Below are positions 1-64,000 of a stretch of DNA of 64,000 bases, piece by piece. Position numbers and translations under genes: made by a program. This DNA is from a virus, in the IMG/VR virus record IMGVR_UViG_3300020201_000009, positions 1-64,000 of that record; one strand, written 5' to 3'. How positions within the stretch are numbered: position 1 is the stretch's first letter; every line of letters starts with the position of its first letter. The notes beneath the pieces are model-generated. The model saw only the letters and a program-made list of their open reading frames with translations, was not told the DNA's origin and did no database searches.

Positions 1-33
1 ATATTATAATAGTATATTTTTTTGTTAATGAAT

Positions 34-63
34 AAAAACCTCGTTAAAAAACGGGGTTTTTTA
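34..63 (+). terminator. Rho-independent terminator
   Basis: An 11-bp stem (35-45 with 50-60, one G-U pair) closes an AAAA loop and is followed by T residues. It would end transcription entering from a gene left of the window, and it insulates the zinc-ribbon/sigma/terminase operon that starts downstream. Confidence 0.8.
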
Positions 64-101
64 GTGTTATTTGGCTAAAATTAAACTATTTTTAACAAAC
101 T

Positions 102-125
102 AACACTAAAATAGTGTTTTTTTAT
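102..125. promoter_or_regulatory. Perfect inverted repeat AACACTA-AAA-TAGTGTT
   Basis: A 7-bp perfect inverted repeat with a 3-base loop (102-118) is followed by seven T residues. It may be a weak second terminator. Its arm TAGTGTT also resembles the AGTGTAT promoter core found across the window, and a further TAGTGTT lies at 62-68, so an operator role is possible. The function is inferred only. Confidence 0.4.
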
Positions 126-130
126 ACTTT

Positions 131-150
131 TTCGTGTAATATATAACTAT
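131..150 (+). promoter_or_regulatory. Phage promoter motif (CGTGTAA variant)
   Basis: CGTGTAA at 133-139 in an AT-rich context, 33 bases before the first start codon of the head operon. It is a one- or two-base variant of the AGTGTAT core seen before many virion genes here. There is no TTGACA at the usual distance. Confidence 0.45.
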
Positions 151-165
151 AAACATTAAACTATT

Positions 166-624
166 ATGAAGACGTTTTGCGCAAGCTGTGGGTATGGTGC
201 TGAATATTCAGGAAAAAAACCGAGCTTCTGTTGCTCGTGTGGTCATCCATATGATGCAGCCTTTAAAAAAACTCCCGTTAATCAAGTAACTTCTACACCC
301 GCTATAGCAAGAGTGGGCGATGGAAAAAGATCTTCCGATTACGAATACGACGATGAAGAGGTCTATACGGGACCAACGGTTAAATTTAGGAAACCTTCAT
401 TAGCCAGTACAAAAATTAGTATTGGACGTTTTATGAAAACCGACGATTTAAAGACAATGGGGCCAGACGCCAGAATTGAAAGAGGACAACAATTATCCCT
501 TGAGGAATTAAACAAGAATAGTAGTGGCGCGATTGAATCTACTCGATCCAATGCTAATGTTCTTAGTAACTTACTAAAAGTTACGGCTCAAAATACGGTT
601 CACGAGCAGCAAAAAACAAACTAA
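166..624 (+). CDS. Small zinc-ribbon protein
   Basis: 152 residues. The N-terminus carries two cysteine pairs, C5-x2-C8 and C22-x2-C25, a typical zinc-ribbon spacing; the rest is polar and probably disordered, with an acidic patch around residue 65. Zinc ribbons of this kind often bind nucleic acid or a protein partner. It is the first gene of the operon that runs through the sigma-like factor to terminase, three bases before the next start. No Shine-Dalgarno sequence precedes the ATG. The specific role is unknown; its position next to the sigma-like gene makes a transcription accessory role possible. Confidence 0.7.
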   Translation: MKTFCASCGYGAEYSGKKPSFCCSCGHPYDAAFKKTPVNQVTSTPAIARVGDGKRSSDYEYDDEEVYTGPTVKFRKPSLASTKISIGRFMKTDDLKTMGPDARIERGQQLSLEELNKNSSGAIESTRSNANVLSNLLKVTAQNTVHEQQKTN

Positions 625-627
625 TCG

Positions 628-1305
628 ATGCTTCTGACTTTTGAGGAGAGGCTTCCTGAAATAGAAAAAATTGTAGATAGTAGGAAATCAAAATGGTATC
701 TTTCTACAATAGCTTGGGAAGATGTGAGGCAGATCTTATTGATTAGAATTTTTAACAAATATCATCTTTACGACGGGGAAAAAGGAGAATTTATTCGTTG
801 GGCTAATCGCTTGATTACGAATGCAATAAGAAGTTTGCTAAGAGATAACTTATATAAATATTCGAGACCCTGTATTCAGGGAAGAGGGTGTGTTTATAAT
901 TTGGGCGAAGAATTTTGCTCTTATACAAAAAGTGGTAAACAATGCGCCGAATGTCCTTTGTTCGCTAAGTGGAAAAATAAAAAAGGAAATCAGTATAATG
1001 TAAAACAATCGCTACCTCTTCAAAACCACATTCAGGAAGTCAATAATATTCAACACGACTTTATTGAAATTGATAGTGCCAAAGTAATAATTGATGAAAA
1101 AATGAAAGAAACGCTAAAGCCTTATGAATATAGTATTTATAAATTAATCTATATTGAAAATAAAAGTGAGCAAGAGGCTGGAAAAATTTTAGACTACAAA
1201 AAATGCAATAATAGTGATATTCCAGGATATCAAATTATTCGTAAGGTAAAAAAACGAATTGTTGAAAGAGCGAGAGAAATTATAAATGAAGAGGGTTTAG
1301 TATAA
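628..1305 (+). CDS. Sigma-70-like factor with a cysteine-rich insert
   Basis: 225 residues. Residues about 29-75 have the pattern of sigma-70 region 2: a W-E-D opening, a helix, a Tyr-Asp pair, then F-I-R-W-A-N and a basic R-S-L-L-R helix. Residues about 165-220 resemble a region 4 helix-turn-helix with a basic end. Between them sits C82-x5-C88-x8-C97-x8-C106-x2-C109, a possible metal site not usual in bacterial sigma factors. Phage factors of this size commonly direct RNA polymerase to late promoters, and the AGTGTAT motif before many virion genes is a candidate target. The ATG of the next gene overlaps its final base. Assignment by pattern only. Confidence 0.6.
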   Translation: MLLTFEERLPEIEKIVDSRKSKWYLSTIAWEDVRQILLIRIFNKYHLYDGEKGEFIRWANRLITNAIRSLLRDNLYKYSRPCIQGRGCVYNLGEEFCSYTKSGKQCAECPLFAKWKNKKGNQYNVKQSLPLQNHIQEVNNIQHDFIEIDSAKVIIDEKMKETLKPYEYSIYKLIYIENKSEQEAGKILDYKKCNNSDIPGYQIIRKVKKRIVERAREIINEEGLV

Positions 1306-2426
1306 TGGCCGAAGAAGAATACGAATTAACAAAAGCGGATAAAAAATACATTTTAGATAATGTTTCTACTACTGACTTAGTTACAATGACCCGGTACATT
1401 ACCGGTGATGAAAAAGCAGACGGACGTAATAAAATTGGTAAGAAGATTAGAATTTTTGCTTCAGAATCCGGTTTAGAAATTGAGACTTCCCGGTACAGAA
1501 AGAAAGATCCGTACATACTAGAAGTCGAAGCCCAACAATTCATTGAGTCCAACATAGGAAAAATGGAATGGATGGAAATGGCTAAACATATATTTCAAGA
1601 TAAGGGTATCGCGTCAAGGGACATGCGTGCTCAGGCGGTCTATAATTACATTAAAGAGGTCGCCCCTACCTATATCCGCTCTAACGATGAAATAGTGGAT
1701 GAAGAAACCTACGAAGCGCCTAAGAGTCTTTATCATTTAGTCAATGTTGTGAATAGATATGTACAGAATCCAAATGATGAACTGAAAATGTATTATGAAA
1801 ATATTCGTTGCCATGACGATATTAAAAAGCTTCCAAGTCAAGAAATAAAGAATCTTAGGGCACTTCATGGGTTTATGAAGATTCGTAGGTTTAGCATTCA
1901 AGCGAGTGGTTATAAAAAAAAGCACTTGAGGGATCTTTTCGAATCAACTTTTGTAGGACATACCTACGACAAACCGGACTTATTAAGAGAAGAGGTGGAG
2001 CAATATATCTCATTGGCGGCTGAAACAGTTACTTGTGTAAGTATAGAAGCTCAAATTCAGATGCTGGAAATTCAAATCGACGAAACTCTTAATGATAACT
2101 CTATAGATGCTAAACGACTTAGTATGACCTATGTTGAGTTGTTAGATAAATCTAGAAGAAATTTAGATTCTGCCAAAAAACAAGTCGCTGATCTTCAAGA
2201 TTCTCTCGTTGGCTCTCGCGCCACTCGGCATAAAAATCGTCTAGCCGCTACATCCAATCTCCACGAATTCATCAAGATGTGGAAAGAAAAGGCTGGTAGA
2301 GAACTTATGTTGCAGGCCGCAAGGGACAGACAAGCTTTACTGAGTGAAGAAGTTGAGCGTTTGTCAGCCTTGGATACTATTAAAGCACATATATTTGGGC
2401 TTGACCCGAAGAGCATTATTAAGTAA
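1305..2426 (+). CDS. Putative terminase small subunit / DNA-binding protein
   Basis: 373 residues, not matched confidently to a family. Two stretches look like copies of one helical unit: about 23-55 (D-L-V-T-M-T-R-Y-I-T-G-D) and about 86-118 (E-W-M-E-M-A-K-H-I-F-Q-D), each ending in a basic helix, which would suit DNA binding. The C-terminal half (about 240-350) is long-helical and probably a coiled coil for oligomerisation. The position two genes before the large terminase and after the sigma-like gene fits a small terminase, although it is longer than most. The start codon overlaps the last base of the sigma-like gene. Confidence 0.4.
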   Translation: MAEEEYELTKADKKYILDNVSTTDLVTMTRYITGDEKADGRNKIGKKIRIFASESGLEIETSRYRKKDPYILEVEAQQFIESNIGKMEWMEMAKHIFQDKGIASRDMRAQAVYNYIKEVAPTYIRSNDEIVDEETYEAPKSLYHLVNVVNRYVQNPNDELKMYYENIRCHDDIKKLPSQEIKNLRALHGFMKIRRFSIQASGYKKKHLRDLFESTFVGHTYDKPDLLREEVEQYISLAAETVTCVSIEAQIQMLEIQIDETLNDNSIDAKRLSMTYVELLDKSRRNLDSAKKQVADLQDSLVGSRATRHKNRLAATSNLHEFIKMWKEKAGRELMLQAARDRQALLSEEVERLSALDTIKAHIFGLDPKSIIK

Positions 2427-2438
2427 AATAAAGAATAA

Positions 2439-3371
2439 ATGGCATTTGTTTGTTTGGTGGATAAGACAGAATTTGATGATTTGGATGCCCTGCACTATCA
2501 TCTTAAAGAGCTAAAAGTTTCCCAGAAGACTTACTATCTTCAATATTGCAACAAGAAGGATTTATTAACGGGAGAGACGTTGGAATTTAAGTCTGTCGAA
2601 CAGTATTTAAGCAACGACTTCCAAGACAAGAATAACCTTAAAAAATACCTCAAAACAAACGTCGAAGAGGGAAAAAAATGGTCTCTTAACTGGCTTAAAT
2701 TGAGGAAGGAATCGAAAAATCTTCGGTGGGCTCCCTCGCAGGTTGAATTAAGATCCCTTCCGTGTCCAACAATTCCTTATTTTGATTTTATCGGTGGCTA
2801 TAATAAAATTTGTACTGAAATGGGTATGCAGTTAAAATATACCAACGAAGATTTGGTATTTAAAAAACTCCCAGTTGAGGCAAAGATTATTGTGGATAGT
2901 CGAGAACAAAAACCGCTATCTTTTAATAACTCGGTTATTGAGGCCGTAAACGTTGGCGATTATGCGCTAACAAAACCATATGATAAAAAAATCTACGTAG
3001 AGAGAAAGAGTCTATTGGATTTTATAGGTACGCTTACAAAAGATCTTGGACGCTTCGAAAGAGAAATAGAACGAGCTGTTAAAGATAAGAGCTATATTGT
3101 TATGTTAGTCGAGAACGACATTAATGACTGTTTGGGTTTTACCTTTCTGGCCAAAAAATACATTGGTTTACGATATGTAAAAACCACGCCAGCACATGTA
3201 TTTAAAAATTTGAGAGATTTGCTCCAGAAATATGATAACTTCCAAGTTCTATTCGTCAATGGACGTATCGAAGCGAAAAATGGCGTGATTAAGATTTTTG
3301 AGTTGGGTGAACAAGTAAAGAAGACTGACCTTCAGTTATTCTATGAACTAAAAAAGTTAGTATTATTATAA
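2439..3371 (+). CDS. ERCC4-type (XPF/Mus81-like) nuclease
   Basis: 310 residues. The nuclease core runs from about 148: V-D-S-R-E-Q at 152-157, G-D-Y near 173, and V-E-R-K-S near 188, followed by a helix with D-L-G-R-F-E-R-E. These are the V-D-x-R-E / G-D-Y / E-R-K signatures of the ERCC4 superfamily, which cleaves branched or flap DNA in a metal-dependent way. The N-terminal 140 residues are unassigned. It lies 3 bases upstream of the large terminase, so a role in resolving replication branches before packaging is plausible (inference). No Shine-Dalgarno sequence. Confidence 0.8.
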   Translation: MAFVCLVDKTEFDDLDALHYHLKELKVSQKTYYLQYCNKKDLLTGETLEFKSVEQYLSNDFQDKNNLKKYLKTNVEEGKKWSLNWLKLRKESKNLRWAPSQVELRSLPCPTIPYFDFIGGYNKICTEMGMQLKYTNEDLVFKKLPVEAKIIVDSREQKPLSFNNSVIEAVNVGDYALTKPYDKKIYVERKSLLDFIGTLTKDLGRFEREIERAVKDKSYIVMLVENDINDCLGFTFLAKKYIGLRYVKTTPAHVFKNLRDLLQKYDNFQVLFVNGRIEAKNGVIKIFELGEQVKKTDLQLFYELKKLVLL

Positions 3372-3374
3372 ATT

Positions 3375-6300
3375 ATGGCTTGGGACGCAGGAAAAAATCG
3401 TATAAAGAAATGGGAAGATACAAATGAAAAGTTATCGCAACTAGAAGGAGAGTTAACTGATCAGGAGGCTATGGAGACTTTCGCCGAATACTTGTTTGCC
3501 AATCCAAGTATTTGTTTGGAATTATTGGCAAATTTAAAAATTTACCCCCTTCAAGAGCTAATGATAAAGGGATGGATGAGAAATGATTATTCGATGGCAA
3601 TTTGGGGCCGAGGCATGAGTAAATGCATAGACATTAATAGCTCAGTATTAACGAACAAGGGAATTATTCCAATAAAAAATGTGGAAGTTGGCGATAATAT
3701 TTATGCCGAAAAGGGCGTTCAAAAAGTATTAAATAAATGGTTTAATCCAGAAGAAGACGGATTTAAAGTTACGACAAAAAAAGGCTATAGTTTTATCGCA
3801 AAGAAGGGTCATAAATTTAAAATTTACGATCCAGAAACATTTGAAACCAAGTTTATAAATATAGAAGATACTCGTTTAGAGAATCTTATTCCAATAAAAG
3901 TCGGTCCTAATTACTGGGGAAATCAAAGTTTAGATTTTGATAGTAAGGTGAAAGAAAAATTTTTAGTTAATATTGAAAACGATTTAGACTTTTATTATTA
4001 TATTGGACGGCTCTTAGGAGACGATTGTACTACTCACAAAATTGGAATTACATCTCCTGATAAAGAAATGATTGATTTTTTAATAGATTATTACAAGAAG
4101 ATAGCACCAGAAAATAATATTGAACAGTATAAAAAAGTTGATAATGAAACATCCGGCGCATGTATTTCTAACCAAAACCTAACATGTGTTTTAGAGTCTC
4201 TTGGCTTTGATTTATCATTACATTCGGTCTATAAAAAAATTCCCTCTAAACTATTATCTGTTTCGGGTGATAAAATTGCTATGATTCTTCGGGGTCTTTT
4301 CGATACCGGCGGTTACGTTTCATTGATGGAGAAGGAGGAAAAGAAATCTATTAGTTGTCTAATCGGGTATAGTTCTTCTTCTAAAGAAATGGCTAAACAG
4401 GTTCATACATTGTTGCTGAATTTCGGTGTTGTCTCTTCATTCGCTTTGCATTCGTCTGGAGAAAAAAATAAACTGGTAAATGGACAATTCTGCGAAACTC
4501 AAGACGATTATAAGGTGATTATTACTGGGAGTAAATATATAGAAAAATTCAATCAAATTATTGGGTTCGGATTAACCAGAAAACGAGAGAGAGTTGAAAA
4601 ATATTTAGCTCTAAAGAATCCAAAGAGTCTTTATTTTGATAATGTTATACCGAATCTCAGGAAAGCTTTGAAGAAAAAATTTACTCACTGTGGATTTAAA
4701 AAAGAAGAGTTTGAGCTACACGATTCAATGAATCTAGAAAAACTTAAGGAGATTTTTCCATTAATCCCAGAAGGTAAAGAAAAAAATAGCCTTAAAGAGC
4801 TAATAGATAGCGATTTTTATATCGATAAAATTGAATCTATAATACCGTGGAAAACTCAAACTTGTGATATAACAGTAGACAAAGAAGAGTGTTATTGGTC
4901 AGATGGAGCTATTCATCATAATAGCTTCACGGCAGCAGTTTTCTGTCTTTTTTGGTCAGTCTTCAACCCCGATAATCGTATCATTCTAATTTCGTTCGTC
5001 TTTCGTGCGACCAGAAGAATTCTTGAACAAATCGAAAAGTTTGTAAACGCAGATGGGGCTCATAATATTAAAAGTTGTTTTCCTAGCGATTTGCAAAAGA
5101 GAAACGATGAATGGAAATGGGCATTGCCAAATGGGGCTTCTATTGTTTGTTTACCTTTGGGCGATGGAACAAAGATTCGTGGTTTCCGTGCAGATACTCT
5201 CATTATCGATGAGTATAATTACATGAATTCTAATGTTATTACAGAAGTAATTCAACCATTCCTCGTCTCCTCAAATAATGTTTCCTCACAAATGGAAATT
5301 GATCGTATCGAAGACAAACTAGTGGCACAGGGGAAAATAAGAAATGACCAGAGAACAACTTTAGATGAAAATATTAAAGTTATCGCCTTAAGTTCGGCTG
5401 GTTTCCAGTTCGAAGACATGTACAAAAAGTATTCTTATTGGGTGTCCAATATTATGGAAGGAGGTATTACAAAGAGAGACAGTGGCGAAGAGGAGGTGAG
5501 GCTTGGTGTTGGTGAAAATATTTCCTATTTTGTTTCAAGACTCAGTTATGAAGCCGCTCCCAAGGGATTGTTAAATGCAAAAGTTATTGAAGAGGCACGA
5601 CAAGGCGCTAGTCAAAGCGTTTTCGATAGAGAATATAGGGCAATTTTTACAGCAGACTCGGACTCTTACTATTCTGCTAAAAAAATGGTAGAATGCACAA
5701 TCCCAAATGGCCAATCGCCATGTATGGAAATAGAGGGCGATAATGGATCGGAATATATTCTTTCAATCGATCCATCTTTCTCTTCGGCAGAGCACTCTGA
5801 CTATTTTGCAATGGTTATTTTAAAAATCGTCAAGAAAGACGGGAAGAAAATTCCCCTTCTTGTGCATTGTTACGCAGTTGCGGGCGGAAGTCTTAAAGAT
5901 CATACTCTTTATTTATATTTTTTACTTAAAAAATTTAATGTAGTTTATGTAGCTATTGACTCTTCTGGTGGAGATAGTAATGAATTTATTAATTCTTCAA
6001 ATAATTCTAAACTATTTAAAGATAGTAAAATAGAATTATTGGACATACAAGCGGATTTTGCTAAACATGATAATTCTGATCTTATAAAAGAAATTAAAAA
6101 AAGTTATAACTTGCAGCAAAAAAGAATTGTACAAAAACAACATTTCGGCGCTGGTAATTTTTTAAGATCCGCAAATGAATATATGCAAGGTTGCTTTGAT
6201 AGAAAGAATTTAATGTTTGCTGGTAAGATTAATAGTAATGCCAACGAACTTTCCAGAATATCGGGTACCAGTATGGATATACTAAAAGATCATAAATCCT

Positions 6301-6578
6301 TTAAAGATATTGATATCGAGGAATTTATCGAAGACCAAGATAATTGGATAGATGTCACAAAACAAGAATGCGCACTTATAGAAATTAGCACAAGCGCACT
6401 TGGAACAATGTCGTTTGATTTACCATTGTCTTTGCGAAGAAGTAAACAGGCGAATAGAGTGCGTAAGGACTTGTACTCAGCGTTGTTACTGGGAAATTGG
6501 GCGTTCAAACTATATATTGAATGTTTGAATGAGCCCGAGGTAAAGACTTTTGCGACTTTTGCTCCGTTTTTGGGATAA
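3375..6578 (+). CDS. terL: Terminase large subunit containing an intein
   Basis: 1067 residues as translated; removing the 433-residue intein leaves 634, normal for the ATPase-nuclease that packages phage DNA. The N-extein ends at K83 and the C-extein starts at S517; joined they form the P-loop G-R-G-M-S-K-S. Walker B is L-I-I-D-E with D612/E613. The RNase H-like nuclease has S-I-D-P near 799, A-I-D-S-S later, and a C-terminal acidic residue in R-K-D-L-Y. It follows the ERCC4 nuclease by 3 bases and precedes the portal region. The last 65 or so bases are duplicated at 6802-6868. Confidence 0.93.
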   Translation: MAWDAGKNRIKKWEDTNEKLSQLEGELTDQEAMETFAEYLFANPSICLELLANLKIYPLQELMIKGWMRNDYSMAIWGRGMSKCIDINSSVLTNKGIIPIKNVEVGDNIYAEKGVQKVLNKWFNPEEDGFKVTTKKGYSFIAKKGHKFKIYDPETFETKFINIEDTRLENLIPIKVGPNYWGNQSLDFDSKVKEKFLVNIENDLDFYYYIGRLLGDDCTTHKIGITSPDKEMIDFLIDYYKKIAPENNIEQYKKVDNETSGACISNQNLTCVLESLGFDLSLHSVYKKIPSKLLSVSGDKIAMILRGLFDTGGYVSLMEKEEKKSISCLIGYSSSSKEMAKQVHTLLLNFGVVSSFALHSSGEKNKLVNGQFCETQDDYKVIITGSKYIEKFNQIIGFGLTRKRERVEKYLALKNPKSLYFDNVIPNLRKALKKKFTHCGFKKEEFELHDSMNLEKLKEIFPLIPEGKEKNSLKELIDSDFYIDKIESIIPWKTQTCDITVDKEECYWSDGAIHHNSFTAAVFCLFWSVFNPDNRIILISFVFRATRRILEQIEKFVNADGAHNIKSCFPSDLQKRNDEWKWALPNGASIVCLPLGDGTKIRGFRADTLIIDEYNYMNSNVITEVIQPFLVSSNNVSSQMEIDRIEDKLVAQGKIRNDQRTTLDENIKVIALSSAGFQFEDMYKKYSYWVSNIMEGGITKRDSGEEEVRLGVGENISYFVSRLSYEAAPKGLLNAKVIEEARQGASQSVFDREYRAIFTADSDSYYSAKKMVECTIPNGQSPCMEIEGDNGSEYILSIDPSFSSAEHSDYFAMVILKIVKKDGKKIPLLVHCYAVAGGSLKDHTLYLYFLLKKFNVVYVAIDSSGGDSNEFINSSNNSKLFKDSKIELLDIQADFAKHDNSDLIKEIKKSYNLQQKRIVQKQHFGAGNFLRSANEYMQGCFDRKNLMFAGKINSNANELSRISGTSMDILKDHKSFKDIDIEEFIEDQDNWIDVTKQECALIEISTSALGTMSFDLPLSLRRSKQANRVRKDLYSALLLGNWAFKLYIECLNEPEVKTFATFAPFLG
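3624..4922 (+). other. Intein with LAGLIDADG homing endonuclease in the terminase P-loop
   Basis: Residues 84-516 of the terminase frame. It begins with Cys (C-I-D-I-N-S-S-V-L-T, block A) and ends A-I-H-H-N before Ser (+1), the standard splice residues. Two LAGLIDADG-type helices are visible: Y-I-G-R-L-L-G-D-D and L-R-G-L-F-D-T-G-G. Block B is less clear, with G-H-K-F in place of the usual T-x-x-H. Insertion between the Lys and Ser of the Walker A loop is a classical intein site because the DNA is conserved and the host protein is inactive until splicing. Confidence 0.92.
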
Positions 6579-6608
6579 TTGTACAATATTTTAACATTTA
6601 ACTACTTT

Positions 6609-6635
6609 TGGGTGTAAATTAGATAGTATATAAAG
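6609..6635 (+). promoter_or_regulatory. Phage promoter motif (GGTGTAA) with an AT-rich leader
   Basis: GGTGTAA at 6611-6617 is followed by TAGTATATAAAG at 6623-6634, upstream of the first portal-like start. The second element recurs at 6870-6881 before the true portal gene, but the GGTGTAA element was lost there. Either could be the working promoter. Confidence 0.35.
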
Positions 6636-7255
6636 TTAACAATTAAGACATTAAGCTATGATAAAACATAAATATGAAAAGAAAAATCTAGACTACTGGA
6701 AAAGAGTAGTGGCAGAAGAAGCGGTAGCTAAAGAAGTCGTACAAGCTATTATCTTGACGCAAAAAGCATACGCGGGCGTGGCTGTTGTCCGTAACACTAT
6801 CCTCAGCGTTGTTACTGAGAAATTGGGCGTTCAAACTATATATTGAATGTTTGAATGAGCCCGAGGTAGATAGTATATAAAGTTAACAATTAAGACATTG
6901 AGCTATGACAAAACGTAAATATGAAAAGAAAAATCTAGACTACTGGAATAACGTTAAAAGAGTAGTGGTAGAAGAAGCGGTAGCTAAAGAAGTCGTACAA
7001 AGGCAATTGATGCCCACTCTAGATTATAAATTCGACGACAACGAGCATTTTACGGCTGTCGCAGCATGTGGCGGCGGCGCTTCTCGTTCATATAGAGACG
7101 GTGGATCGCCGGAAGTGTCACCTATAGATGCTTATGCTAATATCGATTCTCAAATTTTACCTTGGGAAACTTCTAACGGTAGAATTAGTATTTCTAGAGC
7201 TATTATCTTGGCGCAAAAAGCATACGCGGGCGTGGCTGTTGTCCGTAACACTATC
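6621..7255 (+). repeat. Portal-start direct repeat (copy A 6621-6801, copy B 6868-7255)
   Basis: Copy A 6621-6744 aligns with copy B 6868-7000 (leader plus first codons), and copy A 6745-6801 aligns with copy B 7199-7255. Copy B carries 9 extra bases after codon 14 and about 198 extra bases after codon 32. Scattered substitutions show that the copies have diverged. Confidence 0.9.
6658..6846 (+). pseudogene. Truncated mosaic copy of the portal N-terminus
   Basis: A 62-codon frame. Codons 1-29 match the portal start with a 9-base deletion and a few substitutions. Codons 30-48 match portal DNA 7199-7255, so about 198 bases were deleted between them. The remainder is duplicated terminase 3' DNA read in a new frame. 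It keeps an intact start and upstream region identical to the portal's, so a 62-residue peptide could be made. The simplest reading is a relic of a duplication rather than a functional gene. Confidence 0.8.
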
Positions 7256-8875
7256 GAATCCCAAGTTGAATTCAGTAATAGTAGGATTCATTTGAAGGGT
7301 TCGAATACAACTGCGAACGATTTTTATAAGGCGTGGTTCGACGTTATAGGACTATTTAAAGTCAAAGAGCAATTCTTTAGAGAGCGTTATTGTTCAGGTA
7401 ACTGGTTTGTTTATAAAATGATGGGGAGAATTCCCGACTCCCAAATGGCAAAAGTAAAAGGAATTGGGGTGAAGGGGAATCTTATTCCAATTAGATATTA
7501 TACTTTAAATCCTTCTCAAGTTTATTTACAAAATGGTTTAGGTTATTCTCCGGGGCAATGGGTAAAGATCATGAGTTCTTATGAAATTGATCGACTAAGA
7601 TTTCCCCAAACAGACGAAGACAGACAGGTTTTTAATTCCCTACCTCCAGAAACGAAAGATTTAATTAAAAGAGGCGGGGGTTTGGGAGAGTTATACATTC
7701 CATTAGACCCGAAACGTTTACGATATGTATTTTACAAAAAACAAGATTACCAACCGATGGCTATTCCGATGGTTTATCCTGTATTAAACGATATCGAATG
7801 GAAGTTGGAATTAAAGAAAATGGATATGTCGTTGTCTCGTACAATTGAACAGGTGATTCTCTTAATTACAACTGGTGAAAAAACTGATCAATACGGCGGC
7901 GGCATCAATCCCGAAAATTTAGCGAATCTTAGAACAATTTTTAACAGCCAAACGTTGGGAAGGGTATTAGTCGCCGACTATACAACTAAGGCTGAATGGA
8001 AGATTCCCGACATCGGCGCTATTCTAGGACCAGAAAAGTATAAACAGGTAGAGCAAGATATTAAAGAGGGCCTTCAATCGATTATGATGGGAGACGATAA
8101 ATTCGCAAATGCTCAAATTAAAGCGAAGGTCTTTATCGAAAGAATGAAAGAGGGCCAAGAGGCTTTTTTAAACGAATTCCTTATTCCCGAGATGCGGATT
8201 ATCGCCGAACAAATGAACTTTAAGAGCATTCCAGAGGTAGAATTTGAAGAGATTGATATCACAGATCCGAGCGTCATGGCGAGAATCTTCTTACGCATGG
8301 CCGAAGTCGGTTTATTAACTCCTGATGAACTGAATACGGCGTTAACAAGTGGTGTTTTACCAGAATCTGAGACTTCCAAGCACTCTCAAACGGAATACAA
8401 AAAAGAGAGAGATAAGGGATTGTATGCGCCTCTAATCGGTGGTGCTAAAGATCCCGCTGCCGGTGCAAACGGGAGGCCGCAAGGCACTAAAGCGCCCCAA
8501 TCTACAAAAAAGATGACGCCGCAAGGCACTAAAGGCTCTGATGTTGAAGAGGAAAATAGATATAGTCAGGCGAAATTTATTGAATTAGTCCCTATTGCCA
8601 ACTCTCTTAAAAAATTAGTAAAAGCTGAATTGTGTAAAAAATACAAGCTTGACCAAAATACGTTAAATCATGAGCAAGAAGAGTTAGTGGAAACATTGAC
8701 CAAATGTATCGTCGTCAATGAAAGTCCTGACGATTGGACGTCTAAAACCGCGAAGATGTATATTAAGGAACCAAAGATAATTAGCGATGATATCGGTAAT
8801 GTTATCGATGATATTGCGGTGTCCCACGATTTATCGGGTTGGAATGCCTCTCTGGCATACAAATGTATAGTATAA
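6905..8875 (+). CDS. Portal protein
   Basis: 656 residues, at the upper end for siphophage portals. The portal forms the dodecameric DNA gate at the capsid vertex and docks terminase. The assignment rests on position (terminase, portal, protease, decoration, capsid), on size, and on a portal-like middle: an Arg/Tyr-rich stretch around 135-165 and the long helical segment around 385-440 with K-E-G-L-Q-S-I-M-M-G and E-R-M-K-E-G-Q-E-A-F-L-N-E. Two copies of an 8-residue P-Q-G-T-K-A/G repeat lie near 525-545. The last 110 residues form an extra helical domain. No Shine-Dalgarno sequence precedes the ATG. Confidence 0.8.
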   Translation: MTKRKYEKKNLDYWNNVKRVVVEEAVAKEVVQRQLMPTLDYKFDDNEHFTAVAACGGGASRSYRDGGSPEVSPIDAYANIDSQILPWETSNGRISISRAIILAQKAYAGVAVVRNTIESQVEFSNSRIHLKGSNTTANDFYKAWFDVIGLFKVKEQFFRERYCSGNWFVYKMMGRIPDSQMAKVKGIGVKGNLIPIRYYTLNPSQVYLQNGLGYSPGQWVKIMSSYEIDRLRFPQTDEDRQVFNSLPPETKDLIKRGGGLGELYIPLDPKRLRYVFYKKQDYQPMAIPMVYPVLNDIEWKLELKKMDMSLSRTIEQVILLITTGEKTDQYGGGINPENLANLRTIFNSQTLGRVLVADYTTKAEWKIPDIGAILGPEKYKQVEQDIKEGLQSIMMGDDKFANAQIKAKVFIERMKEGQEAFLNEFLIPEMRIIAEQMNFKSIPEVEFEEIDITDPSVMARIFLRMAEVGLLTPDELNTALTSGVLPESETSKHSQTEYKKERDKGLYAPLIGGAKDPAAGANGRPQGTKAPQSTKKMTPQGTKGSDVEEENRYSQAKFIELVPIANSLKKLVKAELCKKYKLDQNTLNHEQEELVETLTKCIVVNESPDDWTSKTAKMYIKEPKIISDDIGNVIDDIAVSHDLSGWNASLAYKCIV

Positions 8876-8887
8876 AACGTTAGATTT

Positions 8888-8900
8888 TAAGTGTATTGCA
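8888..8900 (+). promoter_or_regulatory. Phage promoter motif AGTGTAT before the protease gene
   Basis: AGTGTAT at 8890-8896 in the context TTTTAAGTGTATTG, ending 10 bases before the ATG at 8907. If it acts as a -10 element, the transcript would start about three bases before the ATG, an almost leaderless message. Confidence 0.5.
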
Positions 8901-8906
8901 TTAATC

Positions 8907-10646
8907 ATGCCTGAAACAGAAAAACTCTTTTCTAAATTTACCTCAACCGCAAAAGTTTTGACGAGTACGCCAGAGAACTTTGCGGAAGCGTCTTTGGAAA
9001 ATTTAGCTAATGTTTTCAGTGAAAAAATTGTAGAAGATATTCAGAGAAACCCAGATTTACTATTTATCGCCTCGACTCTTCTTGAAATAGGTTATGCAAA
9101 TAGAAACGGCGATGCAATTATGCCGTATGATTTTGTGCCGATATCCGATACTTTTAAAATGAAGTATATCGATTTGGAGCATAAGAGAAGCGATATAGTT
9201 GGGTCTATTAATGAGTGCGGGTTTACCTCCAATGGGATATATGTACAAAAAGATCTTGTTTCAAGACTCGTTGAATTGGGCGAAAGAGTTGAATTTGTTA
9301 TTGGCGGCTATCTATGGAGGGTTGTTAATAAAGAATTATGCCAATTTATTGAAGAATCTTCTTCTTTAGAAGACGGAAGGGCGTCTACCTCATTTGAAAT
9401 AATGTTTGAATATTATGACATTTGCGTGAGCCCGACCTTACGTGTTTTGGATGGAAAAATTTACGCCAAAGGTAGCAAAGAATTTAAACAATATAATTCA
9501 ACTCTCAAATTTAAAAAAGGTTCGGGTAAAGTTGGGGATCTAAATGTCTTTCGTATCTTGCGAGGTCCTATTATTCCCGTTGGAGCCGGTTTAGTGGCGA
9601 ATCCAGCAAGTGGTATTAAGGGTGTTTTGGCGCTTTACGGCACCGTCGTTATTGAAGAGGAATCCGTTGAACAAGAAACTGTAGACCACGAAGAAGAGGT
9701 CCCAGTTCCGGAGATCAAGAATAATGATGAAGAGCGGAACGATAATAAAGAAGAAGATGATGGCGAAAAGGGTGAAAAGCTAAAATTATTTACTAAAAAA
9801 GCTCTTTTCGACGGTAAAATACCCGAAGAAATGTGCGACGCCAATATAACTTCTTTTACTAATACCGTCATTTCTAACAATATTAGAATACCGAGTATAA
9901 ATACAAACGATTTAAGTGTAAACACTAAAACAACAACTATAGAAAAAATTAGCAACATGCCGATTACCATTAAGAAAGTTGAAGACATCCAATCCAATTG
10001 GACTGAACTTCAGAAGCCCGAAGCACAAGCCTCGGTTGTTACCGAATTTATCAAAACTAAGCTAGAAGAGGAATCTCTTCGTTACGCTCAAGAGTTAAAA
10101 GCCAAAGAAGACGCGATTGCAAATGCTGAAACCCAAAAGGTCGCCGCTGATGAAAAAATTGCTAATCTTGAAGCCGCTCACGCTAGTTTACAGGCGAAAT
10201 TAAGCGATTTAGAACAAAAGCAAGCCGCCGCTGATGCCCAATCCGCCTTTGATGGCAGAATGGCTGAGGTCGAAAACGAATTCGAATTAGACGAAGAATC
10301 TGAAAAGATCATCGTTGAAGAGGTCAGAGAACTTCCAACCGATGAAGCGTTTGCCAATTGGTTCGATAAGAAGAAAAAACTTCTAAAAGACAAGAGTAAG
10401 AAAGCAGTCAAGGAAAAGAAAGACAAAGCCGAAGCTGCTAAAGCCTCTGCAATCGCCGCTGGTGTAAAACCAGAAGCTTTTGCTGGTGAAGAAATCAACT
10501 TTGTTGAATTTCTATCCAATCTTAAAGAAGTAACCGCGAATGACGCCGTTACTAGTGTTGTTACACAGACACCAAATCTCAAAAACGAGATTCAGGCCAA
10601 ATTCGCGAATAAAACTACCATTAATGGTAAAAAATTCAAGAAATAA
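8907..10646 (+). CDS. Prohead maturation protease fused to a scaffold domain
   Basis: 579 residues. The N-terminal ~240 residues fit a capsid maturation serine protease: N-G-D near 70, a D-L-E-H motif with H92, and S-T-S-F-E with S162 as the likely nucleophile. The remainder is an acidic linker, then an Ala/Glu/Lys-rich coiled coil (about 370-530), typical of scaffolding protein. Lambda C/Nu3 uses the same protease-scaffold plan. The protein would nucleate the procapsid and then digest itself. It is followed by the decoration and capsid genes, as in lambda. Confidence 0.75.
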   Translation: MPETEKLFSKFTSTAKVLTSTPENFAEASLENLANVFSEKIVEDIQRNPDLLFIASTLLEIGYANRNGDAIMPYDFVPISDTFKMKYIDLEHKRSDIVGSINECGFTSNGIYVQKDLVSRLVELGERVEFVIGGYLWRVVNKELCQFIEESSSLEDGRASTSFEIMFEYYDICVSPTLRVLDGKIYAKGSKEFKQYNSTLKFKKGSGKVGDLNVFRILRGPIIPVGAGLVANPASGIKGVLALYGTVVIEEESVEQETVDHEEEVPVPEIKNNDEERNDNKEEDDGEKGEKLKLFTKKALFDGKIPEEMCDANITSFTNTVISNNIRIPSINTNDLSVNTKTTTIEKISNMPITIKKVEDIQSNWTELQKPEAQASVVTEFIKTKLEEESLRYAQELKAKEDAIANAETQKVAADEKIANLEAAHASLQAKLSDLEQKQAAADAQSAFDGRMAEVENEFELDEESEKIIVEEVRELPTDEAFANWFDKKKKLLKDKSKKAVKEKKDKAEAAKASAIAAGVKPEAFAGEEINFVEFLSNLKEVTANDAVTSVVTQTPNLKNEIQAKFANKTTINGKKFKK

Positions 10647-10679
10647 TAGATTTCCATCACAATTATATATAAAAAAATA

Positions 10680-10700
10680 TTTTTTAGTGTATTAAATATC
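10680..10700 (+). promoter_or_regulatory. Phage promoter motif AGTGTAT before the capsid genes
   Basis: AGTGTATTAAAT begins at 10686 in a run of T residues, 39 bases before the decoration gene. It is one of the best matches to the shared motif and sits ahead of what should be the most highly expressed genes of the phage. Confidence 0.6.
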
Positions 10701-10724
10701 AACTATTCATAAGGATAAAACAAA

Positions 10725-11312
10725 ATGTTACAAAACTTTACATATGCTTTACCGCTACGTGATTACTCTGATCACGATCTTCTCCAGTTCTACTCTCTAA
10801 ATGGAACAGGCATGGGCGGTCTCTTCGTCATCGCAGAAACGGGTAATCAAAATCCGGTTCTCACCGCAGGACGCTATACCAATACCTCTGTAGGCGCTGC
10901 TTACGAAGGTACTACATCACTCCGTTACGAAAACCCACGCAAGGTTAGATTGGCTGGCTCTGGCGACAATCAATACAAGGTACTTGGCCTCATGCTATTT
11001 GGTACCGTTGAAACCGATGGAAACGGCCAAAGACTTATCCTCAACCCCAATCTTGCTAAAGAAATCGGTTGCGTGTATTCAGGTCAGACCACCCCTATCG
11101 CGTCTGCGGGTTATTTCCGTCTTCAGTTCGGCGCTTCAACTGGTATTCCAATTCCCGGCTTTGTCGGTATTATTCATAATACCCAACCCGGTAAGATTGC
11201 TTATGTCGATTCCGCGAACGTCTCTGACAAATCGCTAATCGTATGTAAGGTTCTCTCCAGCTCTGGTTCTGCTTTCGGTGGATATGCTGATGTTCAGCTA
11301 ACACTTGGCTAA
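10725..11312 (+). CDS. Probable capsid decoration protein
   Basis: 195 residues, rich in Gly, Thr and beta-prone stretches, with no catalytic motif. It lies between the protease-scaffold and the major capsid gene, exactly where lambda places D, the trimeric protein that clamps the expanded shell. The DNA is visibly richer in C-ending codons (ATC, CTC, AAC) than neighbouring genes, a sign of selection for high expression that it shares with the capsid gene. A weak AAGGAT lies upstream. The family is not recognised from sequence; a minor head protein is the alternative. Confidence 0.55.
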   Translation: MLQNFTYALPLRDYSDHDLLQFYSLNGTGMGGLFVIAETGNQNPVLTAGRYTNTSVGAAYEGTTSLRYENPRKVRLAGSGDNQYKVLGLMLFGTVETDGNGQRLILNPNLAKEIGCVYSGQTTPIASAGYFRLQFGASTGIPIPGFVGIIHNTQPGKIAYVDSANVSDKSLIVCKVLSSSGSAFGGYADVQLTLG

Positions 11313-11359
11313 TCATTAAGTACGGTTTATATAAAACTTAACTAAAAAGAAATTTAAAA

Positions 11360-12511
11360 ATGTCTAAATATCAGATCAATATCGAACAAGACGCAGATCT
11401 TTCAAAGCTAATCAAAGGTCTTGGCTCCAGAAATAGAGCTGAGTTCGATGCAGCGATGGAAGCTGTTGCGGCTTATATCGGTGAAGTTATTCTACAGGTT
11501 GTAGAACAATCTCCGGTTATCTCCAACCTTTACACGACCGTTACCTACAATGAAGGTTCCGCTCCCTCACTACCCCTCGATGTATACTATGACATCAAGG
11601 ATAAGAACTACCTCCAAGTTTGGACTCAGTCCATGCCCGGTGGTTTAGCCACTAACTTCGTTCACGGTTTGAACGAACTAATGGTTGCATGTTACGACAT
11701 CATGAGCGCGGTTTCTATGCACAAGCGCTATGCTCGCGAAGCACGTCTCGACGTTCTTGCCGCGACCATGGAACGTATGGCACAGGAAATCCTAGTTGTA
11801 CAGGAAACGAATGGTGCTAATATCCTATTCGCAGCTGTTGCTCAAGCTCGTTATAATGCAGTCGGCGGTGCTTCAACCCCACAGGTTATTCGTTCGGCTG
11901 TCGCTAACATTTTCCAGATGGACGATTTCAATCGTATCATCACTCTCCTACAGAGAATCCGCCCATCATGGGTCGGTGGAACGCCTGTTGGTGGTAACAC
12001 AATCTCACACCTCATTGGTTCACCTGAGTTCCATGAGCAGCTAAGATCAATCGCTTATCAACCTCAGAATACCCGCGCTGGTTCTTTGGCCACTAACGGT
12101 GCAACCGCTCTAGCGGCCCCTGATGCTGTTCGTGATAATATCTTCACTACCGCTGGTAATCCTAATTTCTTCGGCGTTGAATTGGTCAACGTCTTCGAAA
12201 TGGGTGTTGCTCAACCATACAATCAGTTGTTTGCTGATTACATCGGTGCTACAACCTTCCAAGGCTACGGTGGCGGCTCTAATGCTGTTTTCTCTCCTAC
12301 AACCGAAGAAGTTGTGCTAGCTCTATCTCTCAACTCGAACCGCAGAGCGCTAACCCGCCTTGTCGAACGTGGTGCGGAAAATGGCGCGACCTTAACTGTT
12401 CGCCCTGATGACTCATTCCCAATGAGAGCCGATAAGGTCGGTTTCTATGGTTCTCTTCGTGAAGGGCGCGTCAGTCTTGACAGCCGCCATTTGGCTGCAA
12501 TTGTATTCTAG
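11360..12511 (+). CDS. Major capsid protein
   Basis: 383 residues. Position after protease/scaffold and decoration genes, size, and strong use of C-ending codons identify the major capsid subunit, expected to have the HK97 fold. It has an N-terminal helical segment (about 20-55), then a beta-rich region, a long central helix with R-Y-A-R-E-A-R around 120-150, and an R-R-A-L near the C-terminus. It is followed by a strong terminator, so it ends a transcription unit. The specific capsid family is not recognised. Confidence 0.85.
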   Translation: MSKYQINIEQDADLSKLIKGLGSRNRAEFDAAMEAVAAYIGEVILQVVEQSPVISNLYTTVTYNEGSAPSLPLDVYYDIKDKNYLQVWTQSMPGGLATNFVHGLNELMVACYDIMSAVSMHKRYAREARLDVLAATMERMAQEILVVQETNGANILFAAVAQARYNAVGGASTPQVIRSAVANIFQMDDFNRIITLLQRIRPSWVGGTPVGGNTISHLIGSPEFHEQLRSIAYQPQNTRAGSLATNGATALAAPDAVRDNIFTTAGNPNFFGVELVNVFEMGVAQPYNQLFADYIGATTFQGYGGGSNAVFSPTTEEVVLALSLNSNRRALTRLVERGAENGATLTVRPDDSFPMRADKVGFYGSLREGRVSLDSRHLAAIVF

Positions 12512-12553
12512 TTCTTACTAAATAACAATTTGTAAAAGATTGTAACATTATTG

Positions 12554-12585
12554 AAGGCCGAGTTAACTCTCGGCTTTCTTTTTGT
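12554..12585 (+). terminator. Rho-independent terminator after the capsid gene
   Basis: Stem GCCGAG/CTCGGC (12557-12562 with 12569-12574), extendable by three pairs, with a TTAACT loop, followed by a T-rich tail. It ends the capsid transcript and separates it from the homing endonuclease gene. Confidence 0.9.
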
Positions 12586-12629
12586 ATTATATCCATGGCA
12601 CATAGCAACAATAACAGAATTTAAAATGA

Positions 12630-13487
12630 ATGGCTGGAATAATTTGGGAAGATTGCGAAGATATTAAATTAATAGAGTTAGTTTCTTTAGGGAAATATAC
12701 ATTTCAAGAAATGACAGCTTGGATGTCAAATAGAACAGCAAGTGCTTTACAATCAAGATCCTCTATTTTGGGGCTTCAAAATAACTATCAATGGCATCAA
12801 TATGAATTTGATAAAAATTTCTTCGAGACGCCGAATAATAGAAATTGTTTTTGGGCTGGATGGTTGGCCGCAGACGGCAACTTCGAAAATTATTGCGGGG
12901 AAAGATATGCTCTAAGATGGTCTATACACCAACAAGATATCGAAATGATGGAGTTATTTAAATCGGACATAAAGTTTACTGGGCCAATAACTAAGTTCAC
13001 GAAAAAATTAAAAACGGGGGTGTTATCGCCACATGCGGTTATTCGGATTAATCAGGTGGATATTCAAAAATACCATTTGTATAAATGGGGAATGATCCCA
13101 AATAAGACTTACCGATTACCTCCCTCAATTTTAGAAACATTGGAACTAAAACTGGCTTTTATCGTCGGCTATATTAATGGGGATGGCTGTATAAATTATT
13201 ACAAAAGTAAAAAGGGGAAAGAAAACTTTTGTATTAAATTTACTAATTCGTCGTTGCAAATTCTTCAGTGGATTAAACAGATTGCGGAAGATTTCAACTT
13301 TCCGAAACTTAAAAATAAAAAGAAGCCAATTCGAAAGATCGGCAAAACAAATTGCTATGAAGTAGTCTTTAATGGTTTGGAAGCCGCTTCCCTATTCAAA
13401 CTCTTAAAAACTGTACATGTACCAAGTCTGGCGCGAAAATGGGAAAACCCTGAAATCTTAGAATATATCGAAAGAATTTTAAAATAA
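12630..13487 (+). CDS. Free-standing LAGLIDADG homing endonuclease
   Basis: 285 residues. Two LAGLIDADG helices are clear: F-W-A-G-W-L-A-A-D-G near 70 and A-F-I-V-G-Y-I-N-G-D-G near 180, each ending in the metal-binding Asp. The first 50 residues (W-E-D-C-E-D-I-K-L-I-E-L, then R-T-A-S-A-L-Q-S-R) look like a SANT/Myb-type helix-turn-helix, probably extra DNA recognition. It is not inside an intron or intein but between the capsid terminator and the next head gene, so it is a selfish invader of the head operon. Its usual target would be an endonuclease-free allele of this junction. Confidence 0.9.
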   Translation: MAGIIWEDCEDIKLIELVSLGKYTFQEMTAWMSNRTASALQSRSSILGLQNNYQWHQYEFDKNFFETPNNRNCFWAGWLAADGNFENYCGERYALRWSIHQQDIEMMELFKSDIKFTGPITKFTKKLKTGVLSPHAVIRINQVDIQKYHLYKWGMIPNKTYRLPPSILETLELKLAFIVGYINGDGCINYYKSKKGKENFCIKFTNSSLQILQWIKQIAEDFNFPKLKNKKKPIRKIGKTNCYEVVFNGLEAASLFKLLKTVHVPSLARKWENPEILEYIERILK

Positions 13488-13505
13488 ATATATAAGTTTA
13501 TAACG

Positions 13506-13522
13506 AAGTGGTGTATTGTATA
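13506..13522 (+). promoter_or_regulatory. Phage promoter motif GGTGTAT
   Basis: GGTGTAT at 13510-13516, then TGTATATT, 53 bases before the next start. It allows the genes after the homing endonuclease to be transcribed independently of the capsid unit. Confidence 0.4.
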
Positions 13523-13562
13523 TTGCTAACTAGAATTTTAAGGTAAAAGGAAAATATAATAT

Positions 13563-14033
13563 ATGGCAAAGAAAATTAAGATCAAAAATCAAATCGTTAA
13601 TCCAGCCGTAGCTTCCGCTACATCAAAAACAGTTCCGGCCCCAAGCCATCGCCCCCGTAAAGTAGTTATAGGCGAAACCCCCGCGCCAACGCCGTTTACA
13701 AAGAAACAGCAAACGCATGGTAACATTGAAGAGGGTCCGGCTATCTTCGCTTATTTAAAGGGGCGAGAGTTTCCGTATACAGAAAAGACACTTAAGGAAT
13801 ATCAATTGTCATTAGCTAAGATGAGTAAGAATCAGCTTCACGAAGAAATGATGAAGGTAAATTTGATTCCGAATATTACCGAAAGAACCGAAATCGTTCT
13901 TAGGCTTGAAAAAGCTTATCTTGAAAAACAAGCGAGTTTTCTTCTTCGCTATACGAAATCAGCAATTCCCGCCAGTGACGGCGGTATTGATGCAGATCGA
14001 GCGGCAAGTATAATTTCAATTCTTAATCGATAA
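13563..14033 (+). CDS. Conserved-type structural protein, function unknown
   Basis: 156 residues. The first 55 residues are basic, Pro/Ala-rich and probably disordered; residues 60-156 are helical and end with D-A-D-R-A-A-S-I-I-S-I-L. AAGGA lies 11 bases before the ATG, one of few plausible ribosome sites here. The position between capsid and tail-type genes suggests a head completion or neck role (inference only). Confidence 0.5.
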   Translation: MAKKIKIKNQIVNPAVASATSKTVPAPSHRPRKVVIGETPAPTPFTKKQQTHGNIEEGPAIFAYLKGREFPYTEKTLKEYQLSLAKMSKNQLHEEMMKVNLIPNITERTEIVLRLEKAYLEKQASFLLRYTKSAIPASDGGIDADRAASIISILNR

Positions 14034-14066
14034 TCAAAAGGGCTGAATGTTTCAAAACATCGGTCT

Positions 14067-14082
14067 TTTTAGTGTATAATTA
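14067..14082 (+). promoter_or_regulatory. Phage promoter motif AGTGTATAAT, possibly leaderless
   Basis: AGTGTATAAT at 14071-14080 ends only 7 bases before the ATG at 14088. As a -10 element it would start transcription at about the A of the ATG. No TTGACA is found upstream at 15-19 bases. Confidence 0.55.
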
Positions 14083-14087
14083 CTACT

Positions 14088-14606
14088 ATGAGTTGTGAGT
14101 ATATTTTTGCATTAAGTACAGGTATCTGGCTAGAAATTGACGGCCCGTCTTCGATATCCGTTGCGTCAATTTCGGGAAGGCTCGTATCTTCTGGATTTCT
14201 TGGGCAATTAGATACACGGATAAATGGTTGTCATACTGTTGTTTCGGGATGTATCCAGCCTCCATTGAATATTGAAGAACAGGCTATTTACGAATACATG
14301 TATTTAGCCGGTTACTATAAAAAAAGATCTCTACAATCTTTTGGTAGCGCTTCTCCAGATAATCCAATGGCGGGCATCGAGTGGACTAGAATTCAAGAAA
14401 ACGATAGCGTTGTCTCCAGAGCAAACCCGAACGAAATTGCAAAATTCTGGAGAACGCTCTATAATGATGCAAATATTGAAGTTAACCGCCTAGTTGATCT
14501 TTATAAGAGAAACCGTTCTGCGGCTTCATCGGTAGACTATATTACGATTAATCAGTACGGCGGTAATGGCGTAGACGGTGGATCGAGAAATTATCCGTCT
14601 TCATAA
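14088..14606 (+). CDS. Virion protein of unknown function (connector candidate)
   Basis: 172 residues. The N-terminal half contains I-E-E-Q-A-I-Y-E-Y-M and Y-Y-K-K-R around 65-80, and a helical stretch N-E-I-A-K-F-W-R-T-L-Y-N-D-A lies near 125. The length and position between capsid and tail-tube genes fit a head-tail adaptor, but no family is recognised. The ATG follows a promoter motif by 7 bases, so the message may lack a leader. Confidence 0.5.
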   Translation: MSCEYIFALSTGIWLEIDGPSSISVASISGRLVSSGFLGQLDTRINGCHTVVSGCIQPPLNIEEQAIYEYMYLAGYYKKRSLQSFGSASPDNPMAGIEWTRIQENDSVVSRANPNEIAKFWRTLYNDANIEVNRLVDLYKRNRSAASSVDYITINQYGGNGVDGGSRNYPSS

Positions 14607-14618
14607 TAAAAAGACATT

Positions 14619-15803
14619 GTGTTTAGATACAACACACACAGCGCTTTAATTTCATCAGGGGACATTACATCGTTACAAACTGGCGATGGAGATATCCTTC
14701 AAATTAGCCGTGTTCAAGATTGCACCATTGGTTTTGAAACACCAACGGATACGATCACATTTCTTGATACTAATATTGAGCTAGTGAGATTACAAGTTCC
14801 AACGGTAAATGTCACCTTAGAATATTTGACTACGAATGGCATGAACGAAAGAAATATTGGATTTGTTACCAATGGAACTTCGGGTGCATTCATAAAATTA
14901 GATCAAGAGAGAAATTTCTACTTTGTAGCCCAACAGGATAGCCAAGATGCTGCGGGCGGCAGTCTGGAAGCGAGGAACGTTTTGGCGGTTGGCAATGCAC
15001 TTTTGCAAGGCTATACCTTTTCGGCGGCGGTTGGGGATTTTGCCCGTTCGACTTTAAACTATTCCGCTTTAAATATTTGTGTCAACGAAGGAAGTACTGG
15101 TTTGAATCCAGCTTTATCTTATACCGATGGGAGTGTTCTACCGGGAACCTATGCTCTACCCATAATCACGTCTCAAGTCACGGTCAATAGCCCGAACCCT
15201 GCCGATGATGTAACAGCAATTCACTCGAAAGACATTCTTTTAACGTTCTCTTCGGGCGCGGGAATGGGAGTCAATCTTTCGGGTTACTACGGTTGTCAAT
15301 TGCAAAATTTTAATCTTTCGGTGTCGCTGGAAAGAGAATCGGCTATATCGATGGGGCAAAAGTATCCGGCATCCAGATCTATTGTTTATCCAATTACGAT
15401 TGAATTACAAGCGGAAGCGCACATTGATCGTTTTACAAAAGAATGTTTGCGCCAATATTTTTGCGATGTGGAACAACATAGCGTTACAATAACACTTAAA
15501 CAGCCTTGTTCCGAACTGGTTGCCTTCGAAATTGGCCTTAATAATCTTCGCTTAGCGAATCAATCTTTCGTTGCAACTATCGGAGAAATCGATGTTGTAA
15601 ACTTTACTTGGCAAGGGGTCATTCGTTCAGCTTTCGATACCGGAGCGAATTTGTTTATTACCTCTTACGAGGGAACTGAATTATGGATTCAGGAAAGTTG
15701 TTTTCCCGTTACGGGAGTGGATATCAATGGAGATTTCTATTTTACGTCGGGCTGTTTCTACAGTAAATCTTTCGTTGAAAACATATTCCAGTACGGAACA
15801 TAA
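14619..15803 (+). CDS. Tail-tube-type protein, paralogue 1
   Basis: 394 residues from a GTG start. It shares with the - strand proteins at 38134-39231 and 39303-40256 the same ordered signatures: R-V-Q near 29, an E-Y-L-T-T-N-G-M-N-E-R block near 68, an A-V-G-D-F-A segment near 140, and a L-E-R-E-S-x-x-x-M-G-Q-K-Y-P block near 240. These mark a common tail-tube-like beta-sandwich protein. Unlike the other two it is encoded in the head arm, next to a LamG protein. It may be an alternative tube subunit or a tube-derived decoration or tip protein. No Shine-Dalgarno sequence. Confidence 0.6.
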   Translation: MFRYNTHSALISSGDITSLQTGDGDILQISRVQDCTIGFETPTDTITFLDTNIELVRLQVPTVNVTLEYLTTNGMNERNIGFVTNGTSGAFIKLDQERNFYFVAQQDSQDAAGGSLEARNVLAVGNALLQGYTFSAAVGDFARSTLNYSALNICVNEGSTGLNPALSYTDGSVLPGTYALPIITSQVTVNSPNPADDVTAIHSKDILLTFSSGAGMGVNLSGYYGCQLQNFNLSVSLERESAISMGQKYPASRSIVYPITIELQAEAHIDRFTKECLRQYFCDVEQHSVTITLKQPCSELVAFEIGLNNLRLANQSFVATIGEIDVVNFTWQGVIRSAFDTGANLFITSYEGTELWIQESCFPVTGVDINGDFYFTSGCFYSKSFVENIFQYGT

Positions 15804-15806
15804 TTC

Positions 15807-17693
15807 ATGGCGGATCTTCCTTTCAATCCTTTCTATAACGGGTATACGACAAGACAAAATATCTTAGCGTATGTCGATGGCCCCGATAATGTAGGGCAAG
15901 TTTTAACTTCTGGACAATTTTACTCTGGCCGTTGGGGAGGTTGGTATAGTATCGCGTCTCAATCATTTAAATATGCCAAAGCGTCGAACAACAGTTTTAA
16001 TCTTACGGTAAATAGCGACGGAACCAATTTTGGAAATCTAATACCGCCAGCGACATCGAACATTCTTCGTATATCAAATGTCGGAATGGCATTTGATGAA
16101 AACGCGAATCCTGTGATGTCATTTCAAGATAACGGAGATTCTAATGTGGGATTTTTTAACCCGCCTTTGGTTACGGTTGCTACAACCGGATTAAGTCTCC
16201 AGTTTTCGGGAAAAAATGCCGTCTTGTTTGCAACGGTTCAAACGAACTATCCTTATGGAATTCCAAATTTTCTATATAAAAGATATCAGACAGGCGACGT
16301 AGCTTGTTATTACAGTATTGAAAATGATAAAATTTATTCTAGATATAAAAGTGAAAATTTCGCCATTCAGCGCTTAATGTCTTCTGGCGTTCCCAATAGC
16401 GGAATGGCATTTGCAAATATTAATGTCTATCCATTTATCGATAGAACGAGTCAAGAATATCCGCCGTTTCGAAAAGTATACTCGTCGATTTCCGCCGATG
16501 GAAGAACTTTAAGACTAATACAGGGCGCTCCAACAATCAATTTTGCCGCTGATACATTCCAAAATTATCTTAGTGGAGAAGCGCCAGCGGTTTTGGTTTC
16601 GGGCTATGGAAGATGGATCGTTTCGACTTTATTGGGTGCCACAGTTGGGAGACAATTCACCGCGCAGCCTCGGGTGCAAGACGATTTTGAAGCGTATTCG
16701 TCCGGAGAAATAGCTAATTTAATCAGCGGATATCTCGTTTACCCTCAGATTACAGTTCCGACAACCGGGAGGGTATACGTGCAAGGCTTACTCATTGAAC
16801 CCTATACTGGTTATGCAACGGGGTATGATACTACTTTCGATAAAGGTTTTATAAATTTTAAAACGATTGTCGTCGCCACATCGGGGAGGTCTTATGACCC
16901 CGATTTATATTTCTTTGAGGGGTATGAAAATTATGCGTCGGGTTTAAGAAATACATTTCTTAGCTTCATCACTGGAAAACAATATAATGGTGTAAATGGA
17001 AGCGACGGGAGATCTTTTGCGGGATGGTCCCCATTGCAATTTTTAGGTATTCTTAGCGGGCTACAAAATCTGGGACTTGGACCCGCGCCTTTTACCGGAA
17101 GCGGGAGATTGAACATAGGAAATAACGATTTGATAACGAGAAATTATGTAGGATATCCCTATAAGGGAACCGGTATTTTCTTCAACAACAATGTATTTTC
17201 TTGGCAAAGACCTTTGGACCCCATTACCGATTTTACAGTTGAAATTGCCGCTTGGCCTAGTGGTTGGGCGACTTCAGATGCGAAAATTATTGAGGCAAAT
17301 CCTGTCGCTGGTTTTTCCTTGGGGAGATATTCCACAACCAATAATGTCGCGTTTATACTAAATAATGTAACTCACACGGGCACATTTTCACTAGGTTTAA
17401 ATGATTGGAATTTCTTATCGTTCTCTAGGAGTGGCGGCGTTGGTTCTCTCTATTGGAGCGGTAATCTTATGAATACTTTTCCAGTCAGCACGGGCGCTAT
17501 TACGGGCGGCGTTACGGTTAGTTTCGGTAAAAACTTTACCTCAAACAGTCAAAGATTTCTTGGATACCTCGACGAATTTAGATTCTGGGATACGGTCCGA
17601 ACCACCGGAGAGATTTATCGAGATTGGAATATTTTAATAAATCCACAACCTGATTTGATAGGCTATTTCTCGTTAAGAGACTACTCGTCTTAA
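15807..17693 (+). CDS. LamG-domain virion protein (fibre/adhesin-like), copy 1
   Basis: 628 residues. The C-terminal ~170 residues form a LamG/concanavalin-like jelly roll: T-V-E-I-A-A-W-P near 477, W-N-F-L-S-F-S-R, then G-Y-L-D-E-F-R-F-W-D-T-V-R-T near 588 and G-Y-F-S-L at the end. This fold typically binds carbohydrate or mediates adhesion. The N-terminal part is beta-rich with repeated Y-x-S-G/Y-A-S-G motifs. It starts 3 bases after the tail-tube paralogue. The - strand gene at 19411-20523 is a shorter relative. Its stop abuts an IS200/IS605-type end. Confidence 0.7.
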   Translation: MADLPFNPFYNGYTTRQNILAYVDGPDNVGQVLTSGQFYSGRWGGWYSIASQSFKYAKASNNSFNLTVNSDGTNFGNLIPPATSNILRISNVGMAFDENANPVMSFQDNGDSNVGFFNPPLVTVATTGLSLQFSGKNAVLFATVQTNYPYGIPNFLYKRYQTGDVACYYSIENDKIYSRYKSENFAIQRLMSSGVPNSGMAFANINVYPFIDRTSQEYPPFRKVYSSISADGRTLRLIQGAPTINFAADTFQNYLSGEAPAVLVSGYGRWIVSTLLGATVGRQFTAQPRVQDDFEAYSSGEIANLISGYLVYPQITVPTTGRVYVQGLLIEPYTGYATGYDTTFDKGFINFKTIVVATSGRSYDPDLYFFEGYENYASGLRNTFLSFITGKQYNGVNGSDGRSFAGWSPLQFLGILSGLQNLGLGPAPFTGSGRLNIGNNDLITRNYVGYPYKGTGIFFNNNVFSWQRPLDPITDFTVEIAAWPSGWATSDAKIIEANPVAGFSLGRYSTTNNVAFILNNVTHTGTFSLGLNDWNFLSFSRSGGVGSLYWSGNLMNTFPVSTGAITGGVTVSFGKNFTSNSQRFLGYLDEFRFWDTVRTTGEIYRDWNILINPQPDLIGYFSLRDYSS

Positions 17694-17770
17694 ACCTCCC
17701 CCGGCTAAAGCCGAGGGATTCTGAATCAGTGAATTGTTCTGCGGATGCAGAGCAATGCTCACGCGTATCG
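17694..17770 (-). mobile_element. Solitary IS200/IS605-type right end / omega-RNA-like relic
   Basis: Read on the - strand it has three consecutive hairpins: GAGC-ATT-GCTC, TCTGC-ATCC-GCAGA, and a terminal CCCTCGGC-TTTA-GCCGGGGG. The last has the C(TTTA)G loop typical of IS605/IS1341 right ends. No tnpB frame is attached. It lies exactly between the convergent ends of the LamG gene and the 17759-18607 gene, and contains the latter's stop codon. It may be what is left after loss of a TnpB element, or a guide-RNA end mobilised in trans. Confidence 0.65.
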
Positions 17771-18607
17771 TTCGACAATGAGCGAACTGATTCGAAGCTT
17801 ACAAGTAAAAAACGGAGAGTAAATAATTACACCCTTGGGTTTCTGTAAAGGAATTCCGCCCGCAGTAAAATCGTGGGTATACGGAGTTCCAGAGCTAATC
17901 CAAGTGTTATTTGGGTAGGCCGTGCCGCCAGCCATTTGGCGAGTCGCCAAAACATTTGGATCTGAAGTCTGGGTGATTCCTGCCGGGGTCGAATCCATAA
18001 AGGCGAAATTGATTCTGTTTGTGGAGGGATTGTATTTCATTCCAACCCCGTTTAAATTAGTAAAGCCCGTATTGTTTTGAGGCAAATAACTGTTACCGCC
18101 CGGCCTACCGGGGAATGTGGGGGCCGCACCCACGGTATTGGATCTAAAGACTCCGGTAAAATTTCCAGAAGTGCTAACGGCACCAACAAAGAATTCGTAG
18201 TGAATAGCGCCGTCTTCTAGTAAATAGCCAGCTTGAGTAGCCCTTACTTGAAAAGTAGAGGGAGATTGGTATGGATCAGTTGTTAGGCCGACAAAGGTTG
18301 TTCCGTTACTCGATCCATTGGCATTTGGAACGCCATAAAATTCTCGAATATTCCCCGTCCAACCAATAAACCCCATCCAATAGTTGTTAGAAGGGTTGCC
18401 AGCAGCCAAGTTCTCAACGAAGGAATTGGCAAGAAATTCATTATTACCCGTGACACTAACAATAGACAAAGCCATCCCCATGCGGATTTCCGTCCAATCA
18501 TCGCCAAAATCGAAAGGATAGATAAGTGCCTCGCGAGGCTCTAAAATAAGCATTGTGTCGATCAGAGCGCCCGTTTGACCAAACTTTTTTTCGAAAATTA
18601 TCGCCAT
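17759..18607 (-). CDS. Tail tip/fibre-associated protein, paralogue A
   Basis: 282 residues. It opens like the neighbouring 252-residue protein (L-E-P-R-E-A-L-I-Y, F-D-F-G-D, E-I-R-M-G-M) and closes with the same I-Y-S-P-F-F ... L-I-V-E-R-Y pattern, while the middle is divergent. This pattern of conserved ends and a variable core is common in receptor-recognition proteins. It is the last gene of the tail arm; its stop codon lies within the solitary IS end. A virion surface role is inferred from position after the J and LamG genes. Confidence 0.55.
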   Translation of the reverse strand: MAIIFEKKFGQTGALIDTMLILEPREALIYPFDFGDDWTEIRMGMALSIVSVTGNNEFLANSFVENLAAGNPSNNYWMGFIGWTGNIREFYGVPNANGSSNGTTFVGLTTDPYQSPSTFQVRATQAGYLLEDGAIHYEFFVGAVSTSGNFTGVFRSNTVGAAPTFPGRPGGNSYLPQNNTGFTNLNGVGMKYNPSTNRINFAFMDSTPAGITQTSDPNVLATRQMAGGTAYPNNTWISSGTPYTHDFTAGGIPLQKPKGVIIYSPFFTCKLRISSLIVERYA

Positions 18608-18617
18608 ATTATGTTAT

Positions 18618-18632
18618 AAATACACTATTTTT
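18618..18632 (-). promoter_or_regulatory. Phage promoter motif AGTGTAT (- strand)
   Basis: The complement of 18620-18626 reads AGTGTAT, followed by TTATAA, about 13 bases before the start of paralogue A. It suggests a separate transcript for the last tail gene. Confidence 0.5.
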
Positions 18633-18640
18633 TGAGGAGG

Positions 18641-19399
18641 TTATTGATATCTTTCTACTACCAAAGAATGAATTCTTGACCTACTAGAAAAATAAGGCGA
18701 ATAAATAAACGCCGAATTAAGCTCGTTCGGGAAGTATCCAGTCATTGGTTGGCCTTGTATAAAGGAGGCGTTTAAAGAAGTGCTGATCAAACGTCTGCAA
18801 CTAAAAACGCTATAGTCTGTTGTAAGTTCATCTGGACTAGAGTTTTGAGTGGTCGATAACCATCCGGTTCCGCTATAATTACTACCCCTTCTGAGGGTAA
18901 TGCAATTAAATTTGGCATAAAGTCCGGCACTCGCCGCCGATGTAATCATGGTTCGGGGACCGTTTGCGTTAGTTACTCCATTGTATACGGTTCTTCCGCT
19001 GTAAGCGATTCCGTTATTGGCCACCCCACTGACAACCGCTAATTGGGCCGTTCCATTAAAATTGAAATAGTCAATATTTCCTTGGATACTATGTAGTAAT
19101 CCCGGAATAGTTGTACACCCCGCGAAAACAACTCCAGTTTCTCCATTATATGGCAGTCTAAAAGAAGAATCTTTGAACCCAATAAAAAGCTGCCCTTGTG
19201 GGGAATTGTCTGTAATCGAATCATTAAATGCTCCGGGATAATTTTGATTATCATTCCCGTTTTGTGTTTGACTGACAAAAAAGCCCATACGAAGCTCTCT
19301 CCAATCACCGAAGTCGAAAGTATATAAAAGAGCTTCTCTCGGTTCTAATATAACGCATTTTTCACCTGATGCGACTGATTTTAAGAATATCGTTGCCAT
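18641..19399 (-). CDS. Tail tip/fibre-associated protein, paralogue B
   Basis: 252 residues. It is paralogous to the downstream 282-residue protein at both ends (V-I-L-E-P-R-E-A-L-L-Y, D-W-R-E-L-R-M-G-F; I-Y-S-P-Y-F ... L-V-V-E-R-Y), with an unrelated central region. It lies between the LamG protein and paralogue A. A role at the virion surface, possibly in host binding, is inferred from context. Confidence 0.55.
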   Translation of the reverse strand: MATIFLKSVASGEKCVILEPREALLYTFDFGDWRELRMGFFVSQTQNGNDNQNYPGAFNDSITDNSPQGQLFIGFKDSSFRLPYNGETGVVFAGCTTIPGLLHSIQGNIDYFNFNGTAQLAVVSGVANNGIAYSGRTVYNGVTNANGPRTMITSAASAGLYAKFNCITLRRGSNYSGTGWLSTTQNSSPDELTTDYSVFSCRRLISTSLNASFIQGQPMTGYFPNELNSAFIYSPYFSSRSRIHSLVVERYQ

Positions 19400-19410
19400 A
19401 ATTTTGTTTT

Positions 19411-20523
19411 TTAGAGTTTTAAATAACCGATTAATCCCGCTGAATTAACGATAGAACCCGTTGCTCCAGAGGCAATTTCGTCTCGTGACCTCACGTAGTT
19501 CCAAATCCGAACTTCATCGATCCATCCCTGATATTGTTGAGAATTTCCATTAGTCATACGACGGCCAATAAAATAATCCCAATTGTTCAAAATCGTAAAA
19601 TTAATTTGTGGCCCCGAATTTCTTCTCATCCCGCTGATATAAAAAGTTCCGCTTATACCGCTTTTCACAAACGCAACGTGTGTCCATGATTGCTCGGAAA
19701 TTGAGACATCACAATTGAAGGCGCTTCCGGTAACACCAGCCCTAAGAAAGTCCGTGCTCGCGTTTCTACTTACAGTAAAACCAGATTGGCTATTGTGGTC
19801 GATCAATCTCGCATCAGCATCTCCCCAACCACTGCGTCTCATTTGGAATTCAACAGTAAAGTCATTGATAGCAGCCGGGTCTTTGTACAACTGTAAAAAA
19901 GTTCCGTTCCGCAAGAAAAGTCCCGATTCTTTATTATTATAACCAAGCCGAGTATTTCCTGCGCGATCCCATCCGCCAGTGAATATAAGACCCGACCCCG
20001 TGAATGTGGCTGGGGGCGATGCGCCGTGATTAACAAAACTTGTTCCCGTCACAATAAATACGGGGGGTATCCAACCCCAAATAGTCGTACCGGTTCCAAA
20101 ATAAGGCATTGGCCCCGATGCTGTCCAGCCCGAATAAAGTCCGGTGAAAATTAAACTATCCCCTGTAACAATAGGATATTTTCTCCAATCATCCATTATA
20201 AACGAGTAAGCATTAAACGCCTTTCCTGTTGTATATAAGGGAACGGGTAGAGGATTAAAAACGCCGCTATAGTCGGTCGTAAAACCAGTCAGAGCGCCAG
20301 ACGCATATTGGTCAAAAGGCTCTACGAAATATGAACTTGCTAAGAAACTGGTTCCCGTTGAAAATCCAGTTCGTGGAAGATTAAACCCATTTTCGTATAC
20401 GAATCCAGATTTATAAGTATCCCTAAAACCATCATTATATATATCAAAGGCTTCATATAAACCCGTATATACGAGTAAAGCAAGATCGCTTTGAGAAAAT
20501 AAAGTAAAAGGAAATGGGATCAT
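19411..20523 (-). CDS. LamG-domain virion protein, copy 2
   Basis: 370 residues. The C-terminal ~170 residues form a LamG-like jelly roll: F-T-V-E-F-Q-M-R-R-S-G-W near 220, W-T-H-V-A-F-V-K, then G-W-I-D-E-V-R-I-W-N-Y-V-R near 336 and L-I-G-Y-L-K-L at the end. It is related to the C-terminus of the 628-residue + strand protein, including the F-D-Q-Y-A-S-G / Y-E-N-Y-A-S-G motifs in the N-terminal part. It follows the J-like protein by one base, so it is probably a tip-attached fibre or adhesin. Confidence 0.65.
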   Translation of the reverse strand: MIPFPFTLFSQSDLALLVYTGLYEAFDIYNDGFRDTYKSGFVYENGFNLPRTGFSTGTSFLASSYFVEPFDQYASGALTGFTTDYSGVFNPLPVPLYTTGKAFNAYSFIMDDWRKYPIVTGDSLIFTGLYSGWTASGPMPYFGTGTTIWGWIPPVFIVTGTSFVNHGASPPATFTGSGLIFTGGWDRAGNTRLGYNNKESGLFLRNGTFLQLYKDPAAINDFTVEFQMRRSGWGDADARLIDHNSQSGFTVSRNASTDFLRAGVTGSAFNCDVSISEQSWTHVAFVKSGISGTFYISGMRRNSGPQINFTILNNWDYFIGRRMTNGNSQQYQGWIDEVRIWNYVRSRDEIASGATGSIVNSAGLIGYLKL

Positions 20524-20524
20524 C

Positions 20525-23500
20525 TTACTTAAAGTCTTTCGATAGGATGGCGCGGATTACAGTCCCATCATAAGCGCACGTAAGGGTATCCCTCGCTAGG
20601 GTATCGGGTGTTAAAGTTGGAATTGTTCCACCGGGAAACTTAAATACCGTATTATAAGTCAATGCCCGACCGCCACCCGCGTCTTGGTCTATGAACCAAA
20701 TATATGTTGCGCCAGCGGCTAGATTGGTTGGAGCACCTAATATTCGAGACCCACCTAGGGTAACTTGAAAAACATTTCCCGTTAAACAGTCTGTAGCGAT
20801 TGTCGCAGCGTCAACTAGGTTAATAATACCTTTATTGATATTCGCACGAGAGGTTGTCGGACTTGTGACTTCCCTTAAATTACCCGTGATAGTGAGTAGA
20901 TCCCCGCTGATCGTTATCGAATTAGATCCACGGAAAATCGAAAGACCGTGACCTGACCTTAAGATGTCGCCACTGATCGTAATCGTCTGCCCGTCTTGAG
21001 TATAATTTAAGAAACCCGTACTCTTTAATATAACCCCTGCTTCGATAAAAGGGTTATCATTCGAACGTATCCCAGTGACGCCAAGATTGGTTCGCATTAC
21101 AATCGGCCCATAGATAGGGCAACCGCTGACACCAAATGAGTCGATGATTGAATACCATAACTTGTACGCTCCCGTCATGCGATGGGTGATAAATCCCGCG
21201 ACGGATTGACTTTCACCGCTCTTATTTTGAAAAGTCGGAGTTAAATCGGGAACATCGTTGCTGTACCAAAAGTAAACCCCACTAATGTCTGTATCTCTGG
21301 GATCAGGGTCAATGTTATATTGAAACCCACCATTCGCACCATAAAAACCTGAATTTATAGGGGATCGCGGAGCGGGATTGGTAATATTGATTGCACCACC
21401 GACAATTGTAGAGCCGAAAATGTCGCTAGTTTCCACTTGAAACCTCCAAGTTCTCAAGCGCCCCCCGGTGAAATTATAAATAATTCCTGTAGGAATATCG
21501 AAGTGCGTAATACTTGGATCTTCAACAATGTAAGGTTGGGAAATTTGAGTCCCGCCAACGGTCATTGCAGTTAATCTATATGTATCTAAAAATTGAACCT
21601 TTGGATCAGGATTTCCATTTGTATCGTAAATAGTGTCCCATGAAATTCCGGGTTGAACACCGAAATAACCCGTTGTAATACCGGACGAGTTGGGTGAAAC
21701 TGTATTTGGATCTCCGTTAAAATAAACCGATAAACCAGTAACAACGGGAGGTCCGCCTACAGGATTTGTTGTAGGAACAACATAAAAACCAGAGACGAAT
21801 GTTGACTCCTTACCTCCGTAAGAGACTGCCCCTAGAAGGAAATTATGCCTTCCAGTTTTAATTACTGGATAAGTTGTATTTCGAGATTGGGGATTCGCAA
21901 AGTTAATCCAGTTCCCACCGTGAACTTGACCAGATACGCGATAATATGCTAAAACGGCGGAAGCAGAACCAGTCCAATTTAATTGTATGTAAGCGAAATA
22001 GTCGTTATTATTGAGCAACCCTGTAACTGGGGTAACACTAAAGTTAGATGGTGGAGTAATCGCCGTTCCATCCCCGGTATTCGCGGGTAAAGACTGAACT
22101 GAATATGAGCGTTCGATGGAATAGTTAATGCCAGTTGAGTATTCCAATCCTAAAATTTCAAGCGTTCCGGGTTTCCCCTCAGAAGTCGCCAAGCAACGAT
22201 ATAGAAGAGATTTGTCCGCGACGGTCGCGGCATCACCCGACGCCGAAATAATAAAGGTTGTCCCTTTATTTAACTCTATCCCGAAACCAGCATTCGCGGT
22301 AATCGTACTATAATTGCCGGGGGTGTTTAAAAGAAGTCTCGTTTGGATTTGAGAATTTCTAATCAAAGGAATTTGGGAAGACCCGGTAATCTGGTTCGGA
22401 TCATCTAAATTACCAGTAGGCGTGATACAAGAAAGATTATATGAAAAACCAGCGTCTAAAGTTATAGTTCTATCAAGGGTAATAGCTGTTTTATTAACAC
22501 TAAAATCGATAATTCTTCCACCCTGTTGTTTATTAAAACGATAGTTGTCATAAACGGAAAAAACATCGCCGGGACGAAGATAGTTTCCATATTGTCCGAC
22601 AGAGAATGTAATGGTTTCAGTAATTAACCGCTCCGTTTGGAGAATCCATGAACCCAAACGATAAGCTTGACCTTTAGATGTGCAAGCGAATGCGGTAACT
22701 TCCTTTTCAATATACCCATAGCGTAAAATACCCTCTTGATCTTCGATTCTTTCAATTGCTTCTCGATAAAGGTCTGAGGGATCAGTATATCGAACGATTA
22801 TAACAGTTGACCGAGTATTTTTGGCAGTATCGGCGTATTGAAAAGACCCATTTACAATATTGGCGTTTGTGTAATTATAAACTGGGCCTTTATCGGAATT
22901 TTGAGTGGCGAAAATCTTGCCATTCGCAAAATACATCATTCCACGAAATGCTGAAACTATATTTTGAAGTAAATCGTAGGCTTCGGTTCTTTGTTGTAGA
23001 GAACAATTTACGGTGTATCGAGGTTCTGATCCACCCTTTCCGTTATCAACCATTTCATCGCAATGCTGGGCGATTTCATATAGGCTCCATTTATCAACCC
23101 ATTGTGTCGCAACGTATTTTCCCAAACCGTATCGTTTATTGGTGATTAAATCATATAAAATCCAAGCGGGGTTATTGGTCCATTTTAAAGTCGAATCAAA
23201 GGTTCCATTCCAGACTGAAGGGTAAACGGCGGAAGTATAGGTTCCGTCAGAATTTATAACTGTTGGTGTATATCCTTGCGGAACCTGAATTTGCGCCCCA
23301 TCTAATTCGTATGCTCTTGAAGGGATAGCGGGAAATTGTTCTGCGTCTAGTATAGTGCCAACTAAAACAGACGTTGGGTAGCTGAGAGAACTAGAGGAGA
23401 TAACCGAAAGCGATTCAAAATATAATTCATTTTGGGTTTTAATAGATAAAATATTGTTTGTAGTTCGCCTAACTCTAACCCTCCAAGAAAGATTGCTTTG

Positions 23501-24112
23501 TGTCGGTAAACCCTTGGGAAGAGTGTGGATTGTTTGTCGGACATACGCAGAAGTACATTTGCCGATGATTGAATATTCTCCTTGTTGTACCCAAGCTGTT
23601 TCGGCGACAGCAATATCTACCGCATATTTGATCTCGAAGCCATTTGTATTACCCTTGTCATCTTGGGTTAGTAATGCTGGGACTCTAACGGAAACTTTAA
23701 TCGAATCTGCGTCAGGATAGGTGTTGGTGTTTAGAGTTGCTACAACACTTGTTGCGATGCCTTGATTCACTGGGGGTTGAAACAATCTAACATTACCGCC
23801 AACGGGAATTATGTTTTCGATTTTTTCAAAACTAGAGATCGGCGCTTGATCGGTTGTGCCAAGTGTATATCCAAGACTAAATCCCTGACCGGATACGTTA
23901 TAATTGTATGTGCCGTCTAAATTTCTGACCCGAAGATCGTTATAGAATACTGAGGTAAGAGGGTCAGAACCGTATACCCCCGATTGAACAACGAAACCCT
24001 TAATCTGACCTTCTCCGACCAGATCTAAAATCTTAATTTGCTGTTGAGAAAATAATGTATTCGGCGCTTCATATGGCGGAGGCGGTTGAGCCGGTTGTTT
24101 CTTTTTACTCAT
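20525..24112 (-). CDS. Central tail tip protein, lambda J-like
   Basis: 1195 residues. The N-terminus shows the J/tip-attachment signature: Q-Q-Q-I-K-I-L-D-L-V-G-E-G-Q-I-K-G near 23-39, then F-Y-N-D-L-R-V and D-G-T-Y-N-Y near 55-72. The middle third contains fibronectin-like beta segments; the C-terminal 150 residues are beta-rich and probably a fibre segment. J proteins form the trimeric tail tip that recognises the host. The ATG overlaps the stop of the I-like gene, matching the lambda K-I-J order. Confidence 0.85.
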   Translation of the reverse strand: MSKKKQPAQPPPPYEAPNTLFSQQQIKILDLVGEGQIKGFVVQSGVYGSDPLTSVFYNDLRVRNLDGTYNYNVSGQGFSLGYTLGTTDQAPISSFEKIENIIPVGGNVRLFQPPVNQGIATSVVATLNTNTYPDADSIKVSVRVPALLTQDDKGNTNGFEIKYAVDIAVAETAWVQQGEYSIIGKCTSAYVRQTIHTLPKGLPTQSNLSWRVRVRRTTNNILSIKTQNELYFESLSVISSSSLSYPTSVLVGTILDAEQFPAIPSRAYELDGAQIQVPQGYTPTVINSDGTYTSAVYPSVWNGTFDSTLKWTNNPAWILYDLITNKRYGLGKYVATQWVDKWSLYEIAQHCDEMVDNGKGGSEPRYTVNCSLQQRTEAYDLLQNIVSAFRGMMYFANGKIFATQNSDKGPVYNYTNANIVNGSFQYADTAKNTRSTVIIVRYTDPSDLYREAIERIEDQEGILRYGYIEKEVTAFACTSKGQAYRLGSWILQTERLITETITFSVGQYGNYLRPGDVFSVYDNYRFNKQQGGRIIDFSVNKTAITLDRTITLDAGFSYNLSCITPTGNLDDPNQITGSSQIPLIRNSQIQTRLLLNTPGNYSTITANAGFGIELNKGTTFIISASGDAATVADKSLLYRCLATSEGKPGTLEILGLEYSTGINYSIERSYSVQSLPANTGDGTAITPPSNFSVTPVTGLLNNNDYFAYIQLNWTGSASAVLAYYRVSGQVHGGNWINFANPQSRNTTYPVIKTGRHNFLLGAVSYGGKESTFVSGFYVVPTTNPVGGPPVVTGLSVYFNGDPNTVSPNSSGITTGYFGVQPGISWDTIYDTNGNPDPKVQFLDTYRLTAMTVGGTQISQPYIVEDPSITHFDIPTGIIYNFTGGRLRTWRFQVETSDIFGSTIVGGAINITNPAPRSPINSGFYGANGGFQYNIDPDPRDTDISGVYFWYSNDVPDLTPTFQNKSGESQSVAGFITHRMTGAYKLWYSIIDSFGVSGCPIYGPIVMRTNLGVTGIRSNDNPFIEAGVILKSTGFLNYTQDGQTITISGDILRSGHGLSIFRGSNSITISGDLLTITGNLREVTSPTTSRANINKGIINLVDAATIATDCLTGNVFQVTLGGSRILGAPTNLAAGATYIWFIDQDAGGGRALTYNTVFKFPGGTIPTLTPDTLARDTLTCAYDGTVIRAILSKDFK

Positions 24113-24801
24113 TAGTCTTGATACTGAACGCCGCCACCATCTAAGACCGTCTCAGTAACGGAACCGATTTGATTGGTGTTGGTTGTTGAACGCTCTTGGG
24201 TATTCGTCGCCGCAGAAATCGGCATCGGTGATACTAAAGTTCTCCCATATATGATACCAACGGAGCCGCCCTGAGCGACCGCGTTAGCGTTTCCTTGGAA
24301 TAAATTGGAACCGCCATCATCTACCGCTCCACTTGAACTAGTATCAAATTTTGGAACAGGCGTTAATAATTGCATAACGCCTCCTAAAATTAAAGAAGCT
24401 GCCAAACCGTAACCAATAGTTGCGGTTCCAGCGGAAATAAGAGCATTGGCACCAAAAACACCGGGGGTGGCGGCACCCCAAGTGACAATGATAAGAACGA
24501 TTCCAACGACAATTTGCAGCCAAGGACTATCCCCAGAACCTTTGATGGTCGGCATAATATATATATCAGATGAACCGATTGGGCCGCTTGACTCATTTCT
24601 GACATCAATAATATTTTTTTTACTTTGAAGGCCGATCTTATAATAGCGTTTAGCACCTTCTGTGGACATATATTTCATAAACTCACCCTTGGTGTTTACG
24701 TCGATAGCACGTAAAGCTTCGCGAACTGTGTCTACGTCAAGTTCCCATTTGCGTCCAAATAGTTTTCCCAATTTACCTTCTAAATATACAGTTCTTAACA
24801 T
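24112..24801 (-). CDS. Tail assembly protein, lambda I-like
   Basis: 229 residues. It starts with a beta-grasp-like segment (V-Y-L-E-G-K-L-G, then an amphipathic helix), followed by two hydrophobic segments about 95-115 and 125-150 (I-V-V-G-I-V-L-I-I-V, then G-Y-G-L-A-A-S-L-I-L-G-G). It ends with the Gly-rich G-S-V-G-I-I-Y-G-R segment characteristic of the I family. Its position between K and J supports the call. It acts in assembling the tail tip. Confidence 0.8.
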   Translation of the reverse strand: MLRTVYLEGKLGKLFGRKWELDVDTVREALRAIDVNTKGEFMKYMSTEGAKRYYKIGLQSKKNIIDVRNESSGPIGSSDIYIMPTIKGSGDSPWLQIVVGIVLIIVTWGAATPGVFGANALISAGTATIGYGLAASLILGGVMQLLTPVPKFDTSSSGAVDDGGSNLFQGNANAVAQGGSVGIIYGRTLVSPMPISAATNTQERSTTNTNQIGSVTETVLDGGGVQYQD

Positions 24802-24822
24802 ACCTTTTACCTATTCAAATGG

Positions 24823-24834
24823 AAATACACTTAA
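24823..24834 (-). promoter_or_regulatory. Phage promoter motif AGTGTAT (- strand)
   Basis: The complement of 24825-24831 reads AGTGTAT in the context TTTTAAGTGTATTT, touching the stop codon of the K-like gene and 24 bases before the I-like start. It would allow separate transcription of I and J. Confidence 0.45.
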
Positions 24835-25547
24835 AACAAGCTTTTATGTCTTAAAACTTTGGAAAGTTTACTTAACATTCTCGCTTCGATCATCGCCGTT
24901 TGAGAAAGCTGCCTGATCGGATGATGAATCATTTTAGAATTACCAATAAAAATACCGAGGTGCTGTGGATAAGCTCTCATAGAATTAAACAGTAAAACAT
25001 CATGTTTGTGCAATATTGTTTTTGTATTTGTTTCTATAAATCCTTCATCAGCAAATTTTAATAACATTTCTTCATTATCGCTATCTTCATAACTTTCATC
25101 TCTATCATAGTCTTTAATTAAAATACCAAAGTTTTTTTGATAGTAGTGACGAACTAAACCCAGACAGTCATTAATCCCCCAATCAAATTGAACACTTTCT
25201 ATTTTATGCTCTTTAGAGAGTGGATAATACTCCAACCATTCTCCGGTTTCATGAACAAAAAGATACACTGGAAGCATCATTATTTCAGATAGTTCCTTAT
25301 CGTCATCAGAAAAAGCAATTTTTTGACCAATGGGGTGACTATGAAAAATTCCGTAAGGGATACTCCATTTGGCGGCGTCTAAGTAGTCTTCGGCTGAAAT
25401 TTCAAAATGATTAATCTTATCAATTGAAATATTTTGACATTTAATAAAATGGACCTTACCGTTTCCGCAGGTAATTAGACCGCAAGCCTCTTCATTTAGA
25501 TTTAGTTTCGCATACTCAATTGCTTCATTTTTGATTCTAGTATTCAT
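24831..25547 (-). CDS. Tail assembly peptidase, lambda K-like (JAMM plus NlpC/P60)
   Basis: 238 residues with two peptidase folds. The N-terminal JAMM/MPN domain has E20 in E-A-C-G and a complete H69-S-H71-P, S80, D83 metal motif. The C-terminal NlpC/P60 domain has the nucleophile C128 in N-D-C-L-G-L and a later H-L-G-I-F-I-G with its His. This pairing is diagnostic of lambda K-type tail proteins, which process tail-tip components or cell-wall peptides. It starts just after the L-like gene. Confidence 0.9.
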   Translation of the reverse strand: MNTRIKNEAIEYAKLNLNEEACGLITCGNGKVHFIKCQNISIDKINHFEISAEDYLDAAKWSIPYGIFHSHPIGQKIAFSDDDKELSEIMMLPVYLFVHETGEWLEYYPLSKEHKIESVQFDWGINDCLGLVRHYYQKNFGILIKDYDRDESYEDSDNEEMLLKFADEGFIETNTKTILHKHDVLLFNSMRAYPQHLGIFIGNSKMIHHPIRQLSQTAMIEARMLSKLSKVLRHKSLF

Positions 25548-26453
25548 TTATTGAATCCTCGCTCTCGAAACTCCCGGAAAAAAGCCACCTCTTAAAATTG
25601 CGCTGCCGGGGAAATGTAATCGGCAACCGAGGGGACTCCGAGAGCAGGCATCGACTAACCACTTGCTGGGAGCGCGTAGGGGGCTGTTTTCCGCACCAGT
25701 AATACTTCCACCCCTGCACACAAAGAAAGTGCGGTCTCCAGAGGTTTGGGGTAGCGTGCTATCGATGTAGACGTAATCCCCCTCAACATAGGTCGTCACT
25801 GCATTCCATTGACCTTTGTCTTGTAAACCAGAAAGATTCCACCCCGAACCCACAAACGCTTTATTATTTTGGTCCGTAACGGGAATACCAATGTACTTAC
25901 AGGTTGAAGCATCTCTAAATCTGAATGGGCATACTAAAGCTAAAACTTGCCTATTTGGTAATTTTGCACCATCAATTTCTAACACAGTAGCTAATTCAAA
26001 TTGTACGAATTGAGAATTTTCCGTTACTTTTCTATTAATAAAGAAAATATCGTCAACATAGGCGGTTGTATCTGGAGTGCCAAATGGGTTTACGCCACCC
26101 CTAAAATTTACCGCATCAATGAATCGAGAGTATACTTTACGCCTCGTTACTTGAGCGCCAACAAGGTTATCAAAATTATATAATATTGTAGATAATGCTC
26201 CGCCAATATTTGAAACAGTTAGTTTTGGTCTTGGCAAAGAACCCTTGCCGTCAATTTCTACCGCTTCGATAGCAATTGGAAATTGTTCATAAGCTTGGCT
26301 ATTAAAAGTTATTCGCCCTCCAACTTCATTGGAGCCATTAACAAAATAATAAATATCAGCTACGCCAAGATTCGTTCCGTCTAGTTGGAATAACTCCAAC
26401 AGTGAGGAAGGTACGAATTTTGATTCTTCTGAATTAACAATTGTTTTCGGCAT
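25548..26453 (-). CDS. Minor tail protein, lambda L-like, iron-sulfur type
   Basis: 301 residues. The L signature is present near the C-terminus: two cysteines spaced C-x9-C (C-P-F-R-F-R-D-A-S-T-C) near 180-190, then C-x6-C (C-S-R-S-P-L-G-C), and G-G-F-F-P-G-V-S at the end. In lambda L four such cysteines hold an iron-sulfur cluster in the tail tip. Position between M and K completes the lambda order M-L-K-I-J. Confidence 0.88.
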   Translation of the reverse strand: MPKTIVNSEESKFVPSSLLELFQLDGTNLGVADIYYFVNGSNEVGGRITFNSQAYEQFPIAIEAVEIDGKGSLPRPKLTVSNIGGALSTILYNFDNLVGAQVTRRKVYSRFIDAVNFRGGVNPFGTPDTTAYVDDIFFINRKVTENSQFVQFELATVLEIDGAKLPNRQVLALVCPFRFRDASTCKYIGIPVTDQNNKAFVGSGWNLSGLQDKGQWNAVTTYVEGDYVYIDSTLPQTSGDRTFFVCRGGSITGAENSPLRAPSKWLVDACSRSPLGCRLHFPGSAILRGGFFPGVSRARIQ

Positions 26454-26491
26454 TAACTACACTATAGTAACGGTTTCAGAACAAAAAGCAA

Positions 26492-27214
26492 TTAACTTAT
26501 ATCAAAAACTTGAACAACGTCTACGGAAGCGTCATTTATATTATATGACTGTGTCGAATAGCTAAAGCTTTTCGATATATATTTTAGACTTGGATTGTTA
26601 GTAAGTCTACCAACGGGCATCAATAATTGGAAGAGGTCAACGCCGCCTTTTTCTTCAATAAAGGTTTGTATAGCAAGAGTTTCCTTATCGGAACGACCTT
26701 GAAACGCAAGTTTCCACATATTAATATTATTATTAAGAGATACTCGCGCCCTTTGGCTATAGCCATCACCTAGTTGGGCTTCAATAACTTGTGAAGTATT
26801 TTCTAAAGAAGTCGAATAAGATGGTAAAAAATTGAAACCCGTTGTCCAAGCCGGGTTCATTAAACCATTGATAGTCCAAGCAACCGCGCTAGGTAGGGAG
26901 TTCACGCCGGGAGATAGAAATTGAACAAATCCGCTTCCAGCATTAAGAACCATACCCGTATAATCAACCGTTTCGATAAGACTCCCTCTTTGGAAATCAG
27001 GGAAAAGTCCGGTTGAAGAAAAATACAAAGTTCCAAGATTATCTTGGCGTCCAAAAAAACTCGCTGTATAAGATGGCTTATGTAATGGAATATAACCAGA
27101 ATTTAAATCCATCGTTGAAAAATATAATGTCGGATTGGAGTTGCTAGCCCGAACTATATCATATTTATTATATAAAAAAATTGATGAGTATGCGTAAAAT
27201 GTATTATTAGCCAT
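26492..27214 (-). CDS. Minor tail protein, lambda M-like
   Basis: 240 residues. The C-terminal half contains the M-family pattern: G-D-G-Y-S-Q-R-A-R, then W-K-L-A-F-Q-G-R-S, then I-Q-T-F-I-E-E-K-G-G and F-Q-L-L-M-P (about 150-210). The N-terminal ~110 residues are an extra beta-rich segment. It sits directly after the tape measure gene; its ATG overlaps the tape measure stop region. Confidence 0.85.
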   Translation of the reverse strand: MANNTFYAYSSIFLYNKYDIVRASNSNPTLYFSTMDLNSGYIPLHKPSYTASFFGRQDNLGTLYFSSTGLFPDFQRGSLIETVDYTGMVLNAGSGFVQFLSPGVNSLPSAVAWTINGLMNPAWTTGFNFLPSYSTSLENTSQVIEAQLGDGYSQRARVSLNNNINMWKLAFQGRSDKETLAIQTFIEEKGGVDLFQLLMPVGRLTNNPSLKYISKSFSYSTQSYNINDASVDVVQVFDIS

Positions 27215-30200
27215 TATCTATTATTTCCTTGACGGTTTAATTGTTGAAAGGTGCCACCGTTGCGATACTGATCGGCAATCGCCTCGTTAACTTTCTTTTC
27301 GATTGCGGAACTTAAAGCCAATCCAAACTCTTTATTTCGAGTCATATCACCATCAGATTGCAAAGAAGTTGATGTTTCACTTGTAACATCTCCTCCATTA
27401 TTATTGATTGTAACGCTTATACTGACAACTGGACTACCCATAGAACCAGCCATATCGGAAGCTGAAACATTCGGGATGGGGCCTCCGTCGGCAGCAAATG
27501 ATACAGGAGTTGATATTGCAGAAATCGGTCCACCATTGAAACGATGGACGGGTGTTTGAGCAAACTCAGATGTAGCGCCGCCGTATGCAAACTTAGGCAT
27601 TGAAGCCATTGGTGAGGCATAGTTAGGGATGCTATTAGTAGCCATACCACCACCAGAGAATCTACGAGTCGCGGGAGCGGCACCGAAAGAAGCTATTGAA
27701 CTTTGATCGGGTCCGAGATAGGCATAACGATCTTGGGAAAGATTGGTATTTACCAACTGAGCCTGTTCTTGTTCCAATCTAATTCTTTCAGCGGTAATTT
27801 CTTCATTTGTCATCGCTCGACCCTCAGATGGAGAGTCGGAACCAGATGCACGAAATGCCAAGCCAAGAGCGACAGAAGCACCGAGCCCGAATAAAGCGCT
27901 CCTCAATGGGTTTGAAGCGGCTTTCGAAGCGGCAGCACCAGCGGCACTAGAACTACTTACAGCGGCACCGGAAGCGGCACTACTAGCAGCCTTTGCGGCG
28001 TTTGATTGTAACCCGATGCCTTTTAGGTAGCCTGCGTTTTGAGCGACTCCGCCTAGAACGCCGCCGCCGATTGCTCCGATTAAAGCGCCTTTTTTGCCGC
28101 CAGTGGCATAACCAAGACCACCGCCTACTAGGGCACCAAGGATTGCTCCACCAATAAATTTCTTCTGGACCTTGCCGCCACCATTTAAAGTGTTGAGCAT
28201 GTCAGGACCATATTTATTAACAGAAGATTTTTTAATTACATAAGAACCAGATTGCAGGGAAGCTGGGACATCGTCTCTTAAACCAGAGCCACCAGAAACC
28301 ATACCGTAAGAATTCATTCCCCTTCCACTTGATAAAGCGCCGGGAGCAAGAGTACCATTATTTAACTGATTAAGCATACTCGGTCCGAGAGTACGAGCGG
28401 TATTAGGATCTAATACATATTCCCCGCCAGTTAACATTGCAGGCACGCGGCCACCACCGGCAAATTTTGGAATATCACCACCCCGATTTCTTCCAATTGG
28501 ACCACCTCTATACGCTTTCGCGGGTGCGCCTATAGGTGCGCCACCAAAAGCAGAACCCAATAAACGAGTCACAGCTTGACTAGCGAAGGCTCTCGCCGCG
28601 TCATTGAGCACATTCAGAACAAAATCTCGAAAGGCATCTTTCCCCGATTTTGCACCTGTGACGAAATCGCCAAAAGCCCCGCCAAGGTTATCTCGTAGAG
28701 AGGCCCCAACAATTCTACCTTCTTCGGCGAATGACTGTAAGTCTTCTTTGCCGGCTTTTAGACTCTGTCCGAAACCGGCTTTAAAAGTGTCGAATCTGGT
28801 CTCGGTGGCGGGTCCAAGAGGATCTCTACCGTCCACAGTAAGGGGTTTGAGGGCAACCGTACCGTTAGGCAAAACGCTTTCGATTGTACCGCTTAATTCG
28901 TTTGTCTTTTGGGCGAGATCCGCTGTCTCGGCTGTAGAATCTTTTTGAGCATTGGTATTGTTACCAACGGTATTATTCAAAATCCTAACAACCTTGTTAG
29001 AATCAGCGTTTATTTTAAGTTGAGCGCCGTCAATTTCCTTCGTGCGATTGATAACTCTATCTTCGGCAAGCGCTTTCCCGGCTTTAGCGGTGGTAATTCT
29101 ATCTTGAGTATTCGATAATACTTTAGTAGGAACTCCTTCTTTTATCTGTTGATTCAGTAATTTTTCTAAACTATCAAGTTGAAGACTAAAATCACGAATC
29201 GAGGTTGCGTCTTCTTGCTGGGCATATAGACGAGCTAATTGTTCTAGTAAGCCAACGGCTTTAAAAGTATTATCGGCAGTTTCACGGATACCGGTAGTTA
29301 GAACCTGATCGCCTAGCGTGATCTTTCCGGATTTAAATAAAGCGTCAACGTTTGCTTTTGGATCGGCGTTTAAGAACTTCTGAGTTTCGGCCTCAATATC
29401 GATAGACAGATTATCGAGAGTTGCTATCAATCTTTTTCCAACCTCTCTAAGATTTTTATCGCTAGAACCAGAAAGTTCTTCCGCTGCGCCCCTGAGACTT
29501 GCGTCATCGGTTCCAACCTGTTTCTTCAACAGATCGCCGGAAATACCCGCTAGAGTTCCTTTCGCGGAAATACCTTGTAAATCCCTTTGGCGTTTTAAAG
29601 TGTTATCGCTTTGAGCAATACCTAGAGAATCCAAACCACGACTGAAATCTAATTGCTTGTTAGCGCGGAAAATGTCGCTACTAAATTTAGAAGAACCTTC
29701 GACCCGGCTAGTATTAAGAGAAGCGATGGTTTGTGCATCAAATCCACCCGAATTTAAGAACTTTTGCTGTTCGGCAATAGCATTTTGAATCGATTGGATT
29801 TTGTTGCTCTCTACGGCTAGATCGATCTGTAAACCTGTATTATTTTCAACTTGACGCAGCTGAAGAACGACCGCGCGAAGTTCTTTGGCTGTTGCGGAAT
29901 TGGTGTCTCCAAAAACGGTTTTAATAATTTTCTCTAAATCAGAAGCGGAAGAGGCTCCCTGTATTGCTTCGGCTACGGAAGTACCAGTTTTACCAAAAGC
30001 CTGAGTCGCCCTTTCTCTACCTAGACTTGAAGTAAAGTCAGCGATGGCCGTCGAAAAACTCGATTGCCTTTCTTGGTTTGAAGACTCTATAGTCGAACGA
30101 AGATTTTCACTATTTTGAAGAGCCCCAGATTGTCTAGAATTTAGAGCGCCTGTATTTAAAGCGGCATTAATGTTTTCAGCACGGAATCTTTCGGCATAAT

Positions 30201-33200
30201 TAAATAAAGCCGTACTTGCTAGTTGGAATTCCCTGATGCCTTCGACGGCTTTATCAAACTCTTTTCGAATATTGAGACTAGACGCCGCAAGAGCCTCGTT
30301 TGGGGCATCGCCTTTAGAGGCAGCAAAATTGGCTTGGGCGATTTTTGCAAACTCCGAAAGTGTTTTAGCAATATCTCCGGATTTGGAACCCCTTAACTGG
30401 GTAATGATTTCTTTTTGCTGATCCTCGGTAAGAGCCGTTTTATTTAGAATTTTTTCAAACTCCTTAACCAATCTTTCTATATCAACGATTCCACTCACTC
30501 TTGAATCTTTAGCGAAAGTGGCGGCGGAAGCCCTTGTTACGGGTCCCGAGTTAAATCTTTCTAAGGCTTTTTGAGCGGCGGCGGATTGTTGTTCAACCGC
30601 ATTAAAGAATACAGAGAAATCTGTATTTTCATTAATATCCGGAGTCAATAAATTAATGGCAGTTTTTCTGGTTTCTACGGTTGGTTTTTCTCTAAGGGCG
30701 CTAAATGCGGCTACTGCTTGAGAGCGGCGATTTTCATTAGCCGCGTCTTTCGCAGCCGCTCTTAAGACTTCACCAATTTTTTCAACATCAGCGCCAGCCC
30801 TAGCTAACTCGCTACGAAATTGCGCTGGTAAATTGTTAGCAATTTGTCTTTGACTAGAGCGGGCGCTTTGAAGTTGATCTTTACTCCCACTTTTGGAAAT
30901 AACATCATTGATATCTTGTTGAGCGATTGCATATTGATTCAATCCATCTAGTAATCTGGAGTTTCTGGATTCGACAAGTTGCGTAGCTTGCGCTAATTCT
31001 TCGAAAGATTTCCTAGCTTTACCAGAAACACCAATGACAAGACCAATTGCGCCACCCAATGTAGCGCCAATAGCTGTACCAACCGGCCCAAATAGAGATC
31101 CAATTGTCGCACCTAAACCAACGCCGCTTGACGCGCCTTCAATGCCACCGGCAACTTTGCCCTTAGTAGTGCCGCCTTCAGCATTGGGAATTTGGCTGGC
31201 AATAGCGCCCCCCAAAAATGGGAGTGCGAAAGAAGCGCCGAAACCGAAATTTTGTAATCTAGACGATCTATTTTCCCCAAGACCTCTCGCGGACCCACGG
31301 ATGGAATCTTTTTGATTTTGATTAAATTTTCCACCGCTAATAATATTTTCAGCGGTTTTGTCAAAATTACCGAATAGACGAGTTTGCTTCTTTAATTGAT
31401 CAATAATTCCAGCTTGGTTAACGGGCGATTGCGATCCTTGTATTTTTTGTTGAACAAGGTTATTAATAGCAGATAGGGCGGTTTTATCCCCTCTTAAACC
31501 ACGAGTATCTAAACCTAATTCTTGTATGGAATCTTTACGAAACTGTCCTGTTAATACGGCTTTTTGTTTTTTATTTAAGCTGTCAAAACCACCAGAGGAA
31601 ATTTTTGAATCGATGTCTCTAAGTTGAAGATTACGACTGTTTGAGCCGCGAGCGTTGCTTTTCGTAAGAGAAATTTGTGTTTGTATTGCGGCGGCTTCTT
31701 TCTCATTTGCAAGGGTCGCTTCTTTTACACTTCTTTCATATGCAATCAGAGAAAAGATAGCTTTTTCTTGGACACTTCCAAGTTGAGTGGATTTAGCGCC
31801 GCTATCTAATACTTTTTGGGATGCGACAATGTACGCCTTCTCCAAAGTAATACCAGAATCAATTAATCCCTTAACATTTGTTTCAAATTGTTGTTGAAAA
31901 GTTTCAGCTTTACCGAGAGCAACAACTGAATCAGATCGTGTTGTGTTTGCTTGCAAACCTTTGCTGCTTCTAACCGCAGCGGTTTCGACGAAAGCGCCCT
32001 CACGAATGCCTTTAATAGATGCTTGCCTTCCGGGTTTATTGATACCCAAACCACCAAAGGAATTAACAATTTCATCTAAATTTTGATCCGTGACACTGTT
32101 TAAATTCTTTTTTAAAGATTCTTCTAATTGAGTCGCGATTTTCTTTTGGCTCGCTCCGAAAGCTCGTATAATAAAGTCAGGGTCGGGATCGCCGAGTTGA
32201 CCTTGTTTCGTGAAAGCATTGAAAGAGCTATCGTTTATATCCTCTGAGCCCAAAAATCCCCTTTCGCCTTTTGTAAATATTGGTGCGTTTCCAGCATCGA
32301 AAGTCAAATTAGCCTCTATCTCTTGGGCTTGCGCTAATTCTTGTGCCGCTTCACTGGCAGAGTCAGAATTTTTTTGTCTTTCGATAATATCAGCCCTGAT
32401 AGATTTCGCTTGTAATAACAAAACATCCCTAACGGCGGCAAGGGAAAGAGTATTTAGATCCAATTCCTTAATATAGCTTTTATTCGCCGCAGCTAGATTG
32501 ACCGCGCCTCCTTCTATCGCGCTACCATATGCCACAAAAATTTTATCAAGCTTATCTTGGGTTGCAACTGATATAACATTACCCTTCGACCCTATTAAAC
32601 CCAAACCAGAGAATGGAGAATCTTTTGGAGTCTGAACAAAGTTTGGAACATATCCACCCGCAGCGCCAGCGGTTCGAGGATTTTTACCTTGAGAAATGGT
32701 TCTATTCACACCTTGGAAACCGCCAATTGGTTCGTCCCTTTTGTTAGCGACAAGTAAACCGAAAGGATTCCCAGAGTTTTTAACTCTAGAATCCGAATCA
32801 ACGTAAATTTGTGTAGGGGATAAACCAGCGGCTTGTTCACGCGCTAGGGCTTCACCTAAACCGGATGGAAGAAATCCTCTGGCGAAAGCTGATCCTTTTC
32901 TTTTCAGGAATCGAGGATTTTGGATTTCATTCAATAAAGAAACTTCTCTTTCATTATCAAAAGCTTCAATAGCATCGACGTGACCATCCTTACCCTTGGA
33001 TCTATAATATTTTTTTAATAAAGATGAATCAATACCAATACCACCAACGCTGTTAGATAATTTTAGTAAACCATCGACTCCAACTCTATCTACAATCTTT
33101 TTAAGTCTGTCAGGATCTTTAAAAATATTTTTTTCTTTTAATTGGGCAATAATAAGGGCTCGCGAATTACCACTATTATCAAAAGGAATTTCGCCAGAGG

Positions 33201-35739
33201 CGGGAGAAAAATTCTTTACAGCCGGTCTGTTAGTGACCGTAGATCTATTAAAAACACCAAATGTTTTAGCAATCTTGAGAGATCGAGATGTTGGTATTAC
33301 ACCTTGTGCAGTTGATAAGCGAGAACCTAATAAATGAGTGACTAAATTTTCAAAAGTTTTTACGCTGGCGGGAAGCGTCGAATTGGATTTCGAAAGGTTT
33401 TTTGTGTTTAGTGGATCTAATCTTTGAAGGCCATCCTCTGAAAATTTATTTGTAGAAACCCCTCTAAAAAGAGTAGTCAGCGAATCCCTACCGCCAGCAA
33501 AGTTCGGCGTGAAACCCTCCGCAAAGCGAGGCGACTTCATACTAAAGCGGCTAAACACTTCATCAATCTGGGCTCGGATTTCAGATGGTTTCTTAGAAAG
33601 GTCTAGATAGGAAGTGGTTCCAAGACCATATTTCTCGGGCGTGTATTGAATAAAATTACCGCCCAACAGATCGCTCATTTGGGCTTGTGCCTTGGGGTCT
33701 CTGGCATCAACGACGTCGCGAATGAACCTAGCCAATTTTGGGTCTTGAGCTTCGATTTTAGAAAAATTATTCAGGAAACTTGGTCCGACTTCCTCTAAGA
33801 AGGTCTCGAAGGCATCTGAAGGACGTTTAGCCGTTTTGAAAGATACCGGAGTAAAGCCACCAGCAGCAGAAATCTTCTTAGCACCGGCAGGTAAACCCAT
33901 CGATCTAACCATATCTTGATTAAATACAGCAGACCCGCCATTTGAATAATTGGGAACTATATACTCAGAAGTGTTAGCAACAACAGTCCCAGTTTTTCCA
34001 CCGCCGAAAGCGAAATTCGGCATAATAACCGGCCTAGCATTTCGTGGAGCGCCACCAACGCCTTTTTGTACAGAAGAAACTTCTTTGGCTACTAAATTGG
34101 GAACATAACCATCAGCCGCGCCAACACCCCTTAAGGTTTTGATAGTTCTCGGCGAGAAGCCTGTAATAAGACCATTATCTCTAGCTTTGAGAGCGTTAAC
34201 AACCGATAGTTGCCGATTTAAAATAGATAATACAATTTGTTCCTGTTCGGCGACGCTCTTCGCGGCAATAAATCTCTGTTGTTCAAGCGAGGTCGATTGC
34301 GCCAAGATCGTATTTAGACCTTGCATCGCTTGCGTTTCTTTCGAACGAATCGCTAGAATATTACCTAAATCCTTAAAAGCGGTTATTCCAAGTTTGGATA
34401 TGATCTTAAACAACGCTATGCCAATAGTGAGACCACCAGAGGTAGAAATGACATTACCGATACCTTTTAAAATACCTTCGGCAACATTCGCACCGATTTG
34501 ATCGCCCGCATCCAATCCCTCTTTTCCAATGTTCTTAAATTGTTTGGCGACGGAGCCAAGGAAATCGTTACCAAGTAAATTTTTAAGAGGATCGGCGAAA
34601 GTCAAACTGCCGAGAATCGAACCAATTTCAGTCGCAGATGTTCTAAAATTTTGTAGAACTGCCGAGAGCGATTTATTTAAAGCTTCGTTCCTTAGAGTCG
34701 CTTCGTTTGTCGCCCCTTTGGCAACTTCCAATGCATTAGTATAGGAGTTATAAGAACGGGCCAATTCTCCTACTAGAGACTTAAATTGATTGATTTGGAA
34801 AATACCAGCGGAAAGTTCCGAGACAACGCCTTGTTGTTCTTTCGATAAATTGGCGAAATTCGCGCCAATATTCTTTAAAATTGTATCGGCTGCAAGAGCG
34901 TCTCCACCTAATGTTCTGACTTTAATACCGAAATCTTCTAACTGATCCAAAACTTCAGGGCGATTAATACGTGTGAAGATTGATTTTAGAGCGTTACCAA
35001 TTTCGGAACCACCTCTCGCGGTAATTTGTTGAGCTGTAGTAACGAGAGAAATTAATGAATCGAAACCGACACCGGCATCTTGAGCAGTAGAGCCGACTCT
35101 AGAAAGTGCTTCGACTAGATCGCCCGCTGAAACGGCGAATTTCGAATCGACTGCAACTAATTTATTAATGGCGACGGCGGCGGTTAAACCTTCCCTACGA
35201 TACGCATTTAATACAGCCGTGAGAGATTCAACGGATTTGGTTGCATCCAAACCGGAAAGACGAGTTAAAATCTGCGCTTGGTTGATACGATCTAATGTGT
35301 CGGTAACGCCCAAACCTTGACGGGAAAATTCAAGAGCGGCTTTAGCCGTAGTTTCGAAGGATTGAGCGGTATTACGAGCTACGTCGAAAACCTGAACCTT
35401 AAACTTATTAAGTTCGTTATTTGTTAAGGCGAAAACGGAATTGATATCAGCAAAGGCTTTTTCAACCGCAACCGTCGAATTGGCCAATTCGGCCATTCCA
35501 CGAGTAAACGCGGCGATGACGGAAGCGGAGGCACCGAAAGCCAAGACGCGCTGGTTAGCGGCAGCAAGGGAATCCGTAAACTTACTTACATCCGCAGTAA
35601 TTCTTCCGAGGGGAAGTTGTAGTGACCTAGTATTGAACTTAAAGTCAAATTTTTGAGCCTGATTAAGGGCATCACGAACCTGATTCACGAAAAACCGTGA
35701 ATCTAGACCAATTTTTAGAGTGCCGTCGATGCCTGCCAT
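27214..35739 (-). CDS. Tape measure protein
   Basis: 2841 residues. The N-terminal ~370 residues match the TP901-type tape measure domain (S-A-G-D-L-V-E-A-L-S-R-V-G near 205, then L-K-S-I-F-T-R-I-N-R). Hydrophobic glycine-zipper segments occur near 1510-1560 and 2550-2580, and an Ala/Ser-rich segment near 2600. Short A-x-G-[FY]-x-P-N motifs recur in several places from about 540 to 1030, some followed by Ala/Glu helices. The usual ~1.5 angstrom per residue predicts a tail near 0.4 micrometre. The many + strand frames opposite it are shadows. Confidence 0.95.
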   Translation of the reverse strand: MAGIDGTLKIGLDSRFFVNQVRDALNQAQKFDFKFNTRSLQLPLGRITADVSKFTDSLAAANQRVLAFGASASVIAAFTRGMAELANSTVAVEKAFADINSVFALTNNELNKFKVQVFDVARNTAQSFETTAKAALEFSRQGLGVTDTLDRINQAQILTRLSGLDATKSVESLTAVLNAYRREGLTAAVAINKLVAVDSKFAVSAGDLVEALSRVGSTAQDAGVGFDSLISLVTTAQQITARGGSEIGNALKSIFTRINRPEVLDQLEDFGIKVRTLGGDALAADTILKNIGANFANLSKEQQGVVSELSAGIFQINQFKSLVGELARSYNSYTNALEVAKGATNEATLRNEALNKSLSAVLQNFRTSATEIGSILGSLTFADPLKNLLGNDFLGSVAKQFKNIGKEGLDAGDQIGANVAEGILKGIGNVISTSGGLTIGIALFKIISKLGITAFKDLGNILAIRSKETQAMQGLNTILAQSTSLEQQRFIAAKSVAEQEQIVLSILNRQLSVVNALKARDNGLITGFSPRTIKTLRGVGAADGYVPNLVAKEVSSVQKGVGGAPRNARPVIMPNFAFGGGKTGTVVANTSEYIVPNYSNGGSAVFNQDMVRSMGLPAGAKKISAAGGFTPVSFKTAKRPSDAFETFLEEVGPSFLNNFSKIEAQDPKLARFIRDVVDARDPKAQAQMSDLLGGNFIQYTPEKYGLGTTSYLDLSKKPSEIRAQIDEVFSRFSMKSPRFAEGFTPNFAGGRDSLTTLFRGVSTNKFSEDGLQRLDPLNTKNLSKSNSTLPASVKTFENLVTHLLGSRLSTAQGVIPTSRSLKIAKTFGVFNRSTVTNRPAVKNFSPASGEIPFDNSGNSRALIIAQLKEKNIFKDPDRLKKIVDRVGVDGLLKLSNSVGGIGIDSSLLKKYYRSKGKDGHVDAIEAFDNEREVSLLNEIQNPRFLKRKGSAFARGFLPSGLGEALAREQAAGLSPTQIYVDSDSRVKNSGNPFGLLVANKRDEPIGGFQGVNRTISQGKNPRTAGAAGGYVPNFVQTPKDSPFSGLGLIGSKGNVISVATQDKLDKIFVAYGSAIEGGAVNLAAANKSYIKELDLNTLSLAAVRDVLLLQAKSIRADIIERQKNSDSASEAAQELAQAQEIEANLTFDAGNAPIFTKGERGFLGSEDINDSSFNAFTKQGQLGDPDPDFIIRAFGASQKKIATQLEESLKKNLNSVTDQNLDEIVNSFGGLGINKPGRQASIKGIREGAFVETAAVRSSKGLQANTTRSDSVVALGKAETFQQQFETNVKGLIDSGITLEKAYIVASQKVLDSGAKSTQLGSVQEKAIFSLIAYERSVKEATLANEKEAAAIQTQISLTKSNARGSNSRNLQLRDIDSKISSGGFDSLNKKQKAVLTGQFRKDSIQELGLDTRGLRGDKTALSAINNLVQQKIQGSQSPVNQAGIIDQLKKQTRLFGNFDKTAENIISGGKFNQNQKDSIRGSARGLGENRSSRLQNFGFGASFALPFLGGAIASQIPNAEGGTTKGKVAGGIEGASSGVGLGATIGSLFGPVGTAIGATLGGAIGLVIGVSGKARKSFEELAQATQLVESRNSRLLDGLNQYAIAQQDINDVISKSGSKDQLQSARSSQRQIANNLPAQFRSELARAGADVEKIGEVLRAAAKDAANENRRSQAVAAFSALREKPTVETRKTAINLLTPDINENTDFSVFFNAVEQQSAAAQKALERFNSGPVTRASAATFAKDSRVSGIVDIERLVKEFEKILNKTALTEDQQKEIITQLRGSKSGDIAKTLSEFAKIAQANFAASKGDAPNEALAASSLNIRKEFDKAVEGIREFQLASTALFNYAERFRAENINAALNTGALNSRQSGALQNSENLRSTIESSNQERQSSFSTAIADFTSSLGRERATQAFGKTGTSVAEAIQGASSASDLEKIIKTVFGDTNSATAKELRAVVLQLRQVENNTGLQIDLAVESNKIQSIQNAIAEQQKFLNSGGFDAQTIASLNTSRVEGSSKFSSDIFRANKQLDFSRGLDSLGIAQSDNTLKRQRDLQGISAKGTLAGISGDLLKKQVGTDDASLRGAAEELSGSSDKNLREVGKRLIATLDNLSIDIEAETQKFLNADPKANVDALFKSGKITLGDQVLTTGIRETADNTFKAVGLLEQLARLYAQQEDATSIRDFSLQLDSLEKLLNQQIKEGVPTKVLSNTQDRITTAKAGKALAEDRVINRTKEIDGAQLKINADSNKVVRILNNTVGNNTNAQKDSTAETADLAQKTNELSGTIESVLPNGTVALKPLTVDGRDPLGPATETRFDTFKAGFGQSLKAGKEDLQSFAEEGRIVGASLRDNLGGAFGDFVTGAKSGKDAFRDFVLNVLNDAARAFASQAVTRLLGSAFGGAPIGAPAKAYRGGPIGRNRGGDIPKFAGGGRVPAMLTGGEYVLDPNTARTLGPSMLNQLNNGTLAPGALSSGRGMNSYGMVSGGSGLRDDVPASLQSGSYVIKKSSVNKYGPDMLNTLNGGGKVQKKFIGGAILGALVGGGLGYATGGKKGALIGAIGGGVLGGVAQNAGYLKGIGLQSNAAKAASSAASGAAVSSSSAAGAAASKAASNPLRSALFGLGASVALGLAFRASGSDSPSEGRAMTNEEITAERIRLEQEQAQLVNTNLSQDRYAYLGPDQSSIASFGAAPATRRFSGGGMATNSIPNYASPMASMPKFAYGGATSEFAQTPVHRFNGGPISAISTPVSFAADGGPIPNVSASDMAGSMGSPVVSISVTINNNGGDVTSETSTSLQSDGDMTRNKEFGLALSSAIEKKVNEAIADQYRNGGTFQQLNRQGNNR

Positions 35740-35795
35740 TTAATAACTTTTTCCGTATTTTATACGCGGAATTTTATCAATTCTATATAAAACAA

Positions 35796-36755
35796 CTAAC
35801 GATTATGCATTTTCATCATTTCTTGCATATTCATGGGCTTTGTTGGGGCTTTTGTTGGTTCTTGACCAGTAATCGCTTTAATATCCGCAGCCGTGGCTCC
35901 AACCATCCCAACGGCTCCCTTTGAATCTTTATCATTAATCATTTTCTTGCCTTTATCAATAGCTTCGATATATTCAGCTAACTTATCTGGGTCATCTCTA
36001 ATATGTTCTGGAATATTCTCAATTTTGACTTTTTGCATTAGTTGAGTATAATATTTTGAATAATTAGCCAATTTGACCTGAAAATAGGTCATTTTGGAAA
36101 TAGGCGTGCCGAAAAACTTAAAAAAATCGTCTTCGCAAAGATAATAGTAGGATTTATAAAAATCCTGCATGGTGAGTTTTTTTAGGTTTCTGTCATTACA
36201 CGTCTCCATGACGGAAGAGTAGGCGTCAAATAATTTTTGAAGTTCTATATCGTCTAAATCGTCAAATAGTTCAACTGAAAGATAGGGTTTTTTAAAGTCA
36301 GTATCTATAAAAATAGATTTTATTACGTAGTAATCATTAATCAATTTTGCCGCGTAAGATTCTACGGTTAAACCAACTAAAGCGATTTTTTTCTTTTCCA
36401 ATTCGAATATAAGCTTATTTTCCTTTTGAATATCTTCATCAATCTTCTGTAACATCGAAGGGTATTTCATGGTTTTCTTACCACGCTCTAGACCGCGAAC
36501 ATAGTCTTTCCGATCAAAGATATTCTTTTCGTCCTGTTCAGACCAAAGACCTTCTTTTTTCAGAAATTCCAACTGTTGTTTTTCCGTTGGAGCGCCGGAA
36601 TCGCGAGCCTTCTTTTCGAACCTATCTTGAATATCTTCTAACTCGACATGGTCGGCGTGAGACAAATGTTTAACATACAATGTCTTTCCACCAAAATCCA
36701 GTGTAGTATATCCTCTAGAGATTTCTAAGAATGACCTTCTTAGAATTTTAGACAT
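35796..36755 (-). CDS. Tail assembly chaperone candidate 2
   Basis: 319 residues, mostly charged helices, ending in a Met-rich tail (M-N-M-Q-E-M-M-K-M). It lies directly before the tape measure gene and 3 bases after the preceding frame. This is the place of the G/T chaperones that coat the tape measure during tail assembly. No slippery sequence linking it to the upstream frame was found, so it is read as a separate protein. No sequence family recognised. Confidence 0.55.
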   Translation of the reverse strand: MSKILRRSFLEISRGYTTLDFGGKTLYVKHLSHADHVELEDIQDRFEKKARDSGAPTEKQQLEFLKKEGLWSEQDEKNIFDRKDYVRGLERGKKTMKYPSMLQKIDEDIQKENKLIFELEKKKIALVGLTVESYAAKLINDYYVIKSIFIDTDFKKPYLSVELFDDLDDIELQKLFDAYSSVMETCNDRNLKKLTMQDFYKSYYYLCEDDFFKFFGTPISKMTYFQVKLANYSKYYTQLMQKVKIENIPEHIRDDPDKLAEYIEAIDKGKKMINDKDSKGAVGMVGATAADIKAITGQEPTKAPTKPMNMQEMMKMHNR

Positions 36756-36758
36756 TTA

Positions 36759-37640
36759 TTACGTCTGAACTAGATTCTCAATCGCCTCAACAGCGACGGC
36801 TGCGACAAGAATATCGGGTGAATCATTGACCAATACTTTCGCCTTTTCTTCTTTGGTCTTTTTTTCCGCTAAAAGTTCTTCGGTCAATCTCTTTGCTCTT
36901 TCTTCGGATTCTGCTTTCAATCGATCATCTTCTTTTTGGAACTCTTCGGGGGTTGAAATACGCCCAAGAGAGTAGAGAGCCCAAAAATACATTAATAGCT
37001 GGATAGACTTTAAATAGAGCGGGTCTTCGTTCTCTTCTAAATCGAAATAGCTCTTTTCTCTTTCATCAAAGTTTGTGCCTTTAAACAAAGATTCAAACTT
37101 GCCATCAGAAACTTCAATGTACGACTGTGAGAAAATTAACCATAAATTGGCTCTTTCCTGAGCATAATTTTCAGCAGTATTATTAAAAATTGTCTGATTA
37201 GAGGTTTCGATTGCATTTAATTCTCTTCGAGCGTCTACAATTTTTTCATATAGTTGCACCTGATAAGTGCGTTTTTCATCGCCCTCTGTAAGTGACCCTA
37301 ATGCAATCAAATCGTTCTCAAATTTAGTCGCGGTCTGTTCTAGATAAACCATTCTCTTCGCCGTTTCCTGAGAAATGAGAGCGCCAGCACCGTCTATGTG
37401 TTTATTAATAAGAACGGCTTTGGACATTAGCCCATTGTCAATTGCCCTTTTAATCTGAGATCCGTAAAATAGACGCAGGGTATCGCTCTCCCCCCTGCCT
37501 AGTCTTTTAAGAGCGATCTTGTGGGGGACAGAAACGGTTTCTTTTTTAATTAGTTTCTGTTCTTTCCCGTCAACAATCGTAACTTCAGTCTTTTCAACTT
37601 CTTTTTCTAGTTCTACCGTAAATTTGTGTAGCAGTTTCAT
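36759..37640 (-). CDS. Tail assembly chaperone candidate 1
   Basis: 293 residues. The N-terminus is beta-like with a basic stretch; residues 60-220 are helical, with a lysine/glutamate-rich segment near 235-265. It lies between the tail-tube genes and the tape measure, the usual position of lambda G-like chaperones. The stop is 3 bases before the next start. Functional call is by synteny only. Confidence 0.55.
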   Translation of the reverse strand: MKLLHKFTVELEKEVEKTEVTIVDGKEQKLIKKETVSVPHKIALKRLGRGESDTLRLFYGSQIKRAIDNGLMSKAVLINKHIDGAGALISQETAKRMVYLEQTATKFENDLIALGSLTEGDEKRTYQVQLYEKIVDARRELNAIETSNQTIFNNTAENYAQERANLWLIFSQSYIEVSDGKFESLFKGTNFDEREKSYFDLEENEDPLYLKSIQLLMYFWALYSLGRISTPEEFQKEDDRLKAESEERAKRLTEELLAEKKTKEEKAKVLVNDSPDILVAAVAVEAIENLVQT

Positions 37641-37691
37641 TTTTTTCCTTTTTCCTTATCTTAATACTATGTCTTTTAACCTAAAAATCAA

Positions 37692-37991
37692 CTATTTGGA
37701 GATAATTTTTACCTGATCCAATTGTTCTCTTATGCTTCGTATACAATCGTTACCGCGATCCAGTATATCTTTTCGAAGTCTTTCGCATCGAGAGTCGGTC
37801 ATAAATTCTGCGAGCACAACTTTTCCTTTATGTTCTTCTGGAATAGATTCCATGAGTCTCCATAAAGCTTCATCGTTATCGGCCTTGAGATCCTCAATAA
37901 TCTTTAGAACCTCTTTAAATAAAACTGTAATATTTCTTTTAATATTGAAATTTACAATATTCTCCAATACCTTACTCTCATTTTCATCCAT
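37692..37991 (-). CDS. Small helical protein, function unknown
   Basis: 99 residues, acidic then basic, predicted all-helical, ending D-R-G-N-D-C-I-R-S-I-R-E-Q-L. A similar G-Y-N-D-C-I-L-D-L stretch occurs in the 65-residue protein at 42395-42592, suggesting a shared small fold. Transcribed with the tail genes. The frame is compact and lies between real genes, so it is probably expressed, but its role is unknown. Confidence 0.5.
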   Translation of the reverse strand: MDENESKVLENIVNFNIKRNITVLFKEVLKIIEDLKADNDEALWRLMESIPEEHKGKVVLAEFMTDSRCERLRKDILDRGNDCIRSIREQLDQVKIISK

Positions 37992-38081
37992 AATCAGTCT
38001 TCCTTTGTTTTTATACCTTTTACCCGCAATCGAAATACGCGAAAAATTGAATATTTTATATTTTTCTCCATTTTAGGACAT

Positions 38082-38107
38082 AAAAAAGGCGAGAAATTAA
38101 TCTCGCC
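38082..38107 (-). terminator. Rho-independent terminator after the tail-tube gene
   Basis: On the - strand a GGCGAGA/TCTCGCC stem (38088-38094 with 38101-38107), loop TTAATT, is followed by six T residues. It ends the highly expressed tail-tube transcript. Confidence 0.88.
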
Positions 38108-38133
38108 AAATTTATCTTTAACTCTAAAATCTA

Positions 38134-39231
38134 TTAGGTGATATTAAACGCACGTCTACCGGAAATGAATACACCGATATCGTTCTGACCAGCACCAATG
38201 GTGGTGGAGAAGCTTAGTGTAACAGTTTTGGCAACGTCACCGATAGAATCAGAGAATGATTCGCTGTCAAGTTTTGCGCCCTTGAAGTCGAAAATCATTG
38301 TGTCAGCGCCAGTGCCTTGACAATTTGGTTCTTTAGCTCTAACTCTTAGATTATATGTTTGATCGTTACATAGAAGATTCGAAAGAGAGGCGACCTCAAG
38401 ATTAACTTGATAGACGCTGACTTCCATCGTAACAGTAATCGGAAATGATGGTTCTTGAGCGTAGGAAAATAGAGAACCTAGCTTGTTTAGACTTTCACGA
38501 GCAAGAGGAATCGAGATGGAAACGCTCTGTACTGGACATGCATTGGCACCCGATAATGCAATACCTATACCGGCATTGGCTTCGAGGGTCACGTCACCGG
38601 GCTTAATAGCCGAGATGATGTTGACACCTGTACCAGCGGTAATCGCGGGAAGAGAGAATCTGCCAGAGACGGCTTGACCGTTCTCAATGTTAATCGCGGG
38701 TGTATTGATGTTCTGAGAACCAGTATCAAACTTAAGATTGAACCCTTGAATTGAAACGTCGGCGTTTGGTAAGTCACCAACGGCGAAATTAAAAGTTAGG
38801 TTCGAAATAGACGCATTGCCCAAAGAAACGACACCTTGGGGAGTCGCGTCCCCGGCCAAATCCACGCCTTCTCTCGCGATTGGAAAGAAATAGTTTTTCG
38901 GATCTTGAGTCTTGGCTAGAATTTTTGAAATACAAGAATTCTGACCAAGAGAGTCTAAGCCTAATTTGGATTCATTTTCACCATCGGTGAGCAAGTAATT
39001 GAAGGAAGCATTAACTACCGGAGATTCCGTGATGATTGAGTCAATACGGTTTAGTACGGTAAATTGATTAACGTCCTGCCGAGTGACAGAGAAATCATAT
39101 GTAAGTGATTGTACGCGGTGAATCTGGAGAAGTGTACTGGTGCCGGAAGTTCCCGAACTGAACATTGCCCCAGTCGCTACACCGCTGGAGACGAGAATGC
39201 CCTCGTTGTTGTAAATAATACGTGTTGCCAT
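38134..39231 (-). CDS. Major tail tube protein, paralogue 2
   Basis: 365 residues. It carries the same ordered signatures as the two other tail-tube-type proteins: H-R-V-Q-S near 38, Y-L-L-T-D-G-E-N-E-S near 80, F-A-V-G-D-L near 150, and L-A-R-E-S near 245. It has its own AGTGTAT promoter and strong terminator, and it is directly upstream of the chaperones and tape measure, so it is the best candidate for the main tube subunit, which polymerises in hexameric rings. Confidence 0.7.
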   Translation of the reverse strand: MATRIIYNNEGILVSSGVATGAMFSSGTSGTSTLLQIHRVQSLTYDFSVTRQDVNQFTVLNRIDSIITESPVVNASFNYLLTDGENESKLGLDSLGQNSCISKILAKTQDPKNYFFPIAREGVDLAGDATPQGVVSLGNASISNLTFNFAVGDLPNADVSIQGFNLKFDTGSQNINTPAINIENGQAVSGRFSLPAITAGTGVNIISAIKPGDVTLEANAGIGIALSGANACPVQSVSISIPLARESLNKLGSLFSYAQEPSFPITVTMEVSVYQVNLEVASLSNLLCNDQTYNLRVRAKEPNCQGTGADTMIFDFKGAKLDSESFSDSIGDVAKTVTLSFSTTIGAGQNDIGVFISGRRAFNIT

Positions 39232-39269
39232 TTTATTTTATCTTGTATTTAGAGTTAGAAGTTATCGGT

Positions 39270-39282
39270 TAATACACTTTTT
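39270..39282 (-). promoter_or_regulatory. Phage promoter motif AGTGTAT before the tail-tube gene
   Basis: The complement of 39272-39278 reads AGTGTAT in the context AAAAAAGTGTATTAA, 41 bases before the ATG of the tail-tube gene. Well placed for a strong late transcript. Confidence 0.55.
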
Positions 39283-39302
39283 TCCACAGTTTTTATTAAA
39301 AA

Positions 39303-40256
39303 TTACTGAATTATCAGGTTGCTACCATCTAATTCTAAGGTGTTTATACCAATTGGAATGGACATACCGATATCAACCGATATATAGTTGCCAACTTGAG
39401 CACCGAAATTAACACTATCAATATACGGTTTCACGACTGCATAAGTAGTTCCGGGAGTAGGAGAACAGCTAGGGATTAGTGTAAAATAATATGTTCCGGT
39501 TTCAAAACCGCCACAATTAAACCCAGATAAGCCGACAAAGTTACTCGCAATACCTTCGACGAAACCTTGGATCTGTAAGGTGGCGTTGGCTTCACTTAGA
39601 ACTCTACGAGGGAAACGAGTGCCGAAGTCAAAGAAAGATTGGCGATTAAATGATAAACCAATGCTAAATGATTGAATAGAAATTCCAGTAATCGCCGTTC
39701 CAGAAAAACTGATGCCAGATAAACTAATACCATCATTTTTAACAATGTCAGAAGTATATGTAACTCCACTTCGCGGTTGGTTATTGGGGGTTGTCCTTAA
39801 ATCAAAACCTTCGCCCCCGAAACTAATTCGTGCGATATCGCCAACCGAAGCGTTGACCGTATAACTTGTTAATACTCCGGTTTTTATGTTCCATTCATTC
39901 TCGTAAAAAAGTTTGGATGGGTCGGAAATTAAATAGTTAAAATCTCTGGCGGCATACCTCAGTAGAGAATTCCCATCCCCGCCTGTACCCAAAATAATAC
40001 CAACACCGCTTGAGTGAGTAAGGCCCAAGTGTTGTTCGGCGACATTGTCGCTCTTTAACATTTCAATACTGTAAGTAACTGGTGTATAGTTAATTACCGG
40101 TCTGTCGGACAATTGTTTAAATCGACCTAAAACGCGAGAATCGTAACGAGGAACCGTGTAGTTCCAAGACGCGCTCTGCACTCTTTTTAGAAAGATGTTT
40201 TCGGTCCCATTTTGACCGCTGCTCATTGAGACTTCTACTGCATTATATTTTGGCAT
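39303..40256 (-). CDS. Tail-tube-type protein, paralogue 3
   Basis: 317 residues. It shares the paralogue signatures: K-R-V-Q-S near 25, M-L-K-S-D-N-V-A-E-Q near 68, N-A-S-V-G-D-I-A near 140, and F-N-R-Q-S-F-F-D-F-G near 205. It is located upstream of paralogue 2 and has its own promoter motif. It could be a tube initiator, terminator or a second tube layer. The pairwise similarity is low, so the duplication is old. Confidence 0.6.
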   Translation of the reverse strand: MPKYNAVEVSMSSGQNGTENIFLKRVQSASWNYTVPRYDSRVLGRFKQLSDRPVINYTPVTYSIEMLKSDNVAEQHLGLTHSSGVGIILGTGGDGNSLLRYAARDFNYLISDPSKLFYENEWNIKTGVLTSYTVNASVGDIARISFGGEGFDLRTTPNNQPRSGVTYTSDIVKNDGISLSGISFSGTAITGISIQSFSIGLSFNRQSFFDFGTRFPRRVLSEANATLQIQGFVEGIASNFVGLSGFNCGGFETGTYYFTLIPSCSPTPGTTYAVVKPYIDSVNFGAQVGNYISVDIGMSIPIGINTLELDGSNLIIQ

Positions 40257-40283
40257 TTACCTTGTTCCTTATTACTTGTATAA

Positions 40284-40298
40284 ATATTTACACTATTT
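40284..40298 (-). promoter_or_regulatory. Phage promoter motif AGTGTAA (- strand)
   Basis: The complement of 40288-40294 reads AGTGTAA after AAAAAAAT, 32 bases before the start of tail-tube paralogue 3. Confidence 0.5.
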
Positions 40299-40308
40299 TT
40301 TTCACTTT

Positions 40309-41163
40309 TTAACTTCTTGGATTTCTCATTTTTTGTATTTCTACATCCACAATTCCAACAAAAATTTGTTTATCGATATTAATTCGGTCGCTTGTTCGAG
40401 AACATTGAACGTAAGTAACTTCTAATAAAGACGATGGATCGGCAGAAGTTTTTAGCGTATTGTAGTTATAGCCAGAGGGGTACATACCCGTTTTAACGTC
40501 TTTAAATTCATTTAATGGATCTTGGTCTATGGTAATAAATGGAATTGACTTATATCTTGAATCTCTCATTATCGATAAAGCACCTTCTAAAGCAAAGTCT
40601 GTTTCGGCCATAAGAATCATCGATGTATTAACGGTAGTCATATCGGTTCCTGCTAGGGCGAAAGGCGCGTTGTCACTGTTTAATATGGATACGAAGGCGG
40701 CGGGAGTCATTTGTGCGTATGCCGGTAATCCACCAGTTGGGCGATTATTAAAACGAGGGTTGAAATAAGAGTTCGATCTAGTTAGAAGAGATTCTTGTGT
40801 TTCATTCGCTATATAAAAATTAAAATCCGGAAATGAGTAAGATGCACTTAAAACCAATCCAGTACCAAAGCCAGACGGGAAAAGAACTCTTCCATTTTCG
40901 TAGTCGATACGAATACCGCTTGATCTATTGTATATGACGTTAGAACCGCTAACGGATTCGCAAATAGTTGCTCCGGTAACACCCTTATCATAAACCCATT
41001 GTTTGAATGGGGATGAATAAGATACGTAACCATTCAAGCGAGCATCTGGTTGATAAAATAAATTAGATGTATAGTTGCGATAAGCTTGTCCGTTTTGAGA
41101 AATTTCGTGTTGAGCCCAAAAAAAGAAGGAGGAAAGGATATTATTGCTAAATTGTGGTTTCAT
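40309..41163 (-). CDS. Virion protein, neck/tail connector candidate
   Basis: 284 residues, beta-rich and aromatic, with no recognised family. It is the third of three overlapping or adjacent genes between the promoter at 42.3 kb and the tail-tube genes, the usual place for head-closure, tail-completion and tail-terminator proteins. The start lies 3 bases after the preceding stop. Confidence 0.45.
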   Translation of the reverse strand: MKPQFSNNILSSFFFWAQHEISQNGQAYRNYTSNLFYQPDARLNGYVSYSSPFKQWVYDKGVTGATICESVSGSNVIYNRSSGIRIDYENGRVLFPSGFGTGLVLSASYSFPDFNFYIANETQESLLTRSNSYFNPRFNNRPTGGLPAYAQMTPAAFVSILNSDNAPFALAGTDMTTVNTSMILMAETDFALEGALSIMRDSRYKSIPFITIDQDPLNEFKDVKTGMYPSGYNYNTLKTSADPSSLLEVTYVQCSRTSDRINIDKQIFVGIVDVEIQKMRNPRS

Positions 41164-41165
41164 GG

Positions 41166-41816
41166 TTAGAAGTTACCAGCGCCTTTTTTGGCATTTGATA
41201 GAAAGTTACGAAAAATTTTACTTAGATAAGATCGGTTTTTGAAAGAACCGCCTCTTAGTTGATTTTCCACTTGCAAGCCTCCGCCCGAACGCGAAGGATC
41301 TGGGCTCTCAAATTTATCGGTATTCAAAAACTTCCCGATGCCGGGGATGCCTTGTTCGATACGATAAGCCCAAGAAATGCCGTTTGCCCAAGGCAATGGA
41401 GTCGCAGCGAATATTGCTGCCTTGTCGGGTTGCGTAATTCTAAACTGATATTCGCCCTCGTTTGTACGAGACCCTCTAAGATATTCAATTTTTGGACCGA
41501 ATTCTTTTCCCAGATTTGTTCTAGGATTAATCATTTTTCTTAATTCAATAATTGGGTTTGGTTCATCGGAGGAAAAACCGATAAATGAATAGAGATTCAT
41601 ATTACTAGAACGGCTATTCGGTAAGGTGTTAGAAATATTTTCAGCATCTACCCCACCAAGAATTTCTTTCGTAATTAGATCGGAGTCAAAATCTGCTAAC
41701 ATTTGCTGAACAGCCGGATTAAAATGCTCCCTGCGTGCTTTTTGAGTGGCTAGTGCTACAAGCCTAGCCGATTTGCTGATTGAAGCGATTATGCTTTTGG
41801 GATTAACTGTCGCCAT
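41166..41816 (-). CDS. Virion protein, tail completion candidate
   Basis: 216 residues: a basic N-terminal helix, a middle with P-N-S-R-S-S and a basic C-terminus (S-Y-L-S-K-I-F-R-N-F-L). It overlaps the preceding gene's stop by one base, showing translational coupling. Position suggests a neck or tail-completion role. No family recognised. Confidence 0.45.
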   Translation of the reverse strand: MATVNPKSIIASISKSARLVALATQKARREHFNPAVQQMLADFDSDLITKEILGGVDAENISNTLPNSRSSNMNLYSFIGFSSDEPNPIIELRKMINPRTNLGKEFGPKIEYLRGSRTNEGEYQFRITQPDKAAIFAATPLPWANGISWAYRIEQGIPGIGKFLNTDKFESPDPSRSGGGLQVENQLRGGSFKNRSYLSKIFRNFLSNAKKGAGNF

Positions 41817-42283
41817 TAGATTGCTCTGTTAAGCCAGAGTGTCACATATTCTTTATTAAATAAACCGTGAGGTCGTTCAACGGAATCTAGTGTAAATTTA
41901 TAACCATCAAACTCTACTTGTTTTACATCTAGGAAAATTTGATCGTATGCTGCGACTTTGAGCTTAATACGTACTCTGCCATCGGGTACGTTATCTTTTA
42001 ATTGAGTTTCATCCTTAGCTCCGCCTACATAAGGATAAGCATAGGGATAATCTTGTTGTTTTTGATACCAAATTCTTGCCATAACATCAAAACGCTGTGG
42101 CACTCTCTCTGGTTCACTGTTATTTTGTATCGCGGCTTCAAATCGATTATAATTCTCATTTGAAGAGATTATGAGCTGTCCGGCCTCTTTATAAATTACA
42201 ATAGGTCTTTCCCACGTATCTGCTATATAGCTAATTACGGTGGCTAAAGCTTCCTTTTGGGCTGTTGTAAGAAATGATGGCAT
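41816..42283 (-). CDS. Virion protein, head-closure candidate
   Basis: 155 residues. A short helical start (T-T-A-Q-K-E-A-L) is followed by a beta-rich domain with R-V-R-I-K-L-K and G-Y-K-F-T-L-D-S-V-E near the end. Small beta proteins of this size and place commonly close the head-tail junction. First gene of the structural tail transcript, directly after a dual promoter. Confidence 0.45.
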   Translation of the reverse strand: MPSFLTTAQKEALATVISYIADTWERPIVIYKEAGQLIISSNENYNRFEAAIQNNSEPERVPQRFDVMARIWYQKQQDYPYAYPYVGGAKDETQLKDNVPDGRVRIKLKVAAYDQIFLDVKQVEFDGYKFTLDSVERPHGLFNKEYVTLWLNRAI

Positions 42284-42301
42284 AATACAGTTTACAAGAG
42301 A

Positions 42302-42330
42302 TATACACTAAAATCGCATTCTTTTGTCAA
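42302..42330 (-). promoter_or_regulatory. TTGACA promoter overlapping the AGTGTAT motif
   Basis: On the - strand TTGACA (complement of 42325-42330) is followed after 17 bases by TGTATA (42302-42307), which is part of AGTGTATAT. Both promoter types therefore coincide before the tail operon, 20 bases ahead of the first start codon. Confidence 0.6.
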
Positions 42331-42337
42331 TAGACAC

Positions 42338-42366
42338 AAAAAAGCCGCACTTTTTGGAGTACGGCT
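42338..42366 (-). terminator. Rho-independent terminator
   Basis: On the - strand a 9-bp stem AGCCGTACT/AGTGCGGCT (one G-U pair) is followed by six T residues. It ends the upstream recombination-type operon immediately before the tail promoter. Confidence 0.9.
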
Positions 42367-42394
42367 ATTTGTCGCAAAAAAATGATGAATCGAT

Positions 42395-42592
42395 TTAAGT
42401 TGAAGTCATTTTCAGAATAATTGGTTTCGAGGCCGGGGCGTTATTTGCTATAAGCTTCTCCATATGAATTTTTAGATCAAGGATACAATCATTATAACCC
42501 TTTTCGTAACTCCCGCGACTTGGCCTAATTTGAGAATTTAGCCATTTATGAAGTTCTGTGACAAGCTTCCAATTTTTAGGGAGATCACTCAT
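42395..42592 (-). CDS. Small helical protein, function unknown
   Basis: 65 residues from the ATG at 42592, which overlaps the stop of the upstream gene by 8 bases (a coupled start); a longer in-frame start at 42640 is possible but less likely. Helical, with S-Y-E-K-G-Y-N-D-C-I. Last gene before the terminator. Role unknown. Confidence 0.5.
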   Translation of the reverse strand: MSDLPKNWKLVTELHKWLNSQIRPSRGSYEKGYNDCILDLKIHMEKLIANNAPASKPIILKMTST

Positions 42593-42914
42593 TGATAGTG
42601 ACGAGTTTCGCTCCAAGGGCCTTTGAATACAGAATGACAACCTCTTCGAATTCTTTTCGAGTCAAATTTAATTCTCCGTTTAACCTAGTGCTTGTTAATA
42701 TACCGCTAAGAAAACATTCAATTGCCAATGTATAGGTCTCCGGATTCGGAATGGGAGATAAGTACTTACACGTAAGATGAGCAATAAATTGAAACAGAAA
42801 CAATTTTTCCCCCTTTAGCTCCTTCAATTTCTTTGAGGCGTCATCCATTCGGACTTTAGCTTCAAGATCTAGATGGTGTGACGATGTTTTTTTTTCTCTG
42901 TTTTCGTTTGGCAT
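42585..42914 (-). CDS. Small protein, function unknown
   Basis: 109 residues, highly charged at the start then helical (E-K-L-F-L-F-Q-F-I-A-H-L, then C-F-L-S-G-I-L). It is part of the recombination-type operon, three bases after the coiled-coil gene. No family recognised. Confidence 0.5.
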   Translation of the reverse strand: MPNENREKKTSSHHLDLEAKVRMDDASKKLKELKGEKLFLFQFIAHLTCKYLSPIPNPETYTLAIECFLSGILTSTRLNGELNLTRKEFEEVVILYSKALGAKLVTINE

Positions 42915-42917
42915 TTT

Positions 42918-44021
42918 TTATAGTTTTGTAATTTGACCATCAACCCAATCGACATATCTCTGATTTTGACTGCGAATAGTTTCTAACAAAATCTTTCCCT
43001 TTGTGGATGTAAGGGTAGGAATCTGTATAGCGGAAATTTGTTTGGCAAATTCTTTTAGTTTTTCTTTGTCCGGAGCCGCTTCTTTACGTTCGGTTTCTTC
43101 TTGGGCTTGCTTAATAGCTCTTGTTTCGAATTCTTGTTTAAGTCTTAACTCATTTTCTATTTTTTTCTTCGCCTCTATTTCTACTCTTAATTTATCTGCA
43201 AATACTAATCGCTCTTGTTTAGCTTTCTTTTCAAGAGCCTCTTTTTCATCCTTAGCTTTCTTTTCAAAAATCTCTTTTTCATCCTTAGCTTTCTTTTCAA
43301 AAATCTCTTTTTCATCCTTAGCTTTCTTTTCAAGAGCCTCGCGTTCCTTCCTAGACTTAGACTCACGCTCCAACGCCTCTTTTTGGAGTCTAATATTTTC
43401 GATCCTAATCATCGCTTGTTCTTCCGCTTTGGCCTTTTCATCGGCCAGTCGCTTAGATTCTAATTCCTTCGCGATTTGCTGCTTACGTTCAAAAGCAAGT
43501 TTACTATTTTCGAGTAACTGATTATAAGAATCGTCTGGCATTAACTCTAATACATAACCGGTAGTATCAATATCGAATACTTTGAGAGCTGTCTCTCGCC
43601 TCAGCTTCAATTCTAACTTTCGTTTTGCCTCTTCGCGCTCAACGAATTCTTCCTTTTCCAGTAATTGCTTTTCTAGAGGTTCAATAATTTGTTTACAAAC
43701 ATTAGAAAAACCGTCAATGACACGACCGTCACGTAGCAAATTTTCTTTAAGAGCCTTTCGACTCTTTTCTAGGGCAATCCTAGATTTTGTTACCTCTAAA
43801 CGCGCTCTCTTAGCGAGTTCTATTTCTTTAGTCTGAGAGGCATCGGTAATTACAAGAGTTTCTACAACCTTTTGCCATTTTTGCGCTGTTACAAGAAATG
43901 GCTGGAAAGTTTTAAGTAAATCTTGAGCAAGTTGAAGTTCAAAATTATTCTGGGTAAGAATTAATTGAAATTCCTTTGGCGTTTGTACTTTTTCTACGAT
44001 TTCTGCTTCAATGGTTTCCAT
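42918..44021 (-). CDS. Coiled-coil protein partner of the recombination module (DUF1351-like)
   Basis: 367 residues. Residues about 55-110 (R-A-R-L-E-V-T-K-S-R, then I-I-E-P-L-E-K-Q-L) resemble DUF1351-type phage proteins commonly encoded beside single-strand annealing proteins. The rest is a long charged coiled coil including a tandem 11-residue repeat, K-K-A-K-D-E-K-E-I-F-E. The ATG overlaps the stop of the upstream annealing-protein candidate by one base. Exact role unknown. Confidence 0.5.
   Translation of the reverse strand: METIEAEIVEKVQTPKEFQLILTQNNFELQLAQDLLKTFQPFLVTAQKWQKVVETLVITDASQTKEIELAKRARLEVTKSRIALEKSRKALKENLLRDGRVIDGFSNVCKQIIEPLEKQLLEKEEFVEREEAKRKLELKLRRETALKVFDIDTTGYVLELMPDDSYNQLLENSKLAFERKQQIAKELESKRLADEKAKAEEQAMIRIENIRLQKEALERESKSRKEREALEKKAKDEKEIFEKKAKDEKEIFEKKAKDEKEALEKKAKQERLVFADKLRVEIEAKKKIENELRLKQEFETRAIKQAQEETERKEAAPDKEKLKEFAKQISAIQIPTLTSTKGKILLETIRSQNQRYVDWVDGQITKL
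43219..43339. repeat. 33-bp tandem repeat in the coiled-coil gene
   Basis: About 3.7 copies of a 33-bp unit (starting at 43219, 43252, 43285 and 43318), encoding the 11-residue K-K-A-K-D-E-K-E-[IA]-[FL]-E unit. The middle two copies are nearly identical, indicating recent expansion that lengthens the coil in three-heptad-like steps. Confidence 0.9.
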
Positions 44022-44956
44022 TATTTAGACTCCGATTCTTTAATTTTTGACAAGATTCTATACACGTCTTCTTGGCTAATCGAAAGCCAAGAATCCCAAT
44101 CTTCAGGATTAGAAGATAAAATAGATTTATATTTCTTACTACAATTAGACTTTAGCTGAGAAAAAGTGATATTCATCTTCAAACATTTTTGTTGAAGAGC
44201 ATCGACTGGATTATGGCCTGTCACGGGTGTTTGATCTACCTTATCTGGAACGATTGCTGAAGAAGTCGAATTTACATTGGGAACAACAGATCCCTGATCA
44301 GGTCCAATTTCATCAAAACCAACAATGTTAATACCTAAATAGTTACGAATCGCACGAACAAAGGCTCGATTTTCTGCAATAGTTTCGATATATCGTTGAG
44401 CGAAATCAAAAGTGTTGGCTAATGAAGCGCCGCCGATACCGGAGTATTCATGGAATCCAAAAGCACCACTCGTTTTGGTTTCAAAATTTTCTATGAAAGT
44501 AATATTAGCTGTTATAGTACAAGAAACGACACACCGATAATTGTTATCGTATATAACATTATTAACAGTTGGGCGATACGATTCGATTCCTCGTAAGTGA
44601 GCTAAAAATTTAATACCAGCAAGATTTATAAGTAAAAATTTGTCTTCTGGATTAAGATCAACAATATCTTGGGTCTTGCAAAACCTTGCTTCCTTGCCAT
44701 ATTTCTTTAAAAACTCTTCTGAAAGACGCTCGCTCTTTGAGTTGACGTATAGATGTTCTGGTTTGAGCATAGCTCGCCAGTTGACACGGCCCTCTGGAGT
44801 AAATGTGTAATTGTAATTTTTAATTAATCCACGAGCATCTCTTTCAAAGAGATTTTGAGTGGGTTGTGTAATATCGTTTACCGTGGAGACCACTTCTTGA
44901 GTGACTTCATCGCTTGGAAACGGAATGTTTTCTGTCTCGTTTTTTTTCTTGCTCAT
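44021..44956 (-). CDS. Putative single-strand annealing protein (Erf/RecT-like)
   Basis: 311 residues. The middle has the pattern of phage annealing proteins: a G-F-H-E-Y-S-G-I-G loop near 167, then an F-A-Q-R-Y-I-E-T-I-A-E-N-R-A-F-V-R-A-I-R helix near 185-205 that parallels the A-E-T-x-A-x-x-R-A-x-R segment of Erf/Rad52-type proteins. The C-terminal ~55 residues form a separate small helical domain. The neighbouring DUF1351-like gene and the SSB support a recombination module. A structure prediction would settle the family. Confidence 0.4.
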   Translation of the reverse strand: MSKKKNETENIPFPSDEVTQEVVSTVNDITQPTQNLFERDARGLIKNYNYTFTPEGRVNWRAMLKPEHLYVNSKSERLSEEFLKKYGKEARFCKTQDIVDLNPEDKFLLINLAGIKFLAHLRGIESYRPTVNNVIYDNNYRCVVSCTITANITFIENFETKTSGAFGFHEYSGIGGASLANTFDFAQRYIETIAENRAFVRAIRNYLGINIVGFDEIGPDQGSVVPNVNSTSSAIVPDKVDQTPVTGHNPVDALQQKCLKMNITFSQLKSNCSKKYKSILSSNPEDWDSWLSISQEDVYRILSKIKESESK

Positions 44957-45070
44957 AAAAGCCTATTAAACGAAAAACTGATAAGTTCCGCAACCTTTTT
45001 TTACTCACGAAAAATATAAAAATGTGGGATTTCCTCCCAAAATACAGGATCTGGAATTACCTCTTGGATA

Positions 45071-48000
45071 TTATGTTCGAAGCCTTGCACAGGTTGATTT
45101 GCTATCCAAGCCGCTTTTGATTAAATATATATTTCCATTTGAAAGTAAATATTTATTGCTACGATAAAGTAACTTTCTGTTATCGGAAGATAAGATATCT
45201 AAAAGTAGATCGTAATCAGTATTCTGGTACTCAGCGGATTCTTCAACAAAGTTTTTGTATGACTTGACCGAAAAGCGCTCGATATTCCCTATATCAAAAT
45301 ACGTGAGTCTTATCGAAGATATTTCTTCTTGACTCGCGGTTTTATTGTATAATTTATATTTAATTCCAGCAGACTTAAGATTTTTAACAAATTCTAATAC
45401 GGAACCATCTCTAACTTCTACTGTGACTCCAACAACGTTTTTACGAAAAGATGTTAGCAAATTAATATTAATAGGTTTATCGGTAATAATACTTACTGGA
45501 CGGGTTTGTAAAGCCCCACTTAGGTTTTCTTCACTAAAATGGTAATCCATTCTACAAATAAGAGCTTGTCCATTTAAAAATTGAGGGCTAACGTTTAAAT
45601 CGGGGACCCATTCGATAACGGTCTGATTATAAGCTTCCCCAATGAGGTAACTTTTACGCTGAAATTTATTTGGACCATTAAAAATTTCTAAAATAGCATT
45701 AATGACATTTTCGGGAGGAATTTTGTTAATAGTTTTTGGGTGTTCTTGAGAATACGAGGGTACTCGGTTATTTCGATGGGACTCCAGTAAAAAAGTCTTA
45801 CTTGGGTTTTTCCACGCGGGGCCATGAGCCGAAATAGAAGTTGAGCCGTACAGGGAAACAAGGGGTTTGCCAAGAAATCCGGCTACGTGTGTCTGCCAGC
45901 TGTCGGGACCAATATGGCACATACCGTGGCGTAGTAGGTGATAGGCTTGGCGAATTGTAGTTTTTCCTTGGAAGTGTTCGCAATGTTTCAAAGGCGAATC
46001 CTCTTTCCCTCCCAACTGAATCATACGAATGTTATTGACTTTTAGAAGAGGGGATAAAATATCTAGAACTTCATTCATGTAATCGTAATTTTTTGATTGC
46101 TGTCCAGAGCCATTTTGAAAAGTAATATAGTTTCCTTCTATATTTGGGAAATAAGATTCTTCAATTTCAATAGATCCAACTTGGAGGGCGGTAGATCTGG
46201 AATATGTTTCGATTAAATTTGAATAAGAGAGATAAGATAATTGTCTTTGCGTATGAATAGCTGGATGAAAGTAATATTGGAAAAGCGCCTTTTCCTTATT
46301 CTGGCCAGCACCGATAGCAAACATTTCTTGTTCAAAGTGTTGAATATAGGGGAGAACTTTAAAAATTCTTGCGTTTCCTTCTAGAACCTCAAAATATTTC
46401 TGTTCACACATTACATATAAATCGACATTTGGATATTTTTTCTGAAACGATTCAAATAGAGAAGTACATAAAATAATATCACCAATTGATTCTTTGATTA
46501 AAAATAACGCTCTTTTGTTTGGGCGAGACCAATCAACAAGGCTATTAAAATCAAACGATTTATGTTTATTGTTTTCTTCGATTGCGACATTAATAAATAC
46601 GTTATGAACTTGCTGGCGAGTCATACCGTTTTTTATTTGATTGACCCAATGTAAACGACCATGACCCTCTGGACCTTCATCTAGTTTTAAAATTTCTTTA
46701 TAGAGAGTTGTTAGAAAATCATACTCTGATAAATCTTGAGGAAACGGAAAGTTTTGATTCTTTTCTTCCGCTTCGAGTTTAACCATTTCCCAATCAACGA
46801 ACGGTAATGAGTCAATAAATTCCTCAATTTTTTTGCCGTTAACTTCTAGATCATAATTTTGTTTAGCCCATTCGCGAGATTTTTTACCAAGTTCTTCCCG
46901 CTTTTTCGGCGGCATTTCGTAAACTTTTGTAAACATTTTCGCAATGGAAGATGGGTAAGGACTCGACTTTATAAAGTGAGTACCAAATTCGGTATATTTT
47001 GCCCAATCAAAACCTAGAGATCCCTTATTTAATTCAATAATATCTTCTCCATAGGAATAATCAGCGGTTAAAATAATCTTTTCTGCCGCTGCGGCTTCGA
47101 CACATGGTAATTCACACGCGCCCGAAGTCGCGGGATGAGAAAATACATCCATAATATTATACAATTCGTTTAACTGTTCTTCGGTGACACCTTTACCAAC
47201 GGATACAGTGTGAAGAGATTTTTCTTTACCCGAAAATGGACATGTCTGGTCATTTCCGGCGAAAGGATGAACAACATATTCGCTGGATTCGCTAGAGACG
47301 TAAGCCGTCCAAATGTCTTTATGGTTAACTCCATATTGAGTCGCCAGTCTCATAATATCCCAGCCCTCACCGAAGTTTGTGACTAATAACAAAATAGCCT
47401 TAGCTTTCGGGTTTTGCTTCTTAAAGAGAGCAAATCCCTCCATTCCATTTGTCACCGTTAGTTTTCTAAGCTGGTTACGAAATACGTCACCAATGATAAA
47501 CGTATCTGGGGAAATATTGTATTTTGCCCGAATTTCCCTCTTCTTTTGTTCTCCTAGATTATAAAAACCACTCAAATCAACAAGTGGATATTGAGTTTTT
47601 ACATGTTGGTATTCCTTACCTTGTTTATGAAATTCTTTACGAGCGAAATCACTCCATGTCCAATAGTGTTTGGTCTTTGTTGCGTCTTCTTTAGCGATAA
47701 GCGGAATACTATCATGGGTTGCCCAAAAGACGGATGAAATTTTACCCCAAAAGTTTTTGCCAGTGTTGAAGCCAATCCCCCATGCGTCCTCGACGAAAAA
47801 CGCGACATCGGGCCTGAATTCAGACACAACCTTTTCGACAAAATACTCTCCATAAGCTGCACGTTGGGCTTTGGCGGGATCGGAGTTCAGCACCTGAATC
47901 TCTGGCGGCGTAAAGGGTAATGCTCCATGGGCTTTCCATGGAAGTTGCTGGAGATCAGGGTTATTCGCCTGCATTTGAGCGGCGTATTCTAACAGTTCAT

Positions 48001-48115
48001 ATTTGCCAGTTTTCTGTAAATAGGTGAGAACATTTTTTGTGTTCTTGCCAAAGCCTGTAAATAGCTTTGAATAGTTGCTATTATATAATACCCTCTTCTT
48101 GCGCAATTCTGCCAT
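45071..48115 (-). CDS. Giant glycosyltransferase: GT4 + DUF4214 + GT9 fusion
   Basis: 1014 residues. Residues 1-440: GT-B fold GT4-type transferase with the E-x7-E region in C-E-L-P-C-V-E-A-A-A-A-E near 335. Residues about 458-518: DUF4214 (F-L-T-T-L-Y-K-E-I-L, then H-W-V-N-Q-I-K-N-G). Residues about 535-820: GT9/heptosyltransferase-like (E-S-I-G-D-I-I-L near 540; H-I-G-P-D-S-W-Q-T-H near 731). The last ~190 residues are unassigned. Two transferases in one chain could add two successive sugars. Preceded by no Shine-Dalgarno sequence. Confidence 0.8.
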   Translation of the reverse strand: MAELRKKRVLYNSNYSKLFTGFGKNTKNVLTYLQKTGKYELLEYAAQMQANNPDLQQLPWKAHGALPFTPPEIQVLNSDPAKAQRAAYGEYFVEKVVSEFRPDVAFFVEDAWGIGFNTGKNFWGKISSVFWATHDSIPLIAKEDATKTKHYWTWSDFARKEFHKQGKEYQHVKTQYPLVDLSGFYNLGEQKKREIRAKYNISPDTFIIGDVFRNQLRKLTVTNGMEGFALFKKQNPKAKAILLLVTNFGEGWDIMRLATQYGVNHKDIWTAYVSSESSEYVVHPFAGNDQTCPFSGKEKSLHTVSVGKGVTEEQLNELYNIMDVFSHPATSGACELPCVEAAAAEKIILTADYSYGEDIIELNKGSLGFDWAKYTEFGTHFIKSSPYPSSIAKMFTKVYEMPPKKREELGKKSREWAKQNYDLEVNGKKIEEFIDSLPFVDWEMVKLEAEEKNQNFPFPQDLSEYDFLTTLYKEILKLDEGPEGHGRLHWVNQIKNGMTRQQVHNVFINVAIEENNKHKSFDFNSLVDWSRPNKRALFLIKESIGDIILCTSLFESFQKKYPNVDLYVMCEQKYFEVLEGNARIFKVLPYIQHFEQEMFAIGAGQNKEKALFQYYFHPAIHTQRQLSYLSYSNLIETYSRSTALQVGSIEIEESYFPNIEGNYITFQNGSGQQSKNYDYMNEVLDILSPLLKVNNIRMIQLGGKEDSPLKHCEHFQGKTTIRQAYHLLRHGMCHIGPDSWQTHVAGFLGKPLVSLYGSTSISAHGPAWKNPSKTFLLESHRNNRVPSYSQEHPKTINKIPPENVINAILEIFNGPNKFQRKSYLIGEAYNQTVIEWVPDLNVSPQFLNGQALICRMDYHFSEENLSGALQTRPVSIITDKPININLLTSFRKNVVGVTVEVRDGSVLEFVKNLKSAGIKYKLYNKTASQEEISSIRLTYFDIGNIERFSVKSYKNFVEESAEYQNTDYDLLLDILSSDNRKLLYRSNKYLLSNGNIYLIKSGLDSKSTCARLRT

Positions 48116-48165
48116 ATGTTACCCAATACTATCTATTTTACATAAAAAAACAACAAATATGGACA

Positions 48166-48191
48166 ATAAAAAACCCGGTTATTACACCGGG
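48166..48191 (-). terminator. Rho-independent terminator after the SSB gene
   Basis: On the - strand a CCCGGT/ACCGGG stem (48174-48179 with 48186-48191) is followed by six T residues. It ends the SSB transcript upstream of the giant glycosyltransferase gene. Confidence 0.85.
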
Positions 48192-48226
48192 GATTTTATA
48201 ATCAAAATACAGATTAATTATTCAGT

Positions 48227-48931
48227 TCAAAAAGGAACATCTTCATCATTTACTTCGACCTCTGTTGAAGTATTAGATGATGTGTCCGCCGCTACATCGG
48301 CTTCGTGAGTCGGTTTAGAGACCCCGACTGACTTAGCAGTCTTCCCGTTGACCGCCGTAGCAACGGCCTTGAGTTCTGTTAAATAGAAGCTATTTAATTC
48401 ATCGTATTCCTTTGAGACGATCTGACCCTTCGAGTTTTTTACCGGGAGGGGTTGTGGAAGTTCATCTTGGGTAAATTTACCCTTGATAAAATTTCCAGCT
48501 TGAAAAAATCCAACATTGGAATACATTTCACCATTCTTACCCTCTTTCTTATAAAGAGTGATTTCGATATCGTGAAAGTTTTCTAGTGCTAGAAGACAAT
48601 TGAAGATATTTCGACTAGAGAAACTCATACGATTCTCTACAAGATAAGTTTCCTTTGCAACCTTGTCTGTGAGGAACAATTTTACAATATCATAGGGCTT
48701 ACCTTCATATTCTCCAGTGTCAAAGGTGATTCTTGTTAAATCACCAGAAACAGCGTACTCAATATTGGGAGACGATTCCCATTTACCATCTACATTCTTT
48801 TCTCTAACCTGAAAACCATTGGGCATTAAAGGGATGTCCTTTTGGGTTTTTGCATCCTTCAACTTGTTAATGATCTTCAGAATCTTTAACTTATATTCAC
48901 TCTGACCTTGATTTTTTCTTCCTAGTGCCAT
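48227..48931 (-). CDS. Single-stranded DNA-binding protein (SSB-like)
   Basis: 234 residues. The body is beta-rich, as in an OB fold, and the C-terminus is a low-complexity linker ending in D-E-D-V-P-F, matching the acidic D-D-x-x-P-F tip with which bacterial SSBs recruit repair and replication proteins. It protects replication intermediates and supports the annealing-type module encoded downstream. Its own promoter motif and 5' hairpin suggest separate regulation. The fold assignment is by pattern; the C-terminal tip is the strongest evidence. Confidence 0.75.
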   Translation of the reverse strand: MALGRKNQGQSEYKLKILKIINKLKDAKTQKDIPLMPNGFQVREKNVDGKWESSPNIEYAVSGDLTRITFDTGEYEGKPYDIVKLFLTDKVAKETYLVENRMSFSSRNIFNCLLALENFHDIEITLYKKEGKNGEMYSNVGFFQAGNFIKGKFTQDELPQPLPVKNSKGQIVSKEYDELNSFYLTELKAVATAVNGKTAKSVGVSKPTHEADVAADTSSNTSTEVEVNDEDVPF

Positions 48932-48969
48932 TTTATTTTACTTTTTCGATTTTTATTTTACTTTTGCAA

Positions 48970-48987
48970 ATGAGCTGTTAAGCTCAT
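48970..48987. promoter_or_regulatory. Perfect 7-bp inverted repeat in the SSB leader
   Basis: ATGAGCT-GTTA-AGCTCAT lies between the AGTGTAT motif at 48994-49000 and the SSB start at 48931, so it would form a hairpin in the 5' leader or be a binding site for a dimeric regulator. Autoregulation by SSB is one possibility. Confidence 0.6.
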
Positions 48988-48991
48988 AATT

Positions 48992-49004
48992 TAATACACT
49001 AATA
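48992..49004 (-). promoter_or_regulatory. Phage promoter motif AGTGTAT before the SSB gene
   Basis: The complement of 48994-49000 reads AGTGTAT in the context TTATTAGTGTATTAAAT, 63 bases before the SSB ATG. A very good match to the shared motif. Confidence 0.55.
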
Positions 49005-49013
49005 ATTTAGTTT

Positions 49014-49280
49014 TTATTCAAAATCCGAAAATTTCTTAGGGATCTTAATCCACTTTTGCGGTCTATATTTTTCGAACTTAACTGATTTATTATTAGTAAT
49101 CTTATCCGTGTACCAAAATGCGTCATATCCGCGCTTAACTTTACGTGCAGTAGATATAAGAACATTCTCCATGGCCCGATCATTGGATGGAAAGGGTTCG
49201 TGAAATGCTCTTGAATACGACTCTTTCAAATCGTGAATTATAGTTGTAATATTTTCTCTACCGTCTCGTGCTTTTTTCAT
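49014..49280 (-). CDS. Small basic protein, function unknown
   Basis: 88 residues, basic, with a helical N-terminal half and Trp/Lys-rich C-terminus (F-W-Y-T-D-K, then P-Q-K-W-I-K-I-P). It is preceded by the cleanest host-type promoter in the window, which suggests early expression. No family recognised. Confidence 0.55.
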   Translation of the reverse strand: MKKARDGRENITTIIHDLKESYSRAFHEPFPSNDRAMENVLISTARKVKRGYDAFWYTDKITNNKSVKFEKYRPQKWIKIPKKFSDFE

Positions 49281-49294
49281 CTGGTACGAGGGCC

Positions 49295-49323
49295 ATTATA
49301 AGAAAAACTTTGACGAATGTCAA
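49295..49323 (-). promoter_or_regulatory. Canonical sigma-70 promoter TTGACA-N17-TATAAT
   Basis: On the - strand TTGACA (complement of 49318-49323), exactly 17 bases, then TATAAT (complement of 49295-49300). It is a perfect consensus promoter 14 bases before the start of the 88-residue gene and overlaps the stop of the upstream gene. Confidence 0.85.
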
Positions 49324-49751
49324 GTAAGTTTACGTTGCACATTTCTTGACCGATTTTGAGCCCGCTCCGAAAGAGATATCTTAAGTTTTTTTAATTTTTC
49401 TTGAGCCAGTTTTTTCTTCTTAACTGGATTAACAATTCCAGTATCCCTTTCTATTTGATCATCATGTTTTTGTTTAATGGGATCAATACCTTCTTTTTCG
49501 GCTCGCCTAGAGGAAAATTCGGAAGAGCGTTCCCATAGTTCTCCGAAATTTCCCCCGTTTTTGTTGGTAACTTTTACGAAATCCTTCGAGCTATATGGAT
49601 CTGATTTTGTATCTTTTGAGGCTTGTGGTACTGTATAAATTCTTTTCCATATAACTTTGGTTTCATCAATATAAACTTTATCGTCTTTCATATGAAAGAA
49701 GATATCTTTCGTTTCTCCGCTAAGAGGATCTTCGAATAAATAATAAGGCAT
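49320..49751 (-). CDS. FmdB-like small protein without zinc ligands
   Basis: 143 residues. The N-terminus (P-Y-Y-L-F-E-D-P, then D-E-T-K-V-I-W-K-R-I-Y-T-V-P-Q-A-S) follows the layout of phage proteins related to FmdB zinc ribbons, and F-G-E-L-W-E-R-S-S-E-F-S matches their second conserved block. The usual cysteine pairs are absent. The C-terminus is basic. Encoded between the glycosyltransferase and the 88-residue gene. Function unknown; phage relatives are often found in structural or regulatory clusters. Confidence 0.5.
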   Translation of the reverse strand: MPYYLFEDPLSGETKDIFFHMKDDKVYIDETKVIWKRIYTVPQASKDTKSDPYSSKDFVKVTNKNGGNFGELWERSSEFSSRRAEKEGIDPIKQKHDDQIERDTGIVNPVKKKKLAQEKLKKLKISLSERAQNRSRNVQRKLT

Positions 49752-49766
49752 TAATAAATTTTAGGT

Positions 49767-50843
49767 TTAAACACCTCTAATAGCCGAATTATTAGATATA
49801 AGAGTATTGAAAGTATCGGCATAGGTTAAATAGCCAAAAGATCTTTTAGGTCCGGGGGCGGCGAGGGCTTGCTTTAAAACTTCAACAAATTCCTTTTCGT
49901 CCCAATCAAAGAAATTACCCTGATTAAAATCGGCACCGGGATGGAAGAAAATATTATCGTAGGCCGGAAATTTAGCGTTAGGTTTTACGACCCAAGAATT
50001 TTCGTTGTTAAAGTAATCTTTGTAGGCATGAGCATCCAAAGATACGATTTTTTTACCTAAACAAGCAGCTTGATAAACTGGTAAATCTCTACCTTCCCCG
50101 CCCGACATTCCTAAAAATACATCGCAGCTGTTTAGAAAATCATTGTATTCCGCGTTCTTAGGCATCGCTGGCATCGAAGGGAAATTATAAGGTCTGACTC
50201 CATTAAAAGTATGATGGAGAATTTTTGCATTGTCTTCTGGATTGAAGAAAGGATTGTTAACGGCGGCATGGATGGCATATTCCCCATTATTACCAAATTC
50301 TTTTTGAAGAACCCGAAGAATCTTTTGGGTTCTTTTGCGATTCTCAAATTTCCCCCCTAATCCGATAACCTTGACATCTTTTGGATATTTTCTACTGTTG
50401 ACTTCTTTAAAGTTATGAGTGTCAAAACCTAATTCTAAAAATACTACGTTCTTTAAACCATAAGATTCGAATACTTCCTTAGTGAAACTAGAAGTCACCC
50501 AAACCACGCTTTGCTGGGATAAAATATTGACCTCAGTCGGAGTCAGGGTATCGGTTTCATGGAAGGTGATTAGCTCTTGGTTGTTAGAAAACGATTCTAG
50601 GGAACCATTGATATGCCAAAGCTTGATTGTTCGAAAGGCACGAGAGTGATTCTTCATGTGACTCGTAATCTTGCTATTCACCCATTTTTCAAATTCCTGA
50701 TCTGGAACTTGAGCTGCCATTGATACGTTACCAATAGGAATAATTGTACAATCTAAATTTTTCTTATAAGCTTCACGTAGTAAAGCGATTGATGTTTGAC
50801 CCAGACTTAAGTCGTTAATTGGGAAGTGGAAAGTGACTGGCAT
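49767..50843 (-). CDS. GT4-family glycosyltransferase
   Basis: 358 residues, GT-B fold. It has an N-terminal Rossmann part, a G-L-G-G-K-F-E-N-R-K-R-T segment near 163-174 beginning the C-terminal domain, and M-S-G-G-E-G-R-D-L-P-V-Y-Q-A-A near 245-260 that contains the nucleotide-sugar binding acidic pair. It would transfer a sugar from a nucleotide donor to an unknown acceptor. The start overlaps the stop of the sigma-like gene by one base. Confidence 0.8.
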   Translation of the reverse strand: MPVTFHFPINDLSLGQTSIALLREAYKKNLDCTIIPIGNVSMAAQVPDQEFEKWVNSKITSHMKNHSRAFRTIKLWHINGSLESFSNNQELITFHETDTLTPTEVNILSQQSVVWVTSSFTKEVFESYGLKNVVFLELGFDTHNFKEVNSRKYPKDVKVIGLGGKFENRKRTQKILRVLQKEFGNNGEYAIHAAVNNPFFNPEDNAKILHHTFNGVRPYNFPSMPAMPKNAEYNDFLNSCDVFLGMSGGEGRDLPVYQAACLGKKIVSLDAHAYKDYFNNENSWVVKPNAKFPAYDNIFFHPGADFNQGNFFDWDEKEFVEVLKQALAAPGPKRSFGYLTYADTFNTLISNNSAIRGV

Positions 50844-51400
50844 TAAATTTCATTATGAATTTTTTCTTCTATTTTCTTTAGGTTGCGTATGTATATCATT
50901 CTCGCCCCTTGTTTTGTAATATTATAAAGTTTGGCAATTTCTGGCCAAGTTGTTTTTTTGAGACTACAATGTCTTAGTTCAAATATTTCTTGGAACCTTT
51001 TGTCATCTATATTATGAAATTCAGATTGAATGTAATCAATTAATTGTTTATCGTTACAGGTTTCTTTATCCGATAAATTTTCCAATCCAGAATCTTCAAC
51101 TTGTATAATACCTTCGTTATCATGAAGTAGTCTCTGGCATTGCCAACGAATATTTTGTCCAATCCAACTAGAAAATTTCATTTTCCGATCTGGATTGTAG
51201 TTCATTGCATAATTGTAAATATTATACATTTTATGTTCAAGTAACTCGTCTCGTTCAATTTTAGGAACGTAAGTATATTGATTTACGATATTTACATAAA
51301 TACCGGTATGACGATTTACTAATTCTAAAAGAGACGCGGAATCTTGTTTAGATTTAATCTCTTGAATCAATTGATGATCATTAACTTCGGCTGGAAGCAT
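50843..51400 (-). CDS. Second sigma-70-like factor
   Basis: 185 residues. Residues about 40-95 follow region 2 (D-E-L-L-E-H-K-M-Y-N-I-Y-N-Y-A-M-N-Y-N-P-D-R-K, then F-S-S-W-I-G-Q-N-I-R-W-Q-C-Q-R). Residues about 135-180 follow region 4 (F-E-L-R-H, then T-W-P-E-I-A-K-L-Y-N-I-T-K-Q-G-A-R, a helix-turn-helix). It lies in the operon with host-type promoters, so it may be made early and redirect polymerase to the AGTGTAT promoters. Assignment by pattern; compare the factor at 628-1305. Confidence 0.6.
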   Translation of the reverse strand: MLPAEVNDHQLIQEIKSKQDSASLLELVNRHTGIYVNIVNQYTYVPKIERDELLEHKMYNIYNYAMNYNPDRKMKFSSWIGQNIRWQCQRLLHDNEGIIQVEDSGLENLSDKETCNDKQLIDYIQSEFHNIDDKRFQEIFELRHCSLKKTTWPEIAKLYNITKQGARMIYIRNLKKIEEKIHNEI

Positions 51401-51671
51401 CGTCTTCTCTTTTAACTAAATTTTTAAATGCTAACTCGATAAATAAAACAACAACTGGTGAAGTTATAATAAAATGACCCGGGATAAGCAGGAAACTCCA
51501 AATTAAAATTGAGATCCAAAAAGCGCTACAGAGAGCACAGGTCGTACTATATGCTACCCATGGATTTAGATATCTATTTAAGCTCGTGCGGAAAAACGAA
51601 AGAAGGAAAGAGTGGTTATATAGAAAAAAGAAAAACCAAACCGAAAGACAATAAAAGATAAAAATTGACAT
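51381..51671 (-). CDS. Small membrane protein (DUF1360-like)
   Basis: 96 residues with three hydrophobic segments: about 3-25, 45-65 (containing C-A-L-C-S-A-F-W) and 66-90. The C-x2-C-x2-F-W pattern in a membrane helix is typical of small phage and bacterial proteins of the DUF1360 type, of unknown function. It overlaps the sigma-like gene by 20 bases. Not convincing as a holin. Confidence 0.55.
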   Translation of the reverse strand: MSIFIFYCLSVWFFFFLYNHSFLLSFFRTSLNRYLNPWVAYSTTCALCSAFWISILIWSFLLIPGHFIITSPVVVLFIELAFKNLVKREDDASSRS

Positions 51672-52109
51672 TTATTCATCGCCTTCTGGACTACCATCGG
51701 ACAAGCTTTGGTTTTGTAATAAATTATTAATCACAATACACAAAAACTGAATATCCTTATCTTGGATAGACATTTTATTGGTCATAATCGATCCATCTTC
51801 TAGTTCTCCTGAATAAGCGTTTACGATCTCCGCGACCGCATTTGCGGTTATCATAGAAATTTTCACGTTTTGACCCTCGGAGAAGATTGGATTGCTTAGG
51901 ACATAAATTGCCTTATCGCCATCAACTCCTAAGATTGCTTGACAGAAGTTAGACTCTTTTAGTTCTGACATTGCGAGTTTAACTAGTTCTAGTTTAATGT
52001 GTTCTTGTGGTTTACTAACAAGAACCTTCTTTAAATCTGTTGGTATTACAAATGTGTCGCAATCGATAAAATGTGCGACAATTTGGTTTCTAATTTCTAA
52101 TAGAGTCAT
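51672..52109 (-). CDS. Protein of unknown function
   Basis: 145 residues, mixed alpha/beta, with an acidic C-terminus. It is the first gene of the - strand operon and its ATG lies about six bases beyond the -10 element, so the message may be leaderless. It overlaps nothing and is followed immediately by the membrane protein. No family recognised. Confidence 0.55.
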   Translation of the reverse strand: MTLLEIRNQIVAHFIDCDTFVIPTDLKKVLVSKPQEHIKLELVKLAMSELKESNFCQAILGVDGDKAIYVLSNPIFSEGQNVKISMITANAVAEIVNAYSGELEDGSIMTNKMSIQDKDIQFLCIVINNLLQNQSLSDGSPEGDE

Positions 52110-52115
52110 TTACGC

Positions 52116-52146
52116 TTTATACTATTCAATTGTAAGTATAAGTCAA
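52116..52146 (-). promoter_or_regulatory. Host-type promoter of the - strand early operon
   Basis: TTGACT (complement of 52141-52146), then TATAAA (52116-52121) at 19 bases or AGTATA (52118-52123) at 17. The predicted start falls at or next to the ATG at 52109. Confidence 0.6.
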
Positions 52147-52149
52147 CAT

Positions 52150-53360
52150 TTTTTTTTTGTTAAAAGTGCATAGTAGTCCTATGTGGCGCAGACACAAAGA
52201 CTTATAAAGTTTATAGAACTCATAAACAGTTTAAAACACTTGGGGAAACTTTAAGTAAGATCTTAAAACACCAAATATTAGACGAAAAAGTCATTTTGCG
52301 GCAAGTGAAGAACTTACTACCGATAAACTTTAAACAACTCTTCGGAGCCATTCGTCCAGCCCTGCGGTCTGAACTCATGGAACCTTCGGTTCATTGAAAG
52401 GCAATTTACATTTGCCATTCATTGTACAGTTTCTAAGTTGTACATTTTCCTTTTACTCACCATTTAGAAAACATACAGTTATTAACTGTAAAGTCTAATA
52501 ATGTACAAGTCTAAAACGGTAGAGGAAACTAGAAGAAAAATGCCTTTATAATGAACCGAAGGTTCACAACGATTCTTTACTTTAGTAAAGATGAGTTGTT
52601 TGATTGGAAAACTTTACGGAATCTCGGACTTTACATTAGAATCTTTAGACTTACTAGACTCGCGTTGCTTCTCTAAGAATACTACCGTAAGAGATTTTTA
52701 ACAAACGCACTTTACAGAAAGGAAGATTAAAAGATTCTTTCTTTTTCAATAAGAGCACCGCCCGCAGGGTGGGGCTCGTTCTGCCCCGAAGGGCCATAAC
52801 CCCCCAATGGAGCCCTTTTACATCACTTTGATTGACTCAAAAAGTGCGTATTATCGGTTATTCTAACCTACCCAACGTGTGATTAACTACCGGGCCACAA
52901 TTATAGTCAAGGCATTGTCATGCTCAGGGTGATCCCGCTTTTCATCTATTCAAATTCTTTTAGGTTTCAACCGTTATGTCGTTCAGCATTTCTCATAATC
53001 CGACTCGATAACCTGTTTTGACAGATCGGGACTACAAGGCCAAACACGTATCTAACCCGAATGTGAGGGTGTTTTATCACATTCTGTATGAGAATCTTAC
53101 TAATCCGCCCCGAGTTAATTCTCGGTTTCCACGTCCCAAAGGGCTCCTGAAGGGTCTCGTGCATAGTATTTCTACGTTTAAAGTAACGCATTAAGTTTTC
53201 AACCCCAATGGCCGTCACATCTTGACGGTAGTTTGACTGTCACGCTTAAACTTGTGAAGGACTTTCAAAAGTTATCTGGCCCTCGCGCAGGGCTCTAATT
53301 ATAAAGTATTATGTTAGTTTACGCCAAAAAAGGTTAATTTTATCTCAGGCGCTCTTAACT
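52150..53360 (-). ncRNA. Candidate giant structured non-coding RNA
   Basis: About 1.2 kb without a credible gene but with at least a dozen near-perfect hairpins. Examples: CATAG/CTATG at 52169-52183, GAACC/GGTTC at 52380-52392 and 52553-52565, TACAGTT/AACTGTA at 52474-52490, a 12-bp interrupted stem at 52566-52599, GCCC-TTCG-GGGC at 52783-52794, GGTTA/TAACC at 52856-52868, AATGTGA/TCACATT at 53060-53083, CCGAG/CTCGG at 53110-53125, CCGTCA/TGACGG at 53212-53228 and GCCCT/AGGGC at 53279-53293. The C(UUCG)G orientation and a promoter at 53366-53394 point to the - strand. Size and style recall phage-borne GOLLD and ROOL RNAs, but no homology is claimed. Confidence 0.6.
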
Positions 53361-53365
53361 TTCAC

Positions 53366-53394
53366 TATAATACACATAATTTTTTGAAAGTCAA
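53366..53394 (-). promoter_or_regulatory. Host-type promoter of the structured RNA
   Basis: TTGACT (complement of 53389-53394), then TATTAT at 16 bases (53367-53372) or ATTATA at 17. It points into the hairpin-rich region and predicts a 5' end near 53359. Confidence 0.6.
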
Positions 53395-53507
53395 CACAGT
53401 TTGCGTTAAAACTTTTTCGAAAAACCGAATCCATAAAAAAGTTTGCATCTAAAACATGTTGACTTTTGCCGCGTTTTAAGGGAAAATCCCTTTTAAGAAC
53501 AAATAAA

Positions 53508-54404
53508 ATGAAAATTTTCTCGGATGGGGCAGACTGCCCTCAGTGTCAAAGATGGAGAATCGAACGGGGTTTCAAGAAACTCGGCCATCAAATAGTTCTT
53601 GATATCAGTAAAGCCGATTTGATATATATTAATAATCCTTGGTATGATTCTATATATAAAGTTAATATATTAAAAAATAAAGTTAAAATCATTTTAAACA
53701 TTTTAGATTTGGCCCCGCATCTTGGAGATGATTTTCCACTAGAAAAGTTAAAGAAGTGTTTAAAAATGTCAGATGCTGTTACATGTATATCTGAAACAGT
53801 CAGAGACGATTGCACGGAAAGACTTAACATAACACCCCATGTTATTTACAATCCAATCATGGATGTTTTTTTACAAAAAAATCCCAAACCAAGAAAATTT
53901 AGAGCCCTTGCATCGGGAAGATTGCTTGACCCCAATAAGAGATCGCATTTGGGACTAATGGCATTGCAGGTACTCGGCGTAAAATCAGAAGAAATCGCAA
54001 TTTGCGGCTCAGAATATCCCGGATATGGAGAAAATTTGGGCATCGTAGGGGTAGACACTTTAAGAGAATTGTATAACGAAGTCGATTTTGTTTTGGTCAC
54101 TTCCCGACATGAGGGCTTGGGCTTACAGGTTCCCGAGGCGATGGCGGCGGGGGCTATCCCGGTTATATGTAATGATCTTTCTACGAAGCAGGAATTTTTA
54201 CCATCTATTTATTTTCCAGAGTACGACGAAGTTTACCCAAATGTAATATCTTTGGTTCATTTCATTTCTCGGTATATGGGTAGTCAAGAAAATATGTTGG
54301 ATTTCAAATCTAGGATTTATACCTATTACAATGCCAAATTGGCACATAAATTTAGTGATATCGGTGTTGCCAAATCAATTCTAGACATTTATTATAAACT
54401 ATAA
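53508..54404 (+). CDS. GT4-family glycosyltransferase
   Basis: 298 residues from the ATG at 53508; the frame is open 14 codons further upstream to a TTG, but that stretch is not conserved-looking. GT-B fold with S-R-H-E-G-L-G-L-Q-V-P-E-A-M-A-A-G near 200-215, the E-x7-E motif of GT4. A C-P-Q-C pair lies near the N-terminus. First of four sugar-transferase genes in a row; the next begins 2 bases after its stop. Confidence 0.85.
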   Translation: MKIFSDGADCPQCQRWRIERGFKKLGHQIVLDISKADLIYINNPWYDSIYKVNILKNKVKIILNILDLAPHLGDDFPLEKLKKCLKMSDAVTCISETVRDDCTERLNITPHVIYNPIMDVFLQKNPKPRKFRALASGRLLDPNKRSHLGLMALQVLGVKSEEIAICGSEYPGYGENLGIVGVDTLRELYNEVDFVLVTSRHEGLGLQVPEAMAAGAIPVICNDLSTKQEFLPSIYFPEYDEVYPNVISLVHFISRYMGSQENMLDFKSRIYTYYNAKLAHKFSDIGVAKSILDIYYKL

Positions 54405-54405
54405 C

Positions 54406-55224
54406 ATGACAGCCGATTACATTTCCTCGTTAGTTAGTATCGTAATCTTAGACTATAAGAGACCGTTCGAAGCAGAGCTTCTTTTAGCCAGTCTTAAAAA
54501 ACATGCGCATTTTCCTTACGAACTCGTTTATGTAAGCAACGGGGGGGACCAAGGTTATGTACAAGAATTTTACAACCAAGGATTAATTGATATTTTAGTT
54601 CTTTCCAAAGAAAACGGCGGGACCGGGCTAGGTACTAGGTTGGGATTTAAAGCCGCATCTGGCGCATACGTAATGTATTTACAAGTTGACCAATGGTTAG
54701 GATCAGATATTTCGTCATTCGAAATCTCAGATATGGTAAATTTCCTCGTGCACCACCCAGAATGCTTCTATATCGATCTGGCTGGTAATCAGGGTCATGG
54801 CAATTACTCCGAAAGAGCGGGATTTCTAAATAGGGAGCGATATTTAAATATTCCAGAATTGGGAAAAGCATACGGAGGACCCGGTCCTTTCGCCCATATT
54901 CAATGGTCCGAAAATGGTGTTCAAGAGCATATTAAAAAGAATAATCTTAACATCGTCATTGGTCCCAAAGTTTTCGGAGACAATGGTAAAAATTCCGTTA
55001 GAGAATATCCTTGCGGTGGAATTTTAATGTTATCGACTGACGAAAAAAGACTAACTATTATTAAACAAATCAAAAAAAGGGCAGATTTTCCAAATTTGAA
55101 ATTAACAGACGCCGAGTGGGAACTAATTTTAGATGAAAAATGGATTGATGGTACAATTCCAGAGGGTCACAGGGATAGCAGTTTTGTTGCATGGAAAAAC
55201 GTGATTACGATTGCAAATTTGTAA
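54406..55224 (+). CDS. GT2-like glycosyltransferase
   Basis: 272 residues. GT-A fold: V-S-I-V-I-L-D-Y-K-R near 10 starts the nucleotide-binding sheet, N-G-G-T-G-L-G-T-R-L-G-F-K near 75 is a typical GT2 segment, and L-Q-V-D-Q-W near 95 occupies the place of the D-x-D metal motif but keeps only one Asp, so metal use may be altered. The stop overlaps the next start. Confidence 0.75.
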   Translation: MTADYISSLVSIVILDYKRPFEAELLLASLKKHAHFPYELVYVSNGGDQGYVQEFYNQGLIDILVLSKENGGTGLGTRLGFKAASGAYVMYLQVDQWLGSDISSFEISDMVNFLVHHPECFYIDLAGNQGHGNYSERAGFLNRERYLNIPELGKAYGGPGPFAHIQWSENGVQEHIKKNNLNIVIGPKVFGDNGKNSVREYPCGGILMLSTDEKRLTIIKQIKKRADFPNLKLTDAEWELILDEKWIDGTIPEGHRDSSFVAWKNVITIANL

Positions 55225-55997
55225 TGATGAAAATTTCAATCTACAGCTCTGCTTGGTCGGCCAAAAAGATGGGATTCGATCTTAAAGGCGCGTTAGATAA
55301 TTGGTCTAAGTACGCCGATGAAATTATTATTGCGGTCAATAAATGCAATGAAACGTTTTTAGAAATCGCCGAATTGGAAAATCCAAAGGTAAGTATCGTC
55401 ATGACCGATATCGATTTTGAAAAAGACCCATTTGCATATGGTAAAGTCATTGATTCCGCGCTTCAATTTACATCGGGGGATTTACTTATTCAACAGGACT
55501 TAGACGAACGTTTCCGGGTAGATCCAGAAATGTTGCCGAAAATTTATAAGAGATTGAAGGATAATTTTTTTGGATCTTGTTTCGTACCTACAATTGACCT
55601 TTATGGAGATACCGAATCTTATGTTAATATTGGGAAAAAATGGTATATTCATTTACCGGGATTTCATCGTGGCCCTGTTAAATTTGGTATTAAGTCCGAT
55701 AATCACCCTGATTACAATAAGACCAGCACGGATGAGCTAATTGATAAAGACGGTAATCTTGTTCCGACATTAAATCTTTTTGATGGCAATATTAATGATC
55801 TTCAAAAATATGTTGAAAGAGGAATGCCTATTGTCTACCATCTTGGGTATTTGAACCTCATAGACAGGGCTGAACGCGCTAAGTGGTGGAAAGATTTTTG
55901 GGTTAGAGCTACAAATGGGGACTCTAATACACATATTACAGATGTCAAAGAATTACTGAAGAGAGAAACGAAAAAACATGGATTGCCGCTATGGTAA
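55224..55997 (+). CDS. GT2-like glycosyltransferase
   Basis: 257 residues from ATG 55224, which overlaps the previous stop; an in-frame ATG at 55191 would lengthen it but is less likely. GT-A fold with Q-Q-D-L-D-E-R-F near 92 (D-x-D-E-type metal motif) and W-Y-I-H-L-P-G-F-H-R-G near 135. Donor and acceptor are unknown. Confidence 0.75.
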   Translation: MMKISIYSSAWSAKKMGFDLKGALDNWSKYADEIIIAVNKCNETFLEIAELENPKVSIVMTDIDFEKDPFAYGKVIDSALQFTSGDLLIQQDLDERFRVDPEMLPKIYKRLKDNFFGSCFVPTIDLYGDTESYVNIGKKWYIHLPGFHRGPVKFGIKSDNHPDYNKTSTDELIDKDGNLVPTLNLFDGNINDLQKYVERGMPIVYHLGYLNLIDRAERAKWWKDFWVRATNGDSNTHITDVKELLKRETKKHGLPLW

Positions 55998-56031
55998 ATC
56001 ACCGAAAATTTGAGGCGGAAAACAAAAAAAT

Positions 56032-56892
56032 ATGAATAAAATTTTTATAGGTATAATTACCCAAAATGAAAAATCTAATATTGAAGATCTTACGGCCTAT
56101 TATCGATATTTCGACGGGCTTGCGTCAGTTGATCATGGAAGCGACGATGGTACGTATGAAATTCTAGACGAAAGAAAGGGTGTGGGTTTTGTAGAAAAAA
56201 TTCCTTATTACGGGCATCATGGTCATTCCATGAACCATTTCCTTTTAAATCCAAAAATCGGCATTGGAGATTGGATACTTTTAAGGGATTCCAACGAAAG
56301 AATCAACGAGGATTTTGCCAAAAATATTCGCGGCTTTTTGAGTCAAATGGAAAATAACGGCATTGGCTCAATTTATCAATATAGCAAGTTGTTATTATTT
56401 AAAAGATTTCCCAATCAATTTTTTGCGAACACTCCTCATTGGGGATTACAAAACGCTCAACCAAAACATATTCAAATAGACCAACAGAATTGGTTTTCGT
56501 CCGATGAGAAATATTGTTATAGTGTGAGAAACAAAAATAGAGACTGTTGGCATTTTGTTGGAGCGTATCTTCGCTACTATCTCATGAAAGATAGTAATCA
56601 TTGTTTGCTTGGTTTAGAAAAAAATGGAGACCCAAATATCTTGTTTCCCATTAGAAATAACCGTCGGATTAGATTTCTTCTCGCGCTTGAAGAATATAGT
56701 ATTCCAGCAAGTAAAGACGCAGTAATTGATGTTGCTGGCCATTTATATAAATATCCTAATTTAACAATATTTTTTAATGAAGAAAAAATTTTAAATGACG
56801 CATATCGTTATCATATTCTAGGCGATAGACAATTCAAAGATAATCACGATTTTAAAGATATGGTAGAGATTAAGTCAACTACCCCGCCCTAA
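56032..56892 (+). CDS. GT2-like glycosyltransferase, 3' end formed by the IS element
   Basis: 286 residues. GT-A fold: F-I-G-I-I-T-Q-N-E near 5, V-D-H-G-S-D-D-G-T near 33, and W-I-L-L-R-D-S-N-E-R near 80 in the metal-binding position. Several aromatic and His-rich stretches follow (C-W-H-F-V-G-A-Y). The last few codons and the stop lie inside the right end of the TnpB element, so the original C-terminus was replaced or lost at insertion. Confidence 0.75.
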   Translation: MNKIFIGIITQNEKSNIEDLTAYYRYFDGLASVDHGSDDGTYEILDERKGVGFVEKIPYYGHHGHSMNHFLLNPKIGIGDWILLRDSNERINEDFAKNIRGFLSQMENNGIGSIYQYSKLLLFKRFPNQFFANTPHWGLQNAQPKHIQIDQQNWFSSDEKYCYSVRNKNRDCWHFVGAYLRYYLMKDSNHCLLGLEKNGDPNILFPIRNNRRIRFLLALEEYSIPASKDAVIDVAGHLYKYPNLTIFFNEEKILNDAYRYHILGDRQFKDNHDFKDMVEIKSTTPP

Positions 56893-58240
56893 AGGGCGAG
56901 GCTTGTAATACATAAAGTCCCAATTACTTGGAACTTAACGGTTTATATACGTTTGGCTTGTTGACAGAAGCCTGCCCGTCGAGTCCCGTAACCGCTAGGT
57001 CACTGAACGAAACAGGGAGTTTGGAACGACCGGCTATATTGATCGCCGCATTTACATCTGCGTCCAATACAGTTCCGTCCTTGCAGTAGTATCTACTGCC
57101 TTTTCTTTGACCATCCATCAATCCGGTTCTTGAGTCAATTTGACTCGTAAACCGAGGATTGATTAGCCTAACCGTTTTCCCGTATATGGGTGCCTTGTAT
57201 GTCAAAATTCTTTTGAGTTCCGCAAACGGAACTTGGCCGATCTTATTGTTGTTAGACCGACTCATCTTTTTCTTTTTCGTCTTGGCGTTCTTCAATCCCG
57301 TCAGGTCTTCCAATACCAGCGTATTTCCTTTTGTGTTTCTAATCAGCAGATTAGCTAGGACATGAGACTGATTTCTGTTCTTGTTCGCCTCTTTATGCCG
57401 AATCTTAAACAAGTGGCGTTTTGCCGACTTGGTTCCCTTTGCTTGCAGTTGTCTTTTCAGAAACCTTAACTTTCTTTTGTCCTTATTGAACTTCTTGTCG
57501 ATATAAATTTGTCCTTCGGAAGTAGCGATGGCCCGATTTACTCCGAGATCAATACCGGTCGCCAATTTATTTAATGGTTCGGGCTTGACGTTTACTTCAA
57601 ACGTAAAGGCTATCCAAATCTTGTCGTTCCGAAAGAAAAGCAAAGGGTCGCAGAATTCATACTCGGCCAACAAACCGTCCAATTTCGCGTAACGCTTGAA
57701 GTCTACAGTCACTCTTTTCTCTAACGAAGTCAGCAGTATTTTTCCCTTCTTGTAGGTGTAAATGCGCTTATCCAAGCGCATCGAAAGATTCTTCTTGTTG
57801 ATCGGACCTACAATTCTGTGTTTATTGCTTTTGACAGAGCGATACGAAGACAGACATTCAGCCTGCGCTCTTATCACTATTTGCGATGGAATTCCCGGAT
57901 TTTTGTCGCGAAATTGCCGGTAAAACTTAGCGTGAAGCTCAATCACGGAGTTTTTTCTCTTACTTCCGTCGCCATAGTGTATGACACTGGCCTCGTTAAA
58001 AGCCGACCGTTCGGCCTTTAAAACGGCAAGGATTTTTTCAAAGTCCGCTTGACTTTGAAACAAAACCTCCGTATTGTATGTTAAGTGAGTCACTTCACTG
58101 AAATATACACGCATTCTTCAACTCTTTTATACAAAAATCTTTCAATCTGTGATAAATAACTTATCTTGCTATTCCGCGAATACCGCCAAACCGGCGAGGC
58201 TTCCTCCCGGTCCTAAAGGACCGGGTTTCCGCCCCATCCC
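56877..58240 (-). mobile_element. TnpB-only IS200/IS605 (IS1341-type) element
   Basis: The right end on the - strand carries a GCCC-TTTA-GGGC hairpin (56885-56896) after an AAGTTCCAA/TTGGGACTT stem-loop (56915-56936) that overlaps the tnpB stop, the layout of an omega RNA. The other flank has a second hairpin with the same TTTA loop, CCCGGTCC/GGACCGGG (58205-58228), either the left end or part of another element. No TnpA transposase is encoded, so mobility would need one in trans. Confidence 0.8.
56924..58114 (-). CDS. tnpB: TnpB, RNA-guided DNA endonuclease with degenerate zinc finger
   Basis: 396 residues. RuvC residues are intact: G-I-D-L-G near 188, L-V-L-E-D near 268 and D-A-D-V-N-A-A near 351. 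The zinc finger that usually has two cysteine pairs is reduced to T-S-Q-I-D-S-R-T-G and a single Cys (Y-Y-C-K-D-G), so three of four ligands are missing, a variant also known in other IS1341-type proteins. TnpB uses a guide RNA from its right end to cut DNA and maintain the element. Confidence 0.9.
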   Translation of the reverse strand: MRVYFSEVTHLTYNTEVLFQSQADFEKILAVLKAERSAFNEASVIHYGDGSKRKNSVIELHAKFYRQFRDKNPGIPSQIVIRAQAECLSSYRSVKSNKHRIVGPINKKNLSMRLDKRIYTYKKGKILLTSLEKRVTVDFKRYAKLDGLLAEYEFCDPLLFFRNDKIWIAFTFEVNVKPEPLNKLATGIDLGVNRAIATSEGQIYIDKKFNKDKRKLRFLKRQLQAKGTKSAKRHLFKIRHKEANKNRNQSHVLANLLIRNTKGNTLVLEDLTGLKNAKTKKKKMSRSNNNKIGQVPFAELKRILTYKAPIYGKTVRLINPRFTSQIDSRTGLMDGQRKGSRYYCKDGTVLDADVNAAINIAGRSKLPVSFSDLAVTGLDGQASVNKPNVYKPLSSK

Positions 58241-58245
58241 CTGAG

Positions 58246-58665
58246 ATGAAAATTTTTCTAGTATACATTAAGGATTGGCCGGAAGATACTTATCGTGTCA
58301 TTTCCGTTTATACGTATAAAAAAGACGCCGAAGAACAAGCTAGGCAACTTCAGGCAAGAGTAAAAGAGGTTGAATTAAATCCTCCCCATAGACTCCCAGT
58401 GGGCTACATTCTATGGGAGATTCATGCAGAAAAAGAAGGTGATATTACATATCTAAGACCAATTGACATTGAATATTGTAAAGATCTACCCGAAGTTGGA
58501 GTCCAATATCCAAAATATGGCATTGGAAATGAAGACTATGTTGGTTATGCAATCTACACCAAACTATGCAAGACGGCGGAAGATGCGAAAAGAGAGTGTC
58601 TAATCGACAGAGAAACAGCGATATCTAGGGGAGAATTCCCATACGACGGACAACCGCAAAAATAA
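58246..58665 (+). CDS. Protein of unknown function
   Basis: 139 residues, starting about 18 bases beyond the left hairpin of the IS. Mixed alpha/beta, with D-A-E-E-Q-A-R-Q-L near 30 and Y-V-G-Y-A-I-Y near 100. It lies between sugar-transferase genes and may belong to the same pathway, but no family is recognised. Confidence 0.55.
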   Translation: MKIFLVYIKDWPEDTYRVISVYTYKKDAEEQARQLQARVKEVELNPPHRLPVGYILWEIHAEKEGDITYLRPIDIEYCKDLPEVGVQYPKYGIGNEDYVGYAIYTKLCKTAEDAKRECLIDRETAISRGEFPYDGQPQK

Positions 58666-58668
58666 TTT

Positions 58669-59454
58669 ATGCAAATACCCATTACAATCTGTTTATTTAC
58701 AACCACAAAAGGTCATTGGGGTACTAAAGATCGCTACAAGGAAACGATTAATTGGTTGGACAACAAAATTCCCTTACGTTATTTTTCGGGTCTAGTGGCA
58801 AATATAAAAGTTTCCCCCGAAGACGAGGGAACGCCGCACCATGTAGAGATGTTGAGGTTTTTGACTTCGAAAGGGTTTTCAATCCATCAGGATATTTATT
58901 CTTGGGCTCATGGTGCAGAATCTCACCAGAAGGGTTACATAAACGATATGCGGAAAGTATATAACAATCCTAAGGTTTTAAAAACGCCCTATGTACTTCA
59001 CCTTGAAGACGATTGGAAAATTAATTCTTTAGACGGCGAATTAATCGATTGGATTCGTATAGCGTTGAGTGTTCTAGATGAAGACCCGGAAATTTTACAA
59101 GTTCGCTTTGCTAGATTTTCCGACGAATATGATAGAATTCTAGGTTTGAAAGCCAAACATAATATTGACGGGAAGGTTAAGATTTTGACCGATAATATTT
59201 TTGCTTCCAACGACCTTAGCTTAAACCCGTCTATCTTTAGAGGGAGGGATTTAAAGAACGCTTTGATTCTTTATCTTCGTAACCTTCCAAATCTTCCCTT
59301 ACATGTTGAAATGGGTTTTTCAATTGCTCTTAAATACTTTAGTGAGAGCGCCACCCCCTTTGCGGTATTAAATCCTGAAAAAGTAAAGGCCGCTCATATT
59401 GGTAGCCCCCTTGGGGGCGAGGACGACCCTTTAATACTTAAGAAAGCCGATTAA
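58669..59454 (+). CDS. GT-A-type glycosyltransferase
   Basis: 261 residues. I-T-I-C-L-F-T-T-T-K begins the Rossmann-like sheet, and V-L-H-L-E-D-D-W near 108 has the D-x-D-type acidic cluster of GT-A enzymes. C-terminal half helical with a final H-I-G-S-P-L-G-G. Three bases after the preceding gene; followed by a bidirectional terminator. Confidence 0.65.
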   Translation: MQIPITICLFTTTKGHWGTKDRYKETINWLDNKIPLRYFSGLVANIKVSPEDEGTPHHVEMLRFLTSKGFSIHQDIYSWAHGAESHQKGYINDMRKVYNNPKVLKTPYVLHLEDDWKINSLDGELIDWIRIALSVLDEDPEILQVRFARFSDEYDRILGLKAKHNIDGKVKILTDNIFASNDLSLNPSIFRGRDLKNALILYLRNLPNLPLHVEMGFSIALKYFSESATPFAVLNPEKVKAAHIGSPLGGEDDPLILKKAD

Positions 59455-59478
59455 TGGCACCGATGGGACAGCCAAAAG

Positions 59479-59509
59479 AAACCCGGTTGTTACGCCGGGT
59501 TTTTTTATT
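59479..59509. terminator. Bidirectional Rho-independent terminator
   Basis: An AAACCCGG/CCGGGTTT stem (59479-59486 with 59495-59502) is flanked by T-rich tails on both strands, between two convergent genes. Confidence 0.92.
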
Positions 59510-59524
59510 GTTTTTAAGTGTCGA

Positions 59525-60502
59525 TTATTCGGTATCTATAGAATCTTCGCCGCGACTTTCGAAATACTGGATAATCTCCTTTCTTAAACGCCAATTCCTT
59601 TCTGTCAATGTATATAAACCAGTGACATCTTTCTTAAGGTCTAATTCTGGGTTAAATTGATTTTCAACTAAGATTGACCATCTATCTCTATACCCCCTAT
59701 TAGCTTTCTTTCCGTGCCAATGATGGGTTATCAAACCCGGTAAGTAACCGATATTTCTATGAATATAATGACGGCAACGAACTTGCCAAATTTTTAAATA
59801 TTTAATATAAACTGGGTGGACTTTTGGATGAACACTAAATTGCACTTTATCTACTAACGCATAACACATATGACGATCTGCACTACCTAACACTGCCCAA
59901 TCTATTAATCCGCCCACCTTTTCTAAAGCGTCTCTACGTGCCGCCCAACAATAACCGGGATGCCAAGAACCAGCCGCATATTTTTTGTAGTCCCACTCCA
60001 TTTTCATATTATCATACCACGCTTTACAAAAACTCATTTGTGGTTTTTTATCAATCGGCTCTCCATTTGGACCCAAATCTTGCGCATGTGACCATGGCTG
60101 AATAAAGTCATGCAATTGTAACTTTTGTACGGTTTCTTCCGCCCAATCAGGTCTTTGAAAAACAATATCGGCGTCGCACCAGCAAATATATCTAGCTTCC
60201 TTTGGAAGACGTTGAATCATAAGATTTAAGAGATTTTCTTTTGACCAAATCACATTTCCCTTACGATCCTCGCCGCCAGTTCGAATTTGTAAATGGAAAG
60301 GATTATCAGAATTAGTAATAACAAAAGATCTTTCTCCATAAGCAAGTTCTACTGTCCAAAGTATAGCCCCCGCATCTTTAATTCTTTTAGCAAATTCTGC
60401 ATATAGCTCATAACGAGAGTTATAGTTAATAGGATTACTTATTGCAGTAACCACATGAAGCTTGTTTGCCCATCCTTCTAATCCATCAAATAGCGTTTTC
60501 AT
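59525..60502 (-). CDS. GT-A-type glycosyltransferase
   Basis: 325 residues. Metal-binding motif C-W-C-D-A-D-I-V-F near 112; a His/Trp-rich acceptor-side region (P-G-L-I-T-H-H-W-H-G-K) near 265. The only - strand gene in the right-hand glycosyltransferase block, with its own promoter motif. Substrate unknown. Confidence 0.75.
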   Translation of the reverse strand: MKTLFDGLEGWANKLHVVTAISNPINYNSRYELYAEFAKRIKDAGAILWTVELAYGERSFVITNSDNPFHLQIRTGGEDRKGNVIWSKENLLNLMIQRLPKEARYICWCDADIVFQRPDWAEETVQKLQLHDFIQPWSHAQDLGPNGEPIDKKPQMSFCKAWYDNMKMEWDYKKYAAGSWHPGYCWAARRDALEKVGGLIDWAVLGSADRHMCYALVDKVQFSVHPKVHPVYIKYLKIWQVRCRHYIHRNIGYLPGLITHHWHGKKANRGYRDRWSILVENQFNPELDLKKDVTGLYTLTERNWRLRKEIIQYFESRGEDSIDTE

Positions 60503-60522
60503 AGTTTCTTCTCTTTACCTTA

Positions 60523-60534
60523 GATTACACCTAA
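60523..60534 (-). promoter_or_regulatory. Phage promoter motif GGTGTAA (- strand)
   Basis: The complement of 60525-60531 reads GGTGTAA after TTTTA, 23 bases before the 325-residue glycosyltransferase gene. Confidence 0.4.
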
Positions 60535-60550
60535 AATCCAAATAAAAATG

Positions 60551-60581
60551 TTGACTTTCTTCCCGTATTTCGCATTATATT
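60551..60581 (+). promoter_or_regulatory. Host-type promoter TTGACT-N19-TATATT
   Basis: TTGACT at 60551-60556, TATATT at 60576-60581 (or ATTATA at 17 bases), 16 bases before the start at 60598. Divergent from the motif at 60525. Confidence 0.6.
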
Positions 60582-60597
60582 AAATATTAACTAAAAA

Positions 60598-61101
60598 ATG
60601 GCAGATATAAACAAAGACGAGCTAAAAAACTTACAAAAAGTTTTCATGGAAAGTACCGAAATCGATAAACTTTTTGACGAGTACAATGATGCACCAGATA
60701 CGATTATTTATAAAAATAACCCACATAAGTCTGGCAAACTTCTCTTAGAGGTTGATGCATCATATGCTTATGATTTTTTATCTATTTACGAAGTTAAAGA
60801 GGCGATGCATTCTACCGATAAACAAGCCGCCTTAAATTCAGATATGACCGAAGAGTTTTTAATTAGACAGTTAGGAAAAAATTTTCATGATCTTATAGTA
60901 GAATCAGATGAATATCAAAACCTTCTAGAGATTAACTTAGAATTATACCGTTTGGTTGATATGGTTAAAACCGAACCTCACCTTGGTAAAGAGGTGGATA
61001 TGGCGGTATTTAAGAGAAGGCTTTCTAAAATAGCTTTACAAGAAAAATTCTTTCCAAACACAAAGATTTCAGAGCAAAAATTCGGTTACGAAAAAGTTTA
61101 A
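60598..61101 (+). CDS. Protein of unknown function
   Basis: 167 residues, acidic and mostly helical, with L-L-L-E-V-D-A-S-Y-A near 48. First gene of the right-most + strand operon, overlapping the next start by one base. No family recognised. Confidence 0.55.
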   Translation: MADINKDELKNLQKVFMESTEIDKLFDEYNDAPDTIIYKNNPHKSGKLLLEVDASYAYDFLSIYEVKEAMHSTDKQAALNSDMTEEFLIRQLGKNFHDLIVESDEYQNLLEINLELYRLVDMVKTEPHLGKEVDMAVFKRRLSKIALQEKFFPNTKISEQKFGYEKV

Positions 61102-61340
61102 TGGCGAAAAGTCTTGAGTTTTGTCTCATTCTAGAGACAATCGACGAAGGGTCAAAAAATAATTATTGGACGGAATTCTCGAATCTATACCGAGAGGGCC
61201 AATGGGAAGTCGTTTCTTTTTATGGTGTAAAAGCAAAAGCCAAATTAGTACACGACACAAAACCAACAGTGTTTATTAAAATATCCGATGATTTTCTATT
61301 TTTTAAAATAATAAATGGCGTTAAACAATTCGTGGCCTAA
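61101..61340 (+). CDS. Small beta-rich protein, unknown
   Basis: 79 residues with alternating hydrophobic strands and no clear motif. It overlaps both neighbours (1 base and 26 bases), which supports expression in the operon. Confidence 0.45.
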   Translation: MAKSLEFCLILETIDEGSKNNYWTEFSNLYREGQWEVVSFYGVKAKAKLVHDTKPTVFIKISDDFLFFKIINGVKQFVA

Positions 61341-62535
61341 ATTTAATTGGCCTTTAGGTATTTCCACAATGACGTGGAAAGACAAGTTAAAAATTAGTAA
61401 ATTTCTATTTACAGAGCCCCAATGGACAGCGGGTAAGTGGGTTGAATACTACGAGAATCTTTGGAAGGAAAGTACGAAGGCTCCATATGTAGTAATGACT
61501 TCGAGTGGTTCTTCAGCGAATCAATTAATTGCCCTTCGCCGGAAATGGGAGTTGAAACACTCGAACGAGAAGCACGGCAATAAAGTCCTTTTCCCGGTAG
61601 TCAACTGGATTAGCTCAGTTTCCCCCTTTGTACATGCGGGTTTTGATCCCGTTTTTGTTGATGTAGGACACAATCTTTGCGCAACGGTATCTGATATTGA
61701 AGATAAACTAATTTCCGATCCTCAGATTAAAACAGTTTTTTACACAACCCTTTTGGGTTTTGCATGTAATCTCGCTCATTTACAGAGAGTCTGTTTAAAA
61801 CATGGGGTCAAACTTTTACTCGATAACTGTGAATCGTCTTTTTCATATTTTGATGCAGGGGGGTCTACGTCTACATACTTTAAATCTTTTAATAATTTTG
61901 TCACTTGTTCGACTAGTATTTATATTTCCCATTTTACTAGCGGTGGCAATGAGGGGGGGTTAATATTCTGCCAAAATGAAGAAGAATATGAGTGGTACAA
62001 GATGGCCCGTAACCATGGCATGACTAGAAATATGCCTAAAAAATACCATAATCTAGATGCGAATGAAATGTTCGACTTCTATCTTATGGGGACAAATACG
62101 CGATCTTCAAATCTTCTGGCCTATATGGCTTCTTTGGATTTTGAGAGATCATCCAAGTTTTCTTGCGAACAAAGGAAAAATATAGAAATAGCATTTTCTT
62201 ACGCTCTAGATCATAACAAATACGATATGCCACATTATTACAATGAGCAATCGTCGAAATATTCGCCACTTGCTATTCCAATTATTAAAAATAAAAAATG
62301 CAAGGATGAATCTTTAATCGCAAAAGTGCAGTTTTTTTTAAAAGTTTGCGATGTTGCATATCGTCCAATTGTTGGCGGAAATCTTTTACGGCACACAGCT
62401 TTTAAAGAGTATGGAAACGCACGGTATTTTCCCAATGCTGAGTGGATTCATAACCAAGGTTTATATATTGGTCTCCATCAAGGCGTAACAATTAAAATGG
62501 CGGAAAATCTAGCAAACCGCCTATCAGCATTATAA
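61315..62535 (+). CDS. DegT/DnrJ/EryC1-fold sugar enzyme, ColD/RfbH-like dehydratase type
   Basis: 406 residues with the fold-type I layout: S-S-G-S-S-A-N near 64, L-L-L-D-N-C-E with D170 for the cofactor nitrogen, and S-I-Y-I-S-H-F ... G-G-N-E-G-G near 202-214. The residue at the catalytic lysine position is H206. In ColD and RfbH the same Lys-to-His change marks 3-dehydratases making deoxysugars rather than aminotransferases. The substrate would be a nucleotide-linked keto-hexose. It overlaps the upstream gene by 26 bases. Confidence 0.75.
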   Translation: MALNNSWPKFNWPLGISTMTWKDKLKISKFLFTEPQWTAGKWVEYYENLWKESTKAPYVVMTSSGSSANQLIALRRKWELKHSNEKHGNKVLFPVVNWISSVSPFVHAGFDPVFVDVGHNLCATVSDIEDKLISDPQIKTVFYTTLLGFACNLAHLQRVCLKHGVKLLLDNCESSFSYFDAGGSTSTYFKSFNNFVTCSTSIYISHFTSGGNEGGLIFCQNEEEYEWYKMARNHGMTRNMPKKYHNLDANEMFDFYLMGTNTRSSNLLAYMASLDFERSSKFSCEQRKNIEIAFSYALDHNKYDMPHYYNEQSSKYSPLAIPIIKNKKCKDESLIAKVQFFLKVCDVAYRPIVGGNLLRHTAFKEYGNARYFPNAEWIHNQGLYIGLHQGVTIKMAENLANRLSAL

Positions 62536-62536
62536 G

Positions 62537-63532
62537 ATGAAAATTGCTTATATTGATTTGGGGGTAAACCGCCCAAGAGAAAGTTATGCCTTAAATCCTA
62601 AAAGATACGGCGGCGGGGCTTGTTTTGCCAGATATGCAAAAATCGAATTAAACACATCGAATGATCTCTTCGATATCCACGCCCCTATTGAATCTTTTAA
62701 TGAATTGGGTGAAGACGAAGGTAGGAGTGGCTGCTTTGGGCTAACTGAAGCAGAAATGTCGGCGATGAGAAATGGCGAAAATATTAGAGGGTATATCAAA
62801 GATGCTGAAAAATATGATATATTTGTATATCATCACGATTGTCTCGCAATTAATGCTTCCGGGTTAAGTGGAAAATTAGTGTCGTGGTCTTTAATGGGAG
62901 ATAACGGGGCGCAACACCCTTCCACTCCGTATGTATTACTTTATCGACCCGGCGAGCAGGCAAGATACGGAAAAGGTTTTCCGGTCACTATTGGTAAATT
63001 TGTTCCGAGTTGTTTTACTTATCCTTCTCTGAAAACAGAAAGTTTGTTCCAATGCTCTAGACACGATGTCCATATGAACACAATAGAGGTTGCTAAATTT
63101 TGTTTAGCTAACAAAAATATTAGCGGCATTTTCGCGGGTCCCATCCTTGATAACTATCCACTAATAGATTATATTAATAATAAGGATACCGTTTATCTTG
63201 GGTTGATTTCCGAAATAGATAAATTAGATTATTGTAAACAGGCCATCGCCACGACATATCTTCATACATGGGATACGGCCTTTAACCTCAGTGCAATCGA
63301 ATCTTTATCTGTCGGCACACCAATCATTGCAGCAAAGCGAGGTTGTTTTGAATATATCATTGAGGAGGGTGTAAATGGATATTTTTGGCAATCTGGAGAC
63401 GATCTTTCTGCTTTGGTTGAAAAATGCAAGAGACTAGACCCTTTGAAGGTCTGGGAAACAGCGCATAGATTTTCTCATAAGGCTATGGTTCGTAGTTTTC
63501 ACAAAGCATTCCAAGAAATTTTATCATTATGA
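62537..63532 (+). CDS. GT4-type glycosyltransferase
   Basis: 331 residues. GT-B fold: F-N-L-S-A-I-E-S-L-S-V-G-T-P-I-I-A near 248-264 is the nucleotide-sugar site and E-Y-I-I-E-E-G-V-N-G-Y-F-W near 275-287 is a typical C-terminal GT4 stretch. Begins one base after the sugar enzyme; its stop overlaps the next start (ATGA). Confidence 0.75.
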   Translation: MKIAYIDLGVNRPRESYALNPKRYGGGACFARYAKIELNTSNDLFDIHAPIESFNELGEDEGRSGCFGLTEAEMSAMRNGENIRGYIKDAEKYDIFVYHHDCLAINASGLSGKLVSWSLMGDNGAQHPSTPYVLLYRPGEQARYGKGFPVTIGKFVPSCFTYPSLKTESLFQCSRHDVHMNTIEVAKFCLANKNISGIFAGPILDNYPLIDYINNKDTVYLGLISEIDKLDYCKQAIATTYLHTWDTAFNLSAIESLSVGTPIIAAKRGCFEYIIEEGVNGYFWQSGDDLSALVEKCKRLDPLKVWETAHRFSHKAMVRSFHKAFQEILSL

Positions 63533-64000
63533 AAACACAAGAATACCAGAAGTTTAGCATGAAAATTGAACATATTACAGTTTGTGTTAACTATCTGGAT
63601 TTCTTAAGGGTAGCCTATTTACATAATACGCTGGCCGAAGCTTTTGATCACTATATTGTAGTCTCTGACTATAAAGATAAGGCAACCGAAGATTTTTGCA
63701 AACAACACTCAATTACGTTAGTAAGGACAAATCATTTTTATGATCGAGGGGCTGTTTTTAACAAGGGTCTCGCGATTAACGAGGGTTTTAAAGTATTAAA
63801 ATATAGGGATTGGGTGTGCCATATGGATGCCGATACATTTGTTCATAGGAATTTTAGGAAAGATATTGAATTATATCCATTAAACAAAGATTGGTTCTAC
63901 GGAACAGAAAGGGTACTATTAAAAACACCACAAGATCTTTTTTTATATCGTCGCGGAATAGCCGATGAAAGTTTTGAGATCCCGGAAGGGTTCGGTTATG
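63529..64000 (+). CDS. GT-A-type glycosyltransferase (partial, runs off window)
   Basis: At least 157 codons from ATG 63529 with no stop before the window edge; an alternative ATG lies at 63559. It contains W-V-C-H-M-D-A-D-T-F-V near 105, a clear D-x-D motif of GT-A enzymes, and R-G-A-V-F-N-K-G near 75. It continues the glycosyltransferase operon. Confidence 0.7.
   Translation, partial: MKTQEYQKFSMKIEHITVCVNYLDFLRVAYLHNTLAEAFDHYIVVSDYKDKATEDFCKQHSITLVRTNHFYDRGAVFNKGLAINEGFKVLKYRDWVCHMDADTFVHRNFRKDIELYPLNKDWFYGTERVLLKTPQDLFLYRRGIADESFEIPEGFGY

What the first reader, a model, noticed from the sequence alone, without database searches (positions are those of the whole stretch)
52150..53360. Giant hairpin-rich non-coding region, probable novel large phage RNA
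About 1.2 kb between two operons lacks any convincing gene yet contains a dozen or more perfect or near-perfect stem-loops of 5-12 bp, including a C(UUCG)G tetraloop on the - strand and two mutually complementary GAACC/GGTTC hairpins (52380-52392, 52553-52565) that could pair at long range. A host-type promoter faces into it. Large ornate RNAs of unknown function (GOLLD, ROOL) are known in phages; this resembles them in size and design, but I cannot show homology.
Basis: partly seen in the sequence, partly recalled or inferred. Interest (0 to 1): 0.92.

Follow-up and report, generated by a model that had tools for sequence, protein, structure and literature searches.

The report
Orphan 1.2-kb structured phage RNA candidate
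A virus of bacteria carries a 1.2-kb stretch that makes no protein but has its own start signal and folds more than chance predicts, so it probably makes a large RNA of an undescribed kind, although no relative was found that could prove it.

Summary
Window 52110-53465 is the longest ORF-poor stretch of a 145,870-bp phage record and lies at a divergent operon boundary. No ORF there has phage-like codon use. Folding beats dinucleotide shuffles (z = -4.5 on the - strand, -4.3 on the +). Without one 186-nt palindrome the - strand keeps z = -3.2 and the + strand -2.0, which points to a - strand RNA. A promoter of the type this phage uses before genes (9/27 against 3.8%, P = 4e-7) starts leftward at about 53360 with no gene behind it. 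End pairing of the predicted 1202-nt RNA is weak evidence (5-10% of shuffles reach it).

The GOLLD/ROOL filing is not supported: nothing credible in Rfam. The only other copy found is identical over the region. BLAST, nhmmer, a domain covariance model, pattern scans and about 80 relatives gave no homolog, so covariation could not be tested.

Verdict: probable orphan large structured phage RNA, function inferred only; a long operon leader is the main rival. By-product: a separate, strongly covarying ~315-nt phage RNA family without an Rfam match.

The parts
52110..53465 (.). ORF-poor stretch at the divergent boundary of two operons
53367..53394 (-). promoter TTGACT-16-TATTAT facing into the region; predicted start near 53360
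   Evidence: start position inferred
52159..53360 (-). predicted non-coding RNA of about 1202 nt (3' end inferred; no terminator found)
53349..53359 (-). 5' side of the end-closing helix (GUUAAGAGCGC), pairs with 52159-52169
   Evidence: mean pair probability 0.91; weak
52159..52169 (-). 3' side of the end-closing helix (GCACUUUUAAC)
   Evidence: weak
53138..53156 (-). 5' side of a bulged 19-pair domain helix, pairs with 52798-52818
   Evidence: mean pair probability 0.97-0.98
52798..52818 (-). 3' side of the bulged 19-pair domain helix
52380..52565 (.). 186-nt palindrome: long hairpin closed by GAACCUUCGGUUCAUU / AAUGAACCGAAGGUUC
52119..52146 (-). separate promoter TTGACT-16-TAGTAT of the left operon (145-aa gene)
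53459..53487 (+). promoter-like TTGACT-17-GAAAAT before the right operon (glycosyltransferase)

Best explanation
The - strand of 53360-52159 is transcribed from its own phage promoter into a non-coding RNA of about 1.2 kb that folds into several domains, possibly closed by pairing of its two ends. Most likely it acts as a free-standing RNA during infection (a scaffold or binder of host or phage components, as suggested for GOLLD and ROOL) rather than as a message. Shown here: no coding signal, excess folding, - strand bias, and a promoter of a type that is enriched before genes of this phage. Inferred: transcription itself, the 3' end, independence from the downstream operon, and any function.
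For: No coding signal. Excess folding, z -4.5 full length. - strand bias once the palindrome is removed, -3.2 against -2.0, and -1.9 against +0.4 in the 3' part. Promoter type enriched before genes, P = 4e-7, and the copy at 53394 has no gene behind it. The left operon has its own promoter at 52146, so the one at 53394 is not needed for it. A kin phage has a 110-nt two-hairpin element with z -5.0 at the syntenic boundary, and kin phages carry other structured RNAs.
Against: No homolog, hence no covariation. No terminator on the - strand, so read-through into the left operon is possible. 52800-53200 alone is near background. End pairing is reached by 5-10% of shuffles. No transcript data.
Confidence: 0.5

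Rival explanations
1. It is a very long structured 5' leader or control region of the left (- strand) operon. The promoter at 53394 drives the 145-aa/sigma-like/SSB-like operon through a folded leader that delays or regulates it.
For: Same strand and orientation as the left operon, and no terminator between them. Divergent boundaries are usual places for control elements; in kin phage G007 a small two-hairpin element sits there.
Against: The left operon has its own promoter at 52146, downstream of the region. A leader of 1.2 kb would be exceptionally long. No riboswitch or leader family in Rfam matches.
Confidence: 0.25
2. It works as DNA: a replication origin, a packaging or recombination site, or a protein-bound control region whose inverted repeats matter in duplex or cruciform form.
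For: The strongest repeat, the 186-nt palindrome, is equally good on both strands. The site is where gene orientation switches.
Against: No DnaA-like boxes in the region and no cumulative GC-skew extremum there. Folding outside the palindrome favours one strand, which a DNA element would not need.
Confidence: 0.15
3. It is decayed or newly inserted sequence without function: the remains of a lost gene plus a small palindromic mobile element.
For: In G007 a 431-aa ORF of 1296 bp lies at the syntenic place and in the same orientation. The palindrome could be a small mobile element.
Against: tblastn of the 431-aa and neighbouring proteins finds nothing meaningful in the region (best E 0.01 for the 133-aa protein, 0.34 for the 431-aa one, on a very small search space). 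Decayed sequence should not show excess folding with a strand bias. The promoter is intact. No second copy of the palindrome's ends in any fetched locus outside this phage.
Confidence: 0.1

Closest known systems
GOLLD RNA
   Same: Phage-borne, non-coding, more than 800 nt, many predicted helices (PMC12286853)
   Different: No covariance-model match; not beside tRNAs; no homologs, so no conserved 3' region can be shown
ROOL RNA
   Same: Phage-borne large ornate RNA of unknown function (PMC12286853)
   Different: No covariance-model match; not beside tRNAs; about twice as long as I recall ROOL to be (own knowledge)
OLE RNA
   Same: Large structured non-coding RNA
   Different: No covariance-model match; OLE is found mostly in Gram-positive extremophiles and anaerobes (PMC12054373)
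HEARO / IsrB omega RNA
   Same: Structured RNA on mobile DNA; a TnpB gene lies 3.5 kb away in the window
   Different: No covariance-model match; no nuclease gene in or beside the region
X315, the ~315-nt RNA of kin phages found here (no Rfam match)
   Same: Intergenic phage RNA with a TTGACA-type promoter upstream in the members read, in phages that share the sigma/glycosyltransferase/143-aa module
   Different: Its covariance models find no credible match in the window region (unfiltered best hit 10.7 bits over 63 nt); sequence and size differ

Membership tests
GOLLD | Match to the Rfam covariance model | tested here: not met
   no match even at E<=10
GOLLD | Often near tRNA islands in phages or prophages | tested here: not met
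   no tRNA in the window; the phage's four tRNAs lie at 112-117 kb
GOLLD | Length often above 800 nt | tested here: inconclusive
   predicted 1202 nt from promoter and end helix only; 3' end not known
GOLLD | Covarying helices and a conserved 3' region | tested here: inconclusive
   no diverged homolog found
GOLLD | RNA-only 14-mer cage | not testable with these tools
   needs in vitro assembly and cryo-EM
ROOL | Match to the Rfam covariance model | tested here: not met
ROOL | Often near tRNA islands | tested here: not met
OLE | Match to the Rfam covariance model | tested here: not met
HEARO / IsrB omega RNA | Match to the Rfam covariance model | tested here: not met
HEARO / IsrB omega RNA | Nuclease ORF in or beside the RNA | tested here: not met
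   no ORF above 83 aa in the region; TnpB at 56924-58114 is 3.5 kb away
tRNA / tmRNA | ARAGORN or Rfam match | tested here: not met
X315 RNA of kin phages | Match to its covariance models R2/R3 | tested here: not met

The most novel reading that the evidence does not exclude
A new class of phage RNA, about 1.2 kb long and at least as large as GOLLD, with closed ends and several domains, made from its own promoter and unrelated in sequence to all Rfam families, with a structural or host-takeover role.
Probability: 0.35. Interest if true: 0.75.

Novelty: new variant of a known kind. Interest (0 to 1): 0.5.

Why it matters
Very few bacterial or phage RNAs exceed 800 nt. GOLLD and ROOL turned out to form RNA-only cages larger than a ribosome (PMC12286853), yet what they do is unknown. 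An unrelated RNA of the same size in another phage group would suggest that phages invent such RNAs repeatedly, and would give another system in which to look for the function. In the same phage group a smaller RNA family is firmly supported by covariation, so these genomes look rich in undescribed structured RNAs.

Tried and rejected
Homology of the region. Rfam: no credible match. Phage and plasmid blastn, even at E<=10: scattered hits of 20-46 nt only. Flanking proteins in viral contigs: one near-identical contig. The 96-aa/sigma/glycosyltransferase/143-aa/SSB module: kin with parts of the operon but without the region. blastn in 50 kin records: no credible match (best E 3.8e-4 over 38 nt, opposite strand, isolated). 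Single-sequence covariance model of the 3' domain over 80 loci: only the near-identical contig.

Hidden or decayed gene: rejected on codon score and on tblastn of the syntenic 431-aa protein. tRNA or tmRNA in the region: none. Origin of replication: no DnaA boxes, no skew extremum. Diverged X315 copy: no.

End pairing as strong proof: dropped, since 5-10% of shuffles reach it. A 19-pair helix as an unbroken run: corrected, it has a bulge; the longest unbroken run is 16-17 bp. Literature: no paper found that describes this RNA (open-licence papers only).

Full report
WHAT IS THERE. The window is bases 1-64000 of a 145,870-bp virus record. Genes left of 52109 run on the - strand: 145 aa, a 96-aa membrane-type protein, a 185-aa sigma-like protein, a 358-aa glycosyltransferase, 143 aa, an SSB-like 234-aa protein, a 1014-aa glycosyltransferase. 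Genes right of 53465 run on the + strand, starting with glycosyltransferases (the membrane and SSB-like labels are inference from sequence, without a family hit). Between them lies the longest ORF-poor stretch of the record, 52110-53465, at an 85-aa cut-off. Its ORFs are at most 83 aa and have codon scores of -0.24 to +0.02, like spurious ORFs (median -0.025) and unlike long genes (+0.09 to +0.28). One small gene that is conserved in a kin phage (96 aa) also scores low, -0.036, so the score alone does not exclude a very small unusual gene.

IS THE STRUCTURE MORE THAN CHANCE? Folding 53360-52159 gives -337 kcal/mol on the - strand and -312 on the +, z = -4.5 and -4.3 against 120 dinucleotide shuffles. 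Both strands share a 186-nt palindrome (52380-52565), whose closing 16-17 bp helix has a better stacking energy than the best contiguous helix of any of 160 shuffles. With that palindrome cut out, the - strand keeps z = -3.2 (0/60 shuffles) and the + strand falls to -2.0. The 3' part 52159-52379 gives -1.9 (-) against +0.4 (+). Coding stretches of the same genome average 0.09. The signal is therefore real and leans to the - strand, but it is uneven: 52800-53200 taken alone is near background.

TRANSCRIPTION SIGNAL. A TTGACT-16-TATTAT promoter at 53394-53367 (-) points into the region. Over the whole record, 27 sites match TTGAC(T/A)-16/17-xAxxxT with at least 4 of 6 matches to TATAAT; 9 of them lie within 50 nt of the start of an ORF of 100 aa or more, against 3.8% for random positions (P = 4e-7). 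The phage therefore appears to use this promoter type, and the copy at 53394 has no gene behind it. The left and right operons have their own copies at 52146 (-) and 53459 (+). The predicted start, about 53360, coincides with the 5' side of a helix that joins the two ends of the RNA (53359-53349 with 52169-52159, mean pair probability 0.91). I give this little weight, since 5-10% of shuffles show comparable end pairing. No terminator was found on the - strand, so the 3' end is a guess.

SEARCH FOR RELATIVES. None of the 4227 Rfam families reaches its gathering score, and the permissive search up to E = 10 lists only miRNA and snoRNA models. The only other copy, in IMGVR_UViG_3300020596_000035, has no difference in the region, so it says nothing about covariation. 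Kin were reached through terminase, the 143-aa protein and the glycosyltransferase (80 loci). Kin phage G007 has the same operon order, but at this site a 431-aa and a 153-aa ORF and a 110-nt two-hairpin element with z = -5.0. The window region is not a recognisable relic of the 431-aa gene. blastn in 50 whole kin records, nhmmer, a covariance model of the 3' domain and three pattern scans found nothing further. It is an orphan within what could be searched; metagenome contigs could not be scanned.

HOW IT MOST LIKELY WORKS. Shown: non-coding, folds beyond chance with a - strand bias, has a phage-type promoter. Inferred: a free-standing - strand RNA of about 1.2 kb acts during infection as a folded scaffold or binder, by analogy with GOLLD and ROOL, which form RNA-only cages (PMC12286853). 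The main rival is a long structured leader of the left operon; DNA-level function and decayed sequence are less likely.

MEMBERSHIP. It is not filed under GOLLD, ROOL, OLE or HEARO, because their defining model matches were tested and not met. It could still work like GOLLD or ROOL; that needs experiments.

BY-PRODUCT. Long gaps in kin phages held tmRNAs and a conserved ~315-nt element, here called X315. In 17 aligned members 54 of 78 pairs change on both sides, 93% of cells pair, and 0/500 shuffles reach this; sliding the partners destroys the signal. That alignment was fitted to the model, but a MAFFT alignment of 8 members already gave 30 of 79 pairs with compensatory changes. One member searched permissively has no credible Rfam match. 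It is not homologous to the window region. Its single-sequence fold z is only -1.8, a reminder that z-scores are a weak guide in either direction.

Noticed in passing
L078:1159-1473 (+); also L069, L057, L079, L085, L093, L066, L042, L281-L283, L065, L104, L100, L072, L081, L098: X315: a ~290-325-nt structured RNA family of kin phages, in several of them next to a phage tmRNA. 54 of 78 pairs covary in 17 members (0/500 shuffles); no credible Rfam match for the member searched permissively. Function unknown; deserves its own study.
   Followed up: partly
L091:5775-6206 (+): 432-nt non-coding stretch with an upstream TTGACA-type promoter and a terminator-like hairpin at its end; fold z = -3.7 on the + strand; no Rfam match except a tmRNA elsewhere in the locus.
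   Followed up: partly
L090:5780-6429: 650-nt non-coding stretch with fold z = -5.2 and -5.6 on the two strands, no Rfam match.
   Followed up: partly
L035:10476-10585 (+): 110-nt two-hairpin element (z = -5.0; second hairpin followed by TTTTG, terminator-like) at the syntenic divergent boundary of kin phage G007.
   Followed up: partly
window 49320-51400 (-): The sigma-like / glycosyltransferase / 143-aa gene module is kept in order in most of 80 viral contigs that share little else with this phage.
   Followed up: partly
window 3375-6578 (+): The large terminase ORF (1067 aa) appears to hold an intein: kin terminases of about 630 aa lack the middle part.
   Followed up: no
window 56924-58255: TnpB-like gene (Cas12f1-like TNB domain). 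14 of the 16 differences between the two near-identical contigs fall in 57286-58249, and the alignment ends at 58255.
   Followed up: no
L014:8268-12655 (genome 112268-116655): The phage's four tRNA genes (Arg, Glu, Gln, Lys), three of them inside other long ORF-poor stretches; unlike several kin, no tmRNA was found.
   Followed up: no
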